64,000 nt of DNA from Paenibacillus sp. FJAT-26967 (lineage in GTDB: Bacteria; Bacillota; Bacilli; Paenibacillales; NBRC-103111): NCBI RefSeq assembly GCF_001541095.1, contig NZ_LMXH01000003.1, forward strand, positions 62,001 through 126,000. Reading direction: 5' to 3'. The number at the start of each line of letters is the position of its first letter. Positions within the stretch are counted from its first letter, which is position 1. Positions 1 to 64,000 of the stretch are shown in pieces. The notes beneath the pieces are model-generated. The model was not told the DNA's origin, did not search any database, and worked only from the letters and a program-made list of their open reading frames with translations. The position numbers and the translations under genes are program-made.

Positions 1-2
1 AT

Positions 3-773
3 GATATGAAGGCGATATTCGCATCGGAGTCTCCGGAAGTCGTCATCCATCTTGCCGCTCAGATTGATGTTCAGAAATCGCTGCATGATCCCCAGTATGA
101 TGCGGCGATTAACATTCTAGGGACGATCCACTTATTGGAACTTTGCAAAACTCATCAAACCCGCAAGTTTATATACTCTTCTTCTGCTGCTGTGTATGGC
201 AATCCGAACTACCTGGCAATTGACGAACAGCACCCCATCCAGCCTTTGTCCTCCTATGGCATTTCGAAATATACGCCTGAGAAATATATCCGCATGTACG
301 CTGATTTAACGGGCCTCGATTACACCATTCTGCGCTACGCGAATGTATACGGGGCGAGGCAGATCCCTAAAGGTGAGGGCGGCGTTGTCTCCATATTCGT
401 AGACAAACTTCTTGTCGGAGAGAGTCCGGTTATTTTTGGGGACGGCCTGCAGACCCGGGATTTTATCTATGTAGGAGACGTAGCAAGAGCGAATATTGCA
501 GCCATGTATGGGGGAAGTCGGGAAGTTGTTAATATCAGCACGAATTCCCCAACGTCTGTTTCAGATTTGTACAGCATAATTGCAGATATCTATAAGACGG
601 ATTTGCGTCCGCAGCTTGCGCCGGCGAGAGAAGGCGATATTCTTCACAGTTATCTGGATAACTCCAAAGCTGCGCAGGTTCTGGGATGGAAACCGCAGAT
701 TAGTCTTCTTGAGGGTCTTAACAAGACAGTCGAGTATTACCAATCCATTCACAAGACGAAAGTACTGCTGTAA
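3..773 (+). CDS. NAD-dependent epimerase/dehydratase, GalE-like (5' end cut by window)
   Basis: Extended short-chain dehydrogenase acting on a nucleotide sugar, probably a UDP-hexose 4-epimerase. The frame is open to the left edge, so the N-terminal Rossmann GxxGxxG segment lies outside the window; an in-frame ATG at 6 is internal. Visible are HLAAQ near the start, the SSSAAVYG strand and the catalytic Y-x3-K pair (SYGISK, Tyr84/Lys88 counted from the ATG at 6), then a sugar-binding C-terminal half. It lies 32 bp before galU and reads as part of the same polysaccharide precursor operon. The exact substrate cannot be read from the sequence; a 4,6-dehydratase is less likely because no lysine-rich dehydratase signature is seen. 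Confidence 0.88.
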
Positions 774-805
774 TCAGTTTAGAGATAGGAATTGGAGGAA
801 CCGGT

Positions 806-1705
806 ATGAAGGTGAAAAAAGCGATTATTCCCGCAGCTGGCTTAGGAACGAGATTTCTCCCGGCAACGAAGGCGCAGCCCAAAGAAATGCTCCCTATTGT
901 AGATAAGCCGACAATTCAATATATTGTGGAAGAAGCGATTGAATCTGGAATTGAAGATATTCTAATCATTAGCGGACGAGGGAAAAGAGCGATAGAGGAC
1001 CACTTCGATAAGTCTTTCGAGCTGGAAGAAACATTGGAGAACAAAGGGAAATTCGAAGAGCTGGAACGAATCAGGGATATATCTAATTTGGCTAATATTC
1101 ATTATATCCGACAAAAAGAGCCTAAGGGATTAGGCCATGCTATATACTGCGCCAAGACATTTATCGGCAATGAACCCTTTGCCGTTCTTCTGGGGGATGA
1201 TATTGTTCAATCCGCTAAACCATGCACCCGGCAATTGATGGAAGTCTATGAAGAACACCAGTCTTCTGTAGTCGGAGTCCAGTGGGTGCCTGACCAGGAT
1301 GTTCACAAATACGGAATCGTGGATGCGGGCGGGCAGACGGTACATTCTAATATTATTGCCGTACGCTCCTTAGTGGAGAAACCTGCCGTAGGAAGCGCGC
1401 CATCCAATTATGCGATCATGGGGCGGTACATCTTATGTCCTGAGATTTTCGATATTCTCGAGACCCAAGAGGAAGGTGCGGGCGGAGAAATTCAATTGAC
1501 GGATGCCATTCGCAAACTGAACGCTATTCATTCGGTGCTCGCTTATCAGTTCGATGGAGTCCGTTATGATGTCGGTGATAAATTCGGTTTTATTAAAGCA
1601 ACGATAGATTTCGCACTTCAGAGAGAAGATCTCAGACAGGAAGTCCGCAGTTATCTTCACCGAATTTTTGAGAAAGAGCTTATGGTTCAGGGAGGAATGT
1701 TATGA
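806..1705 (+). CDS. galU: UTP--glucose-1-phosphate uridylyltransferase
   Basis: Makes UDP-glucose from UTP and glucose-1-phosphate in the cytosol. The 299-residue length fits GalU/GtaB. The N-terminus carries the nucleotidyltransferase signature [19 protein letters not shown] followed by LPIVDKP. A GGAGG ribosome binding site lies just ahead of the ATG. The stop codon overlaps the start of the UDP-glucose dehydrogenase gene (ATGA), so the product UDP-glucose is directly coupled to its oxidation to UDP-glucuronate. A second housekeeping galU elsewhere in the genome is possible, as is common in strains with exopolysaccharide loci. Confidence 0.95.
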
Positions 1706-3039
1706 ATAAGATCGGTGTGATCGGGACTGGATATGTCGGTTTAGTTTCGGGAACATGTTTCGCGGAAGTAGGGCATAGGGTTGTCTGCTGTGACATTGAT
1801 GAGTCCAAAATAAACCGCTTGCAGCAATTCAATATTCCAATCTTTGAGCCTGGATTAGAGGAGCTGGTGAAGAAGAATGCCGGAGAGGGCAGACTTTCCT
1901 TCTCATCTGATATTGCCGGCGTCATTAAGGACTCGGCTATTATCTTTATAGCAGTCGGCACCCCGATGTCAGCCAGCGGCGAAGCGGATCTCAGTTATGT
2001 AAAAGAAGCGGCAAGAATGATAGGCCGCAATATGAATACACATAAGATCATCGTGACCAAAAGTACCGTCCCGGTCGGAACCGGCCGTCTTCTGGAATCC
2101 TTAATCCGTGACAATCTGCCTGACTCCTCGCAGACTTTCGACGTTGTCTCCAATCCCGAATTTCTAAGAGAAGGATCCGCTATTCATGATTGCATGAATA
2201 TGGAGAGAGCTGTAATAGGAGCCAGCAATGCTCAAGCAGCCGACACCGTTGCAGAGCTTCATGCACCATTTGAAACGACTATTTTTAAGACCAGCCTTGA
2301 GAGTGCGGAGATGATTAAATATGCAGCTAATACTTTTCTGGCTACGAAAATTTCCTTCATCAATGCGATCGCCAATATTTGCGGCAAAGTGGGGGCCGAT
2401 GTAACAGAAGTAGCCGCAGGTATGGGCCTGGACAGCCGGATAGGCAATAAGTTTCTGCAGGCTGGCATCGGGTACGGAGGCTCTTGTTTTCCCAAAGACA
2501 CTTATGCTCTTAAACATATTGCGGAGGAAGCCGGGTACTCCTTTAAATTACTGGAAGCCGTGATTGAGACGAATGAAAATCAGCGGCTCTTAATTATGGA
2601 TGCACTGATTCAGTCACTGGGCAGCTTGCAGGGGAAGAAAATAGCTGTGTTGGGACTTTCATTCAAGCCCAATACCGATGACGTGCGGGACTCTCCTTCA
2701 CTCAGCCTGATTCCAAGGATGCTGGAGATGGGCGCAGACGTGTGCGCCTATGACCCTATCGCAATCAGGGAAGCGGGCAAATATTTGCCTGACGAAGTGG
2801 GCTATGCTCATGAACTTTACGAATGCGTAACGGATTGCGACGCTTGCGTCATTCTAACGGAATGGAGTGAGGTAGTGAATATGGATCTGGAGCGCGTACA
2901 CCGCCTTCTCCGAAGCCCGGTCATAATTGATGGCCGCAATTGCTTCGAGCTGGATGTCATGCGGGCGCATCAATTTGAGTATCACTCGGTTGGACGGCAA
3001 GCGATCAGGACGGCGGTACCTGCGGCTGTTACTGTATAA
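1702..3039 (+). CDS. ugd: UDP-glucose 6-dehydrogenase
   Basis: NAD-dependent four-electron oxidation of UDP-glucose to UDP-glucuronate for acidic polysaccharide or teichuronic-type polymers. The 445 residues show the N-terminal Rossmann motif [10 protein letters not shown], the central helical domain and the catalytic cysteine in [10 protein letters not shown] (Cys262). The C-terminal UDP-binding domain carries [17 protein letters not shown]. It overlaps galU by 4 bp, implying translational coupling. Family members in B. subtilis are TuaD/YtcA; the exact polymer cannot be assigned from this window. Confidence 0.95.
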
Positions 3040-3092
3040 AATCCCTGTTTCTATATCGGAAGGGAAATCCAATAACAATAAGTGGTGAAACC

Positions 3093-3710
3093 ATGGTGAA
3101 AAGAAGTTTTGATTTGATCGTATCCATAACAGGGCTTCTTCTGCTCCTTCCTTTTATTCTTCTATTGGCATTACTGATCCGTACGAAGCTGGGGAGTCCG
3201 GTCCTTTTTAAGCAGCAGCGACCCGGACTGCATGGAGAACCCTTTTATGTATACAAATTTAGGACTATGAATAATGAGAAAGATGAGAACGGTGTTCTGC
3301 TGCCGGATCATATCAGGCTCACTGCATTTGGCAAGGTGCTTAGAAAATTAAGTTTGGATGAACTGCCCCAGCTGGCTAATGTTCTAAAAGGAGATCTGAG
3401 CCTGGTAGGTCCCCGTCCGCTTCTGATGGATTATTTAAATCGCTATACACCTGAACAGGCAAGAAGACATAGTGTGAAACCCGGTATTACGGGCTGGGCT
3501 CAAGTGAATGGAAGAAACGCGATTACATGGGAGCAGAAGTTTGAACTTGACGTATGGTATGTGGACCATCAATCGTTCTGGCTTGATATGAGAATTTTGC
3601 TGCTAACGTTCAAGAAAGTATTCAAGTCGGAAGGAATAAGCCAAGCGGGTCATGTAACGATGCCTGCGTTTATGGGGATGGATGATAAAGGGAGTAACGC
3701 TCCGTTATGA
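3093..3710 (+). CDS. Monotopic phosphoglycosyl transferase, PglC/EpsL-like
   Basis: Transfers a sugar-1-phosphate from a UDP-sugar to undecaprenyl phosphate, the first membrane step of glycan assembly. Only 205 residues long, so it is the minimal PglC-type catalytic domain without the extra transmembrane bundle of WbaP/WcaJ. One re-entrant hydrophobic helix (residues about 8-30) precedes the KQQRPG and YKFRTM motifs; the catalytic Asp-Glu pair is in LSLDELPQL and the family PRPLL and WAQVNGRN motifs follow. The next two genes encode PglD- and PglE-like enzymes, so the donor is probably UDP-diacetylbacillosamine or a related diamino sugar (inference). Confidence 0.9.
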   Translation: MVKRSFDLIVSITGLLLLLPFILLLALLIRTKLGSPVLFKQQRPGLHGEPFYVYKFRTMNNEKDENGVLLPDHIRLTAFGKVLRKLSLDELPQLANVLKGDLSLVGPRPLLMDYLNRYTPEQARRHSVKPGITGWAQVNGRNAITWEQKFELDVWYVDHQSFWLDMRILLLTFKKVFKSEGISQAGHVTMPAFMGMDDKGSNAPL

Positions 3711-4378
3711 AGGATCTTATTATCGTTGGTGCGGGAGGACAGGGGCGGGAAACCGTCCAGTTGGTCCGCGACATCAACCGAAATGCTAGCGAGTGGAACC
3801 TGCTCGGATTTTTGGATGACCGGGAGGAACTTCTAGATACACAGGTGATCGGATTACCTGTCTTGGGAGATTTGAATAAGCTGGCCGAGTCGCCTTACAA
3901 TCAAGCTTATTTCATATGTGCAGTGGGAGACTCCCTGGTAAGACGGAAAATAATCGGAAGGATGAAGGAAATAGATCCGTATTGCGCTTTTGCAACATTA
4001 ATTCATCCTACGGCGGTGATCGGGGATCGAATACATATTGGTGAAGGAACTGTAATCTGTGCTCAATGTGTAGTCACTACGAATGTTACCATTGCCGAGC
4101 ATGTGCTTGTTAATTATTGTTCCAGTGTAGGTCATGATTCTGCTTTGGAGGAAGGTGTTACCCTGCTTCCCGGATCCAGAATATCAGGAGGCGCTACACT
4201 TGGGCAATCTTGCAGTATTGGTTCAGGTGCTGTTGTTCTGCCCGGTATTGATATTGGTTATGCCGCCATTATTGGTGCAGGTGCTGTTGTCAATAAATCT
4301 ATTCCTTCTTGGAGTACAGCAGTGGGTGTCCCGGCACAAGTTATCAAATCCCATAATAAGAACTGGCAGGTGCTGTGA
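3707..4378 (+). CDS. Sugar O/N-acetyltransferase, PglD/NeuD family
   Basis: Left-handed beta-helix acetyltransferase, predicted to N-acetylate a UDP-4-amino-sugar using acetyl-CoA. The N-terminal part (residues 1-80) is the PglD-N Rossmann-like domain, beginning DLIIVGAGGQGRETVQL. The C-terminal half shows hexapeptide repeats (IGDRIHIGEGTVI, IGAGAVVNKSI) and ends with the usual VGVPAQVI. It overlaps the phosphoglycosyl transferase by 4 bp and its stop overlaps the next start. B. subtilis EpsM is the nearest functional comparison. The acceptor sugar is inferred only from context. Confidence 0.88.
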   Translation: MKDLIIVGAGGQGRETVQLVRDINRNASEWNLLGFLDDREELLDTQVIGLPVLGDLNKLAESPYNQAYFICAVGDSLVRRKIIGRMKEIDPYCAFATLIHPTAVIGDRIHIGEGTVICAQCVVTTNVTIAEHVLVNYCSSVGHDSALEEGVTLLPGSRISGGATLGQSCSIGSGAVVLPGIDIGYAAIIGAGAVVNKSIPSWSTAVGVPAQVIKSHNKNWQVL

Positions 4379-5529
4379 ATATGAGTCGTGTTTATTTATC
4401 GCCTCCGCATATCGGAGAAAAGGAACAAGAATACGTACGTGAAGCCTTTTCTTCGAACTGGATTGCTCCTCTTGGTCCGCACGTGGATGCCTTTGAACAA
4501 GAAATCGCCGCTTATGTTGGAACAGCCGGAGCCGCTGCTTTGAGTTCAGGAACAGCGGCTTTGCATCTTGCTCTTAAATTAGTCGGCGTCAGTCGTGGCG
4601 ATATCGTCTTTTGTTCGTCACTTACTTTTGTAGCAAGTGCCAATCCCATCCTCTATGAGGGCGCCGTTCCCGTGTTTATCGATTCCGAGCCGGATAGCTG
4701 GAATATGTCCCCTCTGGCACTGGAACGTGCATTCTTACAGGCGGAGAAGAACGGGAAATTGCCTAAAGCCGTTGTCGTTGTAAATTTGTATGGACAGAGT
4801 TCGGATTATGATGCTATTCTCGCACTTTGCGACAGCTATCAGGTGCCCGTTATTGAAGATGCGGCGGAATCGTTAGGAGCTACATACAAAGGTAAAGCAA
4901 GCGGAACGCTGGGTAAGTTCGGCATCTTCTCTTTTAACGGAAACAAAATCATTACCACCTCCGGCGGAGGCATGCTCGTATCCGATGATGTGGAAGCTTT
5001 GGAGAAAGCGCGTTTTTGGGCGACCCAGGCCAGGGATCAAGCTCCGCATTACCAGCACAGTGAAACAGGATATAATTATAGGCTTAGTAATATACTGGCA
5101 GGTGTGGGCCGTGGACAATTGCAGGTTTTGGAGGATAGGGTGAATGCCCGCAGACAAGTTTTTGAGAGATATAACAAAGCGCTGGGTGAAATCGAGGGAA
5201 TCCGTTTTATGCCGGAGGCTGAGTACGGAAGATCGACCCGCTGGCTGACCACTTTGACAGTCGATCCGGACATCACTGGGGTGAGCGCATCCGAGATCTT
5301 GAATAAACTTACCTCTGACAGCATTGAAGCGAGGCCGGTTTGGAAACCGCTGCATCTTCAGCCTCTCTTTCAAGAGAGTACTTACTACCCTCACCTTGAA
5401 GGAAATAGTGTGTCCGAACGCTTATTCCATACGGGAATCTGCATACCTTCCGGCTCCAGCCTATCTGAGTCGGATCAGAATCGCGTCATTGATCACATTT
5501 TATCGGTTGTAAAATATGCCGTTCGTTAA
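4375..5529 (+). CDS. PLP-dependent sugar aminotransferase, PglE/EpsN-like (DegT family)
   Basis: DegT/DnrJ/EryC1/StrS-family enzyme that would aminate a UDP-4-keto-6-deoxy sugar. About 384 residues. The PLP lysine is in FNGNKIITTSGGG (Lys191 from the GTG at 4375), and the phosphate-binding ALSSGTAALHLAL segment and EDAAESLGA (cofactor aspartate) are in place. GTG at 4375 overlaps the upstream stop (GTGA); an ATG two codons later at 4381 is better spaced from the AGGTGC ribosome binding site, so either may be used. With the two preceding genes it forms a PglC-PglD-PglE set; the partner 4,6-dehydratase is not in the window and may lie upstream. Confidence 0.9.
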   Translation: MNMSRVYLSPPHIGEKEQEYVREAFSSNWIAPLGPHVDAFEQEIAAYVGTAGAAALSSGTAALHLALKLVGVSRGDIVFCSSLTFVASANPILYEGAVPVFIDSEPDSWNMSPLALERAFLQAEKNGKLPKAVVVVNLYGQSSDYDAILALCDSYQVPVIEDAAESLGATYKGKASGTLGKFGIFSFNGNKIITTSGGGMLVSDDVEALEKARFWATQARDQAPHYQHSETGYNYRLSNILAGVGRGQLQVLEDRVNARRQVFERYNKALGEIEGIRFMPEAEYGRSTRWLTTLTVDPDITGVSASEILNKLTSDSIEARPVWKPLHLQPLFQESTYYPHLEGNSVSERLFHTGICIPSGSSLSESDQNRVIDHILSVVKYAVR

Positions 5530-5567
5530 TTGGCTGTATGGATGGTATACCCGGGGTGAATGAACGT

Positions 5568-5747
5568 ATGACTTCAGAAAATGAAAGAATGTACCTCATT
5601 TGGGAACTGGAACAATTTATCCAAAAGGTAGAGGAGACGCATGAACCAGCAGAGACTCTTCAGCCTTTCGTGGATGATATCAAAAATATAATGATTAAAC
5701 ATGTGAAAGTGGCCGGCAGCATCAATTTGTACCCTGTCGACAGATAG
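5568..5747 (+). CDS. Small acidic protein of unknown function
   Basis: I do not recognise this 59-residue protein. It is helical and charged (ENERMYLIWELEQFIQKVEE), with no signal peptide or cysteines. ATG at 5568 is preferred over an upstream in-frame ATG at 5538 because GGGGTG lies 10 bp before it. It follows the aminotransferase by 38 bp and is closed by a strong terminator, so it is the last gene of the polysaccharide operon transcript. It could be an unrelated small regulator or a by-product of read-through. Confidence 0.55.
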   Translation: MTSENERMYLIWELEQFIQKVEETHEPAETLQPFVDDIKNIMIKHVKVAGSINLYPVDR

Positions 5748-5762
5748 CAATGCGTGGTTCTA

Positions 5763-5799
5763 TCCCCTAAGGACATTATTGTTCTTAGGGGATTTTTTT
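5763..5799 (+). terminator. Rho-independent terminator of the polysaccharide operon
   Basis: A 9-bp perfect stem (TCCCCTAAG with CTTAGGGGA) and a 12-nt loop, followed directly by seven T residues. Confidence 0.92.
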
Positions 5800-5899
5800 G
5801 TTTTTTTATCTAAATTCCCCTTAAAGCGAAATGTATGTAACATTTTTCTATATGTATATTTTATAAAAAATTAAAATGCAAAAAACATAGATTTCCCTC

Positions 5900-5928
5900 T
5901 TGATTTGTTACATATTGTATCTTATAAT
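5900..5928 (+). promoter_or_regulatory. Sigma-A promoter for the small protein at 5995
   Basis: TTGATT, a 17-bp spacer and a consensus TATAAT, in an AT-rich stretch. The predicted transcript start near 5935 leaves a leader of about 60 nt before the ATG at 5995. Confidence 0.8.
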
Positions 5929-5994
5929 AATTTACAATACAGAATGTAACAAGTTGCGACAATAAGCATCAAATGAAGAGGGTGTAGAACGCGC

Positions 5995-6213
5995 ATGAAA
6001 TCTTTGGATCTGGTCTATTGTATTCACTGTGGATCAATCGTTTCGCGGACACAGGCGGATAAAATTTTTAAAACCGGTTTTTACCGGGTGTCCATCCCGC
6101 TCGCAAGCTGCAAAAGCTGTGTGACTCCGATCTCAAATTCGTATGCCGGCGGCACTTCACAGCCTAATAGCCGTGCGGGGGATTATGCGGCGCCGCTTCC
6201 GTTAATGGCCTGA
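5995..6213 (+). CDS. Small protein with two CxxC pairs, possible zinc ribbon
   Basis: 72 residues, not recognised as a named family. Two cysteine pairs (CIHC at residues 9-12 and CKSC at 39-42), about 27 residues apart, suggest a small zinc ribbon; the remaining tail is Ser/Gly/Pro rich and likely disordered. A GAGGG ribosome binding site and a near-consensus sigma-A promoter precede it, so it is probably expressed as a single gene, with a terminator about 200 bp downstream. Zinc binding is inferred from spacing only. Confidence 0.6.
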   Translation: MKSLDLVYCIHCGSIVSRTQADKIFKTGFYRVSIPLASCKSCVTPISNSYAGGTSQPNSRAGDYAAPLPLMA

Positions 6214-6264
6214 GTAGCTGCCGTGTAACGAGTGCCGTGTTGGTTAAACAAGAGGAGAGATAGC

Positions 6265-6372
6265 ATATCGCTGGACGGCGACCAAGCAGCGCCGTGGCGG
6301 CGCTCGGTTGCAAGCCTGCTTTATTTGATGCTGAGTGTTACCTTGTTAACGGTAGGATTGTGGTCGCTTTAA
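6265..6372 (+). CDS. Candidate 35-residue single-pass membrane peptide, non-standard start
   Basis: An open frame encodes a short charged head (SLDGDQAAPWRRS) and one hydrophobic helix (SLLYLMLSVTLLTVGLW), ending at a stop at 6370. An AGAGGAGAG ribosome binding site sits at 6251-6259, but the codon at normal spacing is ATA (6265), not ATG, GTG or TTG; the only standard start in frame is GTG at 6232, without a ribosome binding site. It lies between the CxxC gene and a strong terminator, so it would be on the same transcript. The hydrophobic pattern argues for it, the missing start codon against it. Confidence 0.25.
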   Translation: MSLDGDQAAPWRRSVASLLYLMLSVTLLTVGLWSL

Positions 6373-6407
6373 TAGAATTGAGCGCTCCCAGACGTTCATC
6401 TTAGCAC

Positions 6408-6448
6408 AAAAAACCGCTCCAGCCCCGAAGAGGGCCGAGCGGTTTTTT
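6408..6448. terminator. Bidirectional rho-independent terminator
   Basis: AAAAAACCGCTC pairs with GAGCGGTTTTTT (12 bp) around a 17-nt GC-rich loop. A-tract and T-tract flank the stem, so it can serve the rightward small genes and the leftward gene ending at 6551. Confidence 0.9.
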
Positions 6449-6550
6449 GTCGCGGGAGCCACCGCTATTCATGGCGGGGTAATCAACCTGGTGTTAATTA
6501 TCTCAGCTTGTAAGGGCGCCCCTATTATATAGAAGAAATAAGTCTGCGCA

Positions 6551-6985
6551 TCAGGTGTTAAAGAGGTGTTTGTAGGGCGCATAATCGATCTTTTCTTTCT
6601 CCAGAAAAACCATCAGGCTGCGGTAATCCCTCTTCGGAGTCGCAATGATGTAGCCTTTGATGCAGTGATCCCGGGTAACCTCGACTGCCTTCTCCTCAAG
6701 AGCCACCTCAGCGATCTTGGCTGCGATCGAATGCTTGGCAATATCACGGAAGGGTCCGGGTACGGGAGAAACTAATTTGTTGAGAAAAGCCTTGGATTCA
6801 TCCGTCCACATGTGACGGGACTTCTCGACATAATAATTCTGCCAGTCGAGTTTCGATTTTCCATCTGCTTTGGGAAGAACTTTGAGGAATTTACGGAACA
6901 TAAAAAATCCGCCGATCGCCATCATACCGAGCAGCACGAAGGGCCATATGCTAATAAACCACATAAACAAAGAATTGTTGTTCAT
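6551..6985 (-). CDS. DUF2621 family membrane-anchored protein (YneK-like)
   Basis: 144 residues. An N-terminal transmembrane helix (residues about 5-28, WFISIWPFVLLGMMAIGGFFMF) is followed by FRKFLKVLPKADGKSKLDW and a cytosolic helical domain with SPVPGPFRD and GYIIATPKRDY, the landmarks of DUF2621 as in B. subtilis YneK. The function is unknown. It is a single leftward gene between two rightward ones. There are no catalytic residues that I can recognise. Confidence 0.8.
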   Translation of the reverse strand: MNNNSLFMWFISIWPFVLLGMMAIGGFFMFRKFLKVLPKADGKSKLDWQNYYVEKSRHMWTDESKAFLNKLVSPVPGPFRDIAKHSIAAKIAEVALEEKAVEVTRDHCIKGYIIATPKRDYRSLMVFLEKEKIDYAPYKHLFNT

Positions 6986-7145
6986 GGAAAAAGTTCACCT
7001 CTACACGATTATATCCGTGGGCAGCAAGTTTATACTTGTCTAGGCCGCTTCAACAGATACTTGAAATTATACCTTATTTCTGGCTTTCTTGCGATATTGC
7101 CTGTAAAATAGGGTGAAAAGAATTTACAAAGCAAGGAGCCTTATT

Positions 7146-8273
7146 ATGATAAAAATCGGTTCACACGTTTCGTTTTCCGACAAAGGATTACTAAACGCGG
7201 CCCAGGAAGCCGTATCTTACGGCTCCGGCACGTTTATGATTTATACAGGAGCACCTCAGAATACACGCCGGAAGCCTATTGAGACCCAGTTTGTCGAAGA
7301 GGGACAAGCTCTGATGCAGGAGCATGGAATCGGCGAGATCGTTGTGCATGCCCCTTATATTATTAATCTGGGCTCTTACAAAGACAACACGTACGAGCTC
7401 GCCGTTCAATTTCTTCAGGACGAAATCCGCCGCACCGACTATCTGGGCGTCAAGAATATCGTCCTGCACCCGGGCGCATTCACGGATAAAGATGCCGAAT
7501 ACGGACTTGCCCGCATTTCAGAGGGACTGAATGAAGTACTTGAAGGAATCAAGGACACGAAGGTTCATATTGCGCTTGAGACGATGGCCGGCAAAGGCAC
7601 CGAGATGGGCCGCAGCTTCGAGGAAATCGCGCAGATCATCGACAAGGTCGATAATAACGGCCGCCTGACCGTATGTCTTGATACCTGCCATATTCATGAC
7701 GCAGGCTATGACATCGTCAATGACCTGGACGGCGTGCTGGATCAATTCGACCGTACCGTAGGACTTGAGCGCATCGGCGTCGTTCACCTTAACGACAGCA
7801 AGAACCGCCGCGGCGCTTCCAAAGACCGGCACGCTCCGGTAGGAGCGGGCTGGATTGGCTTTGAAGCGATGAACCGCGTGGTCCATCACGAGAAGCTGCG
7901 TCATCTGCCGCTGATTCTCGAGACGCCTTGGATCGGCAAAGACGCCAAGACACAGCGTCCGATGTACGAGATCGAGATCGCGATGCTGAGCGGGACCGTG
8001 CTGAGCCGTTTCGGCGAATCGTTCGGCGAGGACCTGGAGCGCCTGACTTTCTTTTTCGACCAGAAGGAAGTGGACCCGCGGGAGTTTGTCCTGTCCACAT
8101 GGGCTTTGCTCAAAGACGATGCCAAGGCCAAAAAAGCGGACGGCCGAGAGCCGATGGAACGCCTCTACGATATGATCGCCGAAGAGCGTCTCTTCCCGGA
8201 ACTGACCGAAGAGCAGATCAATCACCGCCTGATCGCGTGGCTTGCCGGTAAAGAATTGCTTAAATCTTTGTAA
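7146..8273 (+). CDS. nfo: Endonuclease IV (AP endonuclease) with C-terminal extension
   Basis: Cleaves DNA 5' of abasic sites in base excision repair using a trinuclear zinc site in a TIM barrel. The sequence follows B. subtilis YqfS closely: [68 protein letters not shown] and [16 protein letters not shown] carry the metal ligands. ATG at 7146 is chosen because AAGGAG lies 10 bp upstream; an earlier ATG at 7113 has none. At 375 residues it is about 80 longer than the usual 280-300; the extra helical tail begins after the barrel motif MYEIEIAML. Confidence 0.93.
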
Positions 8274-8337
8274 GTCCAGAATCAGGCCCCCCGTCTGATG
8301 AACAATCAAGCATAGGAATAAAGGAGCTTACGTAATT

Positions 8338-9228
8338 ATGGTTGATATAAAAGCATCCGGCGCGTCCGGTAATCATAACCGAGGCAGAATGCTGATTTCC
8401 TGCCCGGACCGGCCGGGAATTGTCGCGGCGGTATCCAAATTTCTGTCCGGGTATGGCGCTAATATCGTGCAATCGGACCAGTACACAATGGACCCGGAAG
8501 GCGGGATGTTTTTTATCCGCATCGCGTTCGATTTAACGGACCTGGAGAATCGCCAGGAGAAGCTGCAGCAGGATTTTGCAGAAGTCGCGGCTGAATTCTC
8601 CATGGAGTGGAGCCTGTCGCTGGCCAGCCGCAGAAAACGCCTCGCCATCTTCGTATCCAAGGAAGATCACTGCCTGCTGGAGCTGCTCTGGCACTGGCGC
8701 GCCGGCGACCTGGATGCGGATATTGCCATGGTCATCAGCAATCACCCGGATATGGAGTCGCTCGTAGAATCCTTCGGCATTCCGTATTATCATATACCGG
8801 TAACCGCGGATACCAAGGCGGAAGTGGAGAAGCGTCACCTGGAGCTGATGAAGGATAAGGTGGACCTCGTTATTCTGGCGAGATACATGCAGATCATACC
8901 TCCGTCCTTTATTGAGCGGTATCATAACCGGATTATTAATATCCATCATTCTTTCTTGCCTGCTTTCGTGGGCGCCAAACCTTATGCCCAGGCGCAAAAC
9001 CGCGGCGTGAAGCTCATTGGAGCGACGGCTCATTACGTAACGGAAGAGCTGGATGGCGGTCCTATCATCGAGCAGGATGTTCAGCGCGTGAGTCATCGCG
9101 ATAATGTCGATGATCTCAAACGCATTGGCCGTCATATTGAGCGTACGGTGCTGGCGCGTGCGGTTTCCCTGCATACCGAAGACCGTATTCTCGTTCATCA
9201 GAACAAGACCGTCGTTTTCAGCAAATAA
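8338..9228 (+). CDS. purU: Formyltetrahydrofolate deformylase
   Basis: Hydrolyses 10-formyl-THF to formate and THF, balancing the one-carbon pool. 296 residues: an N-terminal ACT domain (residues 15-90, MLISCPDRPGIVAAVSKFL) and a C-terminal formyltransferase-like domain. Catalytic residues are visible as Asn-His-Asp in RIINIHHSFLPAF, with LDGGPIIEQD downstream. An AAGGAG ribosome binding site sits upstream with slightly long spacing. A terminator follows, so it appears to be the end of a short transcript after nfo; the two are not functionally linked. Confidence 0.94.
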   Translation: MVDIKASGASGNHNRGRMLISCPDRPGIVAAVSKFLSGYGANIVQSDQYTMDPEGGMFFIRIAFDLTDLENRQEKLQQDFAEVAAEFSMEWSLSLASRRKRLAIFVSKEDHCLLELLWHWRAGDLDADIAMVISNHPDMESLVESFGIPYYHIPVTADTKAEVEKRHLELMKDKVDLVILARYMQIIPPSFIERYHNRIINIHHSFLPAFVGAKPYAQAQNRGVKLIGATAHYVTEELDGGPIIEQDVQRVSHRDNVDDLKRIGRHIERTVLARAVSLHTEDRILVHQNKTVVFSK

Positions 9229-9244
9229 TTATATTTCGGCTCAA

Positions 9245-9287
9245 ACAAGCACGCCCTCATCGGAAGATGGGGCGTGTTTGTCTTTTT
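9245..9287 (+). terminator. Rho-independent terminator after purU
   Basis: ACAAGCACGCCC pairs with GGGCGTGTTTGT (one G-T pair), a 13-nt loop, then a TCTTTTT tail. Confidence 0.88.
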
Positions 9288-9330
9288 AGGACCTGTTTGA
9301 CTGGCTGTCCGCAGGTTTTAAGGACACACG

Positions 9331-9378
9331 GACACCAAGACCCAGGTGAGTTATACCTGACCTGAGTCTTTGGGTGTC
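9331..9378. repeat. Imperfect inverted repeat in the purU downstream spacer
   Basis: GACACCAAGACCCAGGT and a near-complement ending GGGTGTC form a long imperfect hairpin. No T-tract follows on either strand, so a role as terminator is doubtful; it may be a decayed one serving the leftward gene that ends at 9434. Confidence 0.45.
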
Positions 9379-9433
9379 TAAATCCGTGGGCAGTCACTGC
9401 CGGCCGAATCTGCCTCCACGATTATTCAAGGGT

Positions 9434-9883
9434 TCATTTGTGCTTTCGGCTCATGATACGTCCAAGCAAACCCAGCAGCAGACCATAGAGTAGGTGGCCG
9501 GCAATCCACCAGAAGAGCGCCGCCCTGTCACTTATCTCAGGTGTCCGGGCTGACAGCAGAGTCAGCGGGACGAACAGCGGGACAGGGACAAGGCCGAGCA
9601 GAAGCCCCAGCAGCCAGGGTCGGGAGTATCTTCTTAGCAGCACGGCGAAGGCTGCACCCAAACCGAGAGAGACGGCAAGATGCAGGGAGAATTCGAACCA
9701 TTCCGGCAAATCCCTGTGGAAACCCGGAATAAAGTCGACATTGAGCAGGAGCGTATACACGCGGGCTAATCGGTAGAATTCGACCGTTTTGAACATAAGG
9801 CCCAGAATAATCCCGGGAACCAGTCCGTAGATAACTATTAGGCACCAGAGAGCCGTTTTGTGTGGGGGAATGATTTTTTTCAT
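9434..9883 (-). CDS. Hypothetical four-helix membrane protein
   Basis: 149 residues, not recognised. Four hydrophobic segments are visible (about 10-30, 65-85, 90-110 and 120-140) with short positively charged loops and a basic C-terminus (RIMSRKHK), giving an inside C-terminal tail. The ribosome binding site is AGGAGCGG. It is a monocistronic leftward gene facing purU. No transport or enzyme motif is visible, so only an integral membrane protein can be claimed. Confidence 0.7.
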   Translation of the reverse strand: MKKIIPPHKTALWCLIVIYGLVPGIILGLMFKTVEFYRLARVYTLLLNVDFIPGFHRDLPEWFEFSLHLAVSLGLGAAFAVLLRRYSRPWLLGLLLGLVPVPLFVPLTLLSARTPEISDRAALFWWIAGHLLYGLLLGLLGRIMSRKHK

Positions 9884-9951
9884 GGAAAACCGCTCCTTCT
9901 GCCGATGGGTTTCTTAGGGAAGCGCCTGTTCAAGAGGATTGTGCAATTTGT

Positions 9952-9979
9952 TTGCGGTTTCGAATTTTATCTTTATAAT
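9952..9979 (+). promoter_or_regulatory. Probable sigma-A promoter of tkt
   Basis: TTGCGG, 16-bp spacer, consensus TATAAT at 9974-9979, 51 bp ahead of the tkt start codon. Confidence 0.6.
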
Positions 9980-10030
9980 GGAGAGAATAGCAATAGTATA
10001 CCACGAGACTTTTAATAGGAGGATTTACAC

Positions 10031-12052
10031 ATGCCTGCAAGCAATACGACTATTCAGCAACTTGCTGTACACACAATCCGTACGCTCGGTATCGACGCGA
10101 TTGAGAAAGCTAATTCCGGTCATCCCGGTATCGTTATGGGAGCCGCTCCAATGGCTTATACTTTGTTCGCGCACCAGATGAAACATAACCCGCAGAACCC
10201 GTCATGGATCAACCGTGACCGTTTTGTTCTGTCCGCAGGACACGGTTCAATGCTGCTCTACGCTATTCTGCATCTGACCGGATATGATCTTCCGATGGAA
10301 GAGATCAAGAATTTCCGCCAATGGGGAAGTCTGACTCCAGGGCACCCGGAATTCGGCCACACCGCAGGTGTTGACGCAACGACCGGCCCGCTCGGACAAG
10401 GGATCGGCATGGCAGTCGGTATGGCGATGGCTGAAGCGCATCTGGGCGGACTCTATAACCGTGACAGCTTCCCGGTTATTGATCACTACACCTATGCAAT
10501 CTGCGGTGACGGCGACATGATGGAAGGCGTGGCTTCCGAAGCGGTCTCTCTTGCCGCTACACTGAAGCTGGGCAAGCTTATCGTGATGTATGATTCCAAC
10601 GATATCTCACTCGATGGCGATTTGCATGTATCCTTCACAGAGAACGTACATAAGCGCTTTGAAGCCTATGGTTGGCAGGTTATCCGCGTTGAGGAGCAGA
10701 ATGATCTCGATGCTCTGAACCGTGCGGTTGAAGAAGCCAAAGCGGATACGACCCGCCCGACTCTGATCGAAGTGAAAACGACAATCGGTTACGGCAGCCC
10801 TAACAAAGGCGGCATCGGCGGTCATGGAGGCACACACGGTTCACCGCTTGGACTGGATGAAGTGAAACTGACCAAAGAATTCTACGGCTGGTCATTCGAG
10901 GAAGATTTCCACGTCCCTGCTGAAGTTCGCGAGCATTATGCAGCTGTGAAGGAAAGAGGCATTCAAGCCGAGCAAGAATGGACGAGCCTCTTCGAAGACT
11001 ATCGCAAGGCCTACCCTGAACTTGCCGAGCAGTTTGCACTTGGCCAGAGCGGCAAGCTGCCGGAAGGCTGGGATAAAGACCTCCCGGTGTATACGCCCGA
11101 AGACAAGGCGATTGCAACTCGCGCAGCTTCAGGTAATGCACTGAACGCAATTGCCAAGAATATTCCTTACTTCTTCGGCGGCTCGGCCGACCTTGCAAGT
11201 TCCAACAATACGGAAATCAAAGGCGCAGCGATTTTCAATGCCGAGAACTATGCCGGCCGCAACATCTGGTTCGGCGTGCGCGAGTTCGGCATGGGAACCG
11301 CTCTGAACGGCATCAGTCTGCACGGCGGTCTCCGTGTATATGGCGCCACGTTCTTCGTATTCTCGGATTACCTGCGTCCGGCGATCCGTCTGGCTGCCCT
11401 GATGAAGCAGCCGGTCGTTTATGTCTTCACGCATGACAGCATAGGCGTCGGCGAAGACGGACCGACCCACGAGCCGGTTGAACAACTGGCGGCGCTTCGC
11501 GTGATTCCGGGCATGACTGTTCTCCGTCCGGCGGACGGCAACGAGACATCCGAGGCATGGCGCTATGCGGTCGAGAATCAGGAAGGTCCGGTAGCTCTAG
11601 TCCTGACCCGTCAGAACTTGCCGCAGCTTGCAGGTACAGCCCAATACGCACGCGAGCAGTTCACTAAAGGCGCATATGTGGTATCCGATGCACCGAATGG
11701 TCAACCGGACGCCCTGATTCTCGCAACAGGTTCTGAGGTTCAGCACGGTGTAGCGGCTCAGAAATTGCTGGCTGAAGAAGGTATCCAGGTTCGCGTAGTC
11801 AGCATGCCTAGCTGGGAGCTTTTCGAGAAGCAGTCACAGGAGTACAAAGATTCCGTTCTGCTTCCGAATGTCAAGAAGCGCCTTGGCGTAGAAATGGCTT
11901 ACCCGCTTGGATGGGAACGCTATGTCGGAGACGAAGGTTCCATCCTTGCCATCTCCACATTCGGTGCTTCCGCGCCGGGCGACCTGCTTATCAAGGAATT
12001 CGGATTTACAGCAGAGAACGTCGCATCCCGCGTCAAAGACCTGCTTAAATAA
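10031..12052 (+). CDS. tkt: Transketolase
   Basis: Thiamine diphosphate enzyme of the non-oxidative pentose phosphate pathway. 673 residues, the normal length. The N-terminal domain has the [18 protein letters not shown] motif and the TPP/metal motif [13 protein letters not shown]; the middle domain has [13 protein letters not shown] and [12 protein letters not shown]; a transketolase C-domain follows. The AGGAGG ribosome binding site is at ideal spacing. It carries its own likely promoter and is followed by ppnP at 75 bp. Both handle sugar phosphates from nucleosides, which fits a shared transcript but may be chance. Confidence 0.97.
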
Positions 12053-12127
12053 ATAGGGTATGCATTGGGGGCGGTCCTGTTACAGGCCGTCCTTCCGTGC
12101 ATCCGCTGATCATGAGGAGGAGAAAGT

Positions 12128-12445
12128 ATGTCTAAGTTTGATAATGTAACGGTAGTTAAGCAAGCGAATGTATACTTTGATGGAAAAGTTACGAGCCGTG
12201 CGGTTATTTTCGCGGACGGAACCAAAAAAACACTCGGAATTATGCTGCCGGGTGAGTATGAATTCGGCACGGATTCCAAAGAAATTATGGAGATTCTAGC
12301 CGGAGATCTGCGCGTTCTTCTGCCGGGCAGTTCGGAATGGATCGAAATACAGGGACAAGGCGAGTTCACAGTGCCGGCCAACGCCAAATTTAAGCTGGAA
12401 ATCCGTACGGTGACGGACTACTGCTGCTCTTACATTGCGGAGTAA
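12128..12445 (+). CDS. ppnP: Pyrimidine/purine nucleoside phosphorylase (DUF1255 cupin)
   Basis: Small cupin-fold phosphorylase that releases bases from nucleosides with phosphate, giving ribose-1-phosphate. 105 residues, as in E. coli YaiE/PpnP. Diagnostic stretches are [28 protein letters not shown] and [12 protein letters not shown]. An AGGAGGAG ribosome binding site precedes the ATG. It lies downstream of tkt and upstream of a terminator. The family assignment is firm; in vivo substrate preference is not visible. Confidence 0.9.
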
Positions 12446-12567
12446 CAACAACCGTTATTACCGTATTGGACGAGATTTAACCCATACAAATTGCTATGTC
12501 TACATGGGCGTAGCTGCGTAAAAAACTTGATATTCTTGCCGTTTTACCCATTTCCGTGAATACAAAG

Positions 12568-12600
12568 AGCCCTCTCAGACTTGTGATGAGAGGGCTTTTC
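12568..12600. terminator. Rho-independent terminator after ppnP
   Basis: AGCCCTCTCA pairs perfectly with TGAGAGGGCT (10 bp, 9-nt loop) followed by TTTTC. It closes the tkt-ppnP unit and lies on the 3' side of the leftward dehydrogenase gene as well. The rest of the 309-bp gap between ppnP and that gene shows nothing else. Confidence 0.88.
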
Positions 12601-12754
12601 GTTGGTCACGGATATTCTCGTTCATTCAGGAACGATGAAACATTGGAGCGCTTATACGCCCGGCACGACCGTTACCCTTCGCGGACTTCGCAGCAGTCCC
12701 GGGGCGCTCTTTGCTAATGAGGGTTCAACGGTCATATATGCCTGGCTCACTAAG

Positions 12755-13651
12755 CTACTTGTCTTTCTTCTCGACGCGTTCGTGCATCCACTCTTCATAG
12801 CACTGAATAGCGGCGGCGAGGTCTTCTTCGCCGAGACCTTTGCTCAATCCCATCTGGAAGACGGTCGTCGCGGCATGAAGAGCAGGGGCCGGGAGCTGAA
12901 ACTTTCCGGTCAGCTCCGAAGCGAGCAGCAAGTCTTTCAGCATCAATTTCAGCGAGAACTGATTGCTGAAATCGCGTTCGATGATCTTAGGGCCTTTCAG
13001 CTCAGCCTGCTTGCTGCCGGCAGAGCCGGCTTGTACGATCTGAAGGAACTGCTCAGGCGCGAGCCCGGCTTTGGTCGCGATGGACAAACCTTCCATCAGT
13101 CCGATGGCGTTGATGCCGACGATGGTGTTGTGGGCAAGCTTGGCATACGACCCGGAGCCGGAGGGCCCCATGTACAGCACCTTGCTTCCCAGTTCACTCA
13201 GCAGCGCATGCTGGGCATCGAACACATCGCGGTCGCCGCCGACCATGAACACGAGCGTAGCGGCTTCGGCGGCTGGCTTGCTGCCGGTCACGGGTGCGTC
13301 GAGGAAGGATGCATTCCTCGCGCCTAAATCCGCATGAAGCCGCTGGCTGAGCGAAGGCGAGATTGTGCTGCTGTCGATGACGGTCACTCCGTCTTTGACA
13401 GTCCGCAGCACACCGTTCTCGCCATAGAACGCGTCTTCGACCGCGGAATCGTTGCTCAGCATGGTGAAAAGCACGTCGGCCTGCGAAGCGGCCTCGGCAG
13501 GAGTAGCCGCGCGCGACGCTCCTGCCAGGACAAGCTCATCTGTCTTGTCCGTGCTGCGGTTATAGACTGTGACGGGATACCCTTTGCGGACCAGATTAAG
13601 CGCCATTGGCTTGCCCATGGTTCCCATTCCAATAAATCCGATACGTTTCAT
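12755..13651 (-). CDS. Beta-hydroxyacid dehydrogenase (3-hydroxyisobutyrate dehydrogenase family)
   Basis: NAD(P)-dependent oxidoreductase of the HIBADH/GarR/GLYR family. 298 residues: Rossmann motif GFIGMGTMGKPMALNL at the N-terminus, substrate motif DAPVTGSKPAAE (the usual DAPVSGG has become DAPVTGS), and the catalytic lysine in YAKLAHN (Lys171), followed by an all-helical dimer domain. The ribosome binding site is GAGGTGAT. It is monocistronic. The substrate (3-hydroxyisobutyrate, tartronate semialdehyde, succinic semialdehyde or another) cannot be decided from the sequence. Confidence 0.88.
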   Translation of the reverse strand: MKRIGFIGMGTMGKPMALNLVRKGYPVTVYNRSTDKTDELVLAGASRAATPAEAASQADVLFTMLSNDSAVEDAFYGENGVLRTVKDGVTVIDSSTISPSLSQRLHADLGARNASFLDAPVTGSKPAAEAATLVFMVGGDRDVFDAQHALLSELGSKVLYMGPSGSGSYAKLAHNTIVGINAIGLMEGLSIATKAGLAPEQFLQIVQAGSAGSKQAELKGPKIIERDFSNQFSLKLMLKDLLLASELTGKFQLPAPALHAATTVFQMGLSKGLGEEDLAAAIQCYEEWMHERVEKKDK

Positions 13652-14053
13652 GTGTAATCACCTCTTCAAGTGTTGGACGGACATCAACATTTCACTTGCA
13701 ACTTGTCCGGAAAGCTTTTATAGTAAGAAATCAATGCGAGCATGAAGCAGAAGGCGCGGCTGCCGTGAGACAAATACGGCCAACAAGGTCATACTAGCGG
13801 GAGTAAGAAGCGCCGGCAGTAGAGAGAACTTTCCCGCGGGTATCGTTTCCTTCACGACATTGTAATTTGTACATAAGCAGCGAAGATGAGGAACCGTTTT
13901 TTAAGCTTCTTGTGGACAAAGACGTGTATGGCTTTAATTGTAGCATGTTTACTTGCGGGCGACACGCAAAAAGCGCCTGTGAGGGGAAGACTTGCAGACA
14001 GCGGAGAAGAAAAGTATGCTAGTATAAAAAGTTCAACCGAGGAGGAGAACAAG
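13652..14053. other. Divergent intergenic region between the dehydrogenase and pgi
   Basis: About 400 bp. It contains the upstream region of both genes. An open frame in phase with pgi extends through it from 13886 but starts without a ribosome binding site and has no family resemblance. A weak possible promoter for pgi is TTGCAG, 17 bp, TATGCT (13992-14020). I see no operator or RNA element. Confidence 0.5.
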
Positions 14054-15409
14054 TTGACCCAAAAGCTTCAATTTGATTACAGCAAAGCGCTGGGCTTCGT
14101 TAACCAGCATGAGATTGATTACCTAGCCGAGCCGATTCGAACGGCTCATGACCAGCTTCATAACGGAACCGGTGCCGGCAGTGATTACCTGGGGTGGATC
14201 GATCTGCCCGTTAATTATGACCAAGAGGAATTCGCCCGCATCCAGAAAGCGGCAAAGCAAATTCAATCCGATTCGGAAGCTCTGATCGTGATCGGTATCG
14301 GCGGCTCCTACCTGGGTGCACGCGCGGCTATCGAAATGCTGTCCCATTCTTTTTATAATCTGCTTGATAAAGATAAGCGCAAAACACCGGCTGTTTATTT
14401 TGTAGGTCAAAATATCAGTTCTACATATGTAACGCACCTTCTGGAACTTCTGGAAGGCAAAGATTTCTCCGTTAACGTTATTTCCAAATCCGGTACGACA
14501 ACCGAACCGGCTATCGCCTTCCGTATTTTCCGCGAACTGCTGGAGAAAAAATACGGCAAAGAAGAGGCGCGCAAACGTATTTATGCAACGACTGACCGTG
14601 AAAAGGGCGCTTTGAAGCAGCTGGCAAGCGGGGAAGGCTATGAATCTTTCGTCATTCCCGATGACGTAGGCGGCCGATATTCCGTACTGACAGCAGTAGG
14701 GCTCCTGCCGATTGCCGTTGCGGGCATCGATATTGATTCCATGATGCAAGGCGCGGCTGAGGCGCGGGAAGCTTTCTCGAATCCTGACCTGAGCGAGAAC
14801 CTGAGCTATCAATATGCAGCGGTGCGCAATGCCTTGTACCGCAAAGGTAAGACGACCGAAATTCTCGTCAACTATGAGCCTTCTCTGCACTACGTATCCG
14901 AGTGGTGGAAGCAGCTGTATGGCGAGAGCGAAGGCAAAGACGGCAAAGGGATTTTCCCGGCGGCTGTTGACTTCACAACAGATCTGCATTCTATGGGCCA
15001 GTTCATCCAGGAAGGCAACCGTAATCTGTTCGAGACGCTCCTGCTGGTTAACCAGTCCGCAGAAGAGATTGTGATCGGAACCGATGCCGACAATCTGGAC
15101 GGACTTAATTTCCTGAGCGGCCAGACCATGGATTTCGTGAACAAGAAAGCATTCCAGGGTACCATGCTGGCCCATACCGATGGAGGCGTGCCGAACCTCA
15201 TCGTGACTCTGCCGGATACATCTGCCCATACTTTCGGCTACATGGTGTATTTCTTTGAGAAGGCTTGCGGTATTAGCGGCTACCTGCTGGGCGTGAATCC
15301 ATTCGATCAGCCGGGAGTAGAGGCTTACAAGAAGAATATGTTCGCCTTGCTCGGCAAACCGGGTTATGAAGAGGACAAAGCAAGACTGGAAGCCCGTTTG
15401 CAAGATTAG
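14054..15409 (+). CDS. pgi: Glucose-6-phosphate isomerase, TTG start
   Basis: Interconverts glucose-6-phosphate and fructose-6-phosphate. The TTG at 14054 is chosen because GAGGAGGAG ends 5 bp before it and the resulting 451 residues match B. subtilis Pgi (450); longer in-frame starts would add an unrelated 56-residue head. Signature blocks are [33 protein letters not shown], and [10 protein letters not shown] near the C-terminus. It is closed by a terminator and is monocistronic. TTG initiation may lower expression. Confidence 0.95.
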
Positions 15410-15478
15410 GAAGAACTTACAATTATTTTTGTGAAAAACTTCAATAATAATGCGGATTATACCGCGGTTTAAGCACAG

Positions 15479-15513
15479 ACAGGCCTTTCCCCCAGCGGGA
15501 GGGCCTGTTTTTT
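15479..15513 (+). terminator. Rho-independent terminator after pgi
   Basis: ACAGGCC pairs with GGCCTGT around a 16-nt spacer that can pair further, followed by six T residues. Confidence 0.85.
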
Positions 15514-15622
15514 ATTGGAAAAAATTTTATAACTAAATTAGCTATTGTACTAATATTCTGATTTGTGTAAAATGTAATGAAACAGAATTGAACATGCTAA
15601 GAAATGGAATGGAAGAACGATT

Positions 15623-16261
15623 ATGATTGAATCTTACAGAACCGTACAGAAGCTCGCATCGGCTGAAATTACGATCAAGCGTTCTCGTTTTATCGGTCAA
15701 GCAATTCCTGTGGCAACCGAGCAGGAAGCGATTGATTTTATTGCAAGTGTTAAGAAGCAGCACTCAATGGCGACACACAATTGCTCCGCTTACATGATCG
15801 GCGAGCGCTGCGAGATCCAGAAACAATCCGATGACGGAGAGCCGAGCGGAACGGCGGGTAAGCCGATTCTTGAAGTCATCAGAAATATGAATCTAACGAA
15901 TGTTGCGGTCGTCGTGACCCGTTATTTCGGCGGAATAATGCTGGGAGCGGGAGGACTTATCCGTGCTTACACAGATGGAGCTGTAGCAGGTATTACGGCG
16001 GCTGGGCCCGTCTACAAAGTGAGCCATCAGGAAGTGATGGCCGAGATTGATTATACGTGGTTGGGTAAGTTGGAAAATGAGCTGCGTAACCGTAACACGC
16101 TGATGGGTGAAACTGAGTTTACCGACAAGGTGCTGCTCCGCTGTTTTCCGGTTTCTTCGGAATCAGAGGCTTTTGCAGATTGGCTTACCGATTTAACTCA
16201 GGGCCAAGGCGTCATTATTCGCGGCGAACATACATATATCGAACATAAAGAACTGCCGTAG
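15623..16261 (+). CDS. IMPACT/YigZ family protein (YvyE-like)
   Basis: 212 residues, the standard length of the YigZ/YvyE family. The N-terminal UPF0029 domain carries KRSRFIGQAIPV, DDGEPSGTAGKPILEV and RYFGGIMLGAGGLIRAY, the family's diagnostic lines; a ferredoxin-like DUF1949 domain follows (residues about 140-205). The cellular role is unsettled; links to translation control have been proposed for the eukaryotic IMPACT homologue. It is followed 35 bp later by a TetR-type regulator. A weak promoter (TTGTAC, 17 bp, TAAAAT at 15545-15573) lies upstream. Confidence 0.92.
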   Translation: MIESYRTVQKLASAEITIKRSRFIGQAIPVATEQEAIDFIASVKKQHSMATHNCSAYMIGERCEIQKQSDDGEPSGTAGKPILEVIRNMNLTNVAVVVTRYFGGIMLGAGGLIRAYTDGAVAGITAAGPVYKVSHQEVMAEIDYTWLGKLENELRNRNTLMGETEFTDKVLLRCFPVSSESEAFADWLTDLTQGQGVIIRGEHTYIEHKELP

Positions 16262-16296
16262 ACAATTTCATATACCACCGAAGCGGAGGGATTCTT

Positions 16297-16935
16297 ATGG
16301 CGAGGAAAGCAGTCGCTCAGGAACTTAGCAGAGAGCGGATTCTTTTGGAGGCCAGAGAGTTATTCGTAACTTGCGGCTATCGCGCTTTAACGATGCGAAG
16401 CATCGCTAAAGCAATGGGGTACAGCCATGGCGCATTATACTATCATTTTAAAGAAAAGGCAGAGCTGTTTAATGCACTGATTATGCAAGATTTCAGCGAT
16501 CTCCTGCAGCGCCAGCGGCAGACTATCGTCGAATCTGCTGTTCTTGGTGTTCCGCTTCTGCAGAAGCTGATGATGGAGTTCATCCAGTTCGGTCTGGATA
16601 ACCCGCATCATTACGAAATCATGTTTATGATCCGCGATGAAGAACTGCGCCAGTATTCCCGCTCTGAGCAGGCCAAGTGCTTCGACTTGTTCTCGACCGT
16701 AGTTCGGCAGATCGTGGCGGGCCAGCCGGATTCGGCGGAGCAGGCTTACCGGATCCCTTGGAATCTTTTTATGTCCATGCACGGCTTTATTTCTTATTCG
16801 ATTCATTACGGACAGACATTCGAAGAGATGGAGAGAATGGCTGAAGAACATGTTGAGATGCTGTGCACCAACCTGCTCTCCAGCAACTTCTCCGAGCTGC
16901 CTGCCGTGAGCAGGCTCAGTCACGAAACAGCTTGA
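16297..16935 (+). CDS. TetR/AcrR family transcriptional regulator
   Basis: 212 residues. The N-terminal TetR helix-turn-helix spans residues about 10-58, with ALTMRSIAKAMGYSHGALYY and HFKEKAELF. The C-terminal ligand-binding domain is helical and unassigned. A GGAGGG ribosome binding site precedes it. Its last 20 bp overlap convergently with the 3' end of yjbQ on the other strand. No efflux pump or other obvious target lies next to it, so its regulon is unknown. Confidence 0.9.
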   Translation: MARKAVAQELSRERILLEARELFVTCGYRALTMRSIAKAMGYSHGALYYHFKEKAELFNALIMQDFSDLLQRQRQTIVESAVLGVPLLQKLMMEFIQFGLDNPHHYEIMFMIRDEELRQYSRSEQAKCFDLFSTVVRQIVAGQPDSAEQAYRIPWNLFMSMHGFISYSIHYGQTFEEMERMAEEHVEMLCTNLLSSNFSELPAVSRLSHETA

Positions 16936-17320
16936 CGGTATAAGTGCGGTCGCGCGGTCCGTCGAATTCGCAGAAGTAAATTCCCTGCCATTGTCCCAGT
17001 TGAAGCTCCCCATCGGATACGAGAACGGTCTGGGAACTGCCTACCAGCATAGCTTTCAGATGGGCGGCGGTATTACCCTCAGCATGGCGGTCGCCGGGCT
17101 GTTTCCAGGGAAAGACATCGCTCAGACGCATAAGCACATCATGTCTTACATCGGGATCGGCATTTTCGTTAATGGCAATACCGGCCGTGGTATGAGGGCA
17201 ATAGATCACGGCCATTCCATCCTCCACGGCATACTGTTTGATCAGATCGGCAATGATTGAAGTGATCTCTACCATTTCATCCTTTTCATGCGTCCGCAGA
17301 TTAAACGTATACAGGTTCAT
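16916..17320 (-). CDS. YjbQ family protein (UPF0047)
   Basis: 134 residues, matching the compact UPF0047/YjbQ trimeric fold, annotated in databases as a secondary thiamine-phosphate synthase enzyme because some members have that weak activity. The hallmark line is CPHTTAGIAINENADPDVRHD, with a second conserved HLKAMLVGSS block. ATG at 17320 is chosen because GAGGAGGA lies 6 bp upstream; an upstream open extension has no support. Its 3' end overlaps the TetR gene by 20 bp. The physiological role is uncertain. Confidence 0.9.
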   Translation of the reverse strand: MNLYTFNLRTHEKDEMVEITSIIADLIKQYAVEDGMAVIYCPHTTAGIAINENADPDVRHDVLMRLSDVFPWKQPGDRHAEGNTAAHLKAMLVGSSQTVLVSDGELQLGQWQGIYFCEFDGPRDRTYTVKLFRD

Positions 17321-17402
17321 GGTATTTCCTCCTCTTATGCGATTTCGGCTCCTAAAACATGTTACAATGGAAGCATAACCGGATAATGAGAGGATGAAAC
17401 GT

Positions 17403-17627
17403 ATGGATTTGGCGGTATGGTCGGAACAGAATGTTGAATACATGTTTGATGAAATCAAAAAAAAGCTCAGGATGGCAACGGGAGGCTCTATCAAAGCCTC
17501 GAATGTCACCCATGAACAATATGAAGATCTGAAAGACCTGTACGACCTTGTCATGAGCAAGCCGAATTTCAGCATCAGTGAAATTGATGCGATTACAGTG
17601 GAAATCGGTAAGCTGCGCAAGGGTTAG
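17403..17627 (+). CDS. DUF1128 family protein (YfkK-like)
   Basis: A 74-residue helical protein of unknown function conserved in Bacilli. Similarity to B. subtilis YfkK is visible in QNVEYMFDEIKKKL, YEDLKDLYDLV and the closing GKLRKG. ATG at 17403 is preferred over ATG at 17394 because AGAGG touches the first and is properly spaced from the second. It diverges from yjbQ. Confidence 0.85.
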   Translation: MDLAVWSEQNVEYMFDEIKKKLRMATGGSIKASNVTHEQYEDLKDLYDLVMSKPNFSISEIDAITVEIGKLRKG

Positions 17628-17864
17628 TCAGGGATCGGGCCGGAATCTGATGATTCACGTCCGTGAGTCTGTTTGCTGAAGAGACGTTCTCTTTTTGCGG
17701 ACAGGCTTTTTTTGCGTGCGGCAAACTGCGGCTGACCGAACGGACTGTCTATCGTCTCATATTTTTTCTGTTACAGGGACAGCCATCCAATCGCAGGAAC
17801 CTTGCAAAGCGTATCCTGTTAATGCAGTGGCATTCGTAATCGCTGTAATAGGGAGGTGGACGGC

Positions 17865-18164
17865 ATGAAATCAACACTTCGTAACGATGCGGAAAAACTC
17901 GTCGGCCAGAATATTGTGGCGGTCCGCAAAGACGGTTCGATGGTTAGAGGAAAACTGGAGCGTATTAAAGGCAATGAACTGATTCTTACACCGGAAGAAG
18001 GCACCGCGCAGACTCGTGCGATCATTCCTCTGGTTCTGTTTGATCTGCTCGCTATAGGAACTTATGGCGGTTATGGCGGCTATGGGGGCTATGGTCCATA
18101 TGGCGGCGGCTATGGATACGGTCCTTACGGTGGCGGATTTGGCGGCCCGGGTTTCTTCTGGTAA
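17865..18164 (+). CDS. Sm-like small protein with Gly/Tyr-rich tail
   Basis: 99 residues, family not named with certainty. Residues 1-60 look like a small SH3/Sm-type beta barrel (LVGQNIVAVRKDGSMVRGKL, then ELILTPEE), and residues 66-99 are almost only Gly, Tyr, Pro and Phe in short GGY/GPYGG repeats. GGGAGGTG lies 6 bp before the ATG at 17865. Such tails are typical of secreted coat or matrix proteins, but no signal peptide is present, so self-assembly in the mother cell or cytosol is more likely. It lies upstream of an HSP20-like gene and near a SASP gene, compatible with a spore role (inference). Confidence 0.7.
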   Translation: MKSTLRNDAEKLVGQNIVAVRKDGSMVRGKLERIKGNELILTPEEGTAQTRAIIPLVLFDLLAIGTYGGYGGYGGYGPYGGGYGYGPYGGGFGGPGFFW

Positions 18165-18350
18165 TACCCATTTGGATTGAAAAAGGTTGTTTGGGCTGCA
18201 TGCTCCGCAAGGGGCCCGCAGCTTTTTTTGCGCGTAAAATTAAGCAGGCGGGAATATAAGGAAGGGACGGCAATTGCAGAAGTAGCACCCCCGGCGGATA
18301 ATCATACACTGAATAGAGCCCAGAGAACTCAGGAAGGGAAGCGAAGCAGT

Positions 18351-19004
18351 ATGGGAGACAGCGGGGATCGGTTCCGGCGGGAGTGGGAACGTAAATACGG
18401 CTATGGCGAGGGAGGTATGCCTTCTTTTGAATCGATCTTTGGAGGCAGAGACAGTTTATTCGCAGACATGTCCGAGCGTATCAGGCAAGATCCGGTCAAT
18501 ACCAGTTGGCTCGATGAATGGCTGGAAAAAACGCTCCGGCGGGCCATACCGGACTTCCGTATGCCGGATTGGATGATGACGGATGAAGAAAAGCCTGAAG
18601 TGCCGCGGCGGGCTCCTTCGGACGAAATGAAGAAAGATTCGAGCCGGGTAAAGAATCAGGAAAAGCCGCAGGCAAGTAGAAATAGCAGAACTCAGCCACA
18701 CAAGGTGGAGGGTCTTCTAGCCCATACCCGGACCCTTCCTCCTTTTTCCCACAGTAAAACTGCGCCTCTGGCTTATGAAATAAGTGAAGGAGAAGGCGAA
18801 CTGATCCTGAAAGTGCATATACCCGCTGCTGTTGATGCGGATAAGATTCATCTGCTGCCGCACCGTACCAGTATGACACTCTCCGGAGGCGGCCTCAAAG
18901 GTTTCCGGAAAATCAGGCTGTTTCGCACAATCCTGCCGGATCGATGCCGGGTCAGTAGAGCTTCCTCGTGTATGGTGATCCGGGCGCCTTTAGCAGGAAG
19001 ATGA
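18351..19004 (+). CDS. HSP20/alpha-crystallin-like protein with disrupted C-terminus
   Basis: 217 residues from ATG at 18351 (GGAAGGGAAG upstream). The N-terminal 110 residues are polar and unstructured; residues about 150-195 resemble the first half of an alpha-crystallin domain (LAYEISEGEGELILKVHIP, then TSMTLSGGGLKGFRKIRL). The expected closing strands are missing in frame and the protein ends with an unrelated RTILPDRCRVSRASS-type tail. In the other frames the following DNA reads CRIDAGSVE and then VYGDPGAFSRKMIR, which resemble the missing end. A frameshifted or decaying gene, or sequence errors, would explain this. B. subtilis CotM is a spore-coat relative of this fold. Confidence 0.55.
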   Translation: MGDSGDRFRREWERKYGYGEGGMPSFESIFGGRDSLFADMSERIRQDPVNTSWLDEWLEKTLRRAIPDFRMPDWMMTDEEKPEVPRRAPSDEMKKDSSRVKNQEKPQASRNSRTQPHKVEGLLAHTRTLPPFSHSKTAPLAYEISEGEGELILKVHIPAAVDADKIHLLPHRTSMTLSGGGLKGFRKIRLFRTILPDRCRVSRASSCMVIRAPLAGR

Positions 19005-19269
19005 TCCGAGGGGGCCGGACCGCAGGACCGATCTTGATTTGGTATTGACTGTCAGCAGCCCGGCACTAGGCGCGGCTAGTATGATATAAGAACAATAAGC
19101 CGCAGCTGTTTGAAAACAAAATGCCCGCTACCAGCTAATGGAGAGGAGGCTGCTTCCAACGAGCTGCGGCTCTGCCGGTCTCTTAAGCATGGGGTTCAGG
19201 CCGCTCGGCTAATCCGCCGGCAAACACGGAATCCGGCGCGGGCTGCGGGGCAACTATTGATGCAGGTAA

Positions 19270-19557
19270 TCAGCGCGGATCTCTGCTTTGGAGCTGCTGC
19301 TGTGCCATCCGGACCAGTTCACGGACCATCCGCCCGCCGATCTGTCCGCCAATCCGGCCGGCATCTTCGGTACGGAGCTGTCCGTTGCTGCCAGGGACAA
19401 GAGGGATACCGAGCGACTGGGCCACTTCATATTTCACCTGGTTAGGCTGATCAGGCGATACCTTGTAGCCTGCCTCGCGCATAACCTCTGCCTTGAATCT
19501 GTCCAGACTCCGCTCACTTCCGGGAAAGGCAGCTCTGCGGCTGCGTCTTCTTGCCAT
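19270..19557 (-). CDS. Alpha/beta-type small acid-soluble spore protein
   Basis: Coats and protects spore DNA. 95 residues with the family signatures LDRFKAEVMREAG, NQVKYEVAQSLGIPL and the C-terminal TEDAGRIGGQIGGRMVREL. It has a slightly long, arginine-rich N-terminus (MARRRSRRAA). The AGGAGGTGA ribosome binding site is ideal. Expression would be by sigma-G in the forespore; I could not make out the promoter with confidence. It is direct evidence that the organism forms endospores. Confidence 0.94.
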   Translation of the reverse strand: MARRRSRRAAFPGSERSLDRFKAEVMREAGYKVSPDQPNQVKYEVAQSLGIPLVPGSNGQLRTEDAGRIGGQIGGRMVRELVRMAQQQLQSRDPR

Positions 19558-19631
19558 ACTGTCACCTCCTGTGGTTAGTTAGGATACCCAGGTGCGGCGG
19601 CGGTATGAATAGGAAGAGGAGACTGATTAAA

Positions 19632-20639
19632 TTATTTGTAGATCGGTTCACCTTGAGCATGAACGACTTCTATTTCTTCAACATAAGAACGGGAAGACAA
19701 GGTCTTCTCAATTAAGTAGAGCGGGCGGTGTTTGACCTCGCGGTAAATTTTTCCGATATATTCGCCTATCAGTCCCAGGGCAAGCAGCTGTACCCCGCCG
19801 ATGAACCAGACGGACAGAATAAGCGATGTCCAACCGGACACTGCTGTTCCCATTAACTTGGAGATGATGGCATATACGCCTGCAAATACACTGAAGATGG
19901 AGAAGAGAAAACCGGTCAGTGTCACAAGTCGGATCGGTTTAACGCTAAAGGAAGTTATGCCGTCCAGTGCAAACGAGACCATTTTGCGAAGCGGGTATTT
20001 GGATTCTCCGGCGAAGCGTTCCTTCCGTTCATACATAACTTCAGCTGTACGCAGTCCGAGCAGGGGCACGATCCCCCGCAGGAAGACATTCACTTCTTTG
20101 TACTCTGCCAGGTAGTCGAGAGCGCGGCGGCTCAGCAGGCGGTAATCGGCATGATTGTATTTAATCTGAACGCCGAGCCGGTGCATAAGTTTGTAGAAGG
20201 ACTCTGCCGTTGTTTTTTTGAACCAGGTATCGGTTAAGCGGGCGCTACGAATTCCGTATACCACCTCGGCCCCCTCATGGTATTTCACCACGAAGTCCCG
20301 GATCGCGTCGGTATCGTCCTGCAGGTCCGCATCAATCGAAATGGTGATATCCGAAGTTTGCCGGGCCGTCATAAGACCGGCCAGCAGTGCGTTCTGGTGT
20401 CCGGCATTACGGGCAAGCTTCACACCCGTTACAAAATCGTGAGAACGGCTGTACTGCTCAATGAGCGCCCAAGTGCGGTCTTTGCTGCCGTCATCCACGA
20501 AAAGTACAGTGCTATGGGCGCTGACCAGCTTGTCGTCAATCAGGTCTTGCAGAACCTTGTCGAGCCGGCCCACGGTTTCATGAAGCACTTCCTCCTCGTT
20601 ATAGCAGGGAACAACTATGATCAGAACGGGAGTAGACAT
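19632..20639 (-). CDS. Family 2 glycosyltransferase, GtrB/DPM1-like membrane enzyme
   Basis: Likely transfers a hexose from a nucleotide sugar to undecaprenyl phosphate. 335 residues: GT-A domain with VVPCYNEEEVL, LFVDDGSKDRTW and the metal-binding DADLQDD, then two C-terminal transmembrane helices (about 230-255 and 265-290) as in GtrB, CsbB and YkoT. Such bactoprenol glucosyltransferases modify teichoic acids or polysaccharides together with a flippase, which is not adjacent here. It appears monocistronic. Confidence 0.9.
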   Translation of the reverse strand: MSTPVLIIVVPCYNEEEVLHETVGRLDKVLQDLIDDKLVSAHSTVLFVDDGSKDRTWALIEQYSRSHDFVTGVKLARNAGHQNALLAGLMTARQTSDITISIDADLQDDTDAIRDFVVKYHEGAEVVYGIRSARLTDTWFKKTTAESFYKLMHRLGVQIKYNHADYRLLSRRALDYLAEYKEVNVFLRGIVPLLGLRTAEVMYERKERFAGESKYPLRKMVSFALDGITSFSVKPIRLVTLTGFLFSIFSVFAGVYAIISKLMGTAVSGWTSLILSVWFIGGVQLLALGLIGEYIGKIYREVKHRPLYLIEKTLSSRSYVEEIEVVHAQGEPIYK

Positions 20640-20938
20640 CCACTGTGTCTCCTTTCTTTGATGAGAGCTTATTTCTTTTATATTCCGTTCAAGTCACATT
20701 TAGTTTGTATAGCTTTCCTTATTGTAAACAAGTCCTTCTTTCTAAACAAGCCAAATGATGGGAGAGATTGCCAATCGTTAATGGCGAGTAAAACGCATAT
20801 GAGAAGAGGGCGGAGCTTATAAATGGAGGCGGAGTCCGAATAAACATAACAGGTCGGATATACAGGAGAAATAATGAAGGAAATCCGTTAATAAACTAGC
20901 CAATAGAAGACATAAAAAGCTTCGGCACAGCATACAAA

Positions 20939-20970
20939 TTATAATCATTATAAAATTATAATCATTCTAT
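20939..20970. promoter_or_regulatory. Tandem PerR boxes upstream of catalase
   Basis: TTATAATCATTATAA at 20939-20953 is an exact match to the PerR 7-1-7 consensus TTATAATNATTATAA. A second, weaker copy TTATAATCATTCTAT (20956-20970) follows 2 bp later and abuts the -35 element. Binding there would block polymerase, so catalase is predicted to be repressed by PerR and induced by peroxide. Confidence 0.88.
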
Positions 20971-20998
20971 TGACGGTGTTTTTCCTCGATGGTATACT
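20970..20998 (+). promoter_or_regulatory. katA: Sigma-A promoter of catalase
   Basis: TTGACG, 17-bp spacer and TATACT. Predicted start near 21005, giving a leader of about 50 nt. Confidence 0.88.
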
Positions 20999-21012
20999 AT
21001 CCTACATGATAT

Positions 21013-21027
21013 TGATAATCATTTTCA
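21013..21027. promoter_or_regulatory. Fur-type box at the catalase transcription start
   Basis: TGATAATCATTTTCA matches the Fur 7-1-7 consensus TGATAATNATTATCA in 14 of 15 positions and lies just downstream of the predicted start. It matches the PerR consensus less well. Joint control by iron (heme enzyme) and peroxide is inferred. Confidence 0.6.
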
Positions 21028-21056
21028 AATAATAATAATGATAAAGAGGTGCTTGA

Positions 21057-22538
21057 ATGAATCCACATCGTCTGAACCTTACTACCAATCAAGGCGCACC
21101 TGTAGCCGATAACCAGAACTCAAGAACAGCCGGTACTAACGGTCCTACCTTGCTGGAAGATTATCATTTGCTGGAGAAATTAGCTCACTTTGACCGTGAA
21201 CGTATTCCGGAGCGTGTCGTTCATGCCAGAGGAGCAGGCGCGTTCGGCGTATTCCGCCCTTATGCAAGCATGAGTGCGTACACGAAGGCTGCATTCCTGC
21301 AGGATGCTTCGGTTGAAACCCGGGTGCTGGTCCGCTTCTCAACGGTGATTCATCCGAGCGGTTCTCCGGAGACACTTCGCGATCCTCGCGGATTTGCGGT
21401 CAAATTCTACACTTCGGAAGGTAATTATGATCTTGTAGGAAACAACCTTCCTGTTTTCTTCATTCGGGATGCGATGAAATTCCCGGACATGGTCCATTCT
21501 CTTAAGCCGGCTGCGCACACGAATGTACAAACGCCTAATCATTTGTGGGACTTCATGTCGCTCTCGCCGGAATCCACTCACATGCTGACCTGGGTCTTCT
21601 CAGACCGCGGAACCCCTGCTAATTATCGTGAAATGGACGGATTCGGGGTTCATGCTTTTAAATGGATCAACGCTGAAGGCAAGGCTGTTTATGTCAAATA
21701 CACATGGAAGTCTCTCCAAGGCGTCCGCTCGCTAACGCGTAAAGAAGCCGAAGTACAGGGGGGAGAAGATCACAACCATGCCACACGTGACTTGTACGAT
21801 TCCATTGAAGCGGGTAACTATCCGGAGTGGGAGCTGCACGTGCAAATGATTGAACCGGGAAGCCTGAATGATTTCAGCTTCAATCCGCTCGATCCGACTA
21901 AAGACTGGCCGGAAGATGTGGCCCCGCTTATGAAGGTAGGACGGATGACACTCAATGAGAACCCGAAGAATTATTTCGCTGAGGTGGAGCAGGCTGCTTT
22001 TGCTCCCAGCGTACTCGTTCCGGGAATCGAACCTTCTGAAGATAAGCTGCTGCAAGGCCGTCTGTTCTCGTACCCGGATACGCAGCGTCATCGTCTGGGA
22101 GCGAATTATTTGCAAATTCCGGTAAATTGTCCGTATGCGCCAGTCCGAAATTACCAGCGGGACGGTCAGATGGCGGTTCGCCAGAACATGTCGGCCATCA
22201 ATTTCGAGCCGAACAGCTACGAGCATGCCCCCAAAGAAACAGGCGGTGTCCACGCAGAGAGTGAAACTCCGCTTCATGGGACTGCAGCACGCCGGAAGAT
22301 CGAGAAGACGGATGATTTCACGCAGGCGGGTGACCGTTATCGCGGCTTGTCTCCACAAGAGCAGGCTAATCTGATTGACAATATCTTAAACGATTTGAAA
22401 CAAACGGATACCCAGATTCAGCTTCGTGCCGTCTGCAATTTTTTCCGTGCAGATGTTGAATTCGGTACCCGTCTTGCCGGCGGGCTGGGGATCGACCTCA
22501 GCGGATTTATACCGCAGGCGCCTGTAGAAGCCAAATAA
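21057..22538 (+). CDS. katA: Catalase, small-subunit heme type
   Basis: Dismutes hydrogen peroxide to water and oxygen in the cytosol. 493 residues, close to B. subtilis KatA (483). The active-site histidine is in ERVVHARGAGAFG, the distal Asn in DLVGNNLPVFFIRDA, and the proximal heme tyrosine in RLFSYPDTQRHRLG; NADPH-binding clade residues are present and there is no C-terminal flavodoxin domain of large catalases. An AGAGGTG ribosome binding site precedes it. It is monocistronic between a PerR-controlled promoter and a terminator. Confidence 0.96.
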   Translation: MNPHRLNLTTNQGAPVADNQNSRTAGTNGPTLLEDYHLLEKLAHFDRERIPERVVHARGAGAFGVFRPYASMSAYTKAAFLQDASVETRVLVRFSTVIHPSGSPETLRDPRGFAVKFYTSEGNYDLVGNNLPVFFIRDAMKFPDMVHSLKPAAHTNVQTPNHLWDFMSLSPESTHMLTWVFSDRGTPANYREMDGFGVHAFKWINAEGKAVYVKYTWKSLQGVRSLTRKEAEVQGGEDHNHATRDLYDSIEAGNYPEWELHVQMIEPGSLNDFSFNPLDPTKDWPEDVAPLMKVGRMTLNENPKNYFAEVEQAAFAPSVLVPGIEPSEDKLLQGRLFSYPDTQRHRLGANYLQIPVNCPYAPVRNYQRDGQMAVRQNMSAINFEPNSYEHAPKETGGVHAESETPLHGTAARRKIEKTDDFTQAGDRYRGLSPQEQANLIDNILNDLKQTDTQIQLRAVCNFFRADVEFGTRLAGGLGIDLSGFIPQAPVEAK

Positions 22539-22621
22539 AGGCTGAACTTTTTGAATGACAGACATATTCTTTTGAAAATTTTGGATAGTTCTGAAAAAAA
22601 GCACCCTTGAGAATGTACATC

Positions 22622-22664
22622 AAAAAAAGCCTGAATCCGATTTATCGGCGGATTCAGGCTTTTT
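22622..22664. terminator. Bidirectional terminator between catalase and the hybrid kinase
   Basis: AAAAAGCCTGAATCCG pairs with CGGATTCAGGCTTTTT over 16 bp. A- and T-tracts on both flanks let it act on both converging genes. Confidence 0.93.
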
Positions 22665-22718
22665 GACGTAAAGTTCCTCATAAGCAGTTAATAGATCAGC
22701 GGGCGAATTGCAGGAACC

Positions 22719-24749
22719 TTATGTCCGTTCGTGTGTCCAATCCCTCAACATATGGATCAGAGCATCCGAATCTATGGGTTTAGACATATAGTCCGAAGCG
22801 CCGGCCCGGAGGCATTCCTGGCGTTCAATCGCCTGCGCTTTGGCTGTCAGTGCTATAATCGGCAGCGACTTAAATTCCTCCATCCTGCGTATTTGGCGGA
22901 TGGCGCTCTTGCCGTTCATTTCGGGCATCATAATATCCATCAGGATGATGTCAATATCAGGCCGCTGCCCGAGAAGATTCAGGCATTCCTGCCCGCTGTA
23001 AGCTTTGATGATTATAGCACCGCGGGATTCGAGTACGGCGGACAAGCTGCGGACGTTATTCGGGTCATCATCGACTACGAGCACCGTCACACCCTGCAGC
23101 AGATCGCGTGTGACCGGCTGCGGAGCCGCGTCTGTTTCTTCAGCAGCGGTGCGCGCTGCGGTATCTGGCGAAGGAAGCGGCAGATCTGCCTCCGCCACTC
23201 CAGGGCCTGCTCCAGCCGGATTCGCTGAGGTATCCAGCTCTTCGTGCTGAACAGGCGTGAAGGTCATCGGCCGGGGTACTTTCGCTTCTTCGGCAAGGAG
23301 CCTTAGTTCTTGATCGCCGCCGCTCAGAGAGCTCGAAGGGAGCAGCAACGTAAATGTGCTGCCGGTTCCTTCTTGACTGGCCAGACGGATGTCACCGCCG
23401 AGCAGGATAGCGAATTCGCGGCTGATGGACAGGCCAAGGCCCGTACCGCCGAATTTGCGGCTGGTCGTGCCGTCTGCCTGATAGAAGGCCTCAAAGATTT
23501 GCTCCAGCTTGTCCGGACGGATGCCGATGCCGGTATCCCGTACATGGACTGCGGGATGCCTCTGTCCGTATTCATCCGTTTCAACCAGGAACTCCAGCGT
23601 AACACCGCCCCGGACGGTGAATTTAAAAGCGTTTGAAAGCAGGTTTTTGAGAATCTGCTGAAGTCGCTGTTCGTCCGTATGGATAATGTCCGGAAAGCTG
23701 CTGCTGTTAATAGTGAAGGTGAGGTTCTTCTGGACGGCGACGTGTTCAAACATCCGGTTCATGGACTCTCTCACTTCAAGGACACTCACCTCACCGAGCG
23801 AGATGCTCATGCGTCCGGCTTCTATTTTGGACAAATCCAGAATGTCATTAATTAAATTCAACAGATCTTGTCCCGAGGTATGAATGATTTCCGCGAACTC
23901 TATTTCTTCCTCGGAAAGAGTGTCATTCGGGTTCTCTGCCAGGAATTGCGATAGAATAAGCATACTGTTCAGCGGTGTACGAAGCTCATGAGACATATTG
24001 GCAAGGAATTCGGATTTGTAACGGGAGGCGAGTATCAGCTCGTGATTTTTCTCCTCCAGCTGGAAGCGGATGCGCTGAAGCTCTTCAGCTTTTTCTTGCG
24101 ATAGACGGAACTGTTCGGCGAGTTTCTGGTTTGTCGAATTCAGCTCCTGGCGCCTCTGGAAGTCTGTTTTGAAATCATGCAGGATAAAGGCAAAGAAGAA
24201 ACTGAACAAGAGGCTGGCCGGCGCAGAGAAGGGGGCCATTTCAACCAGATATTTAATTGCCGGATAGACGCCGAGAAAGGCAATATCCACGACATTGACT
24301 ATATTGACAATCAGAATAATAATGCCGAAATATATGAGCGGATGAAGCTTATACCGGGCAAGCACACGGACGCACAGAGCTGTAACGAACCCGAGTATCA
24401 GTGCATTGGCAAAACCCGCCCAGGCTGCATGATTAAGACCGAAGGTAAGGCGGGCAATACCGATTCCGGCTCCAATGGTAATAATGTGCGAAGCGCGGGT
24501 GAGGAACAAGGGAGCCACAATGATCGGTACAAACCGCAGATCGAAAATCACGGATTGGGAATATTGGGTTCCGTACATCATGGACAGCCAGCCGGCTGCA
24601 ATGGATAGTGCGATATAGAGCCGCCGCATCCAGATGACCGGGAGTTTGTACAAGATAAATTTGTAGGCAAGACTGGCAATGTAGGTGAAAGCGAGAATGG
24701 TGCTGATATTGGCAAAAAAAGATAAAAAATAACCAGTAAAGTCGTTCAT
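22719..24749 (-). CDS. Orphan hybrid sensor histidine kinase with 5TM sensor and receiver
   Basis: 676 residues. ATG at 24749 is chosen since AAAGGAA lies 7 bp upstream. Five to six N-terminal transmembrane helices (residues about 5-180) resemble the 5TMR-LYT sensor of LytS-type kinases. A coiled linker leads to a HisKA domain (MSHELRTPLN, phospho-His254), a HATPase domain (DTGIGIRPDKLEQIFEAF, FGGTGLGLSIS), a Pro/Ala-rich linker and a receiver domain with DDDPNN and phospho-acceptor Asp605 (IILMDIMMPEMNG). No response regulator or DNA-binding output is next to it, so the phosphate must pass to an unlinked partner or the receiver acts as a brake. It converges on catalase. Confidence 0.92.
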   Translation of the reverse strand: MNDFTGYFLSFFANISTILAFTYIASLAYKFILYKLPVIWMRRLYIALSIAAGWLSMMYGTQYSQSVIFDLRFVPIIVAPLFLTRASHIITIGAGIGIARLTFGLNHAAWAGFANALILGFVTALCVRVLARYKLHPLIYFGIIILIVNIVNVVDIAFLGVYPAIKYLVEMAPFSAPASLLFSFFFAFILHDFKTDFQRRQELNSTNQKLAEQFRLSQEKAEELQRIRFQLEEKNHELILASRYKSEFLANMSHELRTPLNSMLILSQFLAENPNDTLSEEEIEFAEIIHTSGQDLLNLINDILDLSKIEAGRMSISLGEVSVLEVRESMNRMFEHVAVQKNLTFTINSSSFPDIIHTDEQRLQQILKNLLSNAFKFTVRGGVTLEFLVETDEYGQRHPAVHVRDTGIGIRPDKLEQIFEAFYQADGTTSRKFGGTGLGLSISREFAILLGGDIRLASQEGTGSTFTLLLPSSSLSGGDQELRLLAEEAKVPRPMTFTPVQHEELDTSANPAGAGPGVAEADLPLPSPDTAARTAAEETDAAPQPVTRDLLQGVTVLVVDDDPNNVRSLSAVLESRGAIIIKAYSGQECLNLLGQRPDIDIILMDIMMPEMNGKSAIRQIRRMEEFKSLPIIALTAKAQAIERQECLRAGASDYMSKPIDSDALIHMLRDWTHERT

Positions 24750-24840
24750 TAAAATTCCTTTCTGGTTCGGAGACCGGGGAAGAGGCCGTTTTCGAAACGG
24801 CATTTATTAGTAGTATAACAAACAATTCACTTTAATAACG

Positions 24841-24863
24841 AAAAAAAGGTCCCATGCGGGACC
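24841..24863 (-). terminator. Rho-independent terminator after queF
   Basis: On the minus strand GGTCCC-GCAT-GGGACC is followed by seven T residues. Confidence 0.9.
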
Positions 24864-24877
24864 GGATTAAGATGGGA

Positions 24878-25372
24878 TTAGCGGTTGTCTACTTTTTCGG
24901 GATAAAGATCGTGATTCATGAGACGGTGTTCGGCCATTTGCTCGTATTTGGTGCCAGGGCGTCCATAGTTGCAGTAAGGATCGATCGAAATACCTCCGCG
25001 AGGGGTGAATTTACCCCAGACTTCGATGTATTTCGGCTCCATCAGCTTGATGAGATCGTTCATAATAATGTTCATGCAGTCTTCGTGAAAATCGCCATGA
25101 TTGCGGAAGCTGAACAGATAAAGTTTAAGTGACTTGCTTTCCACCATCTTGGCATCTGGAATATAGCTGATATAAATCGCAGCAAAATCGGGCTGGCCTG
25201 TGATCGGACATAGGCTTGTAAATTCCGGGCAGTTAAATTTCACGAAATAATCCCGGTAAGGATGTTTGTTGTCAAAAGATTCAAGCACCTGCGGCGCATA
25301 GTCGAACGGGTATTTATTCTGCTGATTGCCCAGCAGTGTCAAATTGAGCTCGTCCTGGTTTCTTCCGGCCAT
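24878..25372 (-). CDS. queF: NADPH-dependent 7-cyano-7-deazaguanine reductase
   Basis: Reduces preQ0 to preQ1 in queuosine synthesis. 164 residues, the short unimodular QueF as in B. subtilis. Catalytic Cys55 is in [12 protein letters not shown] and the NADPH motif [15 protein letters not shown] follows; HGDFHEDC is conserved. ATG at 25372 gives the family length and has GGAGGTG upstream. It is separated from queE by about 290 bp with no clear promoter or riboswitch of its own, so it may be read through from queC-D-E or transcribed alone. Confidence 0.95.
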
Positions 25373-25666
25373 TAGGAGGCACCTCCGGTTGTATAGGTAA
25401 TGGTATGAGATATAAGATTTGGGACACGGGAACATAGTTTCTCTTAGGAAAAAGTTAAAGACGGTACAGGTGAACGGGTTGCGGGAGAGCGACCGTCTCT
25501 GAGAGCAAGCAGCGCCTGTTTGCCTGCAGGCTGCCGCAGATATAAGCGGTGCCGGCTTGATTCATCCAGCACCGGCAGCTAGCGGCGGGCATTCATCCGG
25601 CGCAGATCGCAGGCCGGGCCGCGAAGCCAGGCGGGTCCAGGCATACCGCTCCGGAACCGCCCTTAG

Positions 25667-26479
25667 CTATACGCCCCGCTTATTGCCCCATAAGAGTGCG
25701 TGCAGCTGCGGAAGCACACGCACATCGTTCAGTTCATCGGTGGCCATCGTCAAGTCGACGAGCCACTCGTACTTGCGCAGCAGCTGCTGCCGGAGCAGAT
25801 CGTCGTCCGCCGTCCGGACGTCGTCATTGCCGGCCTGCAGATAGAACGGGACGGCGGGATAGCGGCGGTGGATGTCAGCGGCGAACGCGAAATCGCGTTC
25901 ATCGAATACGACCACCTTAAGGCTGACGCCGCCCGGGTCCAGTTGCCCCAGCAAGGAGTCGAGCTTGGTGAAATCGGTCTCCATGCCGGAGCTGGGCGGT
26001 TTGGGAGAGACGGTAACCTCGTCGATCTCCCGCAGCCAGTCCTGCCAGCGGGAGCCCTGCGTCTCGACGGCGGTGCGGATACCCTTCTCCCGCAGCAGCC
26101 GGACGAGCGGACCTAATCCGCGCAGCAGCGCAGGATTGCCGCCGGAGAGCGTGACGTGGGAGAAGCGGCTGCCGCCGGCGCGGACAAGCTCCTCCCAGAC
26201 AGCGTCCGCCGTAAGCTGACGGATCTCGCCTGCGCCCGATCCGTCCCAAGTGAAGGCGGAGTCGCACCAGGAGCAGCGGTAATCGCAGCCGGCGGTGCGC
26301 ACGAACATCGTCTTGCGCCCGATGACCATGCCCTCGCCCTGGACCGTCGGGCCGAAGACTTCGAGCACGGGAATGGTCGGTTCAGCCGTGTCGGCCGCCT
26401 GGCTTTGGCTGATGTTCACATCTATGCCTGCGCCGCGGCTTGTCTTCTGTGCGCCTGCAAGTAGGCTATCGCTGCTCAT
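25667..26479 (-). CDS. queE: 7-carboxy-7-deazaguanine synthase
   Basis: Radical SAM enzyme converting 6-carboxytetrahydropterin to CDG. The cluster-binding cysteines are in GCDYRCSWCDS (Cys65, 69, 72), preceded by VLEVFGPTVQGEGMVIGRKT, nearly as in B. subtilis QueE. ATG at 26479 overlaps the queD stop (ATGA). It has about 32 extra residues at the N-terminus, rich in Ser, Ala and Gln, compared with the usual start just before IPVLE; GC content is high through this gene. It is translationally coupled to queD. Confidence 0.93.
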   Translation of the reverse strand: MSSDSLLAGAQKTSRGAGIDVNISQSQAADTAEPTIPVLEVFGPTVQGEGMVIGRKTMFVRTAGCDYRCSWCDSAFTWDGSGAGEIRQLTADAVWEELVRAGGSRFSHVTLSGGNPALLRGLGPLVRLLREKGIRTAVETQGSRWQDWLREIDEVTVSPKPPSSGMETDFTKLDSLLGQLDPGGVSLKVVVFDERDFAFAADIHRRYPAVPFYLQAGNDDVRTADDDLLRQQLLRKYEWLVDLTMATDELNDVRVLPQLHALLWGNKRGV

Positions 26480-26964
26480 TCGGCCATCCACTCCCGTCTG
26501 ACCTCTGCGAAGCTGGTCGGCGTCTCGTACAAGCGGACGAATTCAACGCGTCCCCCGAGTACTTTGTCCGCATATTCTTCGGAAGACAGTGCGGTCTCCA
26601 TTTGCTCGAACAGCCATACGACCATGTTTTCCGCCGTAGTGTTCATGGGAGGAAGGGTCTCGTTCAAGTAGCGGTGATCCAGGTGAGGCTCGATTTGCCG
26701 CTTCCAAATTTCTTTGATATCTCCAAAATCGAGCGTCAGCCCGACTTCATTCACATAGCCGCTTATTCCATAAACAGCTTTGTACGTATGGCCGTGGAGG
26801 TTCTTGCATTTTCCTTCATAAGCATGGAGGTGATGCGCGGCGTCGAAAGTGAATTCTTTGGAAACAAGGACGCGTTTATTGTGGTAACGAAGCTGTTCCT
26901 TGTGAATGTCCTGTCCGTACTGCTGCAGTTTTTCTACAATGCGGAACACACCGGGGGTTTTCAC
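26476..26964 (-). CDS. queD: 6-carboxy-5,6,7,8-tetrahydropterin synthase
   Basis: Second step of the preQ0 pathway, acting on dihydroneopterin triphosphate. 162 residues with the zinc histidines in [22 protein letters not shown] and the catalytic His/Asp in HLDHRYLN. It is slightly longer than B. subtilis QueD because of an N-terminal extension of about 14 residues. ATGA overlaps link it to queC before and queE after. Confidence 0.94.
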
Positions 26965-27626
26965 TTCGCATCAGCTCCTTCACGCTCACCCAGGTAAGTG
27001 TGAAGACCGTTTGAGCGGAGCTGGCAGGCCGGGCATTCGCCGCAGCCGTCCCCGATGACACCGTTGTAGCAGGTGAGAGTCTTCGTGCGTACATAATCAA
27101 AAGCTCCGAGTTCGTCGGCAAGCTTCCACGTCTCGGCTTTGTTGAGCCACATGAGCGGCGTATGGATGACGAATGGGTAGTCCATGGACAGATTCAGCGT
27201 AACATTCATCGACTTCACGAAAGCATCCCGGCAGTCGGGGTAGCCGCTGAAATCCGTCTCGCAGACGCCGGTAACCAAGTGCCTGGCACCTGCCTGTTTG
27301 GCGTACACGCCGGCAAACGACAGGAACAGGAGGTTTCGTCCGTCCACGAACGTAGAAGGCAGCTCTCCCGCCTTCTGTTCAATCTCTATATCTGTGCGCG
27401 TCAGAGCGTTTGGCGCCAGCTGGTTGAGCAGGCTCATGTCGAGCACGGTATTCTTGACACCCAGCTCGCGGGCGATGCTCTGCGCACATTCAATTTCCAG
27501 TTTGTGACGCTGGCCGTAATCGAAGGTAAGGGTTTCAACCTCACCGAACTGTTTCTTAGCCCAGAACAGGCACGTCGTGCTGTCTTGGCCGCCGCTGAAC
27601 ACGACAACCGCTTTTTGTTGTTTCAT
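26961..27626 (-). CDS. queC: 7-cyano-7-deazaguanine synthase
   Basis: ATP-dependent conversion of CDG to preQ0. 221 residues: PP-loop [16 protein letters not shown] at the N-terminus and a C-terminal zinc site in [16 protein letters not shown]. It is the first gene of queC-D-E and lies about 200 nt downstream of a preQ1-I riboswitch, which should lower expression when preQ1 is abundant. Confidence 0.95.
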
Positions 27627-27691
27627 GGCTCTTCCGTCTCCTTTTTAAATCAAAAATAGGTGATAGAGAGAGTTCTTGATCCGTCATTTTA

Positions 27692-27724
27692 AACAAAACA
27701 AAAACAATGCCTCAAGGAAGGGCA
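27692..27724 (-). terminator. Possible regulated terminator in the queC leader
   Basis: On the minus strand TGCC...GGCA with an inner TC/GA pair is followed by TTGTTTTTGTTTTG. It lies about 105 nt after the riboswitch and before queC, so it may be the attenuator. The stem is short. Confidence 0.45.
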
Positions 27725-27807
27725 AAAGACGTGATCGATCCAGCCGTTGTCACCGCGCATACTTATAGAAAGCACGCCGGCAGAAACGGTTGCAGATACG
27801 CTGCCCG

Positions 27808-27823
27808 AATATCCATGGATATT
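27808..27823. repeat. Perfect 16-bp palindrome beside the preQ1 aptamer
   Basis: AATATCCATGGATATT lies 5 nt beyond the aptamer tail in the queC leader. It could form a hairpin in the expression platform or be a protein-binding site. Confidence 0.5.
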
Positions 27824-27828
27824 GTTTT

Positions 27829-27864
27829 TCCTTAGTTTTTTATAGAGGGAGTTCGCGAACCTCT
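27829..27864 (-). promoter_or_regulatory. PreQ1-I riboswitch
   Basis: Read on the minus strand: P1 5' arm AGAGG, loop TTCGCGAACTC, P1 3' arm CCTCT, then the A-rich tail ATAAAAAACTAAGG that forms the H-type pseudoknot. This matches the class I preQ1 aptamer ahead of B. subtilis queC almost base for base outside the loop. It senses the pathway product and controls queC-D-E. Confidence 0.92.
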
Positions 27865-28087
27865 CCCATACGCGGGCGTATGGAATTGCTATTGAGTTTA
27901 GGGAATGGAACCGTAACAGTATATCGTATATCGGCTGACTATGTAAGTAGATAACGGAAATTTCCTGTGGAATCAGACACAGCAGCTTTCACCGGGAGCC
28001 ATAGAGTTTATAGAGGCTTTGGCTCCCGGAGTTCAGCAGTAACGTTACAGTTTAGCTCAATTGGAATTGATGCATTAGGGAGGCATA

Positions 28088-28122
28088 CAAAGAGTCCTGT
28101 AAACAGCTCCAGGACTCTTTGT
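28088..28122. terminator. Stem-loop terminator near the DUF1992 gene 3' end
   Basis: ACAAAGAGTCCTG pairs perfectly with CAGGACTCTTTGT (13 bp, 9-nt loop). Weak T-richness follows on either side. It probably ends the leftward gene stopping at 28136. Confidence 0.75.
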
Positions 28123-28135
28123 TGCTTCCTATTTT

Positions 28136-28528
28136 TTAGTTCTCTTTGTCCGGGGGATTCAAAAATTTGTCGTGAATCTTATCCCGGTACTGAGCCAGGG
28201 CAGGCGAGAGGTTCATACTGCGCTCTTCCATCAGCATATTGAAGCGGAGCGTTTTTTCATTCAGCCTGCTCCTCAGTTGACCGCGTTCGGTATCATCCCG
28301 GCAGCAGCGGATCAGGTCTTCGAGCGTCAACATATCTTTGCGCAGCTGCATTTCTTCCGGCAAGTAACCGGAATTTTTCATGATTTTATAGGAGAGGCGC
28401 AAATCCTCCGGGACGGACGACCAATCTTCCAGGACAAGCGGCTTTCCTTTTCCCGGCAGATTATCGAAGTCTCCATTCTTAATAGCTTCTTGAATGCGCT
28501 GTTCAACTAGATCGTGTAAGAAATCCAT
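28136..28528 (-). CDS. DUF1992 (DnaJ-homologue C28-like) domain protein
   Basis: 130 residues. The N-terminus LVEQRIQEAIKNGDFDNLPG, then GKGKPL, is the hallmark of DUF1992, the conserved domain of eukaryotic DNAJC28; no J domain is present. The C-terminal half is helical. Function is unknown. The downstream neighbour on the same strand is separated from ynfA by 37 bp, so the two may share a transcript (ynfA first). Confidence 0.88.
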   Translation of the reverse strand: MDFLHDLVEQRIQEAIKNGDFDNLPGKGKPLVLEDWSSVPEDLRLSYKIMKNSGYLPEEMQLRKDMLTLEDLIRCCRDDTERGQLRSRLNEKTLRFNMLMEERSMNLSPALAQYRDKIHDKFLNPPDKEN

Positions 28529-28565
28529 CGTTATCCTCCCCTGTCAGTGTAAGTGTTGGAATGCT

Positions 28566-28886
28566 TTAAGACCGGGGAGCCCATAGAATGATGGATACCC
28601 CGGCGAGACATACGGCTGCACCGACCCAGTCATAGAGGTCCGGTGTTTTTTTATCCACAAGCCAGCCCCACAGTACAGCGAGTACGACAAAAACTCCGCC
28701 GTAAGCGGCATAAACCCGCCCGAAGGAAGGAAACGACTGCAGAGTGGGAAGGATGCCGTATAGGATGAGAATCACGCTGCCGATTATCCCGTACCAGACG
28801 GACTTCGCTTCACGAAGCCAGAGCCATACGAGATAGCCGCCGCCGATTTCGGCCAGTCCCGCCAGCAGGAATAATAGTATCGACAT
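28566..28886 (-). CDS. YnfA family membrane protein (UPF0060)
   Basis: 106 residues with four transmembrane helices, beginning [20 protein letters not shown] and including [14 protein letters not shown] and [20 protein letters not shown], all diagnostic of UPF0060. The fold is related to small multidrug-resistance-type transporters, but the substrate is not established. AAGGAG precedes the ATG. Confidence 0.92.
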
Positions 28887-29006
28887 GACATAGCTCCTTT
28901 GGGTTTTCTGAGCGTGGCGCGAGCCTGTAACTTGTATTTAAATGTATGAAACTTTAACAAACAATTCTCGTCTAATCTATCTAGAAAGGAAAGGAGAGAA
29001 TCTGCA

Positions 29007-29594
29007 ATGACCGACTTTAAACCATTACTTGCTCTCGTTTTATTCATGTCACTCTTATCCGGCTGCAATAAGGAGACAAATGACAATAAACCGTCAGCCA
29101 GCCCGCAAGAATTACAAACTGTCCCCGGAAACAGATCCATTGAATTCGAAAGGATCGCAAGTGAAAAGATTTTGCCTGCGAATTTTCATGAAATAGCATT
29201 CGAGAGAAAAACCACTCCTTTATTTCAGTATGTAGTAAGAAAAGCCGTTGACCAATCTCAATTAGAAGAAGCCTGGAATTTATATGGATTTAAAAATAAT
29301 CTGCCGAACATAGACCTGAACAAGAAAGATGTTTTGTTCCTTGGACTTCAAGAGTCTGGAAGTTGTCCCTACACTTTAAAAAATATTGAACGAAGCCCGG
29401 ACGACAAAACCATTACAGTGCCTTTTACAGTCTCTATATCAGGACAGAACAGTGTCTGCACTTCTGATGCAACACCGCGAACATTTGTATTCGCGCTCGA
29501 TAAAGAAATATCCAACGTCCTGGAGAGTGTTGTAATTGTTCAAAGCGAAGTAGAAACAAGCATACCGTTAGAGAACGAACCGTTGAATAAATGA
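29007..29594 (+). CDS. Putative lipoprotein with PrcB-like C-terminal domain
   Basis: 195 residues. A signal peptide ends in the lipobox LLSGC (Cys about residue 21), so the protein is predicted to be anchored to the outer face of the membrane. After a Ser/Pro linker, the C-terminal half (VLFLGLQESGSCPYTLKNI, then FTVSISGQNSVC) resembles the PrcB C-terminal domain found in extracellular protease-complex subunits; its two cysteines may form a disulfide. The gene is clearly more AT-rich than its neighbours, suggesting later acquisition. GGAGAG precedes the ATG. Confidence 0.75.
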   Translation: MTDFKPLLALVLFMSLLSGCNKETNDNKPSASPQELQTVPGNRSIEFERIASEKILPANFHEIAFERKTTPLFQYVVRKAVDQSQLEEAWNLYGFKNNLPNIDLNKKDVLFLGLQESGSCPYTLKNIERSPDDKTITVPFTVSISGQNSVCTSDATPRTFVFALDKEISNVLESVVIVQSEVETSIPLENEPLNK

Positions 29595-29616
29595 AACTTT
29601 ACCGGCTCTATAAAAT

Positions 29617-29647
29617 AAAGACATGAAGCAGGAACCTCATGTCTTTT
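29617..29647. terminator. Bidirectional terminator after the lipoprotein gene
   Basis: AAAGACATGA pairs perfectly with TCATGTCTTT (10 bp, 10-nt loop), with A- and T-rich flanks. Confidence 0.88.
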
Positions 29648-29675
29648 CGTGTGAAACATATGGACAATCGAAAGA

Positions 29676-29909
29676 TTAGACACCCATGCGCCTTCTCTGA
29701 TTGTTTGATTTTTTGGTCTGCTGGCTCTTCATCATCTGGTTTCCGGTAGACTGGTGCTTCTGCTGGCTGTTAGCCTGGGCTTGAGCGGCTTTCTTCTGGG
29801 CCATCTTCTGCTTCATAGCTTCTGCAAGGGATACTTTGCGCGGTTCAGCGGCTTCCGTTTCCTCAGCTGATACTTCTGCAGATTGCGGTGTTTGTTGGTT
29901 CTCTGTCAT
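29676..29909 (-). CDS. Small basic, low-complexity protein
   Basis: 77 residues, not recognised. The first third is acidic (EVSAEETEAAEPRK), the rest is rich in Gln, Lys and Met (MKQKMAQKKAAQAQA) and ends SNNQRRRMGV. It is probably a disordered nucleic-acid-associated protein, but this is inference. A GAGGTGAT ribosome binding site supports translation. It is downstream of ywbE by 65 bp. Confidence 0.6.
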   Translation of the reverse strand: MTENQQTPQSAEVSAEETEAAEPRKVSLAEAMKQKMAQKKAAQAQANSQQKHQSTGNQMMKSQQTKKSNNQRRRMGV

Positions 29910-29974
29910 TTTATCACCTCATTTGGTTCATTGCTTCTAGTTTATTGGTTTTGCAGGTGCTTGACAATAGGGTA

Positions 29975-30175
29975 TCACGACTCTTGGACAATTTCCTGTA
30001 CTCTGCCGACTTGTCCGTCCGTCAGTCTTACTTTAATCCCGTGGGGGTGATTGGGGGAGTTGGTTAGAATATCTTTCACAATGCCCCTTGTCCTTTTGCC
30101 GGTACGCTGATCCTGTTTGAGTACGATGTCTACGGTCAGACCCGCGTGGATGTTTTTTCTTGTCTGGCCATTCAT
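29975..30175 (-). CDS. ywbE: YwbE family protein
   Basis: A 66-residue protein of the DUF2196/YwbE family, a small beta-barrel with a KOW-like look. The lines RKNIHAGLTVDIVLKQDQRT, RTRGIVKDILTNSPNHPHGI and KVRLTDGQVGRVQEI match the family through its length. Its start overlaps the stop of the upstream gene (ATGA), implying coupling. The function is unknown. Confidence 0.92.
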   Translation of the reverse strand: MNGQTRKNIHAGLTVDIVLKQDQRTGKRTRGIVKDILTNSPNHPHGIKVRLTDGQVGRVQEIVQES

Positions 30176-30663
30176 GATGGATGTTCCTCCTTCTCCGTCT
30201 GCGCGGTTTCAACACGCTGCTTGCCCTGTTCGGTTACGGCCGATTTGCGGGTCATTTTCTTGATTGAACTTGCCTGCTTGTATCGCAGTGCCGACCAGTC
30301 ATCGTCCAGAGCTATCTGGCGGACAGGCTCGTAGCCTTCCGCAGCCAGAAGAGCGGCGACGCTTTCGCGGCTGCAATCGGAGCCTTTATACGTTCTGGAT
30401 GTTTTCTTCGGATAACACAGCCATAGCAGTCCGTCCGAGTCGAGCACGGCTGCGCCCTGGAGAGCCGATTCTCTTATTTCCTCATTGCTTGTCCCGAAAA
30501 CCTGTACGAACGGATAGGATTCGCTAATAATTTGCCGATGAATCTCTGCATCGAAGGCGGATAAGGTTTCCTCATACTCTACAGGCGCGTTCAGGATCAG
30601 GATAGAGCGGCTTTGATCTTTGATTTGCAGTTTGCGTATGACGGACTGCTGCTCACTGGACAT
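30172..30663 (-). CDS. DUF3052-like conserved protein
   Basis: 163 residues. It starts with VIRKLQIKDQSRSILILNAP and contains LDSDGLLWLCYPKKTSRTYKG, then IALDDDWSALRYK, a pattern I associate with DUF3052-type proteins (a small Rossmann-like domain). The C-terminal 30 residues are basic and disordered. No catalytic residues are evident. It is coupled to ywbE by a 4-bp overlap. Confidence 0.6.
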   Translation of the reverse strand: MSSEQQSVIRKLQIKDQSRSILILNAPVEYEETLSAFDAEIHRQIISESYPFVQVFGTSNEEIRESALQGAAVLDSDGLLWLCYPKKTSRTYKGSDCSRESVAALLAAEGYEPVRQIALDDDWSALRYKQASSIKKMTRKSAVTEQGKQRVETAQTEKEEHPS

Positions 30664-30795
30664 AATGAATATCCTTTCTCCGCAAGGGCCGCTTATTCCT
30701 GACCGGATGCGTATGGAGAGTTAATAGCTCAGATTCAGCTGCTGATTGTTCTAATCCATACAATCGCACGGTATGGACTTGAGCTGGGACGCTTC

Positions 30796-31731
30796 CTAAG
30801 CCTTGGGAGCGAATACGCGGAGAAACTTGCCGGGTATGGCCGTCTCAAAACGCATCAGCTTCCCCGTAGTCGGATGCTCGAATGAAATAACGCGGGCGTG
30901 AAGCCCGAGCCGCCCGATCGTGTTCCGTGTGGAGCCGTACTTCTTGTCGCCGACAACCGGATGACCCAGATCCTGCATGTGCACCCGAATCTGGTTTTTG
31001 CGTCCGGTTTCAAGCTGCACTTCCAGCAAGGAGTAATCGGAAGAGTTCTGAAGCACCTTGTAATGAGTAACGGCCTTCAGTCCTCCGTTGTTCACCGGGC
31101 TGGAGTACATCAGCAGTGTCTTGCTTTCTTTGAGCCAGGAGGTAATCGTGCCTTCGGGCTGCTTCACTTTTCTTTCGACTAAAGCGACATAGGAACGTTC
31201 GTGTACCGCTTCCTGCCACGCATTTTGCAGCGTCTGCTGGGCTTTCTCTGTTTTGGCGAAAAGCATAACGCCGGAGGTGTCGCGGTCAAGCCGGTGAACG
31301 ACGAAAATCCGGCTCTTCGGGTCGGATCGGCGTACGTGTTCGGTCAGCTGCCAATAGGCGGTCAGCTCTTTTTCCTCGCCTCCGGCTATAGAAAGCATTC
31401 CGGCTTCCTTATTGATGACGATCATATCTTCATCTTCGTGCAGAATGTGCAGCCCGAGCGGTTTATCCTCCTCGGCCGTAATGTTCCACTGGATCGTCAG
31501 AACATCTCCGGGAGCAAGTGCGTGGTCATGGCGGGTCGTCTTCTTGCCGTTGACGGAAACCTGTCCTCTCGACAGAATTCCTTTAACCGTATTTCTACCT
31601 TTATGAGCCAGCTTCTCCAATAGGAATTTCATCAGCTCATCCGGCTGTTCGATCGTATAGCGCGTGGCTTTATCCGGTTTTTGGGCCGGTGTTTTTGTTT
31701 TGGGTGTAAAAGGGGGTCGCTGTTTTCGCAT
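30796..31731 (-). CDS. RluA family RNA pseudouridine synthase
   Basis: Isomerises specific uridines in rRNA or tRNA. 311 residues: an N-terminal S4-like RNA-binding domain (residues about 30-85) and a catalytic domain with the aspartate in VVHRLDRDTSGVMLFAKT; ENQIRVH-like GRKNQIRVHMQDLGHPVVGD follows. The N-terminus is Lys/Pro rich. The target nucleotide is not readable; B. subtilis has several paralogues of this type. Confidence 0.92.
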   Translation of the reverse strand: MRKQRPPFTPKTKTPAQKPDKATRYTIEQPDELMKFLLEKLAHKGRNTVKGILSRGQVSVNGKKTTRHDHALAPGDVLTIQWNITAEEDKPLGLHILHEDEDMIVINKEAGMLSIAGGEEKELTAYWQLTEHVRRSDPKSRIFVVHRLDRDTSGVMLFAKTEKAQQTLQNAWQEAVHERSYVALVERKVKQPEGTITSWLKESKTLLMYSSPVNNGGLKAVTHYKVLQNSSDYSLLEVQLETGRKNQIRVHMQDLGHPVVGDKKYGSTRNTIGRLGLHARVISFEHPTTGKLMRFETAIPGKFLRVFAPKA

Positions 31732-32076
31732 AATACGCTCCTTAGGTTCTACTATCCACTAACTATAGCGTATAACCGGCGGAATTTCATCTCACGGCTT
31801 TCGTGATTCGTTCCTCTGCTAGTGATATAATGGTGAAAAGATAAACCTGTACTATTTTCTGCCAAATGATCCGCTAATCATACTTCACACTATGGAACAT
31901 GACAAGCACGATTCAGATGAGAAGACGCCGCCCTATCTGCAACCGGTTATAGATGTGAATGAAAATCAATTCCAGCCGCTGTCCTTTTCAACGATTACAT
32001 GGACCTTGCTGCGGAATTTTTTTTATCACTTTGCCTCAGAACCGCTGAACAAATCCGAGCAAAGAAGGAGAGAGTT
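31732..32076. other. Divergent intergenic region upstream of the ABC transporter
   Basis: 345 bp. A TATAAT at 31826-31831 has no good -35. A 69-codon open frame from 31892 lacks a ribosome binding site and overlaps the ABC gene; I do not consider it coding. Nothing else is evident. Confidence 0.5.
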
Positions 32077-33036
32077 ATGCCGCAAACGGAAGAGTTTTTA
32101 ATTGATGTAGACGGTTTGATCAAAAAATACGGCAGCTTTACAGCGGTAAACGGAGTATCGTTCCGGGTCCGTAAAGGTGAAGTGTTCGGTTTACTTGGGC
32201 CTAACGGAGCCGGCAAAACGACGACGATGGAAATGATGGAAGGGCTTCGAAAGCCCGATGGAGGTGCGGTGCGGATTGCGGGATACGATACGATGAGCGA
32301 ACTGCGGCGGGTGAAGGAAGTGATCGGAGTCCAGCTGCAATCGACTTCTTTGTTCGATCTTCTGAAGGTGAGGGAGATTGTGGAAATGTACGCCAGCTTC
32401 TATCCGAAGTCAGTCCCCGTAGATCCGCTGCTGGCGGATATGACGCTCCAGGAGAAGGCCGGGGATCGCGTGAAGAACTTGTCGGGAGGCCAGAAACAGC
32501 GTCTTGCGATAGCCATAGCGCTGGTCAACGATCCTCAGGTGCTGTTTCTGGACGAGCCTACCACGGGTCTGGATCCGCAGGCCCGGCGTACGCTGTGGGA
32601 CATTATTCTGCGGCTGAAGGAGAGAGGCAAGACCATTGTCCTGTCGACTCATTACATGGATGAAGCGCACGTCCTGTGCGACCGGATCTGCCTGATCGAC
32701 AAAGGCCAGGTCGTCGCGCTCGACACCCCGGCGAATCTGGTGCGCAGTCTGCAGTCCGAGAACGCGATTGAGTTCCGGCTGCCGCAAATCGAAGCCGTTT
32801 CTCAGCAAGCAAAGGCGCAGTTGAAGCAGACATTGGGGCAGCTTGAGGGCGTCAAGCAGGTGGACCTGACCCGGGATACCCTGGTGCTGTACACGGACCA
32901 TCTCCAGCTGTCGCTTACGGGCCTGATCCGTGAAGCGGAGAAGCACGGCTGGAAGCTGTCGGATCTGCTGACACGCACGGCGACGCTGGAGGATGTGTTT
33001 ATTCACATGACGGGAAGGAGCCTGAGAGAAGGATGA
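32077..33036 (+). CDS. ABC transporter ATP-binding protein (ABC-2 exporter)
   Basis: 319 residues from ATG at 32077 (AAGGAGAG upstream); longer in-frame starts lack a ribosome binding site. Walker A is GPNGAGKTTT, the signature NLSGGQKQRLAIA and Walker B VLFLDEPTTGLD. The C-terminal part (residues about 230-319) is the extension seen in drug or lipid exporters of the DrrA/CcmA type. Its stop overlaps the permease start (ATGA). The substrate is not predictable. Confidence 0.93.
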   Translation: MPQTEEFLIDVDGLIKKYGSFTAVNGVSFRVRKGEVFGLLGPNGAGKTTTMEMMEGLRKPDGGAVRIAGYDTMSELRRVKEVIGVQLQSTSLFDLLKVREIVEMYASFYPKSVPVDPLLADMTLQEKAGDRVKNLSGGQKQRLAIAIALVNDPQVLFLDEPTTGLDPQARRTLWDIILRLKERGKTIVLSTHYMDEAHVLCDRICLIDKGQVVALDTPANLVRSLQSENAIEFRLPQIEAVSQQAKAQLKQTLGQLEGVKQVDLTRDTLVLYTDHLQLSLTGLIREAEKHGWKLSDLLTRTATLEDVFIHMTGRSLREG

Positions 33037-34133
33037 AAGCCTATACCCAATTGACACTGGCTCAGCTGAGGATTTTTATCCGCAACCGTCAGGTGCTGCT
33101 CTGGACATTCCTGTTTCCTGTCTTCTTCATGGTGATGTTCGGCACATTCTTCGGAGGAGGCGGTTCCGTTTCGCTGAGCGGTGTTGTCATTGACCAGGAC
33201 AGCTCCCGGCAATCGGCCGCGCTCGTTCAGGCGCTGATGAAGACACCGGCCATGAAGCTGGTGCAAGAAGAGCATGCCGCTCCGGGCATGGAGCGGCTCA
33301 AAGAAGGCGACCTGCAGATGGTCGTGATTATCCCGCCGGGATATGGCACGAAGCTGCAGGCAGCCTCCCGGGGCGGTGAGGCCGCCGCCCTGAACGTGTA
33401 CTATGATCAGACGAATGTGATGACGTCTGAACTGGGTACAACCGTCGTTACACAGGTAGCCGACGGTATCTCCAAAGAGATGACCGGGTATCAGCCGGTC
33501 ATTGCAGTCAAAGCGGAGGGCATCCAGGCCTTGAAGCTCTCCTACATGGATTTCCTGGTGCCGGGCATCGTGTCGATGATGATTATGTCCAACAACCTGA
33601 ACGGGGTGGCGGGACAGATCGCTTCCTGGCGGGAGAGAGGGATTCTGCGCCGGATGCAGAGCACGACGTTAACTTCGTCTACCTTTATTGCGTCTCAGAT
33701 CACAGCGCGCCTGCTGCTTAACGGGATGCAAGCCGTTATTGTCCTGTTGATCGCTTCACTCATCTTCGGCACCCATGTGAATGGTTCCTGGCTGCTGCTG
33801 CTGTTATTCGTCATCTTGGGCACGCTTGCTTTTATGTCCATCGGATTCATTGTCGCTTCTTTAGCCAAGACACCGGAGAGCGCCGGACCTATCGCAGGAT
33901 TTATTTCCTTTCCGATGCTGTTCCTCGGCGGTGTATTCTTCTCTGCCGATAACATCCCGTCTTTCCTGCAGCCGGTCGTTAACGCAATCCCCATCACGCA
34001 TTTGTCGACGGCCATGAGACAGGTGATGAATGTGGGAGCCGATTTAACCGTATTATGGCCGCAGGCTCTTATTCTGGGAGGGTGGATGATTGTCGCGTTC
34101 GCTATCGCGAGCTTCACATTCAAATGGGAGTAA
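33033..34133 (+). CDS. ABC-2 type transporter permease
   Basis: 366 residues. One N-terminal helix (LLWTFLFPVFFMVMFGTFF) is followed by a large extracytoplasmic domain (about residues 45-165) and five C-terminal helices including LLLLLFVILGTLAFMSIGFI and the family line GFISFPMLFLGGVFF. This is the YhgE/DrrB/LinF-like ABC-2 layout. With the preceding ATPase it forms a two-gene exporter; drug or lipid export is inferred. Confidence 0.92.
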   Translation: MKAYTQLTLAQLRIFIRNRQVLLWTFLFPVFFMVMFGTFFGGGGSVSLSGVVIDQDSSRQSAALVQALMKTPAMKLVQEEHAAPGMERLKEGDLQMVVIIPPGYGTKLQAASRGGEAAALNVYYDQTNVMTSELGTTVVTQVADGISKEMTGYQPVIAVKAEGIQALKLSYMDFLVPGIVSMMIMSNNLNGVAGQIASWRERGILRRMQSTTLTSSTFIASQITARLLLNGMQAVIVLLIASLIFGTHVNGSWLLLLLFVILGTLAFMSIGFIVASLAKTPESAGPIAGFISFPMLFLGGVFFSADNIPSFLQPVVNAIPITHLSTAMRQVMNVGADLTVLWPQALILGGWMIVAFAIASFTFKWE

Positions 34134-34203
34134 GCAGCCCGGCCCCGTTTTTCTGAAATAAAAAATTTACGGCTCTTCCGGAGTCTGGAAACGTTTATGC
34201 TAT

Positions 34204-34255
34204 AAAGCTTGCAGACAAATCCTTTAATAAGGGATGGCTCTGCAAGCTTTTTTTG
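34204..34255 (+). terminator. Rho-independent terminator after the ABC exporter
   Basis: AAAGCTTGCAGA pairs perfectly with TCTGCAAGCTTT (12 bp), with the loop able to pair further, then a run of T. Confidence 0.9.
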
Positions 34256-34572
34256 TGGGGACAGGTCGTCAATGATTAAAGGGAACTTATTATTAAGGGG
34301 GTATACATTTCGCCGTACTAGACTTTATGACAATAAATCGAATAGGCAACAGCGGCGGAGCCGGACTGTCTGTGACAGTTACCGGTTCTTTTCGTTTCCG
34401 TCTCCGTGTCCGGGCAGGTTTGTTGAGTGCCGGCACGAGCTTTTTTTGTGGGGAACCAGACTGGCTGCCTATCTCTTGTGTTTATGCGGGATGGGCTGCT
34501 TCAGGTATACGTTACACCGGTGGGGGAATGCTGATAAGGAAATAATGAGAGCGTTTTTAAGGAGGATGGGCG
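34256..34572. other. Gene-free stretch with a second terminator-like hairpin
   Basis: A hairpin at 34361-34385 (ACTGTC-TGT-GACAGT inside CCGG/CCGG) is followed by TTCTTTT, and the palindrome GTGCCGGCAC near 34430 is followed by GAGCTTTTTTT. The motif GCTTTTTTTGTGGGGA occurs here and at the end of the first terminator. Open frames in this stretch have no ribosome binding sites. It may hold a short untranslated RNA or remnants of terminators. Confidence 0.4.
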
Positions 34573-34833
34573 ATGATTTTATATCAATTGACTCAATGGA
34601 TGCAGGAGCGCAGTCATATCCGTCAGGCGCTGCTCCAGGAATCAGGCGATACCCATGAACTGCTTCTTCGCAAAAAGCAGCTGGAGAGACAGCTTATGGA
34701 GCAGGCGGCGCGGTGGAGGCACAAATATCCGGAGGTTGCGGCATTGCCTGCTTCTTCCCAGTATACTTCTTGGGCGGATGAACTGAATACCCGGTGGGAA
34801 GACAGCGATATTGAGTTTGAGCCGATGCAGTAA
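34573..34833 (+). CDS. Small helical protein of unknown function
   Basis: 86 residues, not recognised. Predominantly helical and charged, with a coiled-coil-like middle (LLRKKQLERQLMEQAARW) and an acidic C-terminus. AAGGAGG lies 8 bp before the ATG, which is good support for translation. It precedes the radical SAM gene by 93 bp in the same direction. Confidence 0.6.
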   Translation: MILYQLTQWMQERSHIRQALLQESGDTHELLLRKKQLERQLMEQAARWRHKYPEVAALPASSQYTSWADELNTRWEDSDIEFEPMQ

Positions 34834-34925
34834 CGGATGCAGCGGAGCGCCTTTGTCAAGACTCCAGGGTTCGTGTAGAATAAGAACGATCCTTGATTTT
34901 ATTGATAAAAGAGGTTATTCCTAAC

Positions 34926-36695
34926 ATGAACATCGTTCTAGCCACGTTGAACGCCAAATATATTCACACCTCGCTTGCGCTGAGGTACTTGAAAGCTTTT
35001 AGTGAACCGGAATTCCCGGTTGATATAGCAGAATATACGATTAAAGATCCTGCTATGAATATCGTATCGGATTTGTACGGCCGAAATCCGGATGTGCTTG
35101 GATTCTCCTGCTACATCTGGAACATTGAAGAGACGCTTCGCGTAATCCGGATGATCAAGAAGATTCGTCCGGAGCTGACCATCGTACTTGGAGGGCCGGA
35201 AGTGTCCTACGATACGGAAGAGTGGATGCGCACCGTTCCGGAAGTGGATTTTATCGTGATGGGCGAAGGCGAGGAGACATTCAAGCATTTTCTGCAGGAA
35301 CTGTCTACAACGAAGAAGTTTCATTTTGTGTATGGCATTGCTTACCGCAAGGGGGAAGAAATTATTCTGACTCCCGGCCGTCCCAAGCTGGATCTGAGCA
35401 GCATTCCGTCGCCTCATTATTTTGAAGAGGATTTGAAAGACCTGGGGAACCGGGTCGTTTATTTTGAGACAAGCCGAGGCTGTCCGTTCTCCTGCCAATT
35501 CTGCCTGTCTTCGATTGAGGTCGGCGTCCGGTACTTTGATATGGAACGAACCAAAGCGGACATTCGGCATCTGATACGAAGCGGGGCCAAGCTGATTAAA
35601 TTTGTGGACCGGACTTTTAACATTAAGCGTGACTATGCGCTGGAAATTTTCCAATTCCTCATTGAGAACCACGAGGGCTGCGTCTTCCAGTTCGAAATTA
35701 CCGCTGACATTATGCGTCCGGAGGTTCTGGACTATTTGGCGGAGAATGCCCCTCCGGGTATCTTCCGCTTTGAAATCGGCGTGCAGTCTACTAATGACGA
35801 GACGAACAATCTGGTCAAACGCCGGCAGAATTTCGTCAAGCTGACCCGTACCGTGACCAAAGTGCGCGACAGCGGCAAAATCGATCAGCATCTCGATCTC
35901 ATTGCGGGCTTGCCTGAGGAAGATTATAATTCGTTCCGGAAAACTTTCAACGATGTGTTTGCGCTCGGACCAGAAGAGCTTCAGCTCGGTTTTCTCAAAA
36001 TGCTGAGGGGCACAGGACTTCGTCTGGATGCGGAGAAATACGGGTATGTCTTTATGGATCAAGCGCCGTATGAAATTCTCGGCAATGATATTCTGCCTTT
36101 CACGGATCTGGTCAGAATTAAACGTGTCGAGGACGTGCTGGAGAAATACTGGAATGCTCACCGCAGCGACCATACCGTCAAATATCTGATCGGACAAGAG
36201 TTCGAATCCGCCTTTGATTTCTTCCAGGAGTTCGGTGATTACTGGGAGGGGAGAGGCTGGCAGAAAATCGGACACCAGCTGGAAGATTTATTTACCCGTC
36301 TGCATGCTTTTCTCACCGATCGTTCCACCGCCAATATGGAGGTGATCGAGGGGCTGATGAAGCTGGATTACTTCCTTAATCACAAATACAAACCACGCAA
36401 AATCTGGTGGGAATTTAAGCTGGATAAAACCGGGCAAGCTGAATTTATACGCAGAGCTGCCGAGCATCCGGAAGCGTTCTCCGGCAACTTCCGCGCCCTG
36501 GGCATGGGAGAGAAGGAGCTGCACAAGCATGCGGTTGTCGAAGTGATGCCATTTGATCTGGAAGCCTATCTCCGGGACGGCATCCTGGGCCTTGACAAGA
36601 GGGAGGAATCGCTTCTGCTGGCCGTGTTCCAGCCCGAAGCGGGCGGACGTCCATCCGTGTATTCAATGCCGCTGGCATCTGCACCGTCGGTGTAG
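34926..36695 (+). CDS. B12-binding domain radical SAM protein (DUF4080)
   Basis: 589 residues from ATG at 34926 (AGAGG upstream). The N-terminal domain (residues 1-140) has the cobalamin-binding Rossmann outline (DVLGFSCYIWNIEET, IVLGGPEVSYD); the radical SAM cluster cysteines are CPFSCQFC (186, 190, 193). The C-terminal part matches DUF4080. The family is common in Firmicutes and its reaction is unknown; a methyltransferase role is often assumed. No neighbouring substrate genes are visible. Confidence 0.9.
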   Translation: MNIVLATLNAKYIHTSLALRYLKAFSEPEFPVDIAEYTIKDPAMNIVSDLYGRNPDVLGFSCYIWNIEETLRVIRMIKKIRPELTIVLGGPEVSYDTEEWMRTVPEVDFIVMGEGEETFKHFLQELSTTKKFHFVYGIAYRKGEEIILTPGRPKLDLSSIPSPHYFEEDLKDLGNRVVYFETSRGCPFSCQFCLSSIEVGVRYFDMERTKADIRHLIRSGAKLIKFVDRTFNIKRDYALEIFQFLIENHEGCVFQFEITADIMRPEVLDYLAENAPPGIFRFEIGVQSTNDETNNLVKRRQNFVKLTRTVTKVRDSGKIDQHLDLIAGLPEEDYNSFRKTFNDVFALGPEELQLGFLKMLRGTGLRLDAEKYGYVFMDQAPYEILGNDILPFTDLVRIKRVEDVLEKYWNAHRSDHTVKYLIGQEFESAFDFFQEFGDYWEGRGWQKIGHQLEDLFTRLHAFLTDRSTANMEVIEGLMKLDYFLNHKYKPRKIWWEFKLDKTGQAEFIRRAAEHPEAFSGNFRALGMGEKELHKHAVVEVMPFDLEAYLRDGILGLDKREESLLLAVFQPEAGGRPSVYSMPLASAPSV

Positions 36696-37254
36696 TCTCG
36701 TTGACATGAATGACCGGACGGGTCTAAGGCATAGAGCGGCTACGAAGGACCGAGTATTCCGGTGTCTCCCGCTGCCGCATGGTATAACGCCAGTCCGTGG
36801 CGACGAGTCACACAAGGCGGACCACTAAGGCTCCGGCGCCCTTATGTTAGGGCAGCCGGAGCCTGATTGTTTCACGGGGAACGCTGCGCTTGCTTCCCCA
36901 TGGGCTCTGCGCGAGTGCAGTAAACGCCGGTTCCCGCTGCTGCAAAGGCTTCCTGGCGGGCTGTGTACGCTCAGCACAGAAGCCTCATCGCCGGCATGGG
37001 GCTTCGCACGGACAGCAGCCGTGGGCACCGGTCACGGCGAGGCTGCTTTAGGCTGCTTTTGGCAGCCGCATGTAACCGCTCTGTACGGTGGCCTGCCAAC
37101 CTGGACCGGCACAAGACTCAGCGTTTCTGTAGTTTTAACTTCGTATGTGCACAACGATCTTAGTTGACACACAAATGAAAATCTCTGTCCCCCAGCTTCT
37201 GCTGCGCTGGTTTCAGGGAGGCGAAGCTGCTCTATTGTGCAGCCGCGTCTCGCG
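36696..37254. other. Gene-free 559-bp spacer between converging genes
   Basis: GC-rich, with several overlapping open frames on both strands that have no ribosome binding site and no recognisable protein. The only structured element I see is a hairpin at 36828-36864. It is unusually long for a convergent spacer and may contain a decayed gene. Confidence 0.5.
36828..36864. terminator. Strong stem-loop, possible terminator
   Basis: AGGCTCCGGC pairs with GCCGGAGCCT (10 bp) and GCCC/GGGC extends it. The T-tract is poor (GATTGTTT), so termination is likely but not certain. Confidence 0.6.
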
Positions 37255-38232
37255 TCACACTGTCGCCCGCTCGATCAGGCGGAACGGCAGTTCTATGTTA
37301 CGGACAGGTATCCCTTGGTTCTGCAGACGTTCAAGCAGCAGGGAGAAGGCGGTGCGTCCGATTTCGGTGAGCCGGTTATCGATCGTCGTGATATCGAAGA
37401 GCCGTGAGATGGGGTGGTTGTCGAACGAAATGACCGCCAGGTCTTCCGGCACCCGTAGGCCGCACTTAATGGCCTCGCCGATCAGTCCGGCTGCGACCTG
37501 GTCTCCCGCTACGAGGAGGGCAGTCGGCCGCAGCGGCATATCCATGAGCTGCCGCACTACCGCAGCGCCATCTTCGATGGAGTAGCACTGATAGAACATG
37601 CAGTCCTCGCGTATGGGCAGATTCACTGAGGCAAGCGCATCCTCATAGGCGCGTCTGCGGTTGGTGCTGTTATAGCTGTGCCCCCGGCCGAGGCAATACC
37701 CGATATTCCGGTGGCCTTTGTCCAGCAGCAGCTGCATGGCTTGGCGGAAGCCCGCGTAATGGTCAATGTAAACGGAGGATATTTTATCGTTCTTGGCGTC
37801 TTCACAGGCAATAATAGGCCCGTATTGCGCATAAGCTTCGATACTTTTCCAGTCCAGGGAACGGGAACAGATGAGAAGTCCGTCAATCTGTTTGGTTTTC
37901 AGCATATTCAGAAGCTCGTTCTCTTTATTAACTGCATAGTTTGTCTGAGAGACAAGCAGGTGTACATTGGCCTTAAGTGCTTCTTCGGCGATTCCCTCCA
38001 TAATACTGTTAAAATAGGGCAGATTGATGTAAGGTATAATAACGCCAATCATGTTCGTCTTGCCTTTTATGAGGTGAACGGCATTTATATTCGGAGAATA
38101 GTTGAGGCTTCGTACAACTTCAAGTACGGCTGCCCGCTTCTCCTCACTGACATAAGGGTGCTCATTCAATACACGGGATACGGTCGCAACGGAGACGCCG
38201 GCCATTCTGGCGATATCTTTAATGTTGGCCAC
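37255..38232 (-). CDS. LacI family transcriptional regulator
   Basis: 325 residues. The N-terminal helix-turn-helix is NIKDIARMAGVSVATVSRVLN, followed by the hinge and a periplasmic-binding-protein-like effector domain (IGVIIPYINLPYFNSIMEGI onward). The effector is probably a sugar, but unknown. It diverges from a Cof-type phosphatase, and a palindromic site lies between them. No sugar catabolic operon is adjacent. Confidence 0.93.
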   Translation of the reverse strand: MANIKDIARMAGVSVATVSRVLNEHPYVSEEKRAAVLEVVRSLNYSPNINAVHLIKGKTNMIGVIIPYINLPYFNSIMEGIAEEALKANVHLLVSQTNYAVNKENELLNMLKTKQIDGLLICSRSLDWKSIEAYAQYGPIIACEDAKNDKISSVYIDHYAGFRQAMQLLLDKGHRNIGYCLGRGHSYNSTNRRRAYEDALASVNLPIREDCMFYQCYSIEDGAAVVRQLMDMPLRPTALLVAGDQVAAGLIGEAIKCGLRVPEDLAVISFDNHPISRLFDITTIDNRLTEIGRTAFSLLLERLQNQGIPVRNIELPFRLIERATV

Positions 38233-38311
38233 AGCTGACGGCCTCCTTTCTGCCTTAAGTGTAAGGGGAATGGGAACTCCGCGTCAAAAAGTTTGCGGGA
38301 GAAAGCTTGAC

Positions 38312-38325
38312 GTGAAAAGCATTTC
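38312..38325. promoter_or_regulatory. Putative LacI-family operator
   Basis: TGAAAAGCATTTCA is palindromic in 12 of 14 positions and matches the cre-like form TGWAANCGNTNWCA except that the central CG is GC. It lies in the divergent region between the regulator and the phosphatase, suggesting autoregulation. Confidence 0.4.
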
Positions 38326-38456
38326 ATACTTTAAGCTTATATCGCAAGCCTCGAAGGAGACAGCCGGCGTAACCCGGCGGGGGCGTTACGGCTGCCGCCG
38401 CGGGGCTTCACTGTAAGGTCAGACAGAAAATGAAGGGACTGAGAGGGGTAGAGAAG

Positions 38457-39245
38457 ATGGAGAGAAGCATTGTGTTTTTTGATATTGACGGCACTTTATT
38501 GGACGAGGACAAGCAGATTCCCGATTCTACCAGGAAAGCTGTCCGCATGCTGCAAGAAAGAGGCGTGTTTACTGCAATTGCTACAGGCCGGAATCCGGTC
38601 ATGTTTGAGAATATCCTTGAAGAACTTAATATAGACTCCTTTGTCTCCATAAACGGGCAGTACGTCGTGTTTGAAGGACGTGAACTTTACACGCACCCAA
38701 TGGACACGGATAAGCTGGCTGAGCTTGTCCAGAGAGCTGACGAGCAGGGGCATTCGCTGGCCTACTGCGGGCACCCCGATATCCGGGTGAGCAGCTTGAA
38801 CCCGCACGTGATGGAGAGCTATGAAGGACTTAAACTTCCTTGTCCGGACGCCGAACCGGATTTCTATAAACATTCTCCGGTATTTCAGGGACATTTATTC
38901 TGCGATGCCGAATCCGAGAAGGAATATGCCAAGCTTTTCCCGCATTACCGGTTCGTCCGCTGGCATGAGCATGCGGTAGATGTGCTGCCTGAAGGAAGCT
39001 CCAAGGCAATCGGTATTCTCGAGATGCTTAAGGCAGTCGGCATCCCTAACGAGAATTGCTATGCCTTTGGCGATGGACTGAATGATATCGAGATGCTGGC
39101 CTCTGTCGGAACGGGTATCGCGATGGGGAATGCTGTCCCCGAAACGAAGGCGGCTGCAGATTATGTCACCTCTTCTTGTTCGGAAGACGGAATTCTTCGC
39201 GGCCTTATCGCCGTCGGACTTCTCCCGCAGGAAGCACTGGTTTAA
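38457..39245 (+). CDS. Cof-type HAD-IIB phosphatase
   Basis: 262 residues from ATG at 38457 (GAGAGGGG upstream). Motif I VFFDIDGTLLDEDKQIP holds the nucleophile Asp; motif IV FGDGLNDIEML and the C2b cap identify the Cof/YkrA branch. Such enzymes dephosphorylate sugar phosphates, flavin or vitamin precursors with low specificity. It lies divergent to a LacI-type regulator, so a sugar-phosphate substrate is plausible but unproven. Confidence 0.92.
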   Translation: MERSIVFFDIDGTLLDEDKQIPDSTRKAVRMLQERGVFTAIATGRNPVMFENILEELNIDSFVSINGQYVVFEGRELYTHPMDTDKLAELVQRADEQGHSLAYCGHPDIRVSSLNPHVMESYEGLKLPCPDAEPDFYKHSPVFQGHLFCDAESEKEYAKLFPHYRFVRWHEHAVDVLPEGSSKAIGILEMLKAVGIPNENCYAFGDGLNDIEMLASVGTGIAMGNAVPETKAAADYVTSSCSEDGILRGLIAVGLLPQEALV

Positions 39246-39324
39246 TAACCCGCGGGAGGGACGGATGGATCTGATCTGTCTACAACCGCAGTAGATACCC
39301 GCTATAAAGCCAGCCGATTCATAT

Positions 39325-39389
39325 AAAAAACACCTTTTCCATTAAAAGCGCCCCGCTCGCAGGCGCAGAATGAAAAAGGTGTTTTTTTT
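39325..39389. terminator. Bidirectional terminator after the Cof phosphatase
   Basis: AAAAAACACCTTTT pairs with AAAAGGTGTTTTTT; inside, GCGCC and GGCGC form a second stem. Both flanks carry A/T tracts. Confidence 0.9.
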
Positions 39390-39405
39390 GGTAGAAGCGA
39401 GAAAT

Positions 39406-39431
39406 CCTGTCGAAGCGTGGCCTTCGACGGG
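39406..39431. repeat. Hairpin downstream of manA
   Basis: CCTGTCGAAG pairs with CTTCGACGGG (10 bp with one G-T). A second hairpin (GCCGGG/CCCGGC flanked by AGGCA/TGCCT) follows at about 39439-39476. Neither has a T-tract; they may protect the manA mRNA 3' end. Confidence 0.55.
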
Positions 39432-39522
39432 CTAAGCAGGAGGCAGCATTTGCCGGGTGTTATTCCCCGGCTGCCTGTAAAAAGATCCATAAATTCATGT
39501 GTGCTTGCAGGTTAATTCCAAG

Positions 39523-40488
39523 CTACGGCAGGAAGACGCGAAGCAAGGTCATGCTGCCATGCAGGGAGTAGTTTCCCAGCGGAGCGGGCAGCAGGTAGCA
39601 GTCCGCGGGCTTCACCGGGAGTGAGCCTTCTTTCCACTCCAGCGTTCCGCTGCCTTCGCATCCGATGAGTATAGTAAAGCTGTCGGGATTGGTGCAATTA
39701 CCCCAGACGCCGGATGAAATCCCTTTTTCGACTACGAAGTAAGGGGAGTAGGCCAGCGTGAACCATTGATTCGGTGAAGTTTCTGCAGCCGGTATATAAA
39801 CGGCCCCGCATTCCCCGAAAGAGATGACCTTCAATGAATCTTCCAGATGGAGTTCACGGGGATTCCCGTTCAGATCTGGGCGATTGTAGTCAAATAGGCG
39901 ATACGTTGTATCCGAATTCTGCTGGATTTCGACTACAAGTACGCCTGAGCCTAATGCATGAACCGTACCTGCCGGAATATAGAAGCTGTCGCCGGCTTTG
40001 GCATCCACTGATTTGGTGATCTCTAGAATACGGTCTTCCGCTACAGCGGCTGTGAATGACTCTCGCGTGATGCCGTCTTGAAGTCCGTAGATAATTCTGG
40101 AACCGGGTTTGGCACTCAGAACATACCACATCTCCGTCTTCCCGAGCTCCCCTTCGGCTAACCCTTCGTAATCGTCGCCAGGGTGAACCTGGACAGATAG
40201 ATTGTCGCTGCAATCAAGAAGCTTGACGAGCAGAGGAAACCTTCCGTTCGATGATGCAGCTCCTTTGGCACCCAGCCATTTCTTTCCGAATCTCTCACGT
40301 ATATCTCCGAGCCCGCGGCCTTTAAGCTTACCGTTGGCGGCTGTAGATGTTCCGTTCGTGTGGTCGGCGATCATCCATCCCTCGCCGATGCGGCCGTGCG
40401 GAAGCTGATACCTGTACTGCTCTAGTGCGCGGCCTCCCCATACACGATGTTTAAAGTGAGGTTGAAAGCGAACTGGATATGGCCTCAT
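39523..40488 (-). CDS. manA: Mannose-6-phosphate isomerase, class I
   Basis: Zinc cupin that interconverts mannose-6-phosphate and fructose-6-phosphate. 321 residues from ATG at 40488 (GAGGGGT upstream). Begins RPYPVRFQPHFKHRVWGG; the zinc ligands are in LLDCSDNLSVQVHPGD and GDSFYIPAGTVHALG. It overlaps the upstream methyltransferase gene by 38 bp, so the pair is cotranscribed although unrelated in function. It links glycolysis with mannose-containing polysaccharides. Confidence 0.93.
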   Translation of the reverse strand: MRPYPVRFQPHFKHRVWGGRALEQYRYQLPHGRIGEGWMIADHTNGTSTAANGKLKGRGLGDIRERFGKKWLGAKGAASSNGRFPLLVKLLDCSDNLSVQVHPGDDYEGLAEGELGKTEMWYVLSAKPGSRIIYGLQDGITRESFTAAVAEDRILEITKSVDAKAGDSFYIPAGTVHALGSGVLVVEIQQNSDTTYRLFDYNRPDLNGNPRELHLEDSLKVISFGECGAVYIPAAETSPNQWFTLAYSPYFVVEKGISSGVWGNCTNPDSFTILIGCEGSGTLEWKEGSLPVKPADCYLLPAPLGNYSLHGSMTLLRVFLP

Positions 40489-41080
40489 GATGTACCCCTC
40501 TCGACTTTTTCTTCTCGATACCGAGTAAAAAAGGCGAATGAGCAGCATGGTTTAGAAAGCGATAGGATAGCACCCGGTATCGTTCCTGCGGAAGTGAAGC
40601 GGCCCAGGCTTCTACGGCTGAGGCTTCTGTACTCCCCCCTTCATGACCGGGATAGAGGGCGATGGTGACAATACCGTTTTCCCTCAGCAATTGGAGCGCG
40701 GCCTCCAGAGCCGGTAAAGTTGATTCCGGTACCGTAATCACTTTGGGATCGGCCCCTGGCAGGTAGCCGAGATTGAACATGACAGCCGCCGTATATCCGC
40801 GGCAGGAATCCGGGACCGCTGAAGCCATACCGGCATGACTTTGCAGCAGCAGCTTCACGGCTTCGGGCTGAGGCAGATCACGCCTCAGCCGCCGCTGCGC
40901 CGCTTCCAGGGCCTGGGGCTGGATATCGAAGCCGTATACCGTTCCTCTTGGGCCGACCAGCCTGGCGAGGAACAGAGTGTCGACGCCATTGCCGACAGTC
41001 GCGTCGATGACCGTGTCACCCGGACGGACACGCTCTTCCACCCATTTGTGGGCACAGCTCAGAATTGAAAGAAATCCCAT
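40451..41080 (-). CDS. mnmM: tRNA methyltransferase MnmM (YtqB-like)
   Basis: SAM-dependent methyltransferase of the YtqB family. 209 residues from ATG at 41080 (GGAGGC upstream). The SAM site is TVIDATVGNGVDTLFLA and the family line MFNLGYLPGADPKVITV follows. In B. subtilis YtqB/MnmM methylates the aminomethyl group of the wobble uridine to give mnm5s2U. The upstream neighbour on the same strand is the YtqA-type radical SAM protein, the same pairing as in B. subtilis. Confidence 0.85.
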   Translation of the reverse strand: MGFLSILSCAHKWVEERVRPGDTVIDATVGNGVDTLFLARLVGPRGTVYGFDIQPQALEAAQRRLRRDLPQPEAVKLLLQSHAGMASAVPDSCRGYTAAVMFNLGYLPGADPKVITVPESTLPALEAALQLLRENGIVTIALYPGHEGGSTEASAVEAWAASLPQERYRVLSYRFLNHAAHSPFLLGIEKKKSRGVHHEAISSSLSTSL

Positions 41081-41220
41081 AATGCCTCCGTAACAAACCA
41101 AGATGATGGTACCCGTTCTTTTAACATGTCTCATAGAGGCATGGGTTCGATAGCCGCATGAAGCGCCGCAGCGCTCTCTCGGGGACTCTAACCCATCGGC
41201 CTCATGGAGAGCGGGCTGCT

Positions 41221-42198
41221 CTAAGAGCCCGCTGTAATGATCCTGCCGGGATTACCGGCCCACAGCTTGCCCTGCCAAGTGCTCCTGCGTTTTAGTTCAT
41301 CGTCGATGGCATTCAGCACTTCCCATTTCTTCAAACTCCACATCGGCCCGATCAGGAGGTCCCGCGGAGCGTCCCCGGTTAGGCGGTGGATGATCATTTC
41401 AGGCGGAAGCAGCTCAAGCGTGTCTACAATCAGCTTGATATATTCGTCCTGCTCCAGAAAACGCAGCAGACCTGCTTCGTACTGCTTTACCATCGGCGTC
41501 TTACGCATGAGATGAAGCAGGTGAATCTTGATGCCCTGCACATCCATGGCCGCTACGGCTTTGCCGGTCTCGATCATCATCTCGTGAGACTCTTGCGGAA
41601 GTCCGTAGATGATATGGGCGCATGTGCGGATATTGTGCTTGCGCAGCTTCTCGACGGCCTCTAGGTAGCACTCCGTATCGTGGGCACGGTTAATCAAGGT
41701 AGACGTGCTGTCATGGATGGTCTGCAGGCCCATTTCAACCCACAGATAGGTGCGCTCGTTAAGCTCTGCCAGGTACTCGATCACATCATCCGGCAGACAG
41801 TCCGGCCGTGTGGCTATGGATAACCCGACGACACCCGGCTGCTCCAGAATCACTTCATAGTATTCACGAAGCTCCTCAACGGGAGCATAAGTATTGGTGT
41901 AGGCTTGAAAATAACCGATATATTTGGCTTCCGGCCATTTCTGGTGTTGACGGTCACGAATCGTATTGAACTGTGTAACCAGGTCGTCACGGCGTCTTCC
42001 GGCGAAGTCACCGGAGCCGCGCGCGCTGCAGAATGTACATCCCCCTATGGCGATGGTGCCGTCTCTATTGGGGCAGGTGAAGCCCGCATCCAGCATGACT
42101 TTAAAAACCTTCTCCCCGAACTGGTGTCTCATTTCGTGATTCCATGTATGAAACCGTTTATCCCCCCATAGAAGGGGCTCGGTTGTATGTGCATTCAT
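41221..42198 (-). CDS. mnmL: Radical SAM protein, TIGR01212 family (YtqA/MnmL-like)
   Basis: 325 residues. The iron-sulfur cysteines are in AGFTCPNRDGTIAIGGCTFC (Cys42, 54, 57). TIGR01212 proteins resemble the radical SAM domain of Elp3. B. subtilis YtqA has been linked to wobble-uridine modification with YtqB, which agrees with mnmM lying 140 bp downstream here. A hairpin (AGCGGGCT/AGCCCGCT) spans the stop codon at 41210-41233. The gene symbol rests on that homology. Confidence 0.82.
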   Translation of the reverse strand: MNAHTTEPLLWGDKRFHTWNHEMRHQFGEKVFKVMLDAGFTCPNRDGTIAIGGCTFCSARGSGDFAGRRRDDLVTQFNTIRDRQHQKWPEAKYIGYFQAYTNTYAPVEELREYYEVILEQPGVVGLSIATRPDCLPDDVIEYLAELNERTYLWVEMGLQTIHDSTSTLINRAHDTECYLEAVEKLRKHNIRTCAHIIYGLPQESHEMMIETGKAVAAMDVQGIKIHLLHLMRKTPMVKQYEAGLLRFLEQDEYIKLIVDTLELLPPEMIIHRLTGDAPRDLLIGPMWSLKKWEVLNAIDDELKRRSTWQGKLWAGNPGRIITAGS

Positions 42199-42277
42199 TC
42201 GTTTACATAAACTCCTTTATTTCAAAGTTAACTTACCTATTGTAGCCCAAAATAAGGGCGAAAGCGACCTTTTCCCA

Positions 42278-42306
42278 TTGCCAGTAAACGAAGCAGTTGC
42301 CAGTAA
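42278..42306. repeat. Tandem direct repeat TTGCCAGTAA
   Basis: Two exact copies (42278-42287 and 42297-42306), 19 bp start to start, i.e. near two helical turns apart, about 75 bp before the WGxxGxxG gene. Spacing suggests a regulator site; the regulator is unknown. Confidence 0.5.
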
Positions 42307-42379
42307 GTCCCCCGTTTAAAGGCGGCTGTACCGGACACTATAAGGGGGCAATAACACACCGCTTGAAAGGGGACTGTAC

Positions 42380-42931
42380 ATGAAAAAGCTACGCTACGCT
42401 ACGCTTACCGTTGCTCTGACGTCCATGCTTGCGATCGGGGCTGCATCAACGACCCAAGCTGCCACAACAGGCACGGGGGCCACAATGGGGACGACGAACA
42501 CCACAACTACAGGCACAACGACTCCAGGCACGACCCTGAACGGGCCCAATACCAACGGTACAGCGGCAGAGCAAATCCAACGCATGTACAACACCGGCCG
42601 TAATGCCTTGACCGGTACGAATCCGGCTACGTACGGAAACGGAACTTACGGTACAGGAACAGGAACGAACGCTGTCACAGGAACGAACACTCATGGAACA
42701 GTAGGTACTTATGGGACTACGGGAACGACAGGAACCAACGGCAACCGTATGATGGACCGCATGAGCACAACAGGTACAGGTAACCGCGGAGCCTATGACA
42801 CATCCACTTATCGTACTTACGGCACCAACCGTAATGATATTGACTGGGGATGGCTTGGTCTGCTGGGTCTTGTAGGACTGGCTGGTCTGGGCGGTCGCAA
42901 CAAGAGAGAGAATGGCATCGATAACCGTTAA
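42380..42931 (+). CDS. Secreted WGxxGxxG family protein, Thr/Gly-rich
   Basis: 183 residues. A Sec signal peptide (MKKLRYATLTVALTSMLAIG, cleavage near TQAA) precedes a long low-complexity Thr/Gly/Asn region with many GT, TTGT and GTG steps. The C-terminus is DIDWGWLGLLGLVGLAGLGG then RNKREN, i.e. the WGxxGxxG motif (Trp156), a hydrophobic helix and a basic tail, the tripartite layout of a protein-sorting signal. The protein is likely membrane-tethered or processed at the cell surface. GAAAGGGGA precedes the ATG. The function is unknown. Confidence 0.82.
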   Translation: MKKLRYATLTVALTSMLAIGAASTTQAATTGTGATMGTTNTTTTGTTTPGTTLNGPNTNGTAAEQIQRMYNTGRNALTGTNPATYGNGTYGTGTGTNAVTGTNTHGTVGTYGTTGTTGTNGNRMMDRMSTTGTGNRGAYDTSTYRTYGTNRNDIDWGWLGLLGLVGLAGLGGRNKRENGIDNR

Positions 42932-42954
42932 TTCATGTTTTTGAACAAAATGGG

Positions 42955-42990
42955 GGGCATCTCTTCGGGGATGTCCTTTCCACCTTTTTA
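42955..42990 (+). terminator. Terminator with UUCG tetraloop
   Basis: GGGCATCTC-TTCG-GGGATGTCC (9 bp, two G-T pairs) followed by TTTCC and a later T run. Confidence 0.8.
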
Positions 42991-43018
42991 TTTCCCCTTA
43001 TAAAAGGAGGCTGTAACC

Positions 43019-43195
43019 GTGACCACTTACTTAGAATCCCGTGCAAATACCGGTGAAGAACCCGAATTTCTGATAAAGCTAACGTTAAAAGATGCTATGG
43101 TTTTATCAGGGGCCCGTTTTCCCTTTGATCCTGCAGCAGTACCTGAAGCAAGGGCGAAAATACGGCGCCAACTGGAAGCCGTTCTTTTCAACTGA
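43019..43195 (+). CDS. 58-residue small protein, GTG start
   Basis: A short open frame found by reading from the strong AAAGGAGG at 43003-43010: GTG at 43019, stop TGA at 43193. The protein (LESRANTGEEPEFLIKLTLK, then SGARFPFDPAAVPEARAKIR) is soluble, compact and of balanced composition. I do not recognise it. It lies between a terminator and trmB, 226 bp ahead of the latter. A longer frame at 43092 in another phase lacks a ribosome binding site and is rejected. Confidence 0.6.
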   Translation: MTTYLESRANTGEEPEFLIKLTLKDAMVLSGARFPFDPAAVPEARAKIRRQLEAVLFN

Positions 43196-43421
43196 GTTAT
43201 TCCGCGCCTGTTACCTCTTCAGGTATCGGTTGTATCAGAGAGATTTATTGCGGCAGCATCCTGAATTGTTAAGGAATTCAACCTCTTTCTTTGCGTTTTT
43301 TCTTTTGCTTTTTCCCGGGGAATCGTCTATTATTTGAAGCATGTTTCCGACATGAAATGCGGTTTTTTGCCGTTTTTTCAATGATGGACGGACAAGGTAT
43401 TAGGGGAGGTAACACAAGAAA

Positions 43422-44153
43422 ATGCGTTTAAGAGGAAGAAAAGGAATCCGGGAAGCAATTGAGCGGCAGCGCGATCTGATCGTTCTGGAGCCGGCTATAT
43501 ATAAAGGGAAGTGGGCCGAAGTTTTCGGCAACGATAATCCTATCCATGTGGAGCTTGGTATGGGCAAAGGCCGTTTCATTAGTGAAATGAGCAAGCTGAA
43601 TCCGCATATCAACTTCATTGGTGTCGATATGTACGATGAACTCATCCGGCGTGCCAGTGAAAAGGTCCGTATCGCGCACGGGATAGAAGAGTCTGAAACG
43701 GATGTTTCTCTAGAGAATATCCGTCTAGCCCTGTTCAACATTGAACGGATTGAAGAGGTGTTTGAACCTAATGAACTGGAACGCATTTATTTGAACTTTA
43801 GCGATCCTTGGCCTAAGAAGAAGCATGCCAGACGCCGTCTGACCCATGCGGGATTCGTGAATAAGTACAAAGAAGTGCTGAACGGCAAAGGGCAGATTCA
43901 TTTCAAAACCGATTCCCGTTCCCTTTTCGAATTTTCTTTGAATTCGTTCTCCGATCTCGGGCTTCGGATGAGAAACATATCGCTTGATCTTCACGGAGGT
44001 TTTGAAGAAGGATTCAATCCGGATCACGTGATGACCGAGTACGAAACGAAATTTGCCGGCAGGGGAATGAATATTTTCCGGTGCGAGGTTGTTATAGGTG
44101 AAGAAGCTCTTGCAGAGCATGTGGATTCACTCAAAGAAGAACAGCAGTCCTAA
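43422..44153 (+). CDS. trmB: tRNA (guanine-N7-)-methyltransferase
   Basis: Forms m7G46 in tRNA. 243 residues, about 30 longer than B. subtilis TrmB. SAM motif VELGMGKGRFISEMSKLNP, then NFIGVDMYDELI, and the signature YLNFSDPWPKKKHARRRLTH (catalytic Asp and Lys). GGGAGGT precedes the ATG. Its 3' end overlaps the converging glycosyltransferase gene by 4 bp, and a terminator is embedded in both coding ends. Confidence 0.95.
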   Translation: MRLRGRKGIREAIERQRDLIVLEPAIYKGKWAEVFGNDNPIHVELGMGKGRFISEMSKLNPHINFIGVDMYDELIRRASEKVRIAHGIEESETDVSLENIRLALFNIERIEEVFEPNELERIYLNFSDPWPKKKHARRRLTHAGFVNKYKEVLNGKGQIHFKTDSRSLFEFSLNSFSDLGLRMRNISLDLHGGFEEGFNPDHVMTEYETKFAGRGMNIFRCEVVIGEEALAEHVDSLKEEQQS

Positions 44154-44175
44154 ACGGATTGCTGTTCTTCTTTTT
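44133..44175. terminator. Bidirectional terminator inside two converging coding ends
   Basis: AAAGAAGAACAGCA pairs perfectly with TGCTGTTCTTCTTT (14 bp, 13-nt loop holding both stop codons), with T tracts in both directions. The same bases encode the last residues of TrmB and of the glycosyltransferase. Confidence 0.9.
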
Positions 44176-45298
44176 GAAGCAGACTCCAAATAATAGCGGA
44201 ATAATCGCTTTCCCATCCGGTTTGCGCGGTCCGCCTTTTCTTCTCCCTTTGCTCCTGCAGCTGCGCCCCATACTCTGTTAATTCTTTGAAACGCCGGTGA
44301 ATCGTCTCTTCGCGCTTAATTAATTCTGCGCACCCGGTGTCGATGAAAAACTGCATATTCTTCTCTTCCTGCCCCGGTATCGGCTCATAGAACAGCATCG
44401 GAATGCCTTTGGCTAAGCCTTCTGAACAAGTCATACCGCCGGGTTTTGTGACCAGCAGATCGGAGACTTCCATCAGCTTATCAATTTCGTTGGTATAACC
44501 GATCAGTTTAATATTCGGGTGTTGAAACCGGCTGTCCTGCATGCATCTCTCCAGTGCTTTGCCGTTATTCCCGAAGCAAAAAATAAATTGTAACTCTTCC
44601 TTCCACCGAGTCATGCTCGCAAGCAGAGTATCAATGCCGATCAGCCCCCAGCCTCCCCCCATGACCATGACAGTAGGGAGGGGATTTAGACCAAGTCTGC
44701 GGCGCAGGTCCTCTTTGTCCGGTGCTTGGCGAAAGCTGGGATGCACAGGGATGCCGGTAATCTCAATCCTTTGCTGATCAACGCCTCGTTTCATCAGCTT
44801 TATTTTGACTTGCTGCGAGGAAACGAGATATTTATTCACTTCGGGACTGATCCAAGTCCCATGTACATCATAGTCCGTGATGACCGTACATAACGGTATA
44901 TTCAAGCCTGCACGCTTAAGTCTGGAGACAACGATGCTCGGGAATGGATGGGTACATACGATAGTGTCCGGCTGCAGTCTGTCGATTAAATGAGCGGTCT
45001 GAGCATAGAAAATACGATGCAGGGCCAGTTGGGTTAATGGATTAAGAGGTTTTTTGTATTGAAAACGATACAGTTTCCCATACAACTTAGGCTGTGAACT
45101 TACGGTTTTGCGATAAGCGGAAAAAAACCATCTGGCTAATGTGGGATGAAGGAAACTCCCTAGTTCCATTACGCGGGTCTGGATACCCGGGTGAAGCTGC
45201 CGCAGATTCTCCGCTAAGGCATAGGCAGCCTGAGTGTGACCGGAGCCGAATCCTTCCGAGAGCAGGAGAACTCTTTTTCTTCGCAAGGGCTTTATCAC
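44150..45298 (-). CDS. UgtP/MGDG synthase-like glycolipid glycosyltransferase
   Basis: 382 residues, GT28-type family that adds glucose from UDP-glucose to diacylglycerol, making lipoteichoic acid anchors. The N-terminal MGDG-synthase domain begins VLLLSEGFGSGHTQAAYAL; the donor domain has VMGGGWGLIG, NIKLIGYTNEID and KPGGMTCSEGLAKGIP. GTG start at 45298 with AAGGAAG upstream. It follows a PAP2 phosphatase gene by 24 bp, so diacylglycerol supply and glycosylation may be linked (inference). Confidence 0.88.
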   Translation of the reverse strand: MIKPLRRKRVLLLSEGFGSGHTQAAYALAENLRQLHPGIQTRVMELGSFLHPTLARWFFSAYRKTVSSQPKLYGKLYRFQYKKPLNPLTQLALHRIFYAQTAHLIDRLQPDTIVCTHPFPSIVVSRLKRAGLNIPLCTVITDYDVHGTWISPEVNKYLVSSQQVKIKLMKRGVDQQRIEITGIPVHPSFRQAPDKEDLRRRLGLNPLPTVMVMGGGWGLIGIDTLLASMTRWKEELQFIFCFGNNGKALERCMQDSRFQHPNIKLIGYTNEIDKLMEVSDLLVTKPGGMTCSEGLAKGIPMLFYEPIPGQEEKNMQFFIDTGCAELIKREETIHRRFKELTEYGAQLQEQREKKRRTAQTGWESDYSAIIWSLLQKEEQQSV

Positions 45299-45322
45299 CG
45301 TCTTCCTTTTATAGTGGTGAAG

Positions 45323-45847
45323 TCAGGGCCATATCGAAACGGATGCTATCGCCGATCCTGTTCCGAGCAGGGCTCCCGCAAGGCAGTCGCTCGGGTAATG
45401 GAGTCCCAGATACATACGAGATAGAGCTACTGCAAGGGCGAGCGGGATCAAGACAAACCCGAGTGGGGGAAAAGCCGCGACGAAGGGGACCGTAACGGCG
45501 AAGATCGCTGTAGAGTGTCCGGAAGGAAAGCTGTGATCTTCCAGTGGATTCATGGATATTCTGGTATTCGGGATGACAAGATAAGGACGACGACGCGGAT
45601 AGAATCGTTTGACTAGAGCTACAGGGATGTGACTGACAGCGAGAGCTGCAAGAGCTTGAATCCCGGTTGTTTGCCAAGCTCCGTTGCCGAATAGCGCAAG
45701 CAAAAGGGTCACTGTAATGGTGGCAGTGGCTCCCCCGAGATGGGTGAGGGTGCCGACAATGGCGTCCAGTACTTTGCCGCGGAAGCGCTGATTGACGTAA
45801 AGGAACATGCGGATCTCGTGTCGGTGCATCCAGTGGATGACTTTCAA
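45323..45847 (-). CDS. PAP2 family membrane phosphatase
   Basis: 174 residues with five to six transmembrane helices. The three phosphatase motifs are complete: KRFYPRRRP, SFPSGHST and SRMYLGLHYPSD. Family members dephosphorylate phosphatidic acid, phosphatidylglycerol phosphate or undecaprenyl pyrophosphate. It is the first gene of a two-gene leftward unit with the UgtP-like enzyme; release of diacylglycerol for that enzyme would be a sensible role but is not proven. Confidence 0.92.
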   Translation of the reverse strand: MKVIHWMHRHEIRMFLYVNQRFRGKVLDAIVGTLTHLGGATATITVTLLLALFGNGAWQTTGIQALAALAVSHIPVALVKRFYPRRRPYLVIPNTRISMNPLEDHSFPSGHSTAIFAVTVPFVAAFPPLGFVLIPLALAVALSRMYLGLHYPSDCLAGALLGTGSAIASVSIWP

Positions 45848-46036
45848 GATGAATTCCTCCCTTGTCTTTATTGACCGCTATTGCTGCAGATTACTTAATT
45901 GTAAACTCTTAAGACCGGATTAAAACGGCAGCTGCCTTGACTTACCATTCCTTTTTGAGTTCCTTTTCAGTATAGTGGATATTTGTTAGCGGAGTATCAA
46001 GGGCCTTGCTTTAGAATTTTTTTGTCCAGCATTTAG

Positions 46037-46081
46037 TTTAGACGGGATATCAGGGCGCGATACATGCGAAACCCGTTTAAA
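46037..46081. repeat. Stem-loop in the gene-free region
   Basis: TTTAGACGGG pairs with CCCGTTTAAA over 10 bp (one G-T) around a 25-nt loop. There is no T-tract. Confidence 0.5.
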
Positions 46082-46784
46082 ATATATAAATTATATAGAC
46101 CTCAAAATCAGAATTTTATTGGAAAATACTGCTTTGGTTTTACCGAATGAGTTTAAGATAGTATGGGACTGTCCGCGTTCACTCTGAAGGACAGACAATG
46201 TAAGGGCTGCCATCGCTGCTGTGCCGGGAAATAATAGAACTCCCCAATAGGGAACGGCCCAGTATCTCATGGAAAGACAAAAAGAAATGTCTGAGAAACG
46301 GAACCTTTTGCACTAGAGAATCGTTCTACATGTAGGACGAATAAGAATGTAAAATTCCTTTAGCGGGAAGAGCTCTGCAGAAAACGTCGAAATAAGAGGC
46401 ATACTTTGAACGGATACGGTACGTAACCAGGTAAGAGGACTCAATTTTGGCTCTTGCTTACGAATGTTGTAGGTGCCGACACAGAGCTTATAAAGCAGTG
46501 GTTTTACCATTCCCGGCCTTACGGGCTCAGGCGTCCGGCATCGGTTAGTTAAAGTTGTTTTTGACCTCCCGGGTCGATTATAATAGAACGGATGACTGAA
46601 GCAGCAAGAGTTATTACCCAAATATAGAGGCCTTAACCGACTCAATACAGAGGCCAAAGTCACAAAAAACCAGAAAACCGGGGGAAGAAGCCGTAATCGT
46701 GAACCAGAACGAGTGACGTCAAACTTAAAGGGCTCTTTTAACGGTAAAATGGTGGATCTGCCGGAATCGCCCCGTTATACGGTT

Positions 46785-46813
46785 TTGACAAAAGCTTGCA
46801 AACCCGTCACAAT
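46785..46813 (+). promoter_or_regulatory. Candidate promoter of the GT2 gene
   Basis: Consensus TTGACA, 17-bp spacer, CACAAT (4 of 6). Predicted leader about 95 nt to the ATG at 46917. Confidence 0.5.
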
Positions 46814-46916
46814 CAAGAACGATTACATTGGCTTCAATTGGAACAGAATGGGTTACATACAAAGCGATATATATATAAACAGACTTTGTTGTGAACATTA
46901 AAAAGGGGGTTTTACG

Positions 46917-48146
46917 ATGCTGGATACAATTTTGCTGGTCTTGCAAATTGTATTAGTGTTATTCGGTGCGTACCAGTTATTTCTTACGTTCTTTGGCTGG
47001 AAGCTTCCGAAAAAGAAAACGCAGCATCCGCCGCAGAAGTCATTTGCAGTACTGGTAGCGGCGCATAATGAAGAAGAAGTTATCGGAGCTTTACTTGAAA
47101 ATCTCAAGCAGCTCGATTATCCGAAAGAAATGTACGATGTGTTTGTTATTTGTGACAACTGTACAGACAGCACGGCCGATATTGTACGCAGTCATGGATT
47201 AATCGCGTGCGAACGCAATAACCCTAATCTGCGCGGTAAAGGGTATGCCATTGAGTGGATGCTCAAAGAACTTTGGAAGCGTCCGCGTTCTTATGACGCA
47301 GTCGTCATGTTTGATGCGGACAACTTAGTTGGCGATGATTATCTTCGCCACATGAATGACGATCTGTGCAGCGGTTCCAGAGTGATCCAGGCTTACCTGG
47401 ATACCAAGAATCCTAACGATTCGTGGGTAACAGCCTCGTACGCGATTTCGTACTACTTTGCTAACCGTTTCTGGCAGGTACCGCGTACGAATCTGGGACT
47501 GGCCAACTATCTCGGCGGCACGGGTATGTGTTTTGAATCGAAGCTCCTCAAGCAGATCGGCTGGGGAGCGACCAGCCTTGTAGAGGATTTGGAGTTCTCT
47601 ATGCGCTGCGTTAAACTCGGCATCAAACCGACGATGAACTATTACGCGAAAGTATACGACGAGAAGCCGTTGTCCTTCCGCGCTTCAGCCAAGCAGCGTC
47701 TGCGCTGGATGCAGGGTCACTTCGACGTCTGCCGCCGCTATCTGTTCCCGCTGCTCTGGCAGGGAATCAAGGAGCGCAGCTGGACGAAGATCGACGCCGC
47801 GTTTTATTCGGCCAACGTATACAACTACTTCTTCGGTTCGTTGTTAAGCGTGGCCCTCTGGGTTAAGGCTGTCGTACCAGGCGGAGCTGATCTGAACCTG
47901 TACGAGTTGGCACCGGTAATCAATGTGGTGGCGATCTCCATCTACATCATGCTGCCTCTGTCCTTGTTTATCGAGAAAGCGTCCATCAAAACTTACAAGT
48001 ATTTGATTCTTTACCCGATCTTTATGCTTTCTTGGTGGCCGATCACCGTCTATGCCTTCTTCACGCAAAACAACAAGCAGTGGAGTCACACGAAACATAC
48101 ACGTGTTATCCGCCTTGAGGATGTACAGAGTAAGCAGGTCAGCTAG
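46917..48146 (+). CDS. Processive family 2 glycosyltransferase (membrane)
   Basis: 409 residues. An N-terminal helix (LLVLQIVLVLFGAYQLFLTF), a GT-A domain with VLVAAHNEEEVIGALL, MFDADNLV and TSLVEDLEF, the processive signature QRLRWMQGH (QxxRW type), then three C-terminal helices. This is the layout of chitin, hyaluronan or cellulose synthase relatives and of B. subtilis YdaM. Gene context gives no polymer. GGGGG precedes the ATG. It has a long upstream region that may carry regulation. Confidence 0.9.
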   Translation: MLDTILLVLQIVLVLFGAYQLFLTFFGWKLPKKKTQHPPQKSFAVLVAAHNEEEVIGALLENLKQLDYPKEMYDVFVICDNCTDSTADIVRSHGLIACERNNPNLRGKGYAIEWMLKELWKRPRSYDAVVMFDADNLVGDDYLRHMNDDLCSGSRVIQAYLDTKNPNDSWVTASYAISYYFANRFWQVPRTNLGLANYLGGTGMCFESKLLKQIGWGATSLVEDLEFSMRCVKLGIKPTMNYYAKVYDEKPLSFRASAKQRLRWMQGHFDVCRRYLFPLLWQGIKERSWTKIDAAFYSANVYNYFFGSLLSVALWVKAVVPGGADLNLYELAPVINVVAISIYIMLPLSLFIEKASIKTYKYLILYPIFMLSWWPITVYAFFTQNNKQWSHTKHTRVIRLEDVQSKQVS

Positions 48147-48153
48147 AATTTAG

Positions 48154-48182
48154 TTGACTAGATGCTGCGGTGATGATATACT
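48154..48182 (+). promoter_or_regulatory. Promoter of infC-rpmI-rplT
   Basis: TTGACT, 17-bp spacer, TATACT, immediately after the GT2 stop codon. Confidence 0.88.
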
Positions 48183-48189
48183 AGTACGA

Positions 48190-48346
48190 GTGATTGCACA
48201 ATCGCATAAATCATAAAGAAGAGGCAGCCCGCTTCTCACCTGACCGATTATGTCGGCTGGTTATACGATACGAACCAATACGTTCTGTTTTTAACACATA
48301 AAACGAACTATGGGGATGTGGGCTGATAAGCCTGCATCCTCTTTTT
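48190..48346 (+). promoter_or_regulatory. L20 leader (autoregulatory mRNA leader)
   Basis: The leader before infC begins with GAAGAGGCAGCCCGCTTCTC and contains long pairing segments that end in an intrinsic terminator: GGATGTGGGC pairs with GCCTGCATCC (48314-48339) followed by TCTTTTT. Position and layout match the L20 leader of Bacilli, where excess ribosomal protein L20 binds the leader and promotes termination before infC. Confidence 0.85.
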
Positions 48347-48393
48347 ATGTCCACGCATAAAAGCGTTGGAAACAATGGTTGGAGGTGGAGAAT

Positions 48394-48909
48394 ATTAGTA
48401 AAGATCACATGGTTAACGATGAGATTCGCGCGAAGGAAGTCCGCCTGATTGGACCTGAAAGCGAACAACTCGGCATTAAACCGATTCGCGAAGCACTCCA
48501 AATGGCTATCGACGCTAATTTGGATCTGGTGAACGTAGCGCCTACGGCCAAGCCGCCGGTTTGCCGCATCATGGACTATGGGAAATACCGGTACGAAATG
48601 CAAAAGAAAGAAAAAGAAGCCCGCAAGAACCAGAAAATTGTGGACATCAAAGAAATTCGCTTGAGCGCTACGATCGACGAGCATGATTTCCAGACGAAGC
48701 TGCGCAATGCGGTTAAATTTTTGAGTGACGGTGATAAAGTGAAGGCGTCTGTACGTTTCCGCGGCCGTGAGATTGCTCACGCTGAGAACGGCAGAAGAGT
48801 GCTTGAACGTCTTGCGACTGAGACGGCGGAAATCTCCAGCATGGAGCGCGCTCCAAAGCTTGAAGGCCGCAGCATGATTATGATCTTGACACCCAAAGTA
48901 ACTGTCTAA
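48394..48909 (+). CDS. infC: Translation initiation factor IF-3, ATT start
   Basis: Monitors start-codon and initiator-tRNA choice on the 30S subunit. 171 residues from ATT at 48394, 5 bp after GGAGGTGGA; no ATG fits, since the upstream in-frame ATG at 48379 lies before the ribosome binding site. N-terminal domain ISKDHMVNDEIRAKEVRLIG, the linker YEMQKKEKEARKNQK, and the C-terminal IF3-C domain with DGDKVKASVRFRGREIAH are complete. The rare ATT start is the classic device by which IF-3 limits its own translation. Confidence 0.96.
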   Translation: MSKDHMVNDEIRAKEVRLIGPESEQLGIKPIREALQMAIDANLDLVNVAPTAKPPVCRIMDYGKYRYEMQKKEKEARKNQKIVDIKEIRLSATIDEHDFQTKLRNAVKFLSDGDKVKASVRFRGREIAHAENGRRVLERLATETAEISSMERAPKLEGRSMIMILTPKVTV

Positions 48910-48970
48910 ATTACTGGGCGCGTATTTACGCGCCCTGCCCTATGAATTTTATTTGAGGAGGAACTTCTAG

Positions 48971-49171
48971 ATGCCTAAGATGAAAACCCACAGCAGCTTG
49001 AAAGGCCGTTTTAAAATTACTGGTACTGGTAAAGTGAAAAGATACAAAGCTTACAGAAACCACCTGCTCAGCGGCAAATCCGGCCGTCAAAAGCGCGTTC
49101 TTGCTACAAATCCGGTTATGGCTCCTGGCGACGTAAAACGCCTGAAGCAAGGTCTTGCACAAATCAAGTAA
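48971..49171 (+). CDS. rpmI: 50S ribosomal protein L35
   Basis: 66 residues, normal length, with the family start PKMKTHSSLKGRFKITGTGK and basic HLLSGKSGRQKR core. GAGGAGG precedes the ATG. It is second in the infC-rpmI-rplT operon, an order conserved across bacteria. Confidence 0.97.
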   Translation: MPKMKTHSSLKGRFKITGTGKVKRYKAYRNHLLSGKSGRQKRVLATNPVMAPGDVKRLKQGLAQIK

Positions 49172-49214
49172 TTTCATTGCACCCTTACCCAAAATTGTTT
49201 AGGAGGTCATCATT

Positions 49215-49574
49215 ATGGCAAGAGTCAAGGGCGGGTTTACATCCCGTCGTCGTCATAAAAAAGTATTAAAATTAGCAAAAGGTTATTTCGGTTCTAAACA
49301 CCGTCTGTTTAAAACGGCTAACGAGCAGGTTATGAAATCCCTGCTGTATGCATACCGTGACCGTCGTACAAAGAAACGTGATTTCCGCAGACTGTGGATC
49401 GTTCGTATTAACGCAGCAGCACGCGTTAACGGTCTTTCCTACAGCAAACTGATGCACGGCCTTAAACTGGCTGGTATCGAAGTAAACCGTAAAATCCTGG
49501 CTGAGCTGGCTGTCAACGATGCAAAAGCATTCGCTGATCTGGCTACTGCCGCCAAACAAAAAGTTAACGCCTAA
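49215..49574 (+). CDS. rplT: 50S ribosomal protein L20
   Basis: 119 residues, standard length. The basic N-terminal tail [20 protein letters not shown] and the C-terminal domain ([20 protein letters not shown]) are intact. L20 assembles early into 50S and also represses its own operon through the leader ahead of infC. AGGAGGT precedes the ATG and a terminator follows. Confidence 0.97.
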
Positions 49575-49588
49575 TAGGTATTTTTCCG

Positions 49589-49625
49589 AATCGCCATGCG
49601 CACAATAGCGTATGGCGATTTCTTG
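49589..49625 (+). terminator. Terminator of infC-rpmI-rplT
   Basis: AATCGCCAT pairs perfectly with ATGGCGATT (9 bp), then TTCTTGT. The T-tract is modest. Confidence 0.82.
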
Positions 49626-49674
49626 TATCTGAAGGGTGAAAGGTAAAGGATTCTAAATATTTATCCGAAAGTTG

Positions 49675-49703
49675 TTGACTATAGTCATCGGCATGCATAT
49701 AAT
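49675..49703 (+). promoter_or_regulatory. Promoter of the ilvBNC operon
   Basis: TTGACT, 17-bp spacer and consensus TATAAT, about 430 bp ahead of ilvB and just before the T-box leader. Confidence 0.9.
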
Positions 49704-49751
49704 TATCTCTAAATCAATATTCTAAATTGTAAGACTCATCAGAAATCGGCT

Positions 49752-50082
49752 GTGAAGAGGACGAAGTTATAAGGGCCCTTATGCTCAGAGAGCGATAGGA
49801 AACGCTGAAACCATCGCCATAATCCCTTTGTACGAGCTCACCTCGGAGCTGTTCTCCTGAAAAGCAAGCGGACGTTGAAGTAAGAACCGCTTGGTGAATA
49901 GGGAGAATCGGAATGGCACACGTTACCGTGCCGAGTGTGCATTATGCTTAGTCATGATGTAACCTGTAAAGGTCGTGTGCTGTGAGGCATGTGACAAACT
50001 AGGGTGGTACCACGGAAGAATTCAGACCCCTTTCGTCCCGTAAGACGCCGGATTTCCGGCGCGGGGAGGACTGGGGTTTTTT
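49752..50082 (+). promoter_or_regulatory. Leucine T-box riboswitch
   Basis: Stem I begins with GTGAAGAGGA, has the AGAGAGC bulge, and its 3' side reads GAG-CTC-ACC, putting the specifier triplet CTC (Leu) at 49837-49839. The T-box AGGGTGGTACCACGG is at 50001-50015 and the terminator (GACCCC ... GGGG then TTTTTT) ends at 50082. Uncharged tRNA-Leu should allow read-through into ilvB, as in the B. subtilis ilv-leu operon. Confidence 0.95.
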
Positions 50083-50136
50083 GCATGTTAACATGACTAG
50101 ATCAGACTAAGCGAAACGAACGGGAGGAGGATTCTC

Positions 50137-51879
50137 ATGAATGTGGGGACAGCCAAAAGATCAAAAGAAGAATTGATGGAAGCTATGCGGAAGCCGGATC
50201 TGATTAACGGATCGGAAATCTTGCTGCGCAGCTTGGTGTTGGAGGGCGTGGAATGCGTCTTCGGTTATCCGGGCGGTTCCGTATTGTATATCTATGATGC
50301 CATGCACGGATTTTCCGATTTCAACCATCTGCTTACTCGTCATGAGCAAGGAGCGATTCATGCGGCAGACGGTTATGCGAGGTCAACAGGCAATGTGGGC
50401 GTCTGTATTGCGACATCGGGTCCGGGAGCGACTAACCTGGTTACAGGTATCGCCACGGCATACATGGATTCCGTTCCATTAGTTGTCATTACAGGTAATG
50501 TGGCAACGACGGCTATTGGTACTGATGCTTTCCAGGAAGCGGACATTACAGGTATTACGATGCCGATTACGAAGCACAGCTACCTGGTGCGCGATGTTAA
50601 CGATCTTCCCCGGGTAATCCATGAGGCATTCTATATCGCGAACACTGGACGCAAAGGACCGGTTCTGATTGATATCCCCAAAGACGTTTCCGCACAAACG
50701 GCTGTGTACCAGCCGGTGAGTGAAGTGAATATCCGCGGCTACAATCCGACGGTGCAGCCGAATAAATTGCAGGTAGAGAAATTGATCAAGGCAATCGACG
50801 AGGCTGAGCGGCCGATCGTTATCGCCGGCGGAGGCGTTGTGTACTCGAATGCTTCGGAGCAGTTGATCGAATTCATCAACAAAACGAGAATTCCGGTTAC
50901 GACGACGCTTTTGGGTCTTGGCGGATTCCCGAGTGCACACGAGCTGTGGGTAGGAATGCCCGGCATGCACGGAACATATACGGCTAACCAAGCGATCCAG
51001 AACGCGGATCTCGTAATCTCGATCGGTTCCCGGTTTGATGACCGGGTTACGATGAAACTGGACGGCTTCGCCCCACAAGCGAAGAAGATCGCGCACATCG
51101 ATATCGATCCCGCAGAGATCGGCAAGAACGTCAAGACGGACATTCCGGTTGTCGGCGATATCCGCTCCGTACTGGAGTATGCGAATACGAAAGCGAAACC
51201 GGCGCATGCGGAAGACTGGATTGCCAGACTTCAAGAGAGCAAGAAGAACTTCCCGCTGCGTTATAAGGATTCGGATACGGTATTGAAACCGCAGTACGTC
51301 ATTGAGATGATCAACGAGTCGACGCAGGGTGAAGCGATTGTTACAACCGACGTAGGTCAGCACCAGATGTGGGCCGCTCAGTACTATCGCTTCAAGAATC
51401 CGCGGTCTTGGGTATCTTCCGGCGGCCTCGGTACGATGGGTTTCGGATTCCCTTCGGCCATCGGAGCGCAAATGGGCAACCCGGATAAGCTGGTTGTCTC
51501 GATCAACGGCGACGGCGGTATGCAGATGTGCTCGCAGGAACTTGCCATCTGCGCAATTAATAACATACCGGTCAAAATCGTAGTCATCAATAACCAGGTG
51601 CTCGGCATGGTCCGTCAATGGCAGGAGATCATCTATGACAACCGGTACAGTCACATTGATCTTGCAGGCAGCCCGGATTTCGTGAAGCTGGCCGAAGCTT
51701 ACGGCGTTAAAGGCCTCCGCGCTACGAACAAGGAAGAAGCGCAGCGCGCATGGAAAGAAGCGCTCGACACGCCGGGACCGGTTCTGATCGATTTCGTTGT
51801 CGCCAAGCATGAGAATGTATTCCCGATGGTTACGCAGGGCAGCACGATCAGCGAAATGCTGATGGGGGAGGACGATTAA
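50137..51879 (+). CDS. ilvB: Acetolactate synthase large subunit
   Basis: Thiamine diphosphate/FAD enzyme that condenses two pyruvates, or pyruvate and 2-oxobutyrate, in valine, leucine and isoleucine synthesis. 580 residues, normal length: [14 protein letters not shown], the catalytic Glu in [15 protein letters not shown], and the TPP motif [23 protein letters not shown] precedes the ATG. First gene after the T-box, coupled closely to ilvN. Confidence 0.97.
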
Positions 51880-51880
51880 G

Positions 51881-52369
51881 ATGATCACCAAACACACCAT
51901 TTCCATTCTAGTTAACAATCAGCCAGGCGTCCTCCAGCGTGTATCCGGTTTGTTCGGCCGCAGAGGATATAACATTGAAAGCATCACAGTCGGGGAGTCC
52001 GAAGAAATCGGACTTTCCCGGATGGTTATTGTAACCAATGGAGATGACAACACTCTGGAACAAATTTCCAAGCAGTTGTACAAGCTAGTCGATGTCATTA
52101 AAGTCATCGACCTGAGCAAGAACCCGATGGTTGCCCGCGAACTGGCACTCATCAAGGTAAACGCCGAGCCTTCTCAGCGTCCCGAAATTCTGGGAATTGT
52201 GGATACGTTCCGCGCGGCAGTCGTTGACATCGGTCCGAGTTCCCTGATTGTTCAGACAATCGGAGACTCAGACAAGATTGATGCCATGATCGAGCTGCTC
52301 CGTTCCTACGGAATTCGTGAGCTCACCAGAACAGGCGCTACTGCGATGATTCGCGGCGCGATCAAGTAA
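51881..52369 (+). CDS. ilvN: Acetolactate synthase small (regulatory) subunit
   Basis: 162 residues with an N-terminal ACT domain (ISILVNNQPGVLQRVSGLFG, RRGYNIESITVG) that binds valine and a C-terminal activation domain (IVDTFRAAVVDIGPSSLIVQ). The ATG follows the ilvB stop by one base. A long imperfect inverted repeat separates it from ilvC. Confidence 0.96.
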   Translation: MITKHTISILVNNQPGVLQRVSGLFGRRGYNIESITVGESEEIGLSRMVIVTNGDDNTLEQISKQLYKLVDVIKVIDLSKNPMVARELALIKVNAEPSQRPEILGIVDTFRAAVVDIGPSSLIVQTIGDSDKIDAMIELLRSYGIRELTRTGATAMIRGAIK

Positions 52370-53524
<1,155 letters not shown>

Positions 53525-53544
53525 TACAGCTTGATCTAATAAGC

Positions 53545-53584
53545 AGCACCTCACTATGCCCGATGCGGAAGTGAGGTGTTTTCT
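53545..53584 (+). terminator. Terminator after ilvC
   Basis: CACCTCAC pairs perfectly with GTGAGGTG (16-nt loop) then TTTTCTT. Confidence 0.85.
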
Positions 53585-53605
53585 TAACACGAAAGGAGCT
53601 ACATC

Positions 53606-54811
53606 ATGAATTATCGGTTCTCTAAAACATTGGAGGCATTCTCCTCCTCCGCGGTACGTGAAATCCTCAAGCTCACGCAAGGAAGCTCCATCATTTCTTT
53701 CGCGGGCGGACTTCCGGCGGAAGAATTTTTCCCGATCGATGCGGTCAAAGAAGCATTGGGCCGTGTCATGGAGGGAGGCACGTCTGCTATGCAGTACGGG
53801 CTGACGGAAGGATACATCCCGCTGCGTCAGAGTATTTGCAAACGGATGGCGGCCAAGGGCATGAACGTAACTCCAGACGACATGATGCTGACGACGGGCT
53901 CCCAGCAGACCATTGATCTGCTGACCCGCATTTATGTGGATGAGGGCGATGTCATTCTTGTGGAGCGTCCTACTTATCTGGCTGCCATTCAGGTATTCCA
54001 GGCGCGCGGCGCGCGAATCGTTTCGGTCCAGAGTGACCGTCACGGTATGGACTTGGACGATCTGGCTGCTCAAATCAGACAGTATAAACCCAAAATGGTC
54101 TACGTAAATCCAAACTTCTCCAACCCGGCAGGCCGTGTATGGAGCCTGGAACGCCGCAAGGGGCTTCTGGAAGCATGCCGCAGCAACGATGTGCTGATCT
54201 TGGAAGACGATCCCTACGGCGAGCTAAGATTCGGTACAACCGAAGTGCTGCCGTCCATTTTCTCCCTGGATCAACACCCGGAAGGAAGCTGCGTGGTCTA
54301 CACGAGCACCTTCTCCAAAATCGTAGCTCCTGCGCTGCGTACAGGATGGGTTATGGGCGATCGCGCAGTTATCCGCGCAATCGCTCAAGCCAAGCAGGCG
54401 GCTGATCTCCAGTCGAGTACACTCGACCAGCAGACGCTTTACCAGCTCATGGAGCACTTTGATATGGATGCGCATATCGAACTGATTTCCACGGAGTACG
54501 AGAAGCGGATGCAGTACATGGTGCAGCTGCTCCGTGAGAAGAACTGGCCCGGCGTGGTCTGGAACGATCCGCAGGGCGGAATGTTCATCTGGCTGGAGCT
54601 CCCGCCGCACATCGACACGCAGGCGCTTCTGCCGACTGCTGTGCAGCATGGGGTCGCTTATGTCCCGGGTGTATCGTTCTATGCGGATCAGCCGCTGCGC
54701 AATACGATGCGCCTGAACTTCACATACTCCAGTCCGGAAGTTCTGAAGCTCGGCATGGAGCGTCTGGATGCCGTTCTGAAGCCGGTGCTTGCCGGAACGC
54801 CAAGTCTTTAA
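53606..54811 (+). CDS. PLP-dependent aminotransferase, class I (2-aminoadipate/MocR-like fold)
   Basis: 401 residues. ITFAGGLPAEEFFP-type start (SIISFAGGLPAEEFFPIDAV), PNFSNPAGRVWSLERR and the PLP lysine in TFSKIVAPALRTGW (Lys238). It resembles the aminotransferase part of MocR regulators and LysN-type enzymes, without the GntR head. Set between ilvC and leuB, it could transaminate branched-chain 2-oxo acids, but these enzymes are broad and terminators on both sides separate its transcript. AAAGGAG precedes the ATG. Confidence 0.88.
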   Translation: MNYRFSKTLEAFSSSAVREILKLTQGSSIISFAGGLPAEEFFPIDAVKEALGRVMEGGTSAMQYGLTEGYIPLRQSICKRMAAKGMNVTPDDMMLTTGSQQTIDLLTRIYVDEGDVILVERPTYLAAIQVFQARGARIVSVQSDRHGMDLDDLAAQIRQYKPKMVYVNPNFSNPAGRVWSLERRKGLLEACRSNDVLILEDDPYGELRFGTTEVLPSIFSLDQHPEGSCVVYTSTFSKIVAPALRTGWVMGDRAVIRAIAQAKQAADLQSSTLDQQTLYQLMEHFDMDAHIELISTEYEKRMQYMVQLLREKNWPGVVWNDPQGGMFIWLELPPHIDTQALLPTAVQHGVAYVPGVSFYADQPLRNTMRLNFTYSSPEVLKLGMERLDAVLKPVLAGTPSL

Positions 54812-54862
54812 TCCTCCCGTATTCAGTATTGCTTAATACTGATACGGAGCCGCAACGAACCG

Positions 54863-54908
54863 GCCTGAAGCCGCTCTTGATACGAGAGAGCGGCTTCAGG
54901 CTTTTTTT
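54863..54908 (+). terminator. Strong terminator after the aminotransferase
   Basis: GCCTGAAGCCGCTCT pairs perfectly with AGAGCGGCTTCAGGC (15 bp, 9-nt loop) then seven T. A smaller hairpin CAGTATT-GCTT-AATACTG (54824-54841) precedes it. Confidence 0.94.
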
Positions 54909-55155
54909 ATAACCAAGGAAAAGGTAGGGGCTTGAAGATGTCAGGAATAATGGCGAGATGACAAGCTGACAGTACAAGATGCAGCAGGAAATAACGTAAA
55001 TATGCTATTCAGGCATGTTATAGGATAAACCTATGAAACTGATAGCTTTTATATCTTAGCCAGGGTTGTCCAGATATGGTACAACAGAAGGTAGAGTAGG
55101 GACCCGGTTAGTAAAGGTCCTGTCAGTTACGGACAATCCAAAGGAGTGAACGAAC
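54909..55155. other. Upstream region of leuB
   Basis: About 250 bp. Two small hairpins are visible: GTTGTCCA-GATA-TGGTACAAC (55065-55085) and AGGGACC/GGTCCT (about 55097-55122). There is no T-box motif. I cannot point to a clear promoter. Confidence 0.45.
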
Positions 55156-56235
55156 ATGTCAGACGTAAAAAAAATCGCCGTTATCGCCGGCGACGGTATC
55201 GGACCGGAAGTAGTTGCGGAAGCGGAGAAAGTTCTTAAAAAGACCGAGGAGCTTTTCGGCCACCGTTTTGAAACGGAGCACGGATTGTTTGGCGGTATCG
55301 CGATCGATGAGAAGGGCACGCCGCTGCCGCAGGAAACGCTGGAAATGTGCCAGCGCGCGGATGCCGTACTGCTCGGAGCGGTTGGCGGTCCCAAGTGGGA
55401 CAACAACTCGAAGGAGCTTCGCCCGGAAACCGGTCTTCTCGGAATCCGCAAAGCGCTCGGCTTGTTCTCGAATATTCGTCCGGCTGTCGTGTTCGACTGT
55501 CTGAAGGATGCATCTACGCTCAAGCCGGAAGTGCTTGACGGAACGGATTTGATCGTGGTCCGTGAGCTGACAGGCGGTATTTATTTCGGCGAGAAATTCC
55601 GCCGCGAGACGGAGAACGGCCAGGAAGCGGTAGATACTTGCGCTTACAACGTAAGCGAAATAGAGCGTATTGCCCGCCAAGCGTTCGAGATCGCACGTAC
55701 GCGCAGCAAGAAGCTGGCGTCGGTAGACAAAGCCAACGTGCTGGAAACCTCCCGTCTGTGGAGAGAAACGGTGATCCGCATCTCGGCCGATTACCCGGAT
55801 GTCGAGCTTGAGCACGTGCTCGTCGACAACTGTGCGATGCAGCTTCTGCGCCGTCCATCAAGCTTCGACGTTATCGTTACCGAGAACATGTTCGGTGATA
55901 TTTTGAGCGACGAAGCAGCGATGCTGACCGGGTCGATCGGGATGCTGTCCTCCGCATCCCTGGGCGAAGGAAGCTTCGGTTTGTACGAGCCCGTACACGG
56001 CTCTGCGCCGGATATCGCGGGTCAAGGCATCTCGAACCCGATTGCCACGATTCTATCCGTCGCGCTGATGTTCCGACTGACATTCGGCTATCACGAAGCG
56101 GCCGATGCGATCGAACGCGCCGTGAAAGAAGTGTTGGATGCCGGACACCGCACAGGCGACATCGCAGTCGACAAGTCCAAAGCGATCGGCACAACGGCTA
56201 TGGGCGACCTGATCGTTGCAGCTATCCGTAAGTAA
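55156..56235 (+). CDS. leuB: 3-isopropylmalate dehydrogenase
   Basis: Third step of leucine synthesis, oxidative decarboxylation with NAD. 359 residues, normal length: [19 protein letters not shown], the substrate arginine region [29 protein letters not shown] and [26 protein letters not shown] precedes the ATG. leuA, leuC and leuD are absent from the window, so the leucine branch is split in this genome, at least here. Confidence 0.97.
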
Positions 56236-56247
56236 GCTCTATTAACA

Positions 56248-56292
56248 GGCGTGCAGAGAGAGACATTTGCTTTCTGCGCGCCTTCTTATTTA
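56248..56292 (+). terminator. Terminator after leuB
   Basis: GGCGTGCAGA pairs with TCTGCGCGCC (10 bp, one G-T, 15-nt loop) then TTCTTATTTAT. Confidence 0.82.
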
Positions 56293-56380
56293 TAGAAGAG
56301 GCTGTTAAAACGGAGCAGACGATGCAGCGGAATATCAGGATGAAACTCCCGATATTAACTTTACATTTAATGGGATGTAT

Positions 56381-56395
56381 TTATAATAATTATCA
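56381..56395. promoter_or_regulatory. Hybrid PerR/Fur box upstream of the peroxiredoxin gene
   Basis: TTATAATAATTATCA: the left half is the exact PerR half-site (TTATAAT) and the right half the exact Fur half-site (ATTATCA); it differs at one base from each 7-1-7 consensus. A nearby TTGACT (56415) with TACCAT 17 bp on, or TATAAT at 56408, could be the promoter. Confidence 0.75.
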
Positions 56396-56484
56396 TCTAG
56401 TATAGCTTATAATATTGACTTTCCTATAAGTGGGTGATACCATCTTACTCGACTAGGAAACATTTGAAGGAGGAATTATTGCAT

Positions 56485-57030
56485 ATGGCAGAACGTTTGG
56501 TAGGCAAACCAGCCCCTGATTTTACTATGGAAACAGCATACGGAGATGGAACGGAATTTGGTACAGCCTCACTTTCCGATTACAAGGGAAAATGGCTTGT
56601 TCTTTTCTTCTATCCGCTTGATTTTACATTTGTATGCCCGACAGAAATTACTGCCCTTAGCGAAGCTTCTTCTGTTTTTAAAGATCTGAAAACAGAAATC
56701 CTCGGTGTATCCGTAGACAGCAAACATTCTCACCGTGCATGGATCAACACTCCGCGTAACGATAACGGTCTGGGCCAACTGAATTTCCCTCTCGCAGCTG
56801 ACCTGACTAAATCCGTATCCCGCGACTATGGTGTTCTGATTGAAGAAGAAGGCGTAGCACTTCGCGGCCTGTTCATTATTGATCCGGAAGGCGAATTGAA
56901 GTACCAGGTTGTTAACCACAACGATGTAGGCCGCAGCGTGGATGAGACTCTTCGCGTGCTGCAAGCACTTCAATCCGGTGGTCTGTGCCCCATGAACTGG
57001 AAACCAGGCGACAAGAATCTGACTGTGTAA
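56485..57030 (+). CDS. 2-Cys peroxiredoxin (AhpC/TSA, YkuU-like)
   Basis: Thiol peroxidase for hydrogen and organic peroxides. 181 residues from ATG at 56485 (GAAGGAGG upstream); the upstream in-frame extension lacks a ribosome binding site. The peroxidatic cysteine is in DFTFVCPTE (Cys51) and the resolving one in GGLCPMNW (Cys168), typical 2-Cys type. No ahpF reductase is adjacent, so thioredoxin is the likely reductant. It is monocistronic and probably peroxide-induced through the upstream box. Confidence 0.94.
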
Positions 57031-57061
57031 TTATTCCGGTTAAGTTTGAACGGATTAGTAC

Positions 57062-57107
57062 AAGCTCCTCATGTTCCGCTTTCGGGCGGAAGCGGGGAGC
57101 TTTTATT
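57062..57107 (+). terminator. Terminator after the peroxiredoxin gene
   Basis: AAGCTCC pairs with GGAGCTT, with an inner TTCCG/CGGAA stem, then TTTTATTT. Confidence 0.87.
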
Positions 57108-57257
57108 TACTCTCCACAGCATTCGTGCCGCCGGTAGTCCGAGTGCTGCGGGAGAATTCCAGGAGACTGCCGAATCGGCTATGCCTCATGCCCAATGCAT
57201 GCCCAAACCGCTGTCGGAGCTGAAGAGGAACATCTGCGAACAAAGGAGGCGGGATGA

Positions 57258-57644
57258 GTGGAGGTCCCCAAAGAATTGCTCTATACCCCAAAACATATGT
57301 GGGTGAGGATTGAAGAGGAACGGGCCGTAATCGGACTAACGGATTATGCCCAGCTAGAGATGGGAATGGTTGTATTCGCGGATTTGCCTCAGGAAGGCGA
57401 TGAGGTCACGGCGGGTGATTATCTAGGCAGTATGGAGACGGTGACGGATGAGTCGGAACTGTTTGCTCCTTTATCCGGCAAAGTGGTATCGGCGAACTGG
57501 CTTCTGAGGAAGGAGCCACATTTTATAAACCGGTTCCCCTATGGTTCCGGCTGGCTGTTTGTGATGGAATACAATAATCCGGAGGAGCTTGAGCTGCTGT
57601 GGACGGCGGAACGCTATGCAGAAATCTATCACGCGCAGGAGTAA
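57258..57644 (+). CDS. GcvH-like protein lacking the lipoyl lysine
   Basis: 128 residues from GTG at 57258 (AAGGAGG 8 bp upstream). The whole sequence aligns with glycine cleavage H protein without gaps around the lipoyl turn: ADLPQEGDEVTAGD, then METVTDESELFAPLSGKVV, and GSGWLFVMEY. At the place of the lipoylated lysine (ESVKA in true GcvH) it has Thr63, so it cannot carry lipoate there. No gcvT, gcvP or lipoate genes are nearby. It may be a scaffold or a regulator; similar degenerate GcvH-like proteins occur in other bacteria. Confidence 0.85.
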   Translation: MEVPKELLYTPKHMWVRIEEERAVIGLTDYAQLEMGMVVFADLPQEGDEVTAGDYLGSMETVTDESELFAPLSGKVVSANWLLRKEPHFINRFPYGSGWLFVMEYNNPEELELLWTAERYAEIYHAQE

Positions 57645-57683
57645 GATCAGGAAATAACGGAAGCGCCCCGAAATGGGGAAGAG

Positions 57684-57722
57684 AAGCGGGAATGGACCCT
57701 GGAGCGGGTCTGTTCCCGCTTT
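57684..57722 (+). terminator. Nested hairpin terminator after the GcvH-like gene
   Basis: AAGCGGGAA pairs with TTCCCGCTT and GACCC with GGGTC inside it, separated by a symmetric TG/TG internal loop. The T-tract is weak (TTTACT). Confidence 0.8.
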
Positions 57723-57760
57723 ACTATTCTGTATGTCTGGATGAGCATCTGCATGTCGTG

Positions 57761-57778
57761 AACAAAATGAACAAAATG
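57761..57778. repeat. Tandem AACAAAATG repeat upstream of tctC
   Basis: Two directly abutting copies of AACAAAATG, about 130 bp before tctC. A plausible binding site for the CitB-type response regulator encoded at 62712. Confidence 0.5.
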
Positions 57779-57858
57779 ATAAAAAGGTATCTTAATCATC
57801 TTATCTCCGTAATCTTGGAACCTGGGAAGCGGGGTGATAAGATGAGAATAATTTTAAA

Positions 57859-57872
57859 AGAAAGCGCTATCA
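57859..57872. promoter_or_regulatory. Catabolite-responsive element (cre) before tctC
   Basis: AGAAAGCGCTATCA matches TGWAANCGNTNWCA in 13 of 14 positions (first base differs). It lies 33 bp ahead of the tctC start, where CcpA binding would block transcription when preferred sugars are present. Confidence 0.65.
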
Positions 57873-57904
57873 ATAAAGAATATTCCATTTCAGGGGGAAA
57901 TTTA

Positions 57905-58945
57905 ATGACAAGAATGATAAAGAAGCACCGGATGTTATCGCTGACTTTGATCGGATTACTGGCTCTAAGTCTGACAGCCTGCGGAAGCGGAGAAAGTAAG
58001 CCGAGCGCAGCCGGGGCAGCCGGCGAATCGAAATACCCTGAAAAGCCTCTAGTCGTAGTAGCTCCTTCGGGAGCAGGGGGTGGCTGGGACAAAACCGCCC
58101 GTTCTGTAGCAAAAGTTCTGGGCGAAGCGAAGTTGGTGGAGCAGCCTATGACGGTGGAGAATAAACCGGGTGGTGGCGGAGTTGTGTTCATGGCTCAGTA
58201 TGCCACACAGGATAAGAAAAATGACTATCGTCTCTTCGTGAATTCACCCCCTATCCTTATTAATAATTTGAAAAAAGAAGGAAACAGCCCGTATGGTTAC
58301 AAAGATACAACGCCGCTGGCCCAATTGACCAAAGATTACGGGGCGCTTGTTGTGCCGGCTGACTCGAAGTACAAGGATCTTAAGTCGGTTCTGGACGCGC
58401 TCAAGGCGAACCCGGATACCGTTATTGTGGCTGGAGGCTCTGCACCGGGTTCAATGGACCATCTAGTAGCGGTGCTTCCCGCTTATAAAGCGGGCATAGA
58501 CCCGAAGAAAGTGAAGTATGTATCCTATGACGGCGGCGGTCAAGCAATGACAGCCTTACTCGGAGGCAATGCGGACGTAATCGCGACGGATGCTTCCAGT
58601 GTAGGCGAATATGTTAAAGCCGGTAAAGTGAAAGTGCTGGCGGTCTCCGCTCCCAAAAGATTGGAAGGCATCCTAAAAGATGTCCCGACGATGAAAGAGC
58701 AGGGACTGGATGCGGAATTTAACATCTGGCGCGGCGTCTTCGGCCCTAAAGAAATGACCGCCGATGCTAAAGCTTACTGGGAGACCAAGCTGAAGGCACT
58801 TCATGAATCCGAGGCTTGGAAAAAGGAGCTTCAGGCTAATTCCTGGGAAGCGGATTATCTGGGCAGCACAGAATTCGCAACCTTCTTGGGAAAGCAGGAA
58901 ACATTGGTTAAGGATATGCTGACGGCGCTGGGCATGGCGAAATAA
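57905..58945 (+). CDS. tctC: Tripartite tricarboxylate transporter substrate-binding lipoprotein
   Basis: 346 residues from ATG at 57905 (AGGGGGA upstream). Signal peptide with lipobox LSLTAC anchors it outside the membrane; the mature part is a Bug/TctC-fold binding protein: VVVAPSGAGGGWDKTARSVA, VENKPGGGGVVFMAQ and the usual DVPTMKEQGLD. It delivers a carboxylate (citrate, other tricarboxylates, or dicarboxylates) to TctAB. First gene of tctC-tctB-tctA, with a cre site upstream. Confidence 0.93.
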   Translation: MTRMIKKHRMLSLTLIGLLALSLTACGSGESKPSAAGAAGESKYPEKPLVVVAPSGAGGGWDKTARSVAKVLGEAKLVEQPMTVENKPGGGGVVFMAQYATQDKKNDYRLFVNSPPILINNLKKEGNSPYGYKDTTPLAQLTKDYGALVVPADSKYKDLKSVLDALKANPDTVIVAGGSAPGSMDHLVAVLPAYKAGIDPKKVKYVSYDGGGQAMTALLGGNADVIATDASSVGEYVKAGKVKVLAVSAPKRLEGILKDVPTMKEQGLDAEFNIWRGVFGPKEMTADAKAYWETKLKALHESEAWKKELQANSWEADYLGSTEFATFLGKQETLVKDMLTALGMAK

Positions 58946-58975
58946 TCAATCTTGGATGAACTGGAGGACAGCGCA

Positions 58976-59434
58976 ATGAACACAACGTTTGACCGTTATG
59001 CCGGCGTTGCCTTCCTGCTGATCGGGGCTGGCTTTGTCTGGCAAAGCACCACGATTATGGACAGTGCCTACGGAAGTAATGTCGGCTCGAATATTTTCCC
59101 GCTCGGACTTGGCATTCTGCTTATGCTGCTCAGTGTCCGCCTGCTTGCAGAAACCTTGCGTTATAAGTCTCAGAGCGGTGAGCGTACCCGGCTGGATTAC
59201 AAACGTTTCGGTATCCTGCTGGGTGCGGCGGTCGCTTACTGCCTGCTGCTTGAACCTCTGGGGTATGTCATCACGACGTTTGGTTTCTTGCTGGTAGGGT
59301 TCCAGACGATGGAACGGGGTAAATGGGTGAAGTCGCTGCTCATTTCCGCAATTTTCTCCGGGGGAGTGTATGTGCTATTCGTGCAAGTACTGAAGGGCTC
59401 GCTTCCTCCCTTCCCGGGTTGGTTAGGTTTGTAG
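58976..59434 (+). CDS. tctB: Tripartite tricarboxylate transporter small membrane subunit
   Basis: 152 residues from ATG at 58976 (TGGAGGA upstream), four transmembrane helices in the TctB pattern: FDRYAGVAFLLIGAGFVWQS, then IFPLGLGILLMLLSVRLLAE and YCLLLEPLGYVITTFGFLLV. It lies between tctC and tctA with short gaps. Confidence 0.92.
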   Translation: MNTTFDRYAGVAFLLIGAGFVWQSTTIMDSAYGSNVGSNIFPLGLGILLMLLSVRLLAETLRYKSQSGERTRLDYKRFGILLGAAVAYCLLLEPLGYVITTFGFLLVGFQTMERGKWVKSLLISAIFSGGVYVLFVQVLKGSLPPFPGWLGL

Positions 59435-59449
59435 GCAGGAGGGACAACC

Positions 59450-60976
59450 ATGGATACACTAACTTATTTGTTTAACGGTTTTGCCGTTGCGCTGCAGTGG
59501 CATAATCTTCTATTCGCCTTCGTTGGTGTGCTGATCGGTACCGCCGTCGGCGTTCTGCCCGGAATCGGCCCTATGAGCGGGGTCGCTCTCCTGATTCCGG
59601 TGACTTCCTCGCTGACAACGGGGCTGTCGCCTGAGGAAGCGGCAATATCGTCTATCATTCTGCTGGCGGGTGTGTATTACGGCGCCATGTATGGCGGGTC
59701 CACCACATCGATTCTGCTTAATACACCCGGGGAGTCATCCTCGGTGGTCACGACGCTCGACGGCTACCAGCTCGCCAAACAGGGACGCGCCGGCTCTGCC
59801 TTGTCGATCGCCGCGATTGGATCTTTTGCAGCCGGTCTAGTGTCTCTGCTGGGACTGATCTTCCTTGCGGGGCCGCTGTCGGAGCTTGCGATTAAATTCG
59901 GTCCGGCTGAGTATTTTTCTCTGATGCTGCTTGGACTTGCAGCGGTTAGCGGCCTGGCCGGCAAATCCATGACCAAAGCGCTCATGATGACGGTCTTCGG
60001 TTTGCTGATTGCAACAATCGGCATAGACAGCGTATCGGGTGTAGCACGGTTTACGTACGATATCCCCGTGTTGTACCAGGGCATCGAATTCTTAACGGTT
60101 GCCGTGGGCCTCTTCGCTCTTGGCGAGGTGTTCAAGACGATTCTGGAGAAAGAATCGAACGAAGGCAGCGTCGTCAAATTCACACGTATTCTGCCGACAC
60201 GCCAGGATCTGAAAGAAAGCGCCGGACCGATTGCTAGGGGGTCATTCCTGGGCTTCTTTATCGGAATTCTGCCTGGTGCAGGCGCCACCCTCGCTTCTTT
60301 CTTTTCCTATATAATGGAGAAGAAAATCAGTAAAAATCCCGAAAAATTCGGCAAAGGCGCAATCGAAGGAGTTGCGGCTCCCGAATCGGCGAATAACGCG
60401 GCTTCCGGGGGAGCGATGATTCCTCTGCTTACGCTCGGTATACCGGGGTCGGGCACAACCGCGATTCTGATGGGCGCGCTCATCATGTACAACATTCAGC
60501 CGGGTCCGCTGCTGTTCGAGGAACATCCGCAGGTTGCGTGGGGGCTTATTGCCAGTATGTTTATCGGAAATCTGATGCTGCTGATTCTGAATATGCCGCT
60601 TGTCAAAGTATTCGCGAAGATCATTGAGACCCCGCCCAAATATTTAATTCCGATTATCATGGCGATTTCGGTATTCGGCGTGTACGCGGTTCAGGTGACT
60701 GTTTTTGATCTGATGCTGCTGCTGGGGTGCGGTGTTGCCGGCTACTTCCTGGCCAAGAACGATTTTCCGCTTGCGCCGCTCGTATTAGGTCTTGTTCTGG
60801 GACCGATGATCGAAAACAACATGCGCAGAGCCTTGACAGGTTCGAACGGGGATTTTATGATCTTCTTACACAAGCCTCTGTCCGCTGTGTTTCTGATCGC
60901 TGCCATTCTATGGTTGCTCGTTCCTTTTATTTTAAAAAAGCGCGGGAAGCGAGTTCTTGTCAACGAAGAAAGCTAG
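59450..60976 (+). CDS. tctA: Tripartite tricarboxylate transporter large permease
   Basis: 508 residues with about 11-12 transmembrane helices. TctA signatures are GVLPGIGPMSGVALLIPVTS, YYGAMYGGSTTSILLNTPGE and the second repeat FIGILPGAGATLASFFSY with PESANNAASGGAMIPLLTLG. It is the ion-driven transport channel of the system. GGAGGG precedes the ATG. A terminator follows before the sensor kinase gene. Confidence 0.95.
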   Translation: MDTLTYLFNGFAVALQWHNLLFAFVGVLIGTAVGVLPGIGPMSGVALLIPVTSSLTTGLSPEEAAISSIILLAGVYYGAMYGGSTTSILLNTPGESSSVVTTLDGYQLAKQGRAGSALSIAAIGSFAAGLVSLLGLIFLAGPLSELAIKFGPAEYFSLMLLGLAAVSGLAGKSMTKALMMTVFGLLIATIGIDSVSGVARFTYDIPVLYQGIEFLTVAVGLFALGEVFKTILEKESNEGSVVKFTRILPTRQDLKESAGPIARGSFLGFFIGILPGAGATLASFFSYIMEKKISKNPEKFGKGAIEGVAAPESANNAASGGAMIPLLTLGIPGSGTTAILMGALIMYNIQPGPLLFEEHPQVAWGLIASMFIGNLMLLILNMPLVKVFAKIIETPPKYLIPIIMAISVFGVYAVQVTVFDLMLLLGCGVAGYFLAKNDFPLAPLVLGLVLGPMIENNMRRALTGSNGDFMIFLHKPLSAVFLIAAILWLLVPFILKKRGKRVLVNEES

Positions 60977-61029
60977 TCCAGCACTCTTCCTGCAATCTGA
61001 CGGGATTGGGGTAATGCTGAAGAAATCCG

Positions 61030-61070
61030 AGTACCCGTCCCGACCATCACGGGCGGGTACTTTCGCTTTT
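61030..61070 (+). terminator. Terminator between tctA and the sensor kinase
   Basis: AGTACCCG-T-CCCG pairs with CGGG-CGGGTACT (12 bp with one bulge), then TTTCGCTTTT. Confidence 0.8.
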
Positions 61071-61092
61071 GAACGGAAGAAGGAGGCCGCCG

Positions 61093-62715
61093 ATGCGTCT
61101 GCAAACCAAAATGATCTTAATCATCTGTACGCTTCTGCTTGGACTAGTGGTTGTGCTGGGAGCTTTTTTTGAATACATCCTGCAGACAGGCATCGAAGAG
61201 CAAATCGGCACACGCGCGCTAAAAGTAGCAGAGATGGCGGCAATGAACACGGAGATCTTGGAGGCTATGGATGATACGCTGCCATCGACCGTCATTCAGC
61301 CCATTGCAGAAGGGATCCGACTAAAGACAGGCGCAGAGTATGTCGTCGTGGGAAATGCGGAAGGAATCCGTCATTCGCATCCGCTGCCGGACCGAATAGG
61401 CAAACCTATGATCGGCGGCGATAATGACCGGGTATTTGCCGGTCATCCGGTCATTTCCAAGGCGGTAGGTTCTATGGGGATGGCAATCCGAGGCAAGGCT
61501 CCTTTACTTGATGATGCCGGAAAAGTGGTTGGCGTCGTATCGGTCGGGTTTCTAATGGAGGACGTAGAGAGTGTGGTCGACTCCTACAGCCGTAAAGTCG
61601 TCATGGCTGCTGCTGCTGCACTGGCACTCGGTAGTCTGGGGGCGATTTATATAGCACGCCGGGTAAAAAAGGAAACACTGGGGCTGGAGCCGGAAGAGAT
61701 CGGAGCGCTCTATCTGGAAAAAGAAGCGATTCTGGAGTCGATACGTGAAGGTGTTATTGCGGTGAATGCCCGAAGTGTGATTACCATGGTCAATCAGGCG
61801 GCTGTCAAGATGATTGGCGGAGGAGATCCGTCTCAGCTTCTTGGCAAGCCGCTTCAAGATATTTTTCCTGCTTCAAGGCTGGGGGAGGTTCTGCAAACCG
61901 GTAAAGCTGAATTCGATCAGCAGATGATTATTGGCGAGCATGAAGCAGTGGAAAACCGTATTCCTATCTTTGGATCCAATGGGATCCCGATTGGGGCGGT
62001 TTCCAGCTTCCGCAGTAAGTCGGAACTGTTCCGGCTTGCCGACGAGCTGTCTCAGGTCAAACGCTACGCGGAGGCACTGCGGGCTCAGACTCATGAATTC
62101 TCAAACAAACTGTATGTGATTTCGGGATTGATCCAGCTTGAATCCTACCAGGAAGCGATTGATATGATCAGCCGGGAATCAAACGTGCATCAGAGTCTGA
62201 TCCAGTTTATTATGCGGGAGGTACCCGATCCGATTATTGGAGGTCTGCTGATCGGGAAGTTTAACCGGGCTCATGAACTGAAGGTGGATCTTCAAATCGA
62301 CGAAGAAAGCAGTCTCAAAGATATTCCTAAGCAAATGGACCGTAACCATCTGATTACGATTCTGGGCAATCTGCTGGATAACGCAATGGAGGCGACGCTG
62401 ACCGCTAAAGGGGACAGAGCAAGAAGCGTCGGACTGTTTATGACAGACCTCGGGGAAGATTTGATTATCGAATGTGAGGATAACGGACCGGGTATTATGA
62501 AAGACCAGGGACACCGGATCTTTGAGAACGGATTCACTACAAAAGAAGGACAAAGCCGGGGAATCGGGCTCGCACTTGTCCGCCATGCGGTTAACCAGCT
62601 CGGAGGATTTATTACGTACCGGAGTGAGGCTGGGGAAGGAACGCTATTTACGGTTATTCTTCCCAAACATCAATACAAGCCGTTCATAACCGGGGACAAG
62701 GGGGATTCCGTGTGA
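61093..62715 (+). CDS. citA: CitA/DcuS-family sensor histidine kinase
   Basis: 540 residues from ATG at 61093 (AAGGAGG upstream). Two transmembrane helices (about 8-28 and 170-190) flank an extracytoplasmic PAS-like (sCache) domain containing EGIRHSHPLPDRIGKPMIGG, the carboxylate-sensing pattern of CitA/DcuS. A cytosolic PAS, then the phospho-His334 in RAQTHEFSNKLYVISGL and an HATPase domain (DNAMEAT, GIGLALVRHAV). It probably senses citrate or a related acid and controls tctCBA next door. Confidence 0.92.
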   Translation: MRLQTKMILIICTLLLGLVVVLGAFFEYILQTGIEEQIGTRALKVAEMAAMNTEILEAMDDTLPSTVIQPIAEGIRLKTGAEYVVVGNAEGIRHSHPLPDRIGKPMIGGDNDRVFAGHPVISKAVGSMGMAIRGKAPLLDDAGKVVGVVSVGFLMEDVESVVDSYSRKVVMAAAAALALGSLGAIYIARRVKKETLGLEPEEIGALYLEKEAILESIREGVIAVNARSVITMVNQAAVKMIGGGDPSQLLGKPLQDIFPASRLGEVLQTGKAEFDQQMIIGEHEAVENRIPIFGSNGIPIGAVSSFRSKSELFRLADELSQVKRYAEALRAQTHEFSNKLYVISGLIQLESYQEAIDMISRESNVHQSLIQFIMREVPDPIIGGLLIGKFNRAHELKVDLQIDEESSLKDIPKQMDRNHLITILGNLLDNAMEATLTAKGDRARSVGLFMTDLGEDLIIECEDNGPGIMKDQGHRIFENGFTTKEGQSRGIGLALVRHAVNQLGGFITYRSEAGEGTLFTVILPKHQYKPFITGDKGDSV

Positions 62716-63434
62716 TTGAGGGAAGCAGAGATAAAGTTCGTGTGATGATTATCGAGGATGACCTGCGGATCGCCGAAATCAACCGGCGGTTTCTGAGTAA
62801 GATCATAGGATTCGAGGTGTGCGGCATTGCCACTGATATCCAGCAGGCGAAGGAACAGCTGGAAATTCTGGAGCCGGAATTGGCACTGCTCGATGTTTAT
62901 TTCCCGGATTCCAGCGGGCTGGAGCTGCTTAAGTATATGAAGCAGCACCATCCGCATACCGATGTCATTATGATTACGGCGGCTAAAGAAGTGGATGCCG
63001 TGCGGCGCGCCATCCGTGGCGGAGCATTCGATTTTATTATTAAGCCCCTCGTGTTCGAACGTCTTCGTGAATCCTTGGAGAAGTACAGCGAATACCGGAG
63101 CCGGCTCGAGCGGCTGCAGGCTGAGAACGGACATCTTTCTCAAGAACAGATCGACCTGCTCATGGTGGGAATGGACAACCGGGATTACGCAGGCGGCAGT
63201 TACCTTCCCAAGGGCATAGATAAGCTCACGCTGGATAAGGTAAGCGCGGCAATTTCCGGCGAGCTGCATGGCATGACAGCCGATCAGGCAGCCAAAGTGA
63301 TCGGCGTCAGCCGGACAACGGCGCGCCGATACCTGGAGCATCTCGTATCCGCAGGCAGCCTTGCCGCTGATTTGTCGTACGGGCTCGTAGGCCGGCCGGA
63401 ACGCGTATATAAAGCAGTACGGAGCCGGAATTGA
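62712..63434 (+). CDS. citB: CitB/DcuR-family response regulator
   Basis: 240 residues. GTG at 62712 overlaps the kinase stop (GTGA); an ATG at 62745 is an alternative. Receiver domain with IIEDDLRIAEINRRFL and phospho-Asp61 (LALLDVYFPDSSGLELL), Lys in DFIIKPLVFERL, then a linker and a C-terminal helix-turn-helix (TADQAAKVIGVSRTTARRYL). Expected to activate the transporter operon when the kinase detects substrate. Confidence 0.93.
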   Translation: MIEGSRDKVRVMIIEDDLRIAEINRRFLSKIIGFEVCGIATDIQQAKEQLEILEPELALLDVYFPDSSGLELLKYMKQHHPHTDVIMITAAKEVDAVRRAIRGGAFDFIIKPLVFERLRESLEKYSEYRSRLERLQAENGHLSQEQIDLLMVGMDNRDYAGGSYLPKGIDKLTLDKVSAAISGELHGMTADQAAKVIGVSRTTARRYLEHLVSAGSLAADLSYGLVGRPERVYKAVRSRN

Positions 63435-63457
63435 TTACGGCGCGTCACTTCAACGGG

Positions 63458-63727
63458 TTATTGTCTAGCAGCGCTCGGAAGAGGCTTTTCCAGTGCATAC
63501 AAATCCTCTTCCAGCGAAGCCATCCGTTCCATCATAGTGGCTCGCGCGTCCTTAATGCCCTCATTATAGAAATGTGGAGAAAGCTTGGAAATAACAAATT
63601 CAAGAACCCCGTCAGCTGCCAGATCCCCGATCGTTTCACCCCGCTCCTTTTCAAAAAAAAATTGAATATCACTCTTCATCTGCTGTTTGATTTCCGTGGG
63701 AAGCCTGGATGGCCGGAATGTACTCAT
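63458..63727 (-). CDS. DUF2164 family protein
   Basis: 89 residues. LPTEIKQQMKSDIQFFFEKE, then GETIGDLAADGVLEFVISKL and FYNEGIKDARATMMER match DUF2164 along its length. Helical, cytosolic, function unknown. AGGAGGAAT precedes the ATG. It converges on citB with a 23-bp gap. Confidence 0.88.
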   Translation of the reverse strand: MSTFRPSRLPTEIKQQMKSDIQFFFEKERGETIGDLAADGVLEFVISKLSPHFYNEGIKDARATMMERMASLEEDLYALEKPLPSAARQ

Positions 63728-63830
63728 AGCCGATTCCTCCTGTAGACATAAATCAGACTCGTATAGTCTTCATTATTCCACAACCTTTTATCGGTGTGCA
63801 AAAAGTAAATCGCAGAATCGAACAAGACAA

Positions 63831-63880
63831 AAGAAAAAACGTCCGCTATCTACGCGGGAATGCGCAGAATAGGGGACGTT
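63831..63880 (-). terminator. Terminator of the leftward gene at the right edge
   Basis: AACGTCC pairs with GGACGTT, with inner CTAT/ATAG and CGC/GCG pairs; on the minus strand the stem is followed by GTTTTTTCTTTT. Confidence 0.88.
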
Positions 63881-63937
63881 GTACAGAAGAAGAGTGCATC
63901 TTGCGTGTTCTATCTGTATGATGAATCAACTGTTCGT

Positions 63938-64000
63938 TTAAGAGGAGGATTTCTCCAGCAGTTCTTCATACTTGTTCAGATACTTGACCACGGATAGAAC
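63938..64000 (-). CDS. C-terminal end of an unidentified protein (cut by window)
   Basis: Reading leftward from the edge, 20 codons encode VLSVVKYLNKYEELLEKSSS and end in TAA at 63940-63938. The heptad-like helix and Ser-rich end do not identify a family. A good terminator downstream supports that it is a real gene end. Confidence 0.6.
   Translation of the reverse strand, partial: VLSVVKYLNKYEELLEKSSS

Follow-up and report, generated by a model that had tools for sequence, protein, structure and literature searches.

A GcvH-like protein without the lipoyl lysine is conserved in dozens of Paenibacillus-like species and probably has another job

What defines a swinging-arm carrier protein is the lysine to which the arm is attached. 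Homologues of one such carrier, GcvH, are known from several settings other than glycine cleavage. Chlamydiae encode a GcvH homologue, not_gcvH, in genomes that lack the P and T proteins. In Bacillus subtilis, GcvH takes part in a lipoyl relay as a substrate of LipM and a donor for LipL, according to excerpts of two papers (PMC6067878 and PMC10332631). GcvH-L, a GcvH paralogue of Bacillota encoded in SirTM/macrodomain operons of Staphylococcus aureus and Streptococcus pyogenes, is both lipoylated and ADP-ribosylated, and an excerpt of PMC5049849 proposes a redox link for it. LbpA, of the Hdr-like sulfur-oxidizing system, is a GcvH homologue that works outside glycine cleavage; it keeps the lysine and, except in some archaea, also has two cysteines (PMC6067878, in excerpt). 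A search of the open-licence literature by title and start of abstract found no paper on a GcvH that lacks the lysine.

Here we describe such a protein, encoded in a window of 64,000 nucleotides from Paenibacillus sp. FJAT-26967 (contig NZ_LMXH01000003.1, positions 62,001 to 126,000). The gene, gcvH2 (window positions 57258 to 57644, forward strand), encodes 128 amino acids from a GTG start. A ribosome-binding-site-like AGGAGG, read from the sequence, lies 8 nt upstream of the start (57244 to 57249, forward strand), and a terminator-like hairpin lies 3′ of the gene (57683 to 57722, forward strand). The Pfam GCV_H profile (PF01597) covered the protein over positions 1 to 119 of 122 with 112.2 bits (cut-off, 22.2). 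Gapless phmmer alignments to the H-proteins of Thermotoga maritima and Thermus thermophilus ran through the lipoyl turn; both of these have Lys at position 63, where the turn of the window protein, METVTDESE, has Thr63 (ACG, 57444 to 57446, forward strand). An AF2 model made from a 58-row alignment had a pLDDT of 91.5 (91 over residues 61 to 70), and its closest PDB folds were H-proteins (1onl, TM 0.94; 3a7l, TM 0.95), with H-proteins complexed with LplA (3a7a) and human LIAS (8ugo) also among the matches. Both sequence and predicted fold thus place the window protein in the GcvH family, as the initial annotation had claimed for a GcvH-like protein with Thr63 and a well-kept fold, and the feature that defines GcvH, the lipoyl lysine, is absent from it. 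A sequencing error at 57444 is very unlikely, since the same ACG codon was found in four further sequenced genomes, those of P. lutrae (98%) and of P. chitinolyticus, P. sp. UNC499MF and P. sp. HGH0039 (62 to 63%). These four relatives and the window protein were the only Lys-less members of the 58-row alignment; the remaining 76 loci of the same scan all had Lys.

The window protein resembles GcvH over its whole length and in predicted fold, and it retains residues around the lipoyl turn, Glu60 at −3 (57435 to 57437, forward strand) and Gly74 at +11 (57477 to 57479, forward strand), each found in all 38 Lys-less proteins described below. It differs in lacking the lysine, in belonging to a genus where gcvT was not found, and in coexisting with a separate Lys-bearing GcvH. 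The relay GcvH of B. subtilis is a fitting comparison for Lys-bearing orthologues: in five genomes (G004, G067, G073, G079 and G099), such an orthologue is the sole GcvH match and gcvT was not found, consistent with a relay role. The window protein, unlike these, lacks the canonical octanoyl-accepting residue, so octanoyl acceptance by it is not expected. GcvH-L is likewise a Bacillota GcvH paralogue but carries the modified lysine, and its operon includes macrodomain, sirtuin and lplA2 genes, whereas the ten proteins encoded around gcvH2 (51881 to 63431) belong to other families, with no sirtuin, macrodomain or Hdr-like protein among them. LbpA also works outside glycine cleavage, but the window protein has neither its lysine nor its cysteines; the window protein and 32 of the 38 Lys-less proteins are Cys-free. 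The chlamydial not_gcvH model (TIGR03077) gave 48.7 bits, far below its cut-off of 144.05. By these comparisons, the window protein is not GcvH-L, LbpA or chlamydial not_gcvH. With 118.3 against a cut-off of 115.85, it does just pass the NCBI gcvH equivalog TIGR00527, an annotation trap in a genus without detectable gcvT. One Lys-less protein of genus g17 (99.5) and a short one (80.1) missed that cut-off.

Judged by sequence and synteny, the window gene is orthologous to the gcvH gene of a leuB-prx-gcvH arrangement, here called GcvH2, which bears the lysine in other families of the order. All 104 genomes of the family had a GcvH match. Among the 99 that were read (that is, all but G016, G026, G027, G080 and G089), GcvH2 was Lys-less in 38 and Lys-bearing in 52, the latter recognized from leuB/prx synteny or else from similarity and their place in the tree, and in 9 only the other paralogue, GcvH1, was read. 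The Lys-less proteins come from four genera: g1, the window's genus (5), g11 (2), g12 (1) and g17 (30). They were found in all five genomes of g1 (the P. chitinolyticus/lutrae group), always with Thr, and in all 30 of g17. Fixation of Thr63, raised in the initial annotation, therefore holds within the genus only; across the 38 proteins, residue 63 is Asp (15), Glu (12), Thr (6), Val (3), Ala (1) or Gln (1). Outside the family, where the order-wide comparison rests on 18 genomes read, a Lys-bearing GcvH2 with adjoining leuB, prx or both was found in the fetched stretches of 13 genomes from families f3 to f7, f9 and f11, and prx was present in 10 of these stretches (f4, f6, f7, f9 and f11). Because the Lys-bearing GcvH2 lies beside leuB or prx across families, leuB-prx-gcvH with the lysine looks ancestral and its loss derived. 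Lys-bearing orthologues had been named earlier as a finding that would speak against a real change at this site; other genera and families have them, but here they indicate that the lysine was ancestral and then lost.

The number of losses was assessed on a tree of 91 rows and 119 columns from which the lipoyl-loop columns were left out. Duplicate loci, six near-identical Lys-bearing rows, L105 (a truncated Lys-bearing row) and L113 (a short Lys-less row) were left out of the tree and of the column counts, and the seven short Lys-less rows entered the 38-protein counts and not the tree. All 31 full-length Lys-less proteins fell within one 32-row clade (support, 99/83) that also contains the Lys-bearing GcvH2 of G087, in genus g19, which is counted among the 52. 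The fewest changes on this tree, which has many open forks and long branches, were two, and a tree holding the 31 Lys-less proteins as one clade was not rejected (p-AU 0.308). A single loss is thus compatible with the tree, not proved by it, the columns being few and the branches long. The tree program flagged the joining of L071 with g17 as possibly false. The G087 protein (L053, about 8315 to 8704) keeps its Lys in a divergent turn, ESAKQDMD, and is possibly an intermediate or a regain.

Selection on GcvH2 was estimated by dN/dS (Nei-Gojobori), which was 0.055 to 0.25 in ten pairs within the window's genus and 0.056 to 0.27 in eleven chosen g17 pairs; the genus has two subclades between which dS is saturated, so ratios across them are rough. 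For comparison, within the genus dN/dS was at most 0.15 for GcvH1, 0.05 for the peroxiredoxin Prx and 0.03 for LeuB. Relative to Prx, the slope of divergence was 7.8 for Lys-less and 2.3 for Lys-bearing GcvH2, about 3 times faster, in a comparison of non-independent pairs over Prx distances of 0.02 to 0.25. Lys-less GcvH2 is thus under purifying selection, yet evolves faster than Lys-bearing GcvH2. The reading frame is open in all 31 full-length Lys-less copies, including the five of the window's genus. Together with the low dN/dS in the pairs compared, this rules out a pseudogene. In seven of the 30 g17 genomes (L222 to L228), the Lys-less GcvH2 is about 20 residues short at the end and still lies 3′ of prx; one of these (G044) has a TAG inside the profile match.

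Residue changes were compared between 31 Lys-less and 44 Lys-bearing rows, with L053 left out of the latter. Apart from Lys63, positions no longer fixed in the Lys-less rows were Phe30, Gln32, Gly47, Pro87 and Asn91. Val65, invariant in all 44 Lys-bearing rows, is replaced by Glu, found in 36 of the 38 Lys-less proteins (window Glu65, 57450 to 57452, forward strand), and residue 67 is Asp or Glu in all 38. Conservation rose at R17, A23, P4, M37, L72 and E110, gains that relatedness inflates because g17 contributes 23 of the 31 rows. None of the 38 proteins has a lysine at residues 57 to 74, which rules out a lipoyl lysine shifted by a few residues. That E65 has become common points to a change of role and not to decay; the seven shortened g17 copies point to decay, or to a role for which the core is enough. 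Together, these results establish that a carrier protein has lost its cofactor site, a loss that is real, selected and common to four genera, and they suggest that the Lys-less GcvH2 of dozens of Paenibacillus-like species probably has another job.

The window's genome, on another contig, encodes a second GcvH, GcvH1, with the Lys-bearing turn ESVKTVSD, so the separate canonical gcvH for which the initial annotation had advised a search is present. An ESVKTVSD-type GcvH1 was present in all 38 Lys-less genomes. Of the 52 genomes with a Lys-bearing GcvH2, for their part, 20 have no other GcvH match, and two of these 20 (G005 and G007) are about 70% complete. A search of 28 genomes for gcvT, one of the glycine cleavage genes, found none in 11, including G019 and all five of the window's genus; among Lys-less genomes, gcvT was detected in 10 of 16 searched. 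The remark that the gene stands away from gcvT and gcvP was thus correct and understated. Each genome of the genus has a single relative of the GDC-P family, scoring 211 to 218 bits, compared with 466 to 484 bits for the large gcvP-type match elsewhere. One such relative lies at G000:C6:43886-45199; the family is represented in all five genomes though gcvT was not found there, and similar second GDC-P copies occur in G021, G033, G051 and G052. All 16 genomes searched for LipA had a match above the cut-off, and three or four proteins of the BPL/LplA/LipB family were found in each of 28 genomes. The four in the window's genome are a BirA, a lipoate-protein ligase that exceeded its cut-off, a third protein whose best models are LipL-type GcvH-dependent transferases, below the cut-offs, and a fourth with weak LplA-type matches only; no LipM-type protein in this genome reached a specific model. 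By gene content, this genus has lipoate assembly but no glycine cleavage system that could be detected, and the simplest role for GcvH1 there would therefore be that of the relay GcvH.

We propose that GcvH2, encoded at leuB-prx-gcvH, was the ancestral lipoyl carrier of the order. The ancestor of the four genera would also have owned a canonical GcvH1 that took over the lipoyl work, after which GcvH2 would have lost its lysine and been retained as a non-lipoylated pseudo-carrier. By known chemistry, such a protein would be unable to carry a lipoyl or aminomethyl group and, lacking Cys in the window, has no thiol for carriage either, which leaves binding to other proteins as its presumed role. 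Since the carrier shape is kept and GcvH1 is always present in the genomes read, Lys-less GcvH2 may be a look-alike that binds the partners of the carrier. It could dock on the lipoyl relay (LipM, LipL, LplJ or LipA) as an unmodifiable imitation of GcvH1 and so adjust lipoyl transfer; read-through from the peroxiredoxin gene would supply it at low levels. That GcvH2 is a functional non-lipoylated pseudo-carrier seems to us likely. The lipoyl relay would be our first choice of partner, with Prx second, and that choice is tentative and rather on the unlikely side. The whole sequence of events, from displaced carrier to pseudo-carrier on the relay, is a serious possibility that falls somewhat short of an even chance. 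Some observations point the other way. E60 and G74 may be kept for the fold alone; an acceptor mimic would be expected to preserve the acceptor loop, and the tip varies, with one extra turn residue in nine g17 rows and Val65 turned to Glu; and the faster divergence, the seven short g17 copies and the Lys-bearing G087 protein inside the clade all weigh against the proposal. A new function, suggested by the initial annotation, thus remains inferential: selection and fold favor it, and rapid divergence and shortening do not. A carrier lineage that lost its lysine, perhaps once, with the fold selected across four genera beside a working copy, would be a pseudo-carrier that arose in nature, standing to carriers as a pseudoenzyme stands to enzymes, and Lys-less GcvH2 makes a lipoyl-independent function of H-protein testable.

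The gene order around gcvH2 suggests Prx as another candidate partner. In the window, a leuB-type gene of the isocitrate/isopropylmalate dehydrogenase family (55156 to 56235, forward strand; PF00180, 470.6 bits) and prx, for an AhpC/TSA-family peroxiredoxin (56485 to 57030, forward strand; PF00578, 140 bits), precede gcvH2, both conserved in synteny. On the same strand, prx lies 5′ of gcvH2 at all 38 Lys-less loci, with the gcvH2 start no more than 300 bp away in 37, and 5′ of the Lys-bearing gene at 35 of 45 loci examined, some of the other ten being short stretches or ending at a contig end. A terminator-like hairpin with a T-rich tail follows prx in the window (57074 to 57097, forward strand). 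Every one of the 38 Lys-less loci has such a hairpin and T-run no more than 90 nt beyond the prx stop, against 5.5 expected from dinucleotide shuffles; among the Lys-bearing loci, 30 of 35 have them (5.3 expected). Because the T-run ends a median of 21 nt from the gcvH2 start in the Lys-less set, most g17 genomes leave little room for a promoter, which suggests that gcvH2 is expressed by read-through of the putative terminator from prx. The gap in the window itself is 149 nt, where a separate promoter is possible; a consensus scan of this gap, which is weak evidence, found no promoter-like site. In five g17 genomes (L052, L080, L087, L089 and L098), the inner part of the hairpin is nearly constant, GGCATGCGAATGC.

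According to one alternative, GcvH2 already had a lipoyl-independent role with Prx, in binding, assembly or protection, while it still bore the lysine, and this role alone remains. The linkage just described, together with prx in 10 of the 13 stretches from other families, agrees with this, as do the retention of GcvH2 beside GcvH1, which suggests a second function, and the redox role hypothesized for the paralogue GcvH-L of S. aureus in PMC5049849. The linkage, however, is older than the loss and may be inert synteny, it is absent from 10 of 45 Lys-bearing loci, and a search for coevolved change in Prx found a single column, residue 181, that separates the Lys-less from the Lys-bearing set. 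The window protein is Cys-free, as are most of the Lys-less proteins, which rules out a thiol relay to the peroxiredoxin. We consider an accessory role with Prx unlikely. Less probable again is a combination of both ideas, a non-lipoylated regulator made by read-through from prx that would bind lipoylation enzymes, or Prx, through the acidic turn that took the place of the lipoyl-lysine loop and couple peroxide defense to lipoate metabolism in Paenibacillus-like bacteria.

Slow decay is another explanation of these proteins: GcvH2 would have become nearly dispensable once GcvH1 took over and would still fold because its loss is incomplete. The rapid divergence, the shortened g17 copies and the TAG in G044 fit such a course. 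So does family f10, whose genomes mostly have one GcvH match and where the five genomes read have a Lys-bearing GcvH1-like protein with neither leuB nor prx in the stretch. Against it stand the low dN/dS in the pairs compared, the open frames of the full-length copies, the presence of the gene in every genome of g17 and of the window's genus, and the newly conserved E65, R17, A23 and M37, subject to the inflation by relatedness given above. The initial annotation had argued from the well-kept fold that this is not simple decay; we regard decay as improbable, at a level with the combined reading.

The acidic turn could also serve another chemistry by binding a metal or by being itself modified instead of a lipoyl-lysine. 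E60, E65 and the acidic residue 67 are present in all or nearly all of the 38 proteins, and many g17 proteins read EHDL, with His66, in the turn; residue 66 is, however, Ser, Thr or Ala in the window's genus, and we think this very unlikely. It is extremely unlikely that GcvH2 acts as a non-lipoylated H-protein that modulates glycine cleavage by binding GcvP or GcvT, a role that its predicted fold and the gcvT of other Lys-less genomes would allow, since gcvT was not found in G019 or the five genomes of the window's genus, which all keep gcvH2, and that genus has only the low-scoring GDC-P relative; its gene content contradicts a glycine cleavage role there.

The initial annotation had placed gcvH2 between a peroxiredoxin gene and a citrate-type transporter operon. 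This is correct for the window, and of the two neighbors, prx is conserved and the transporter is not. Genes for TctC, TctB and TctA, a Cache-type sensor kinase and a DpiA-like response regulator (57905 to 63434) lie between gcvH2 and a convergent gene. These genes were not at the gcvH2 locus of the four congeners, so that TctC, TctB and TctA adjoin gcvH2 in one of five genomes of the genus, which rules out a link to the transporter. In the congeners, a convergent gene for a glycosyl hydrolase 15 protein lies 3′ of gcvH2. The next long gene is convergent in these four and at L051 to L053, which speaks against a further operon partner downstream, and from its gene order the Tct block looks like a strain-specific insertion in the window's genome.
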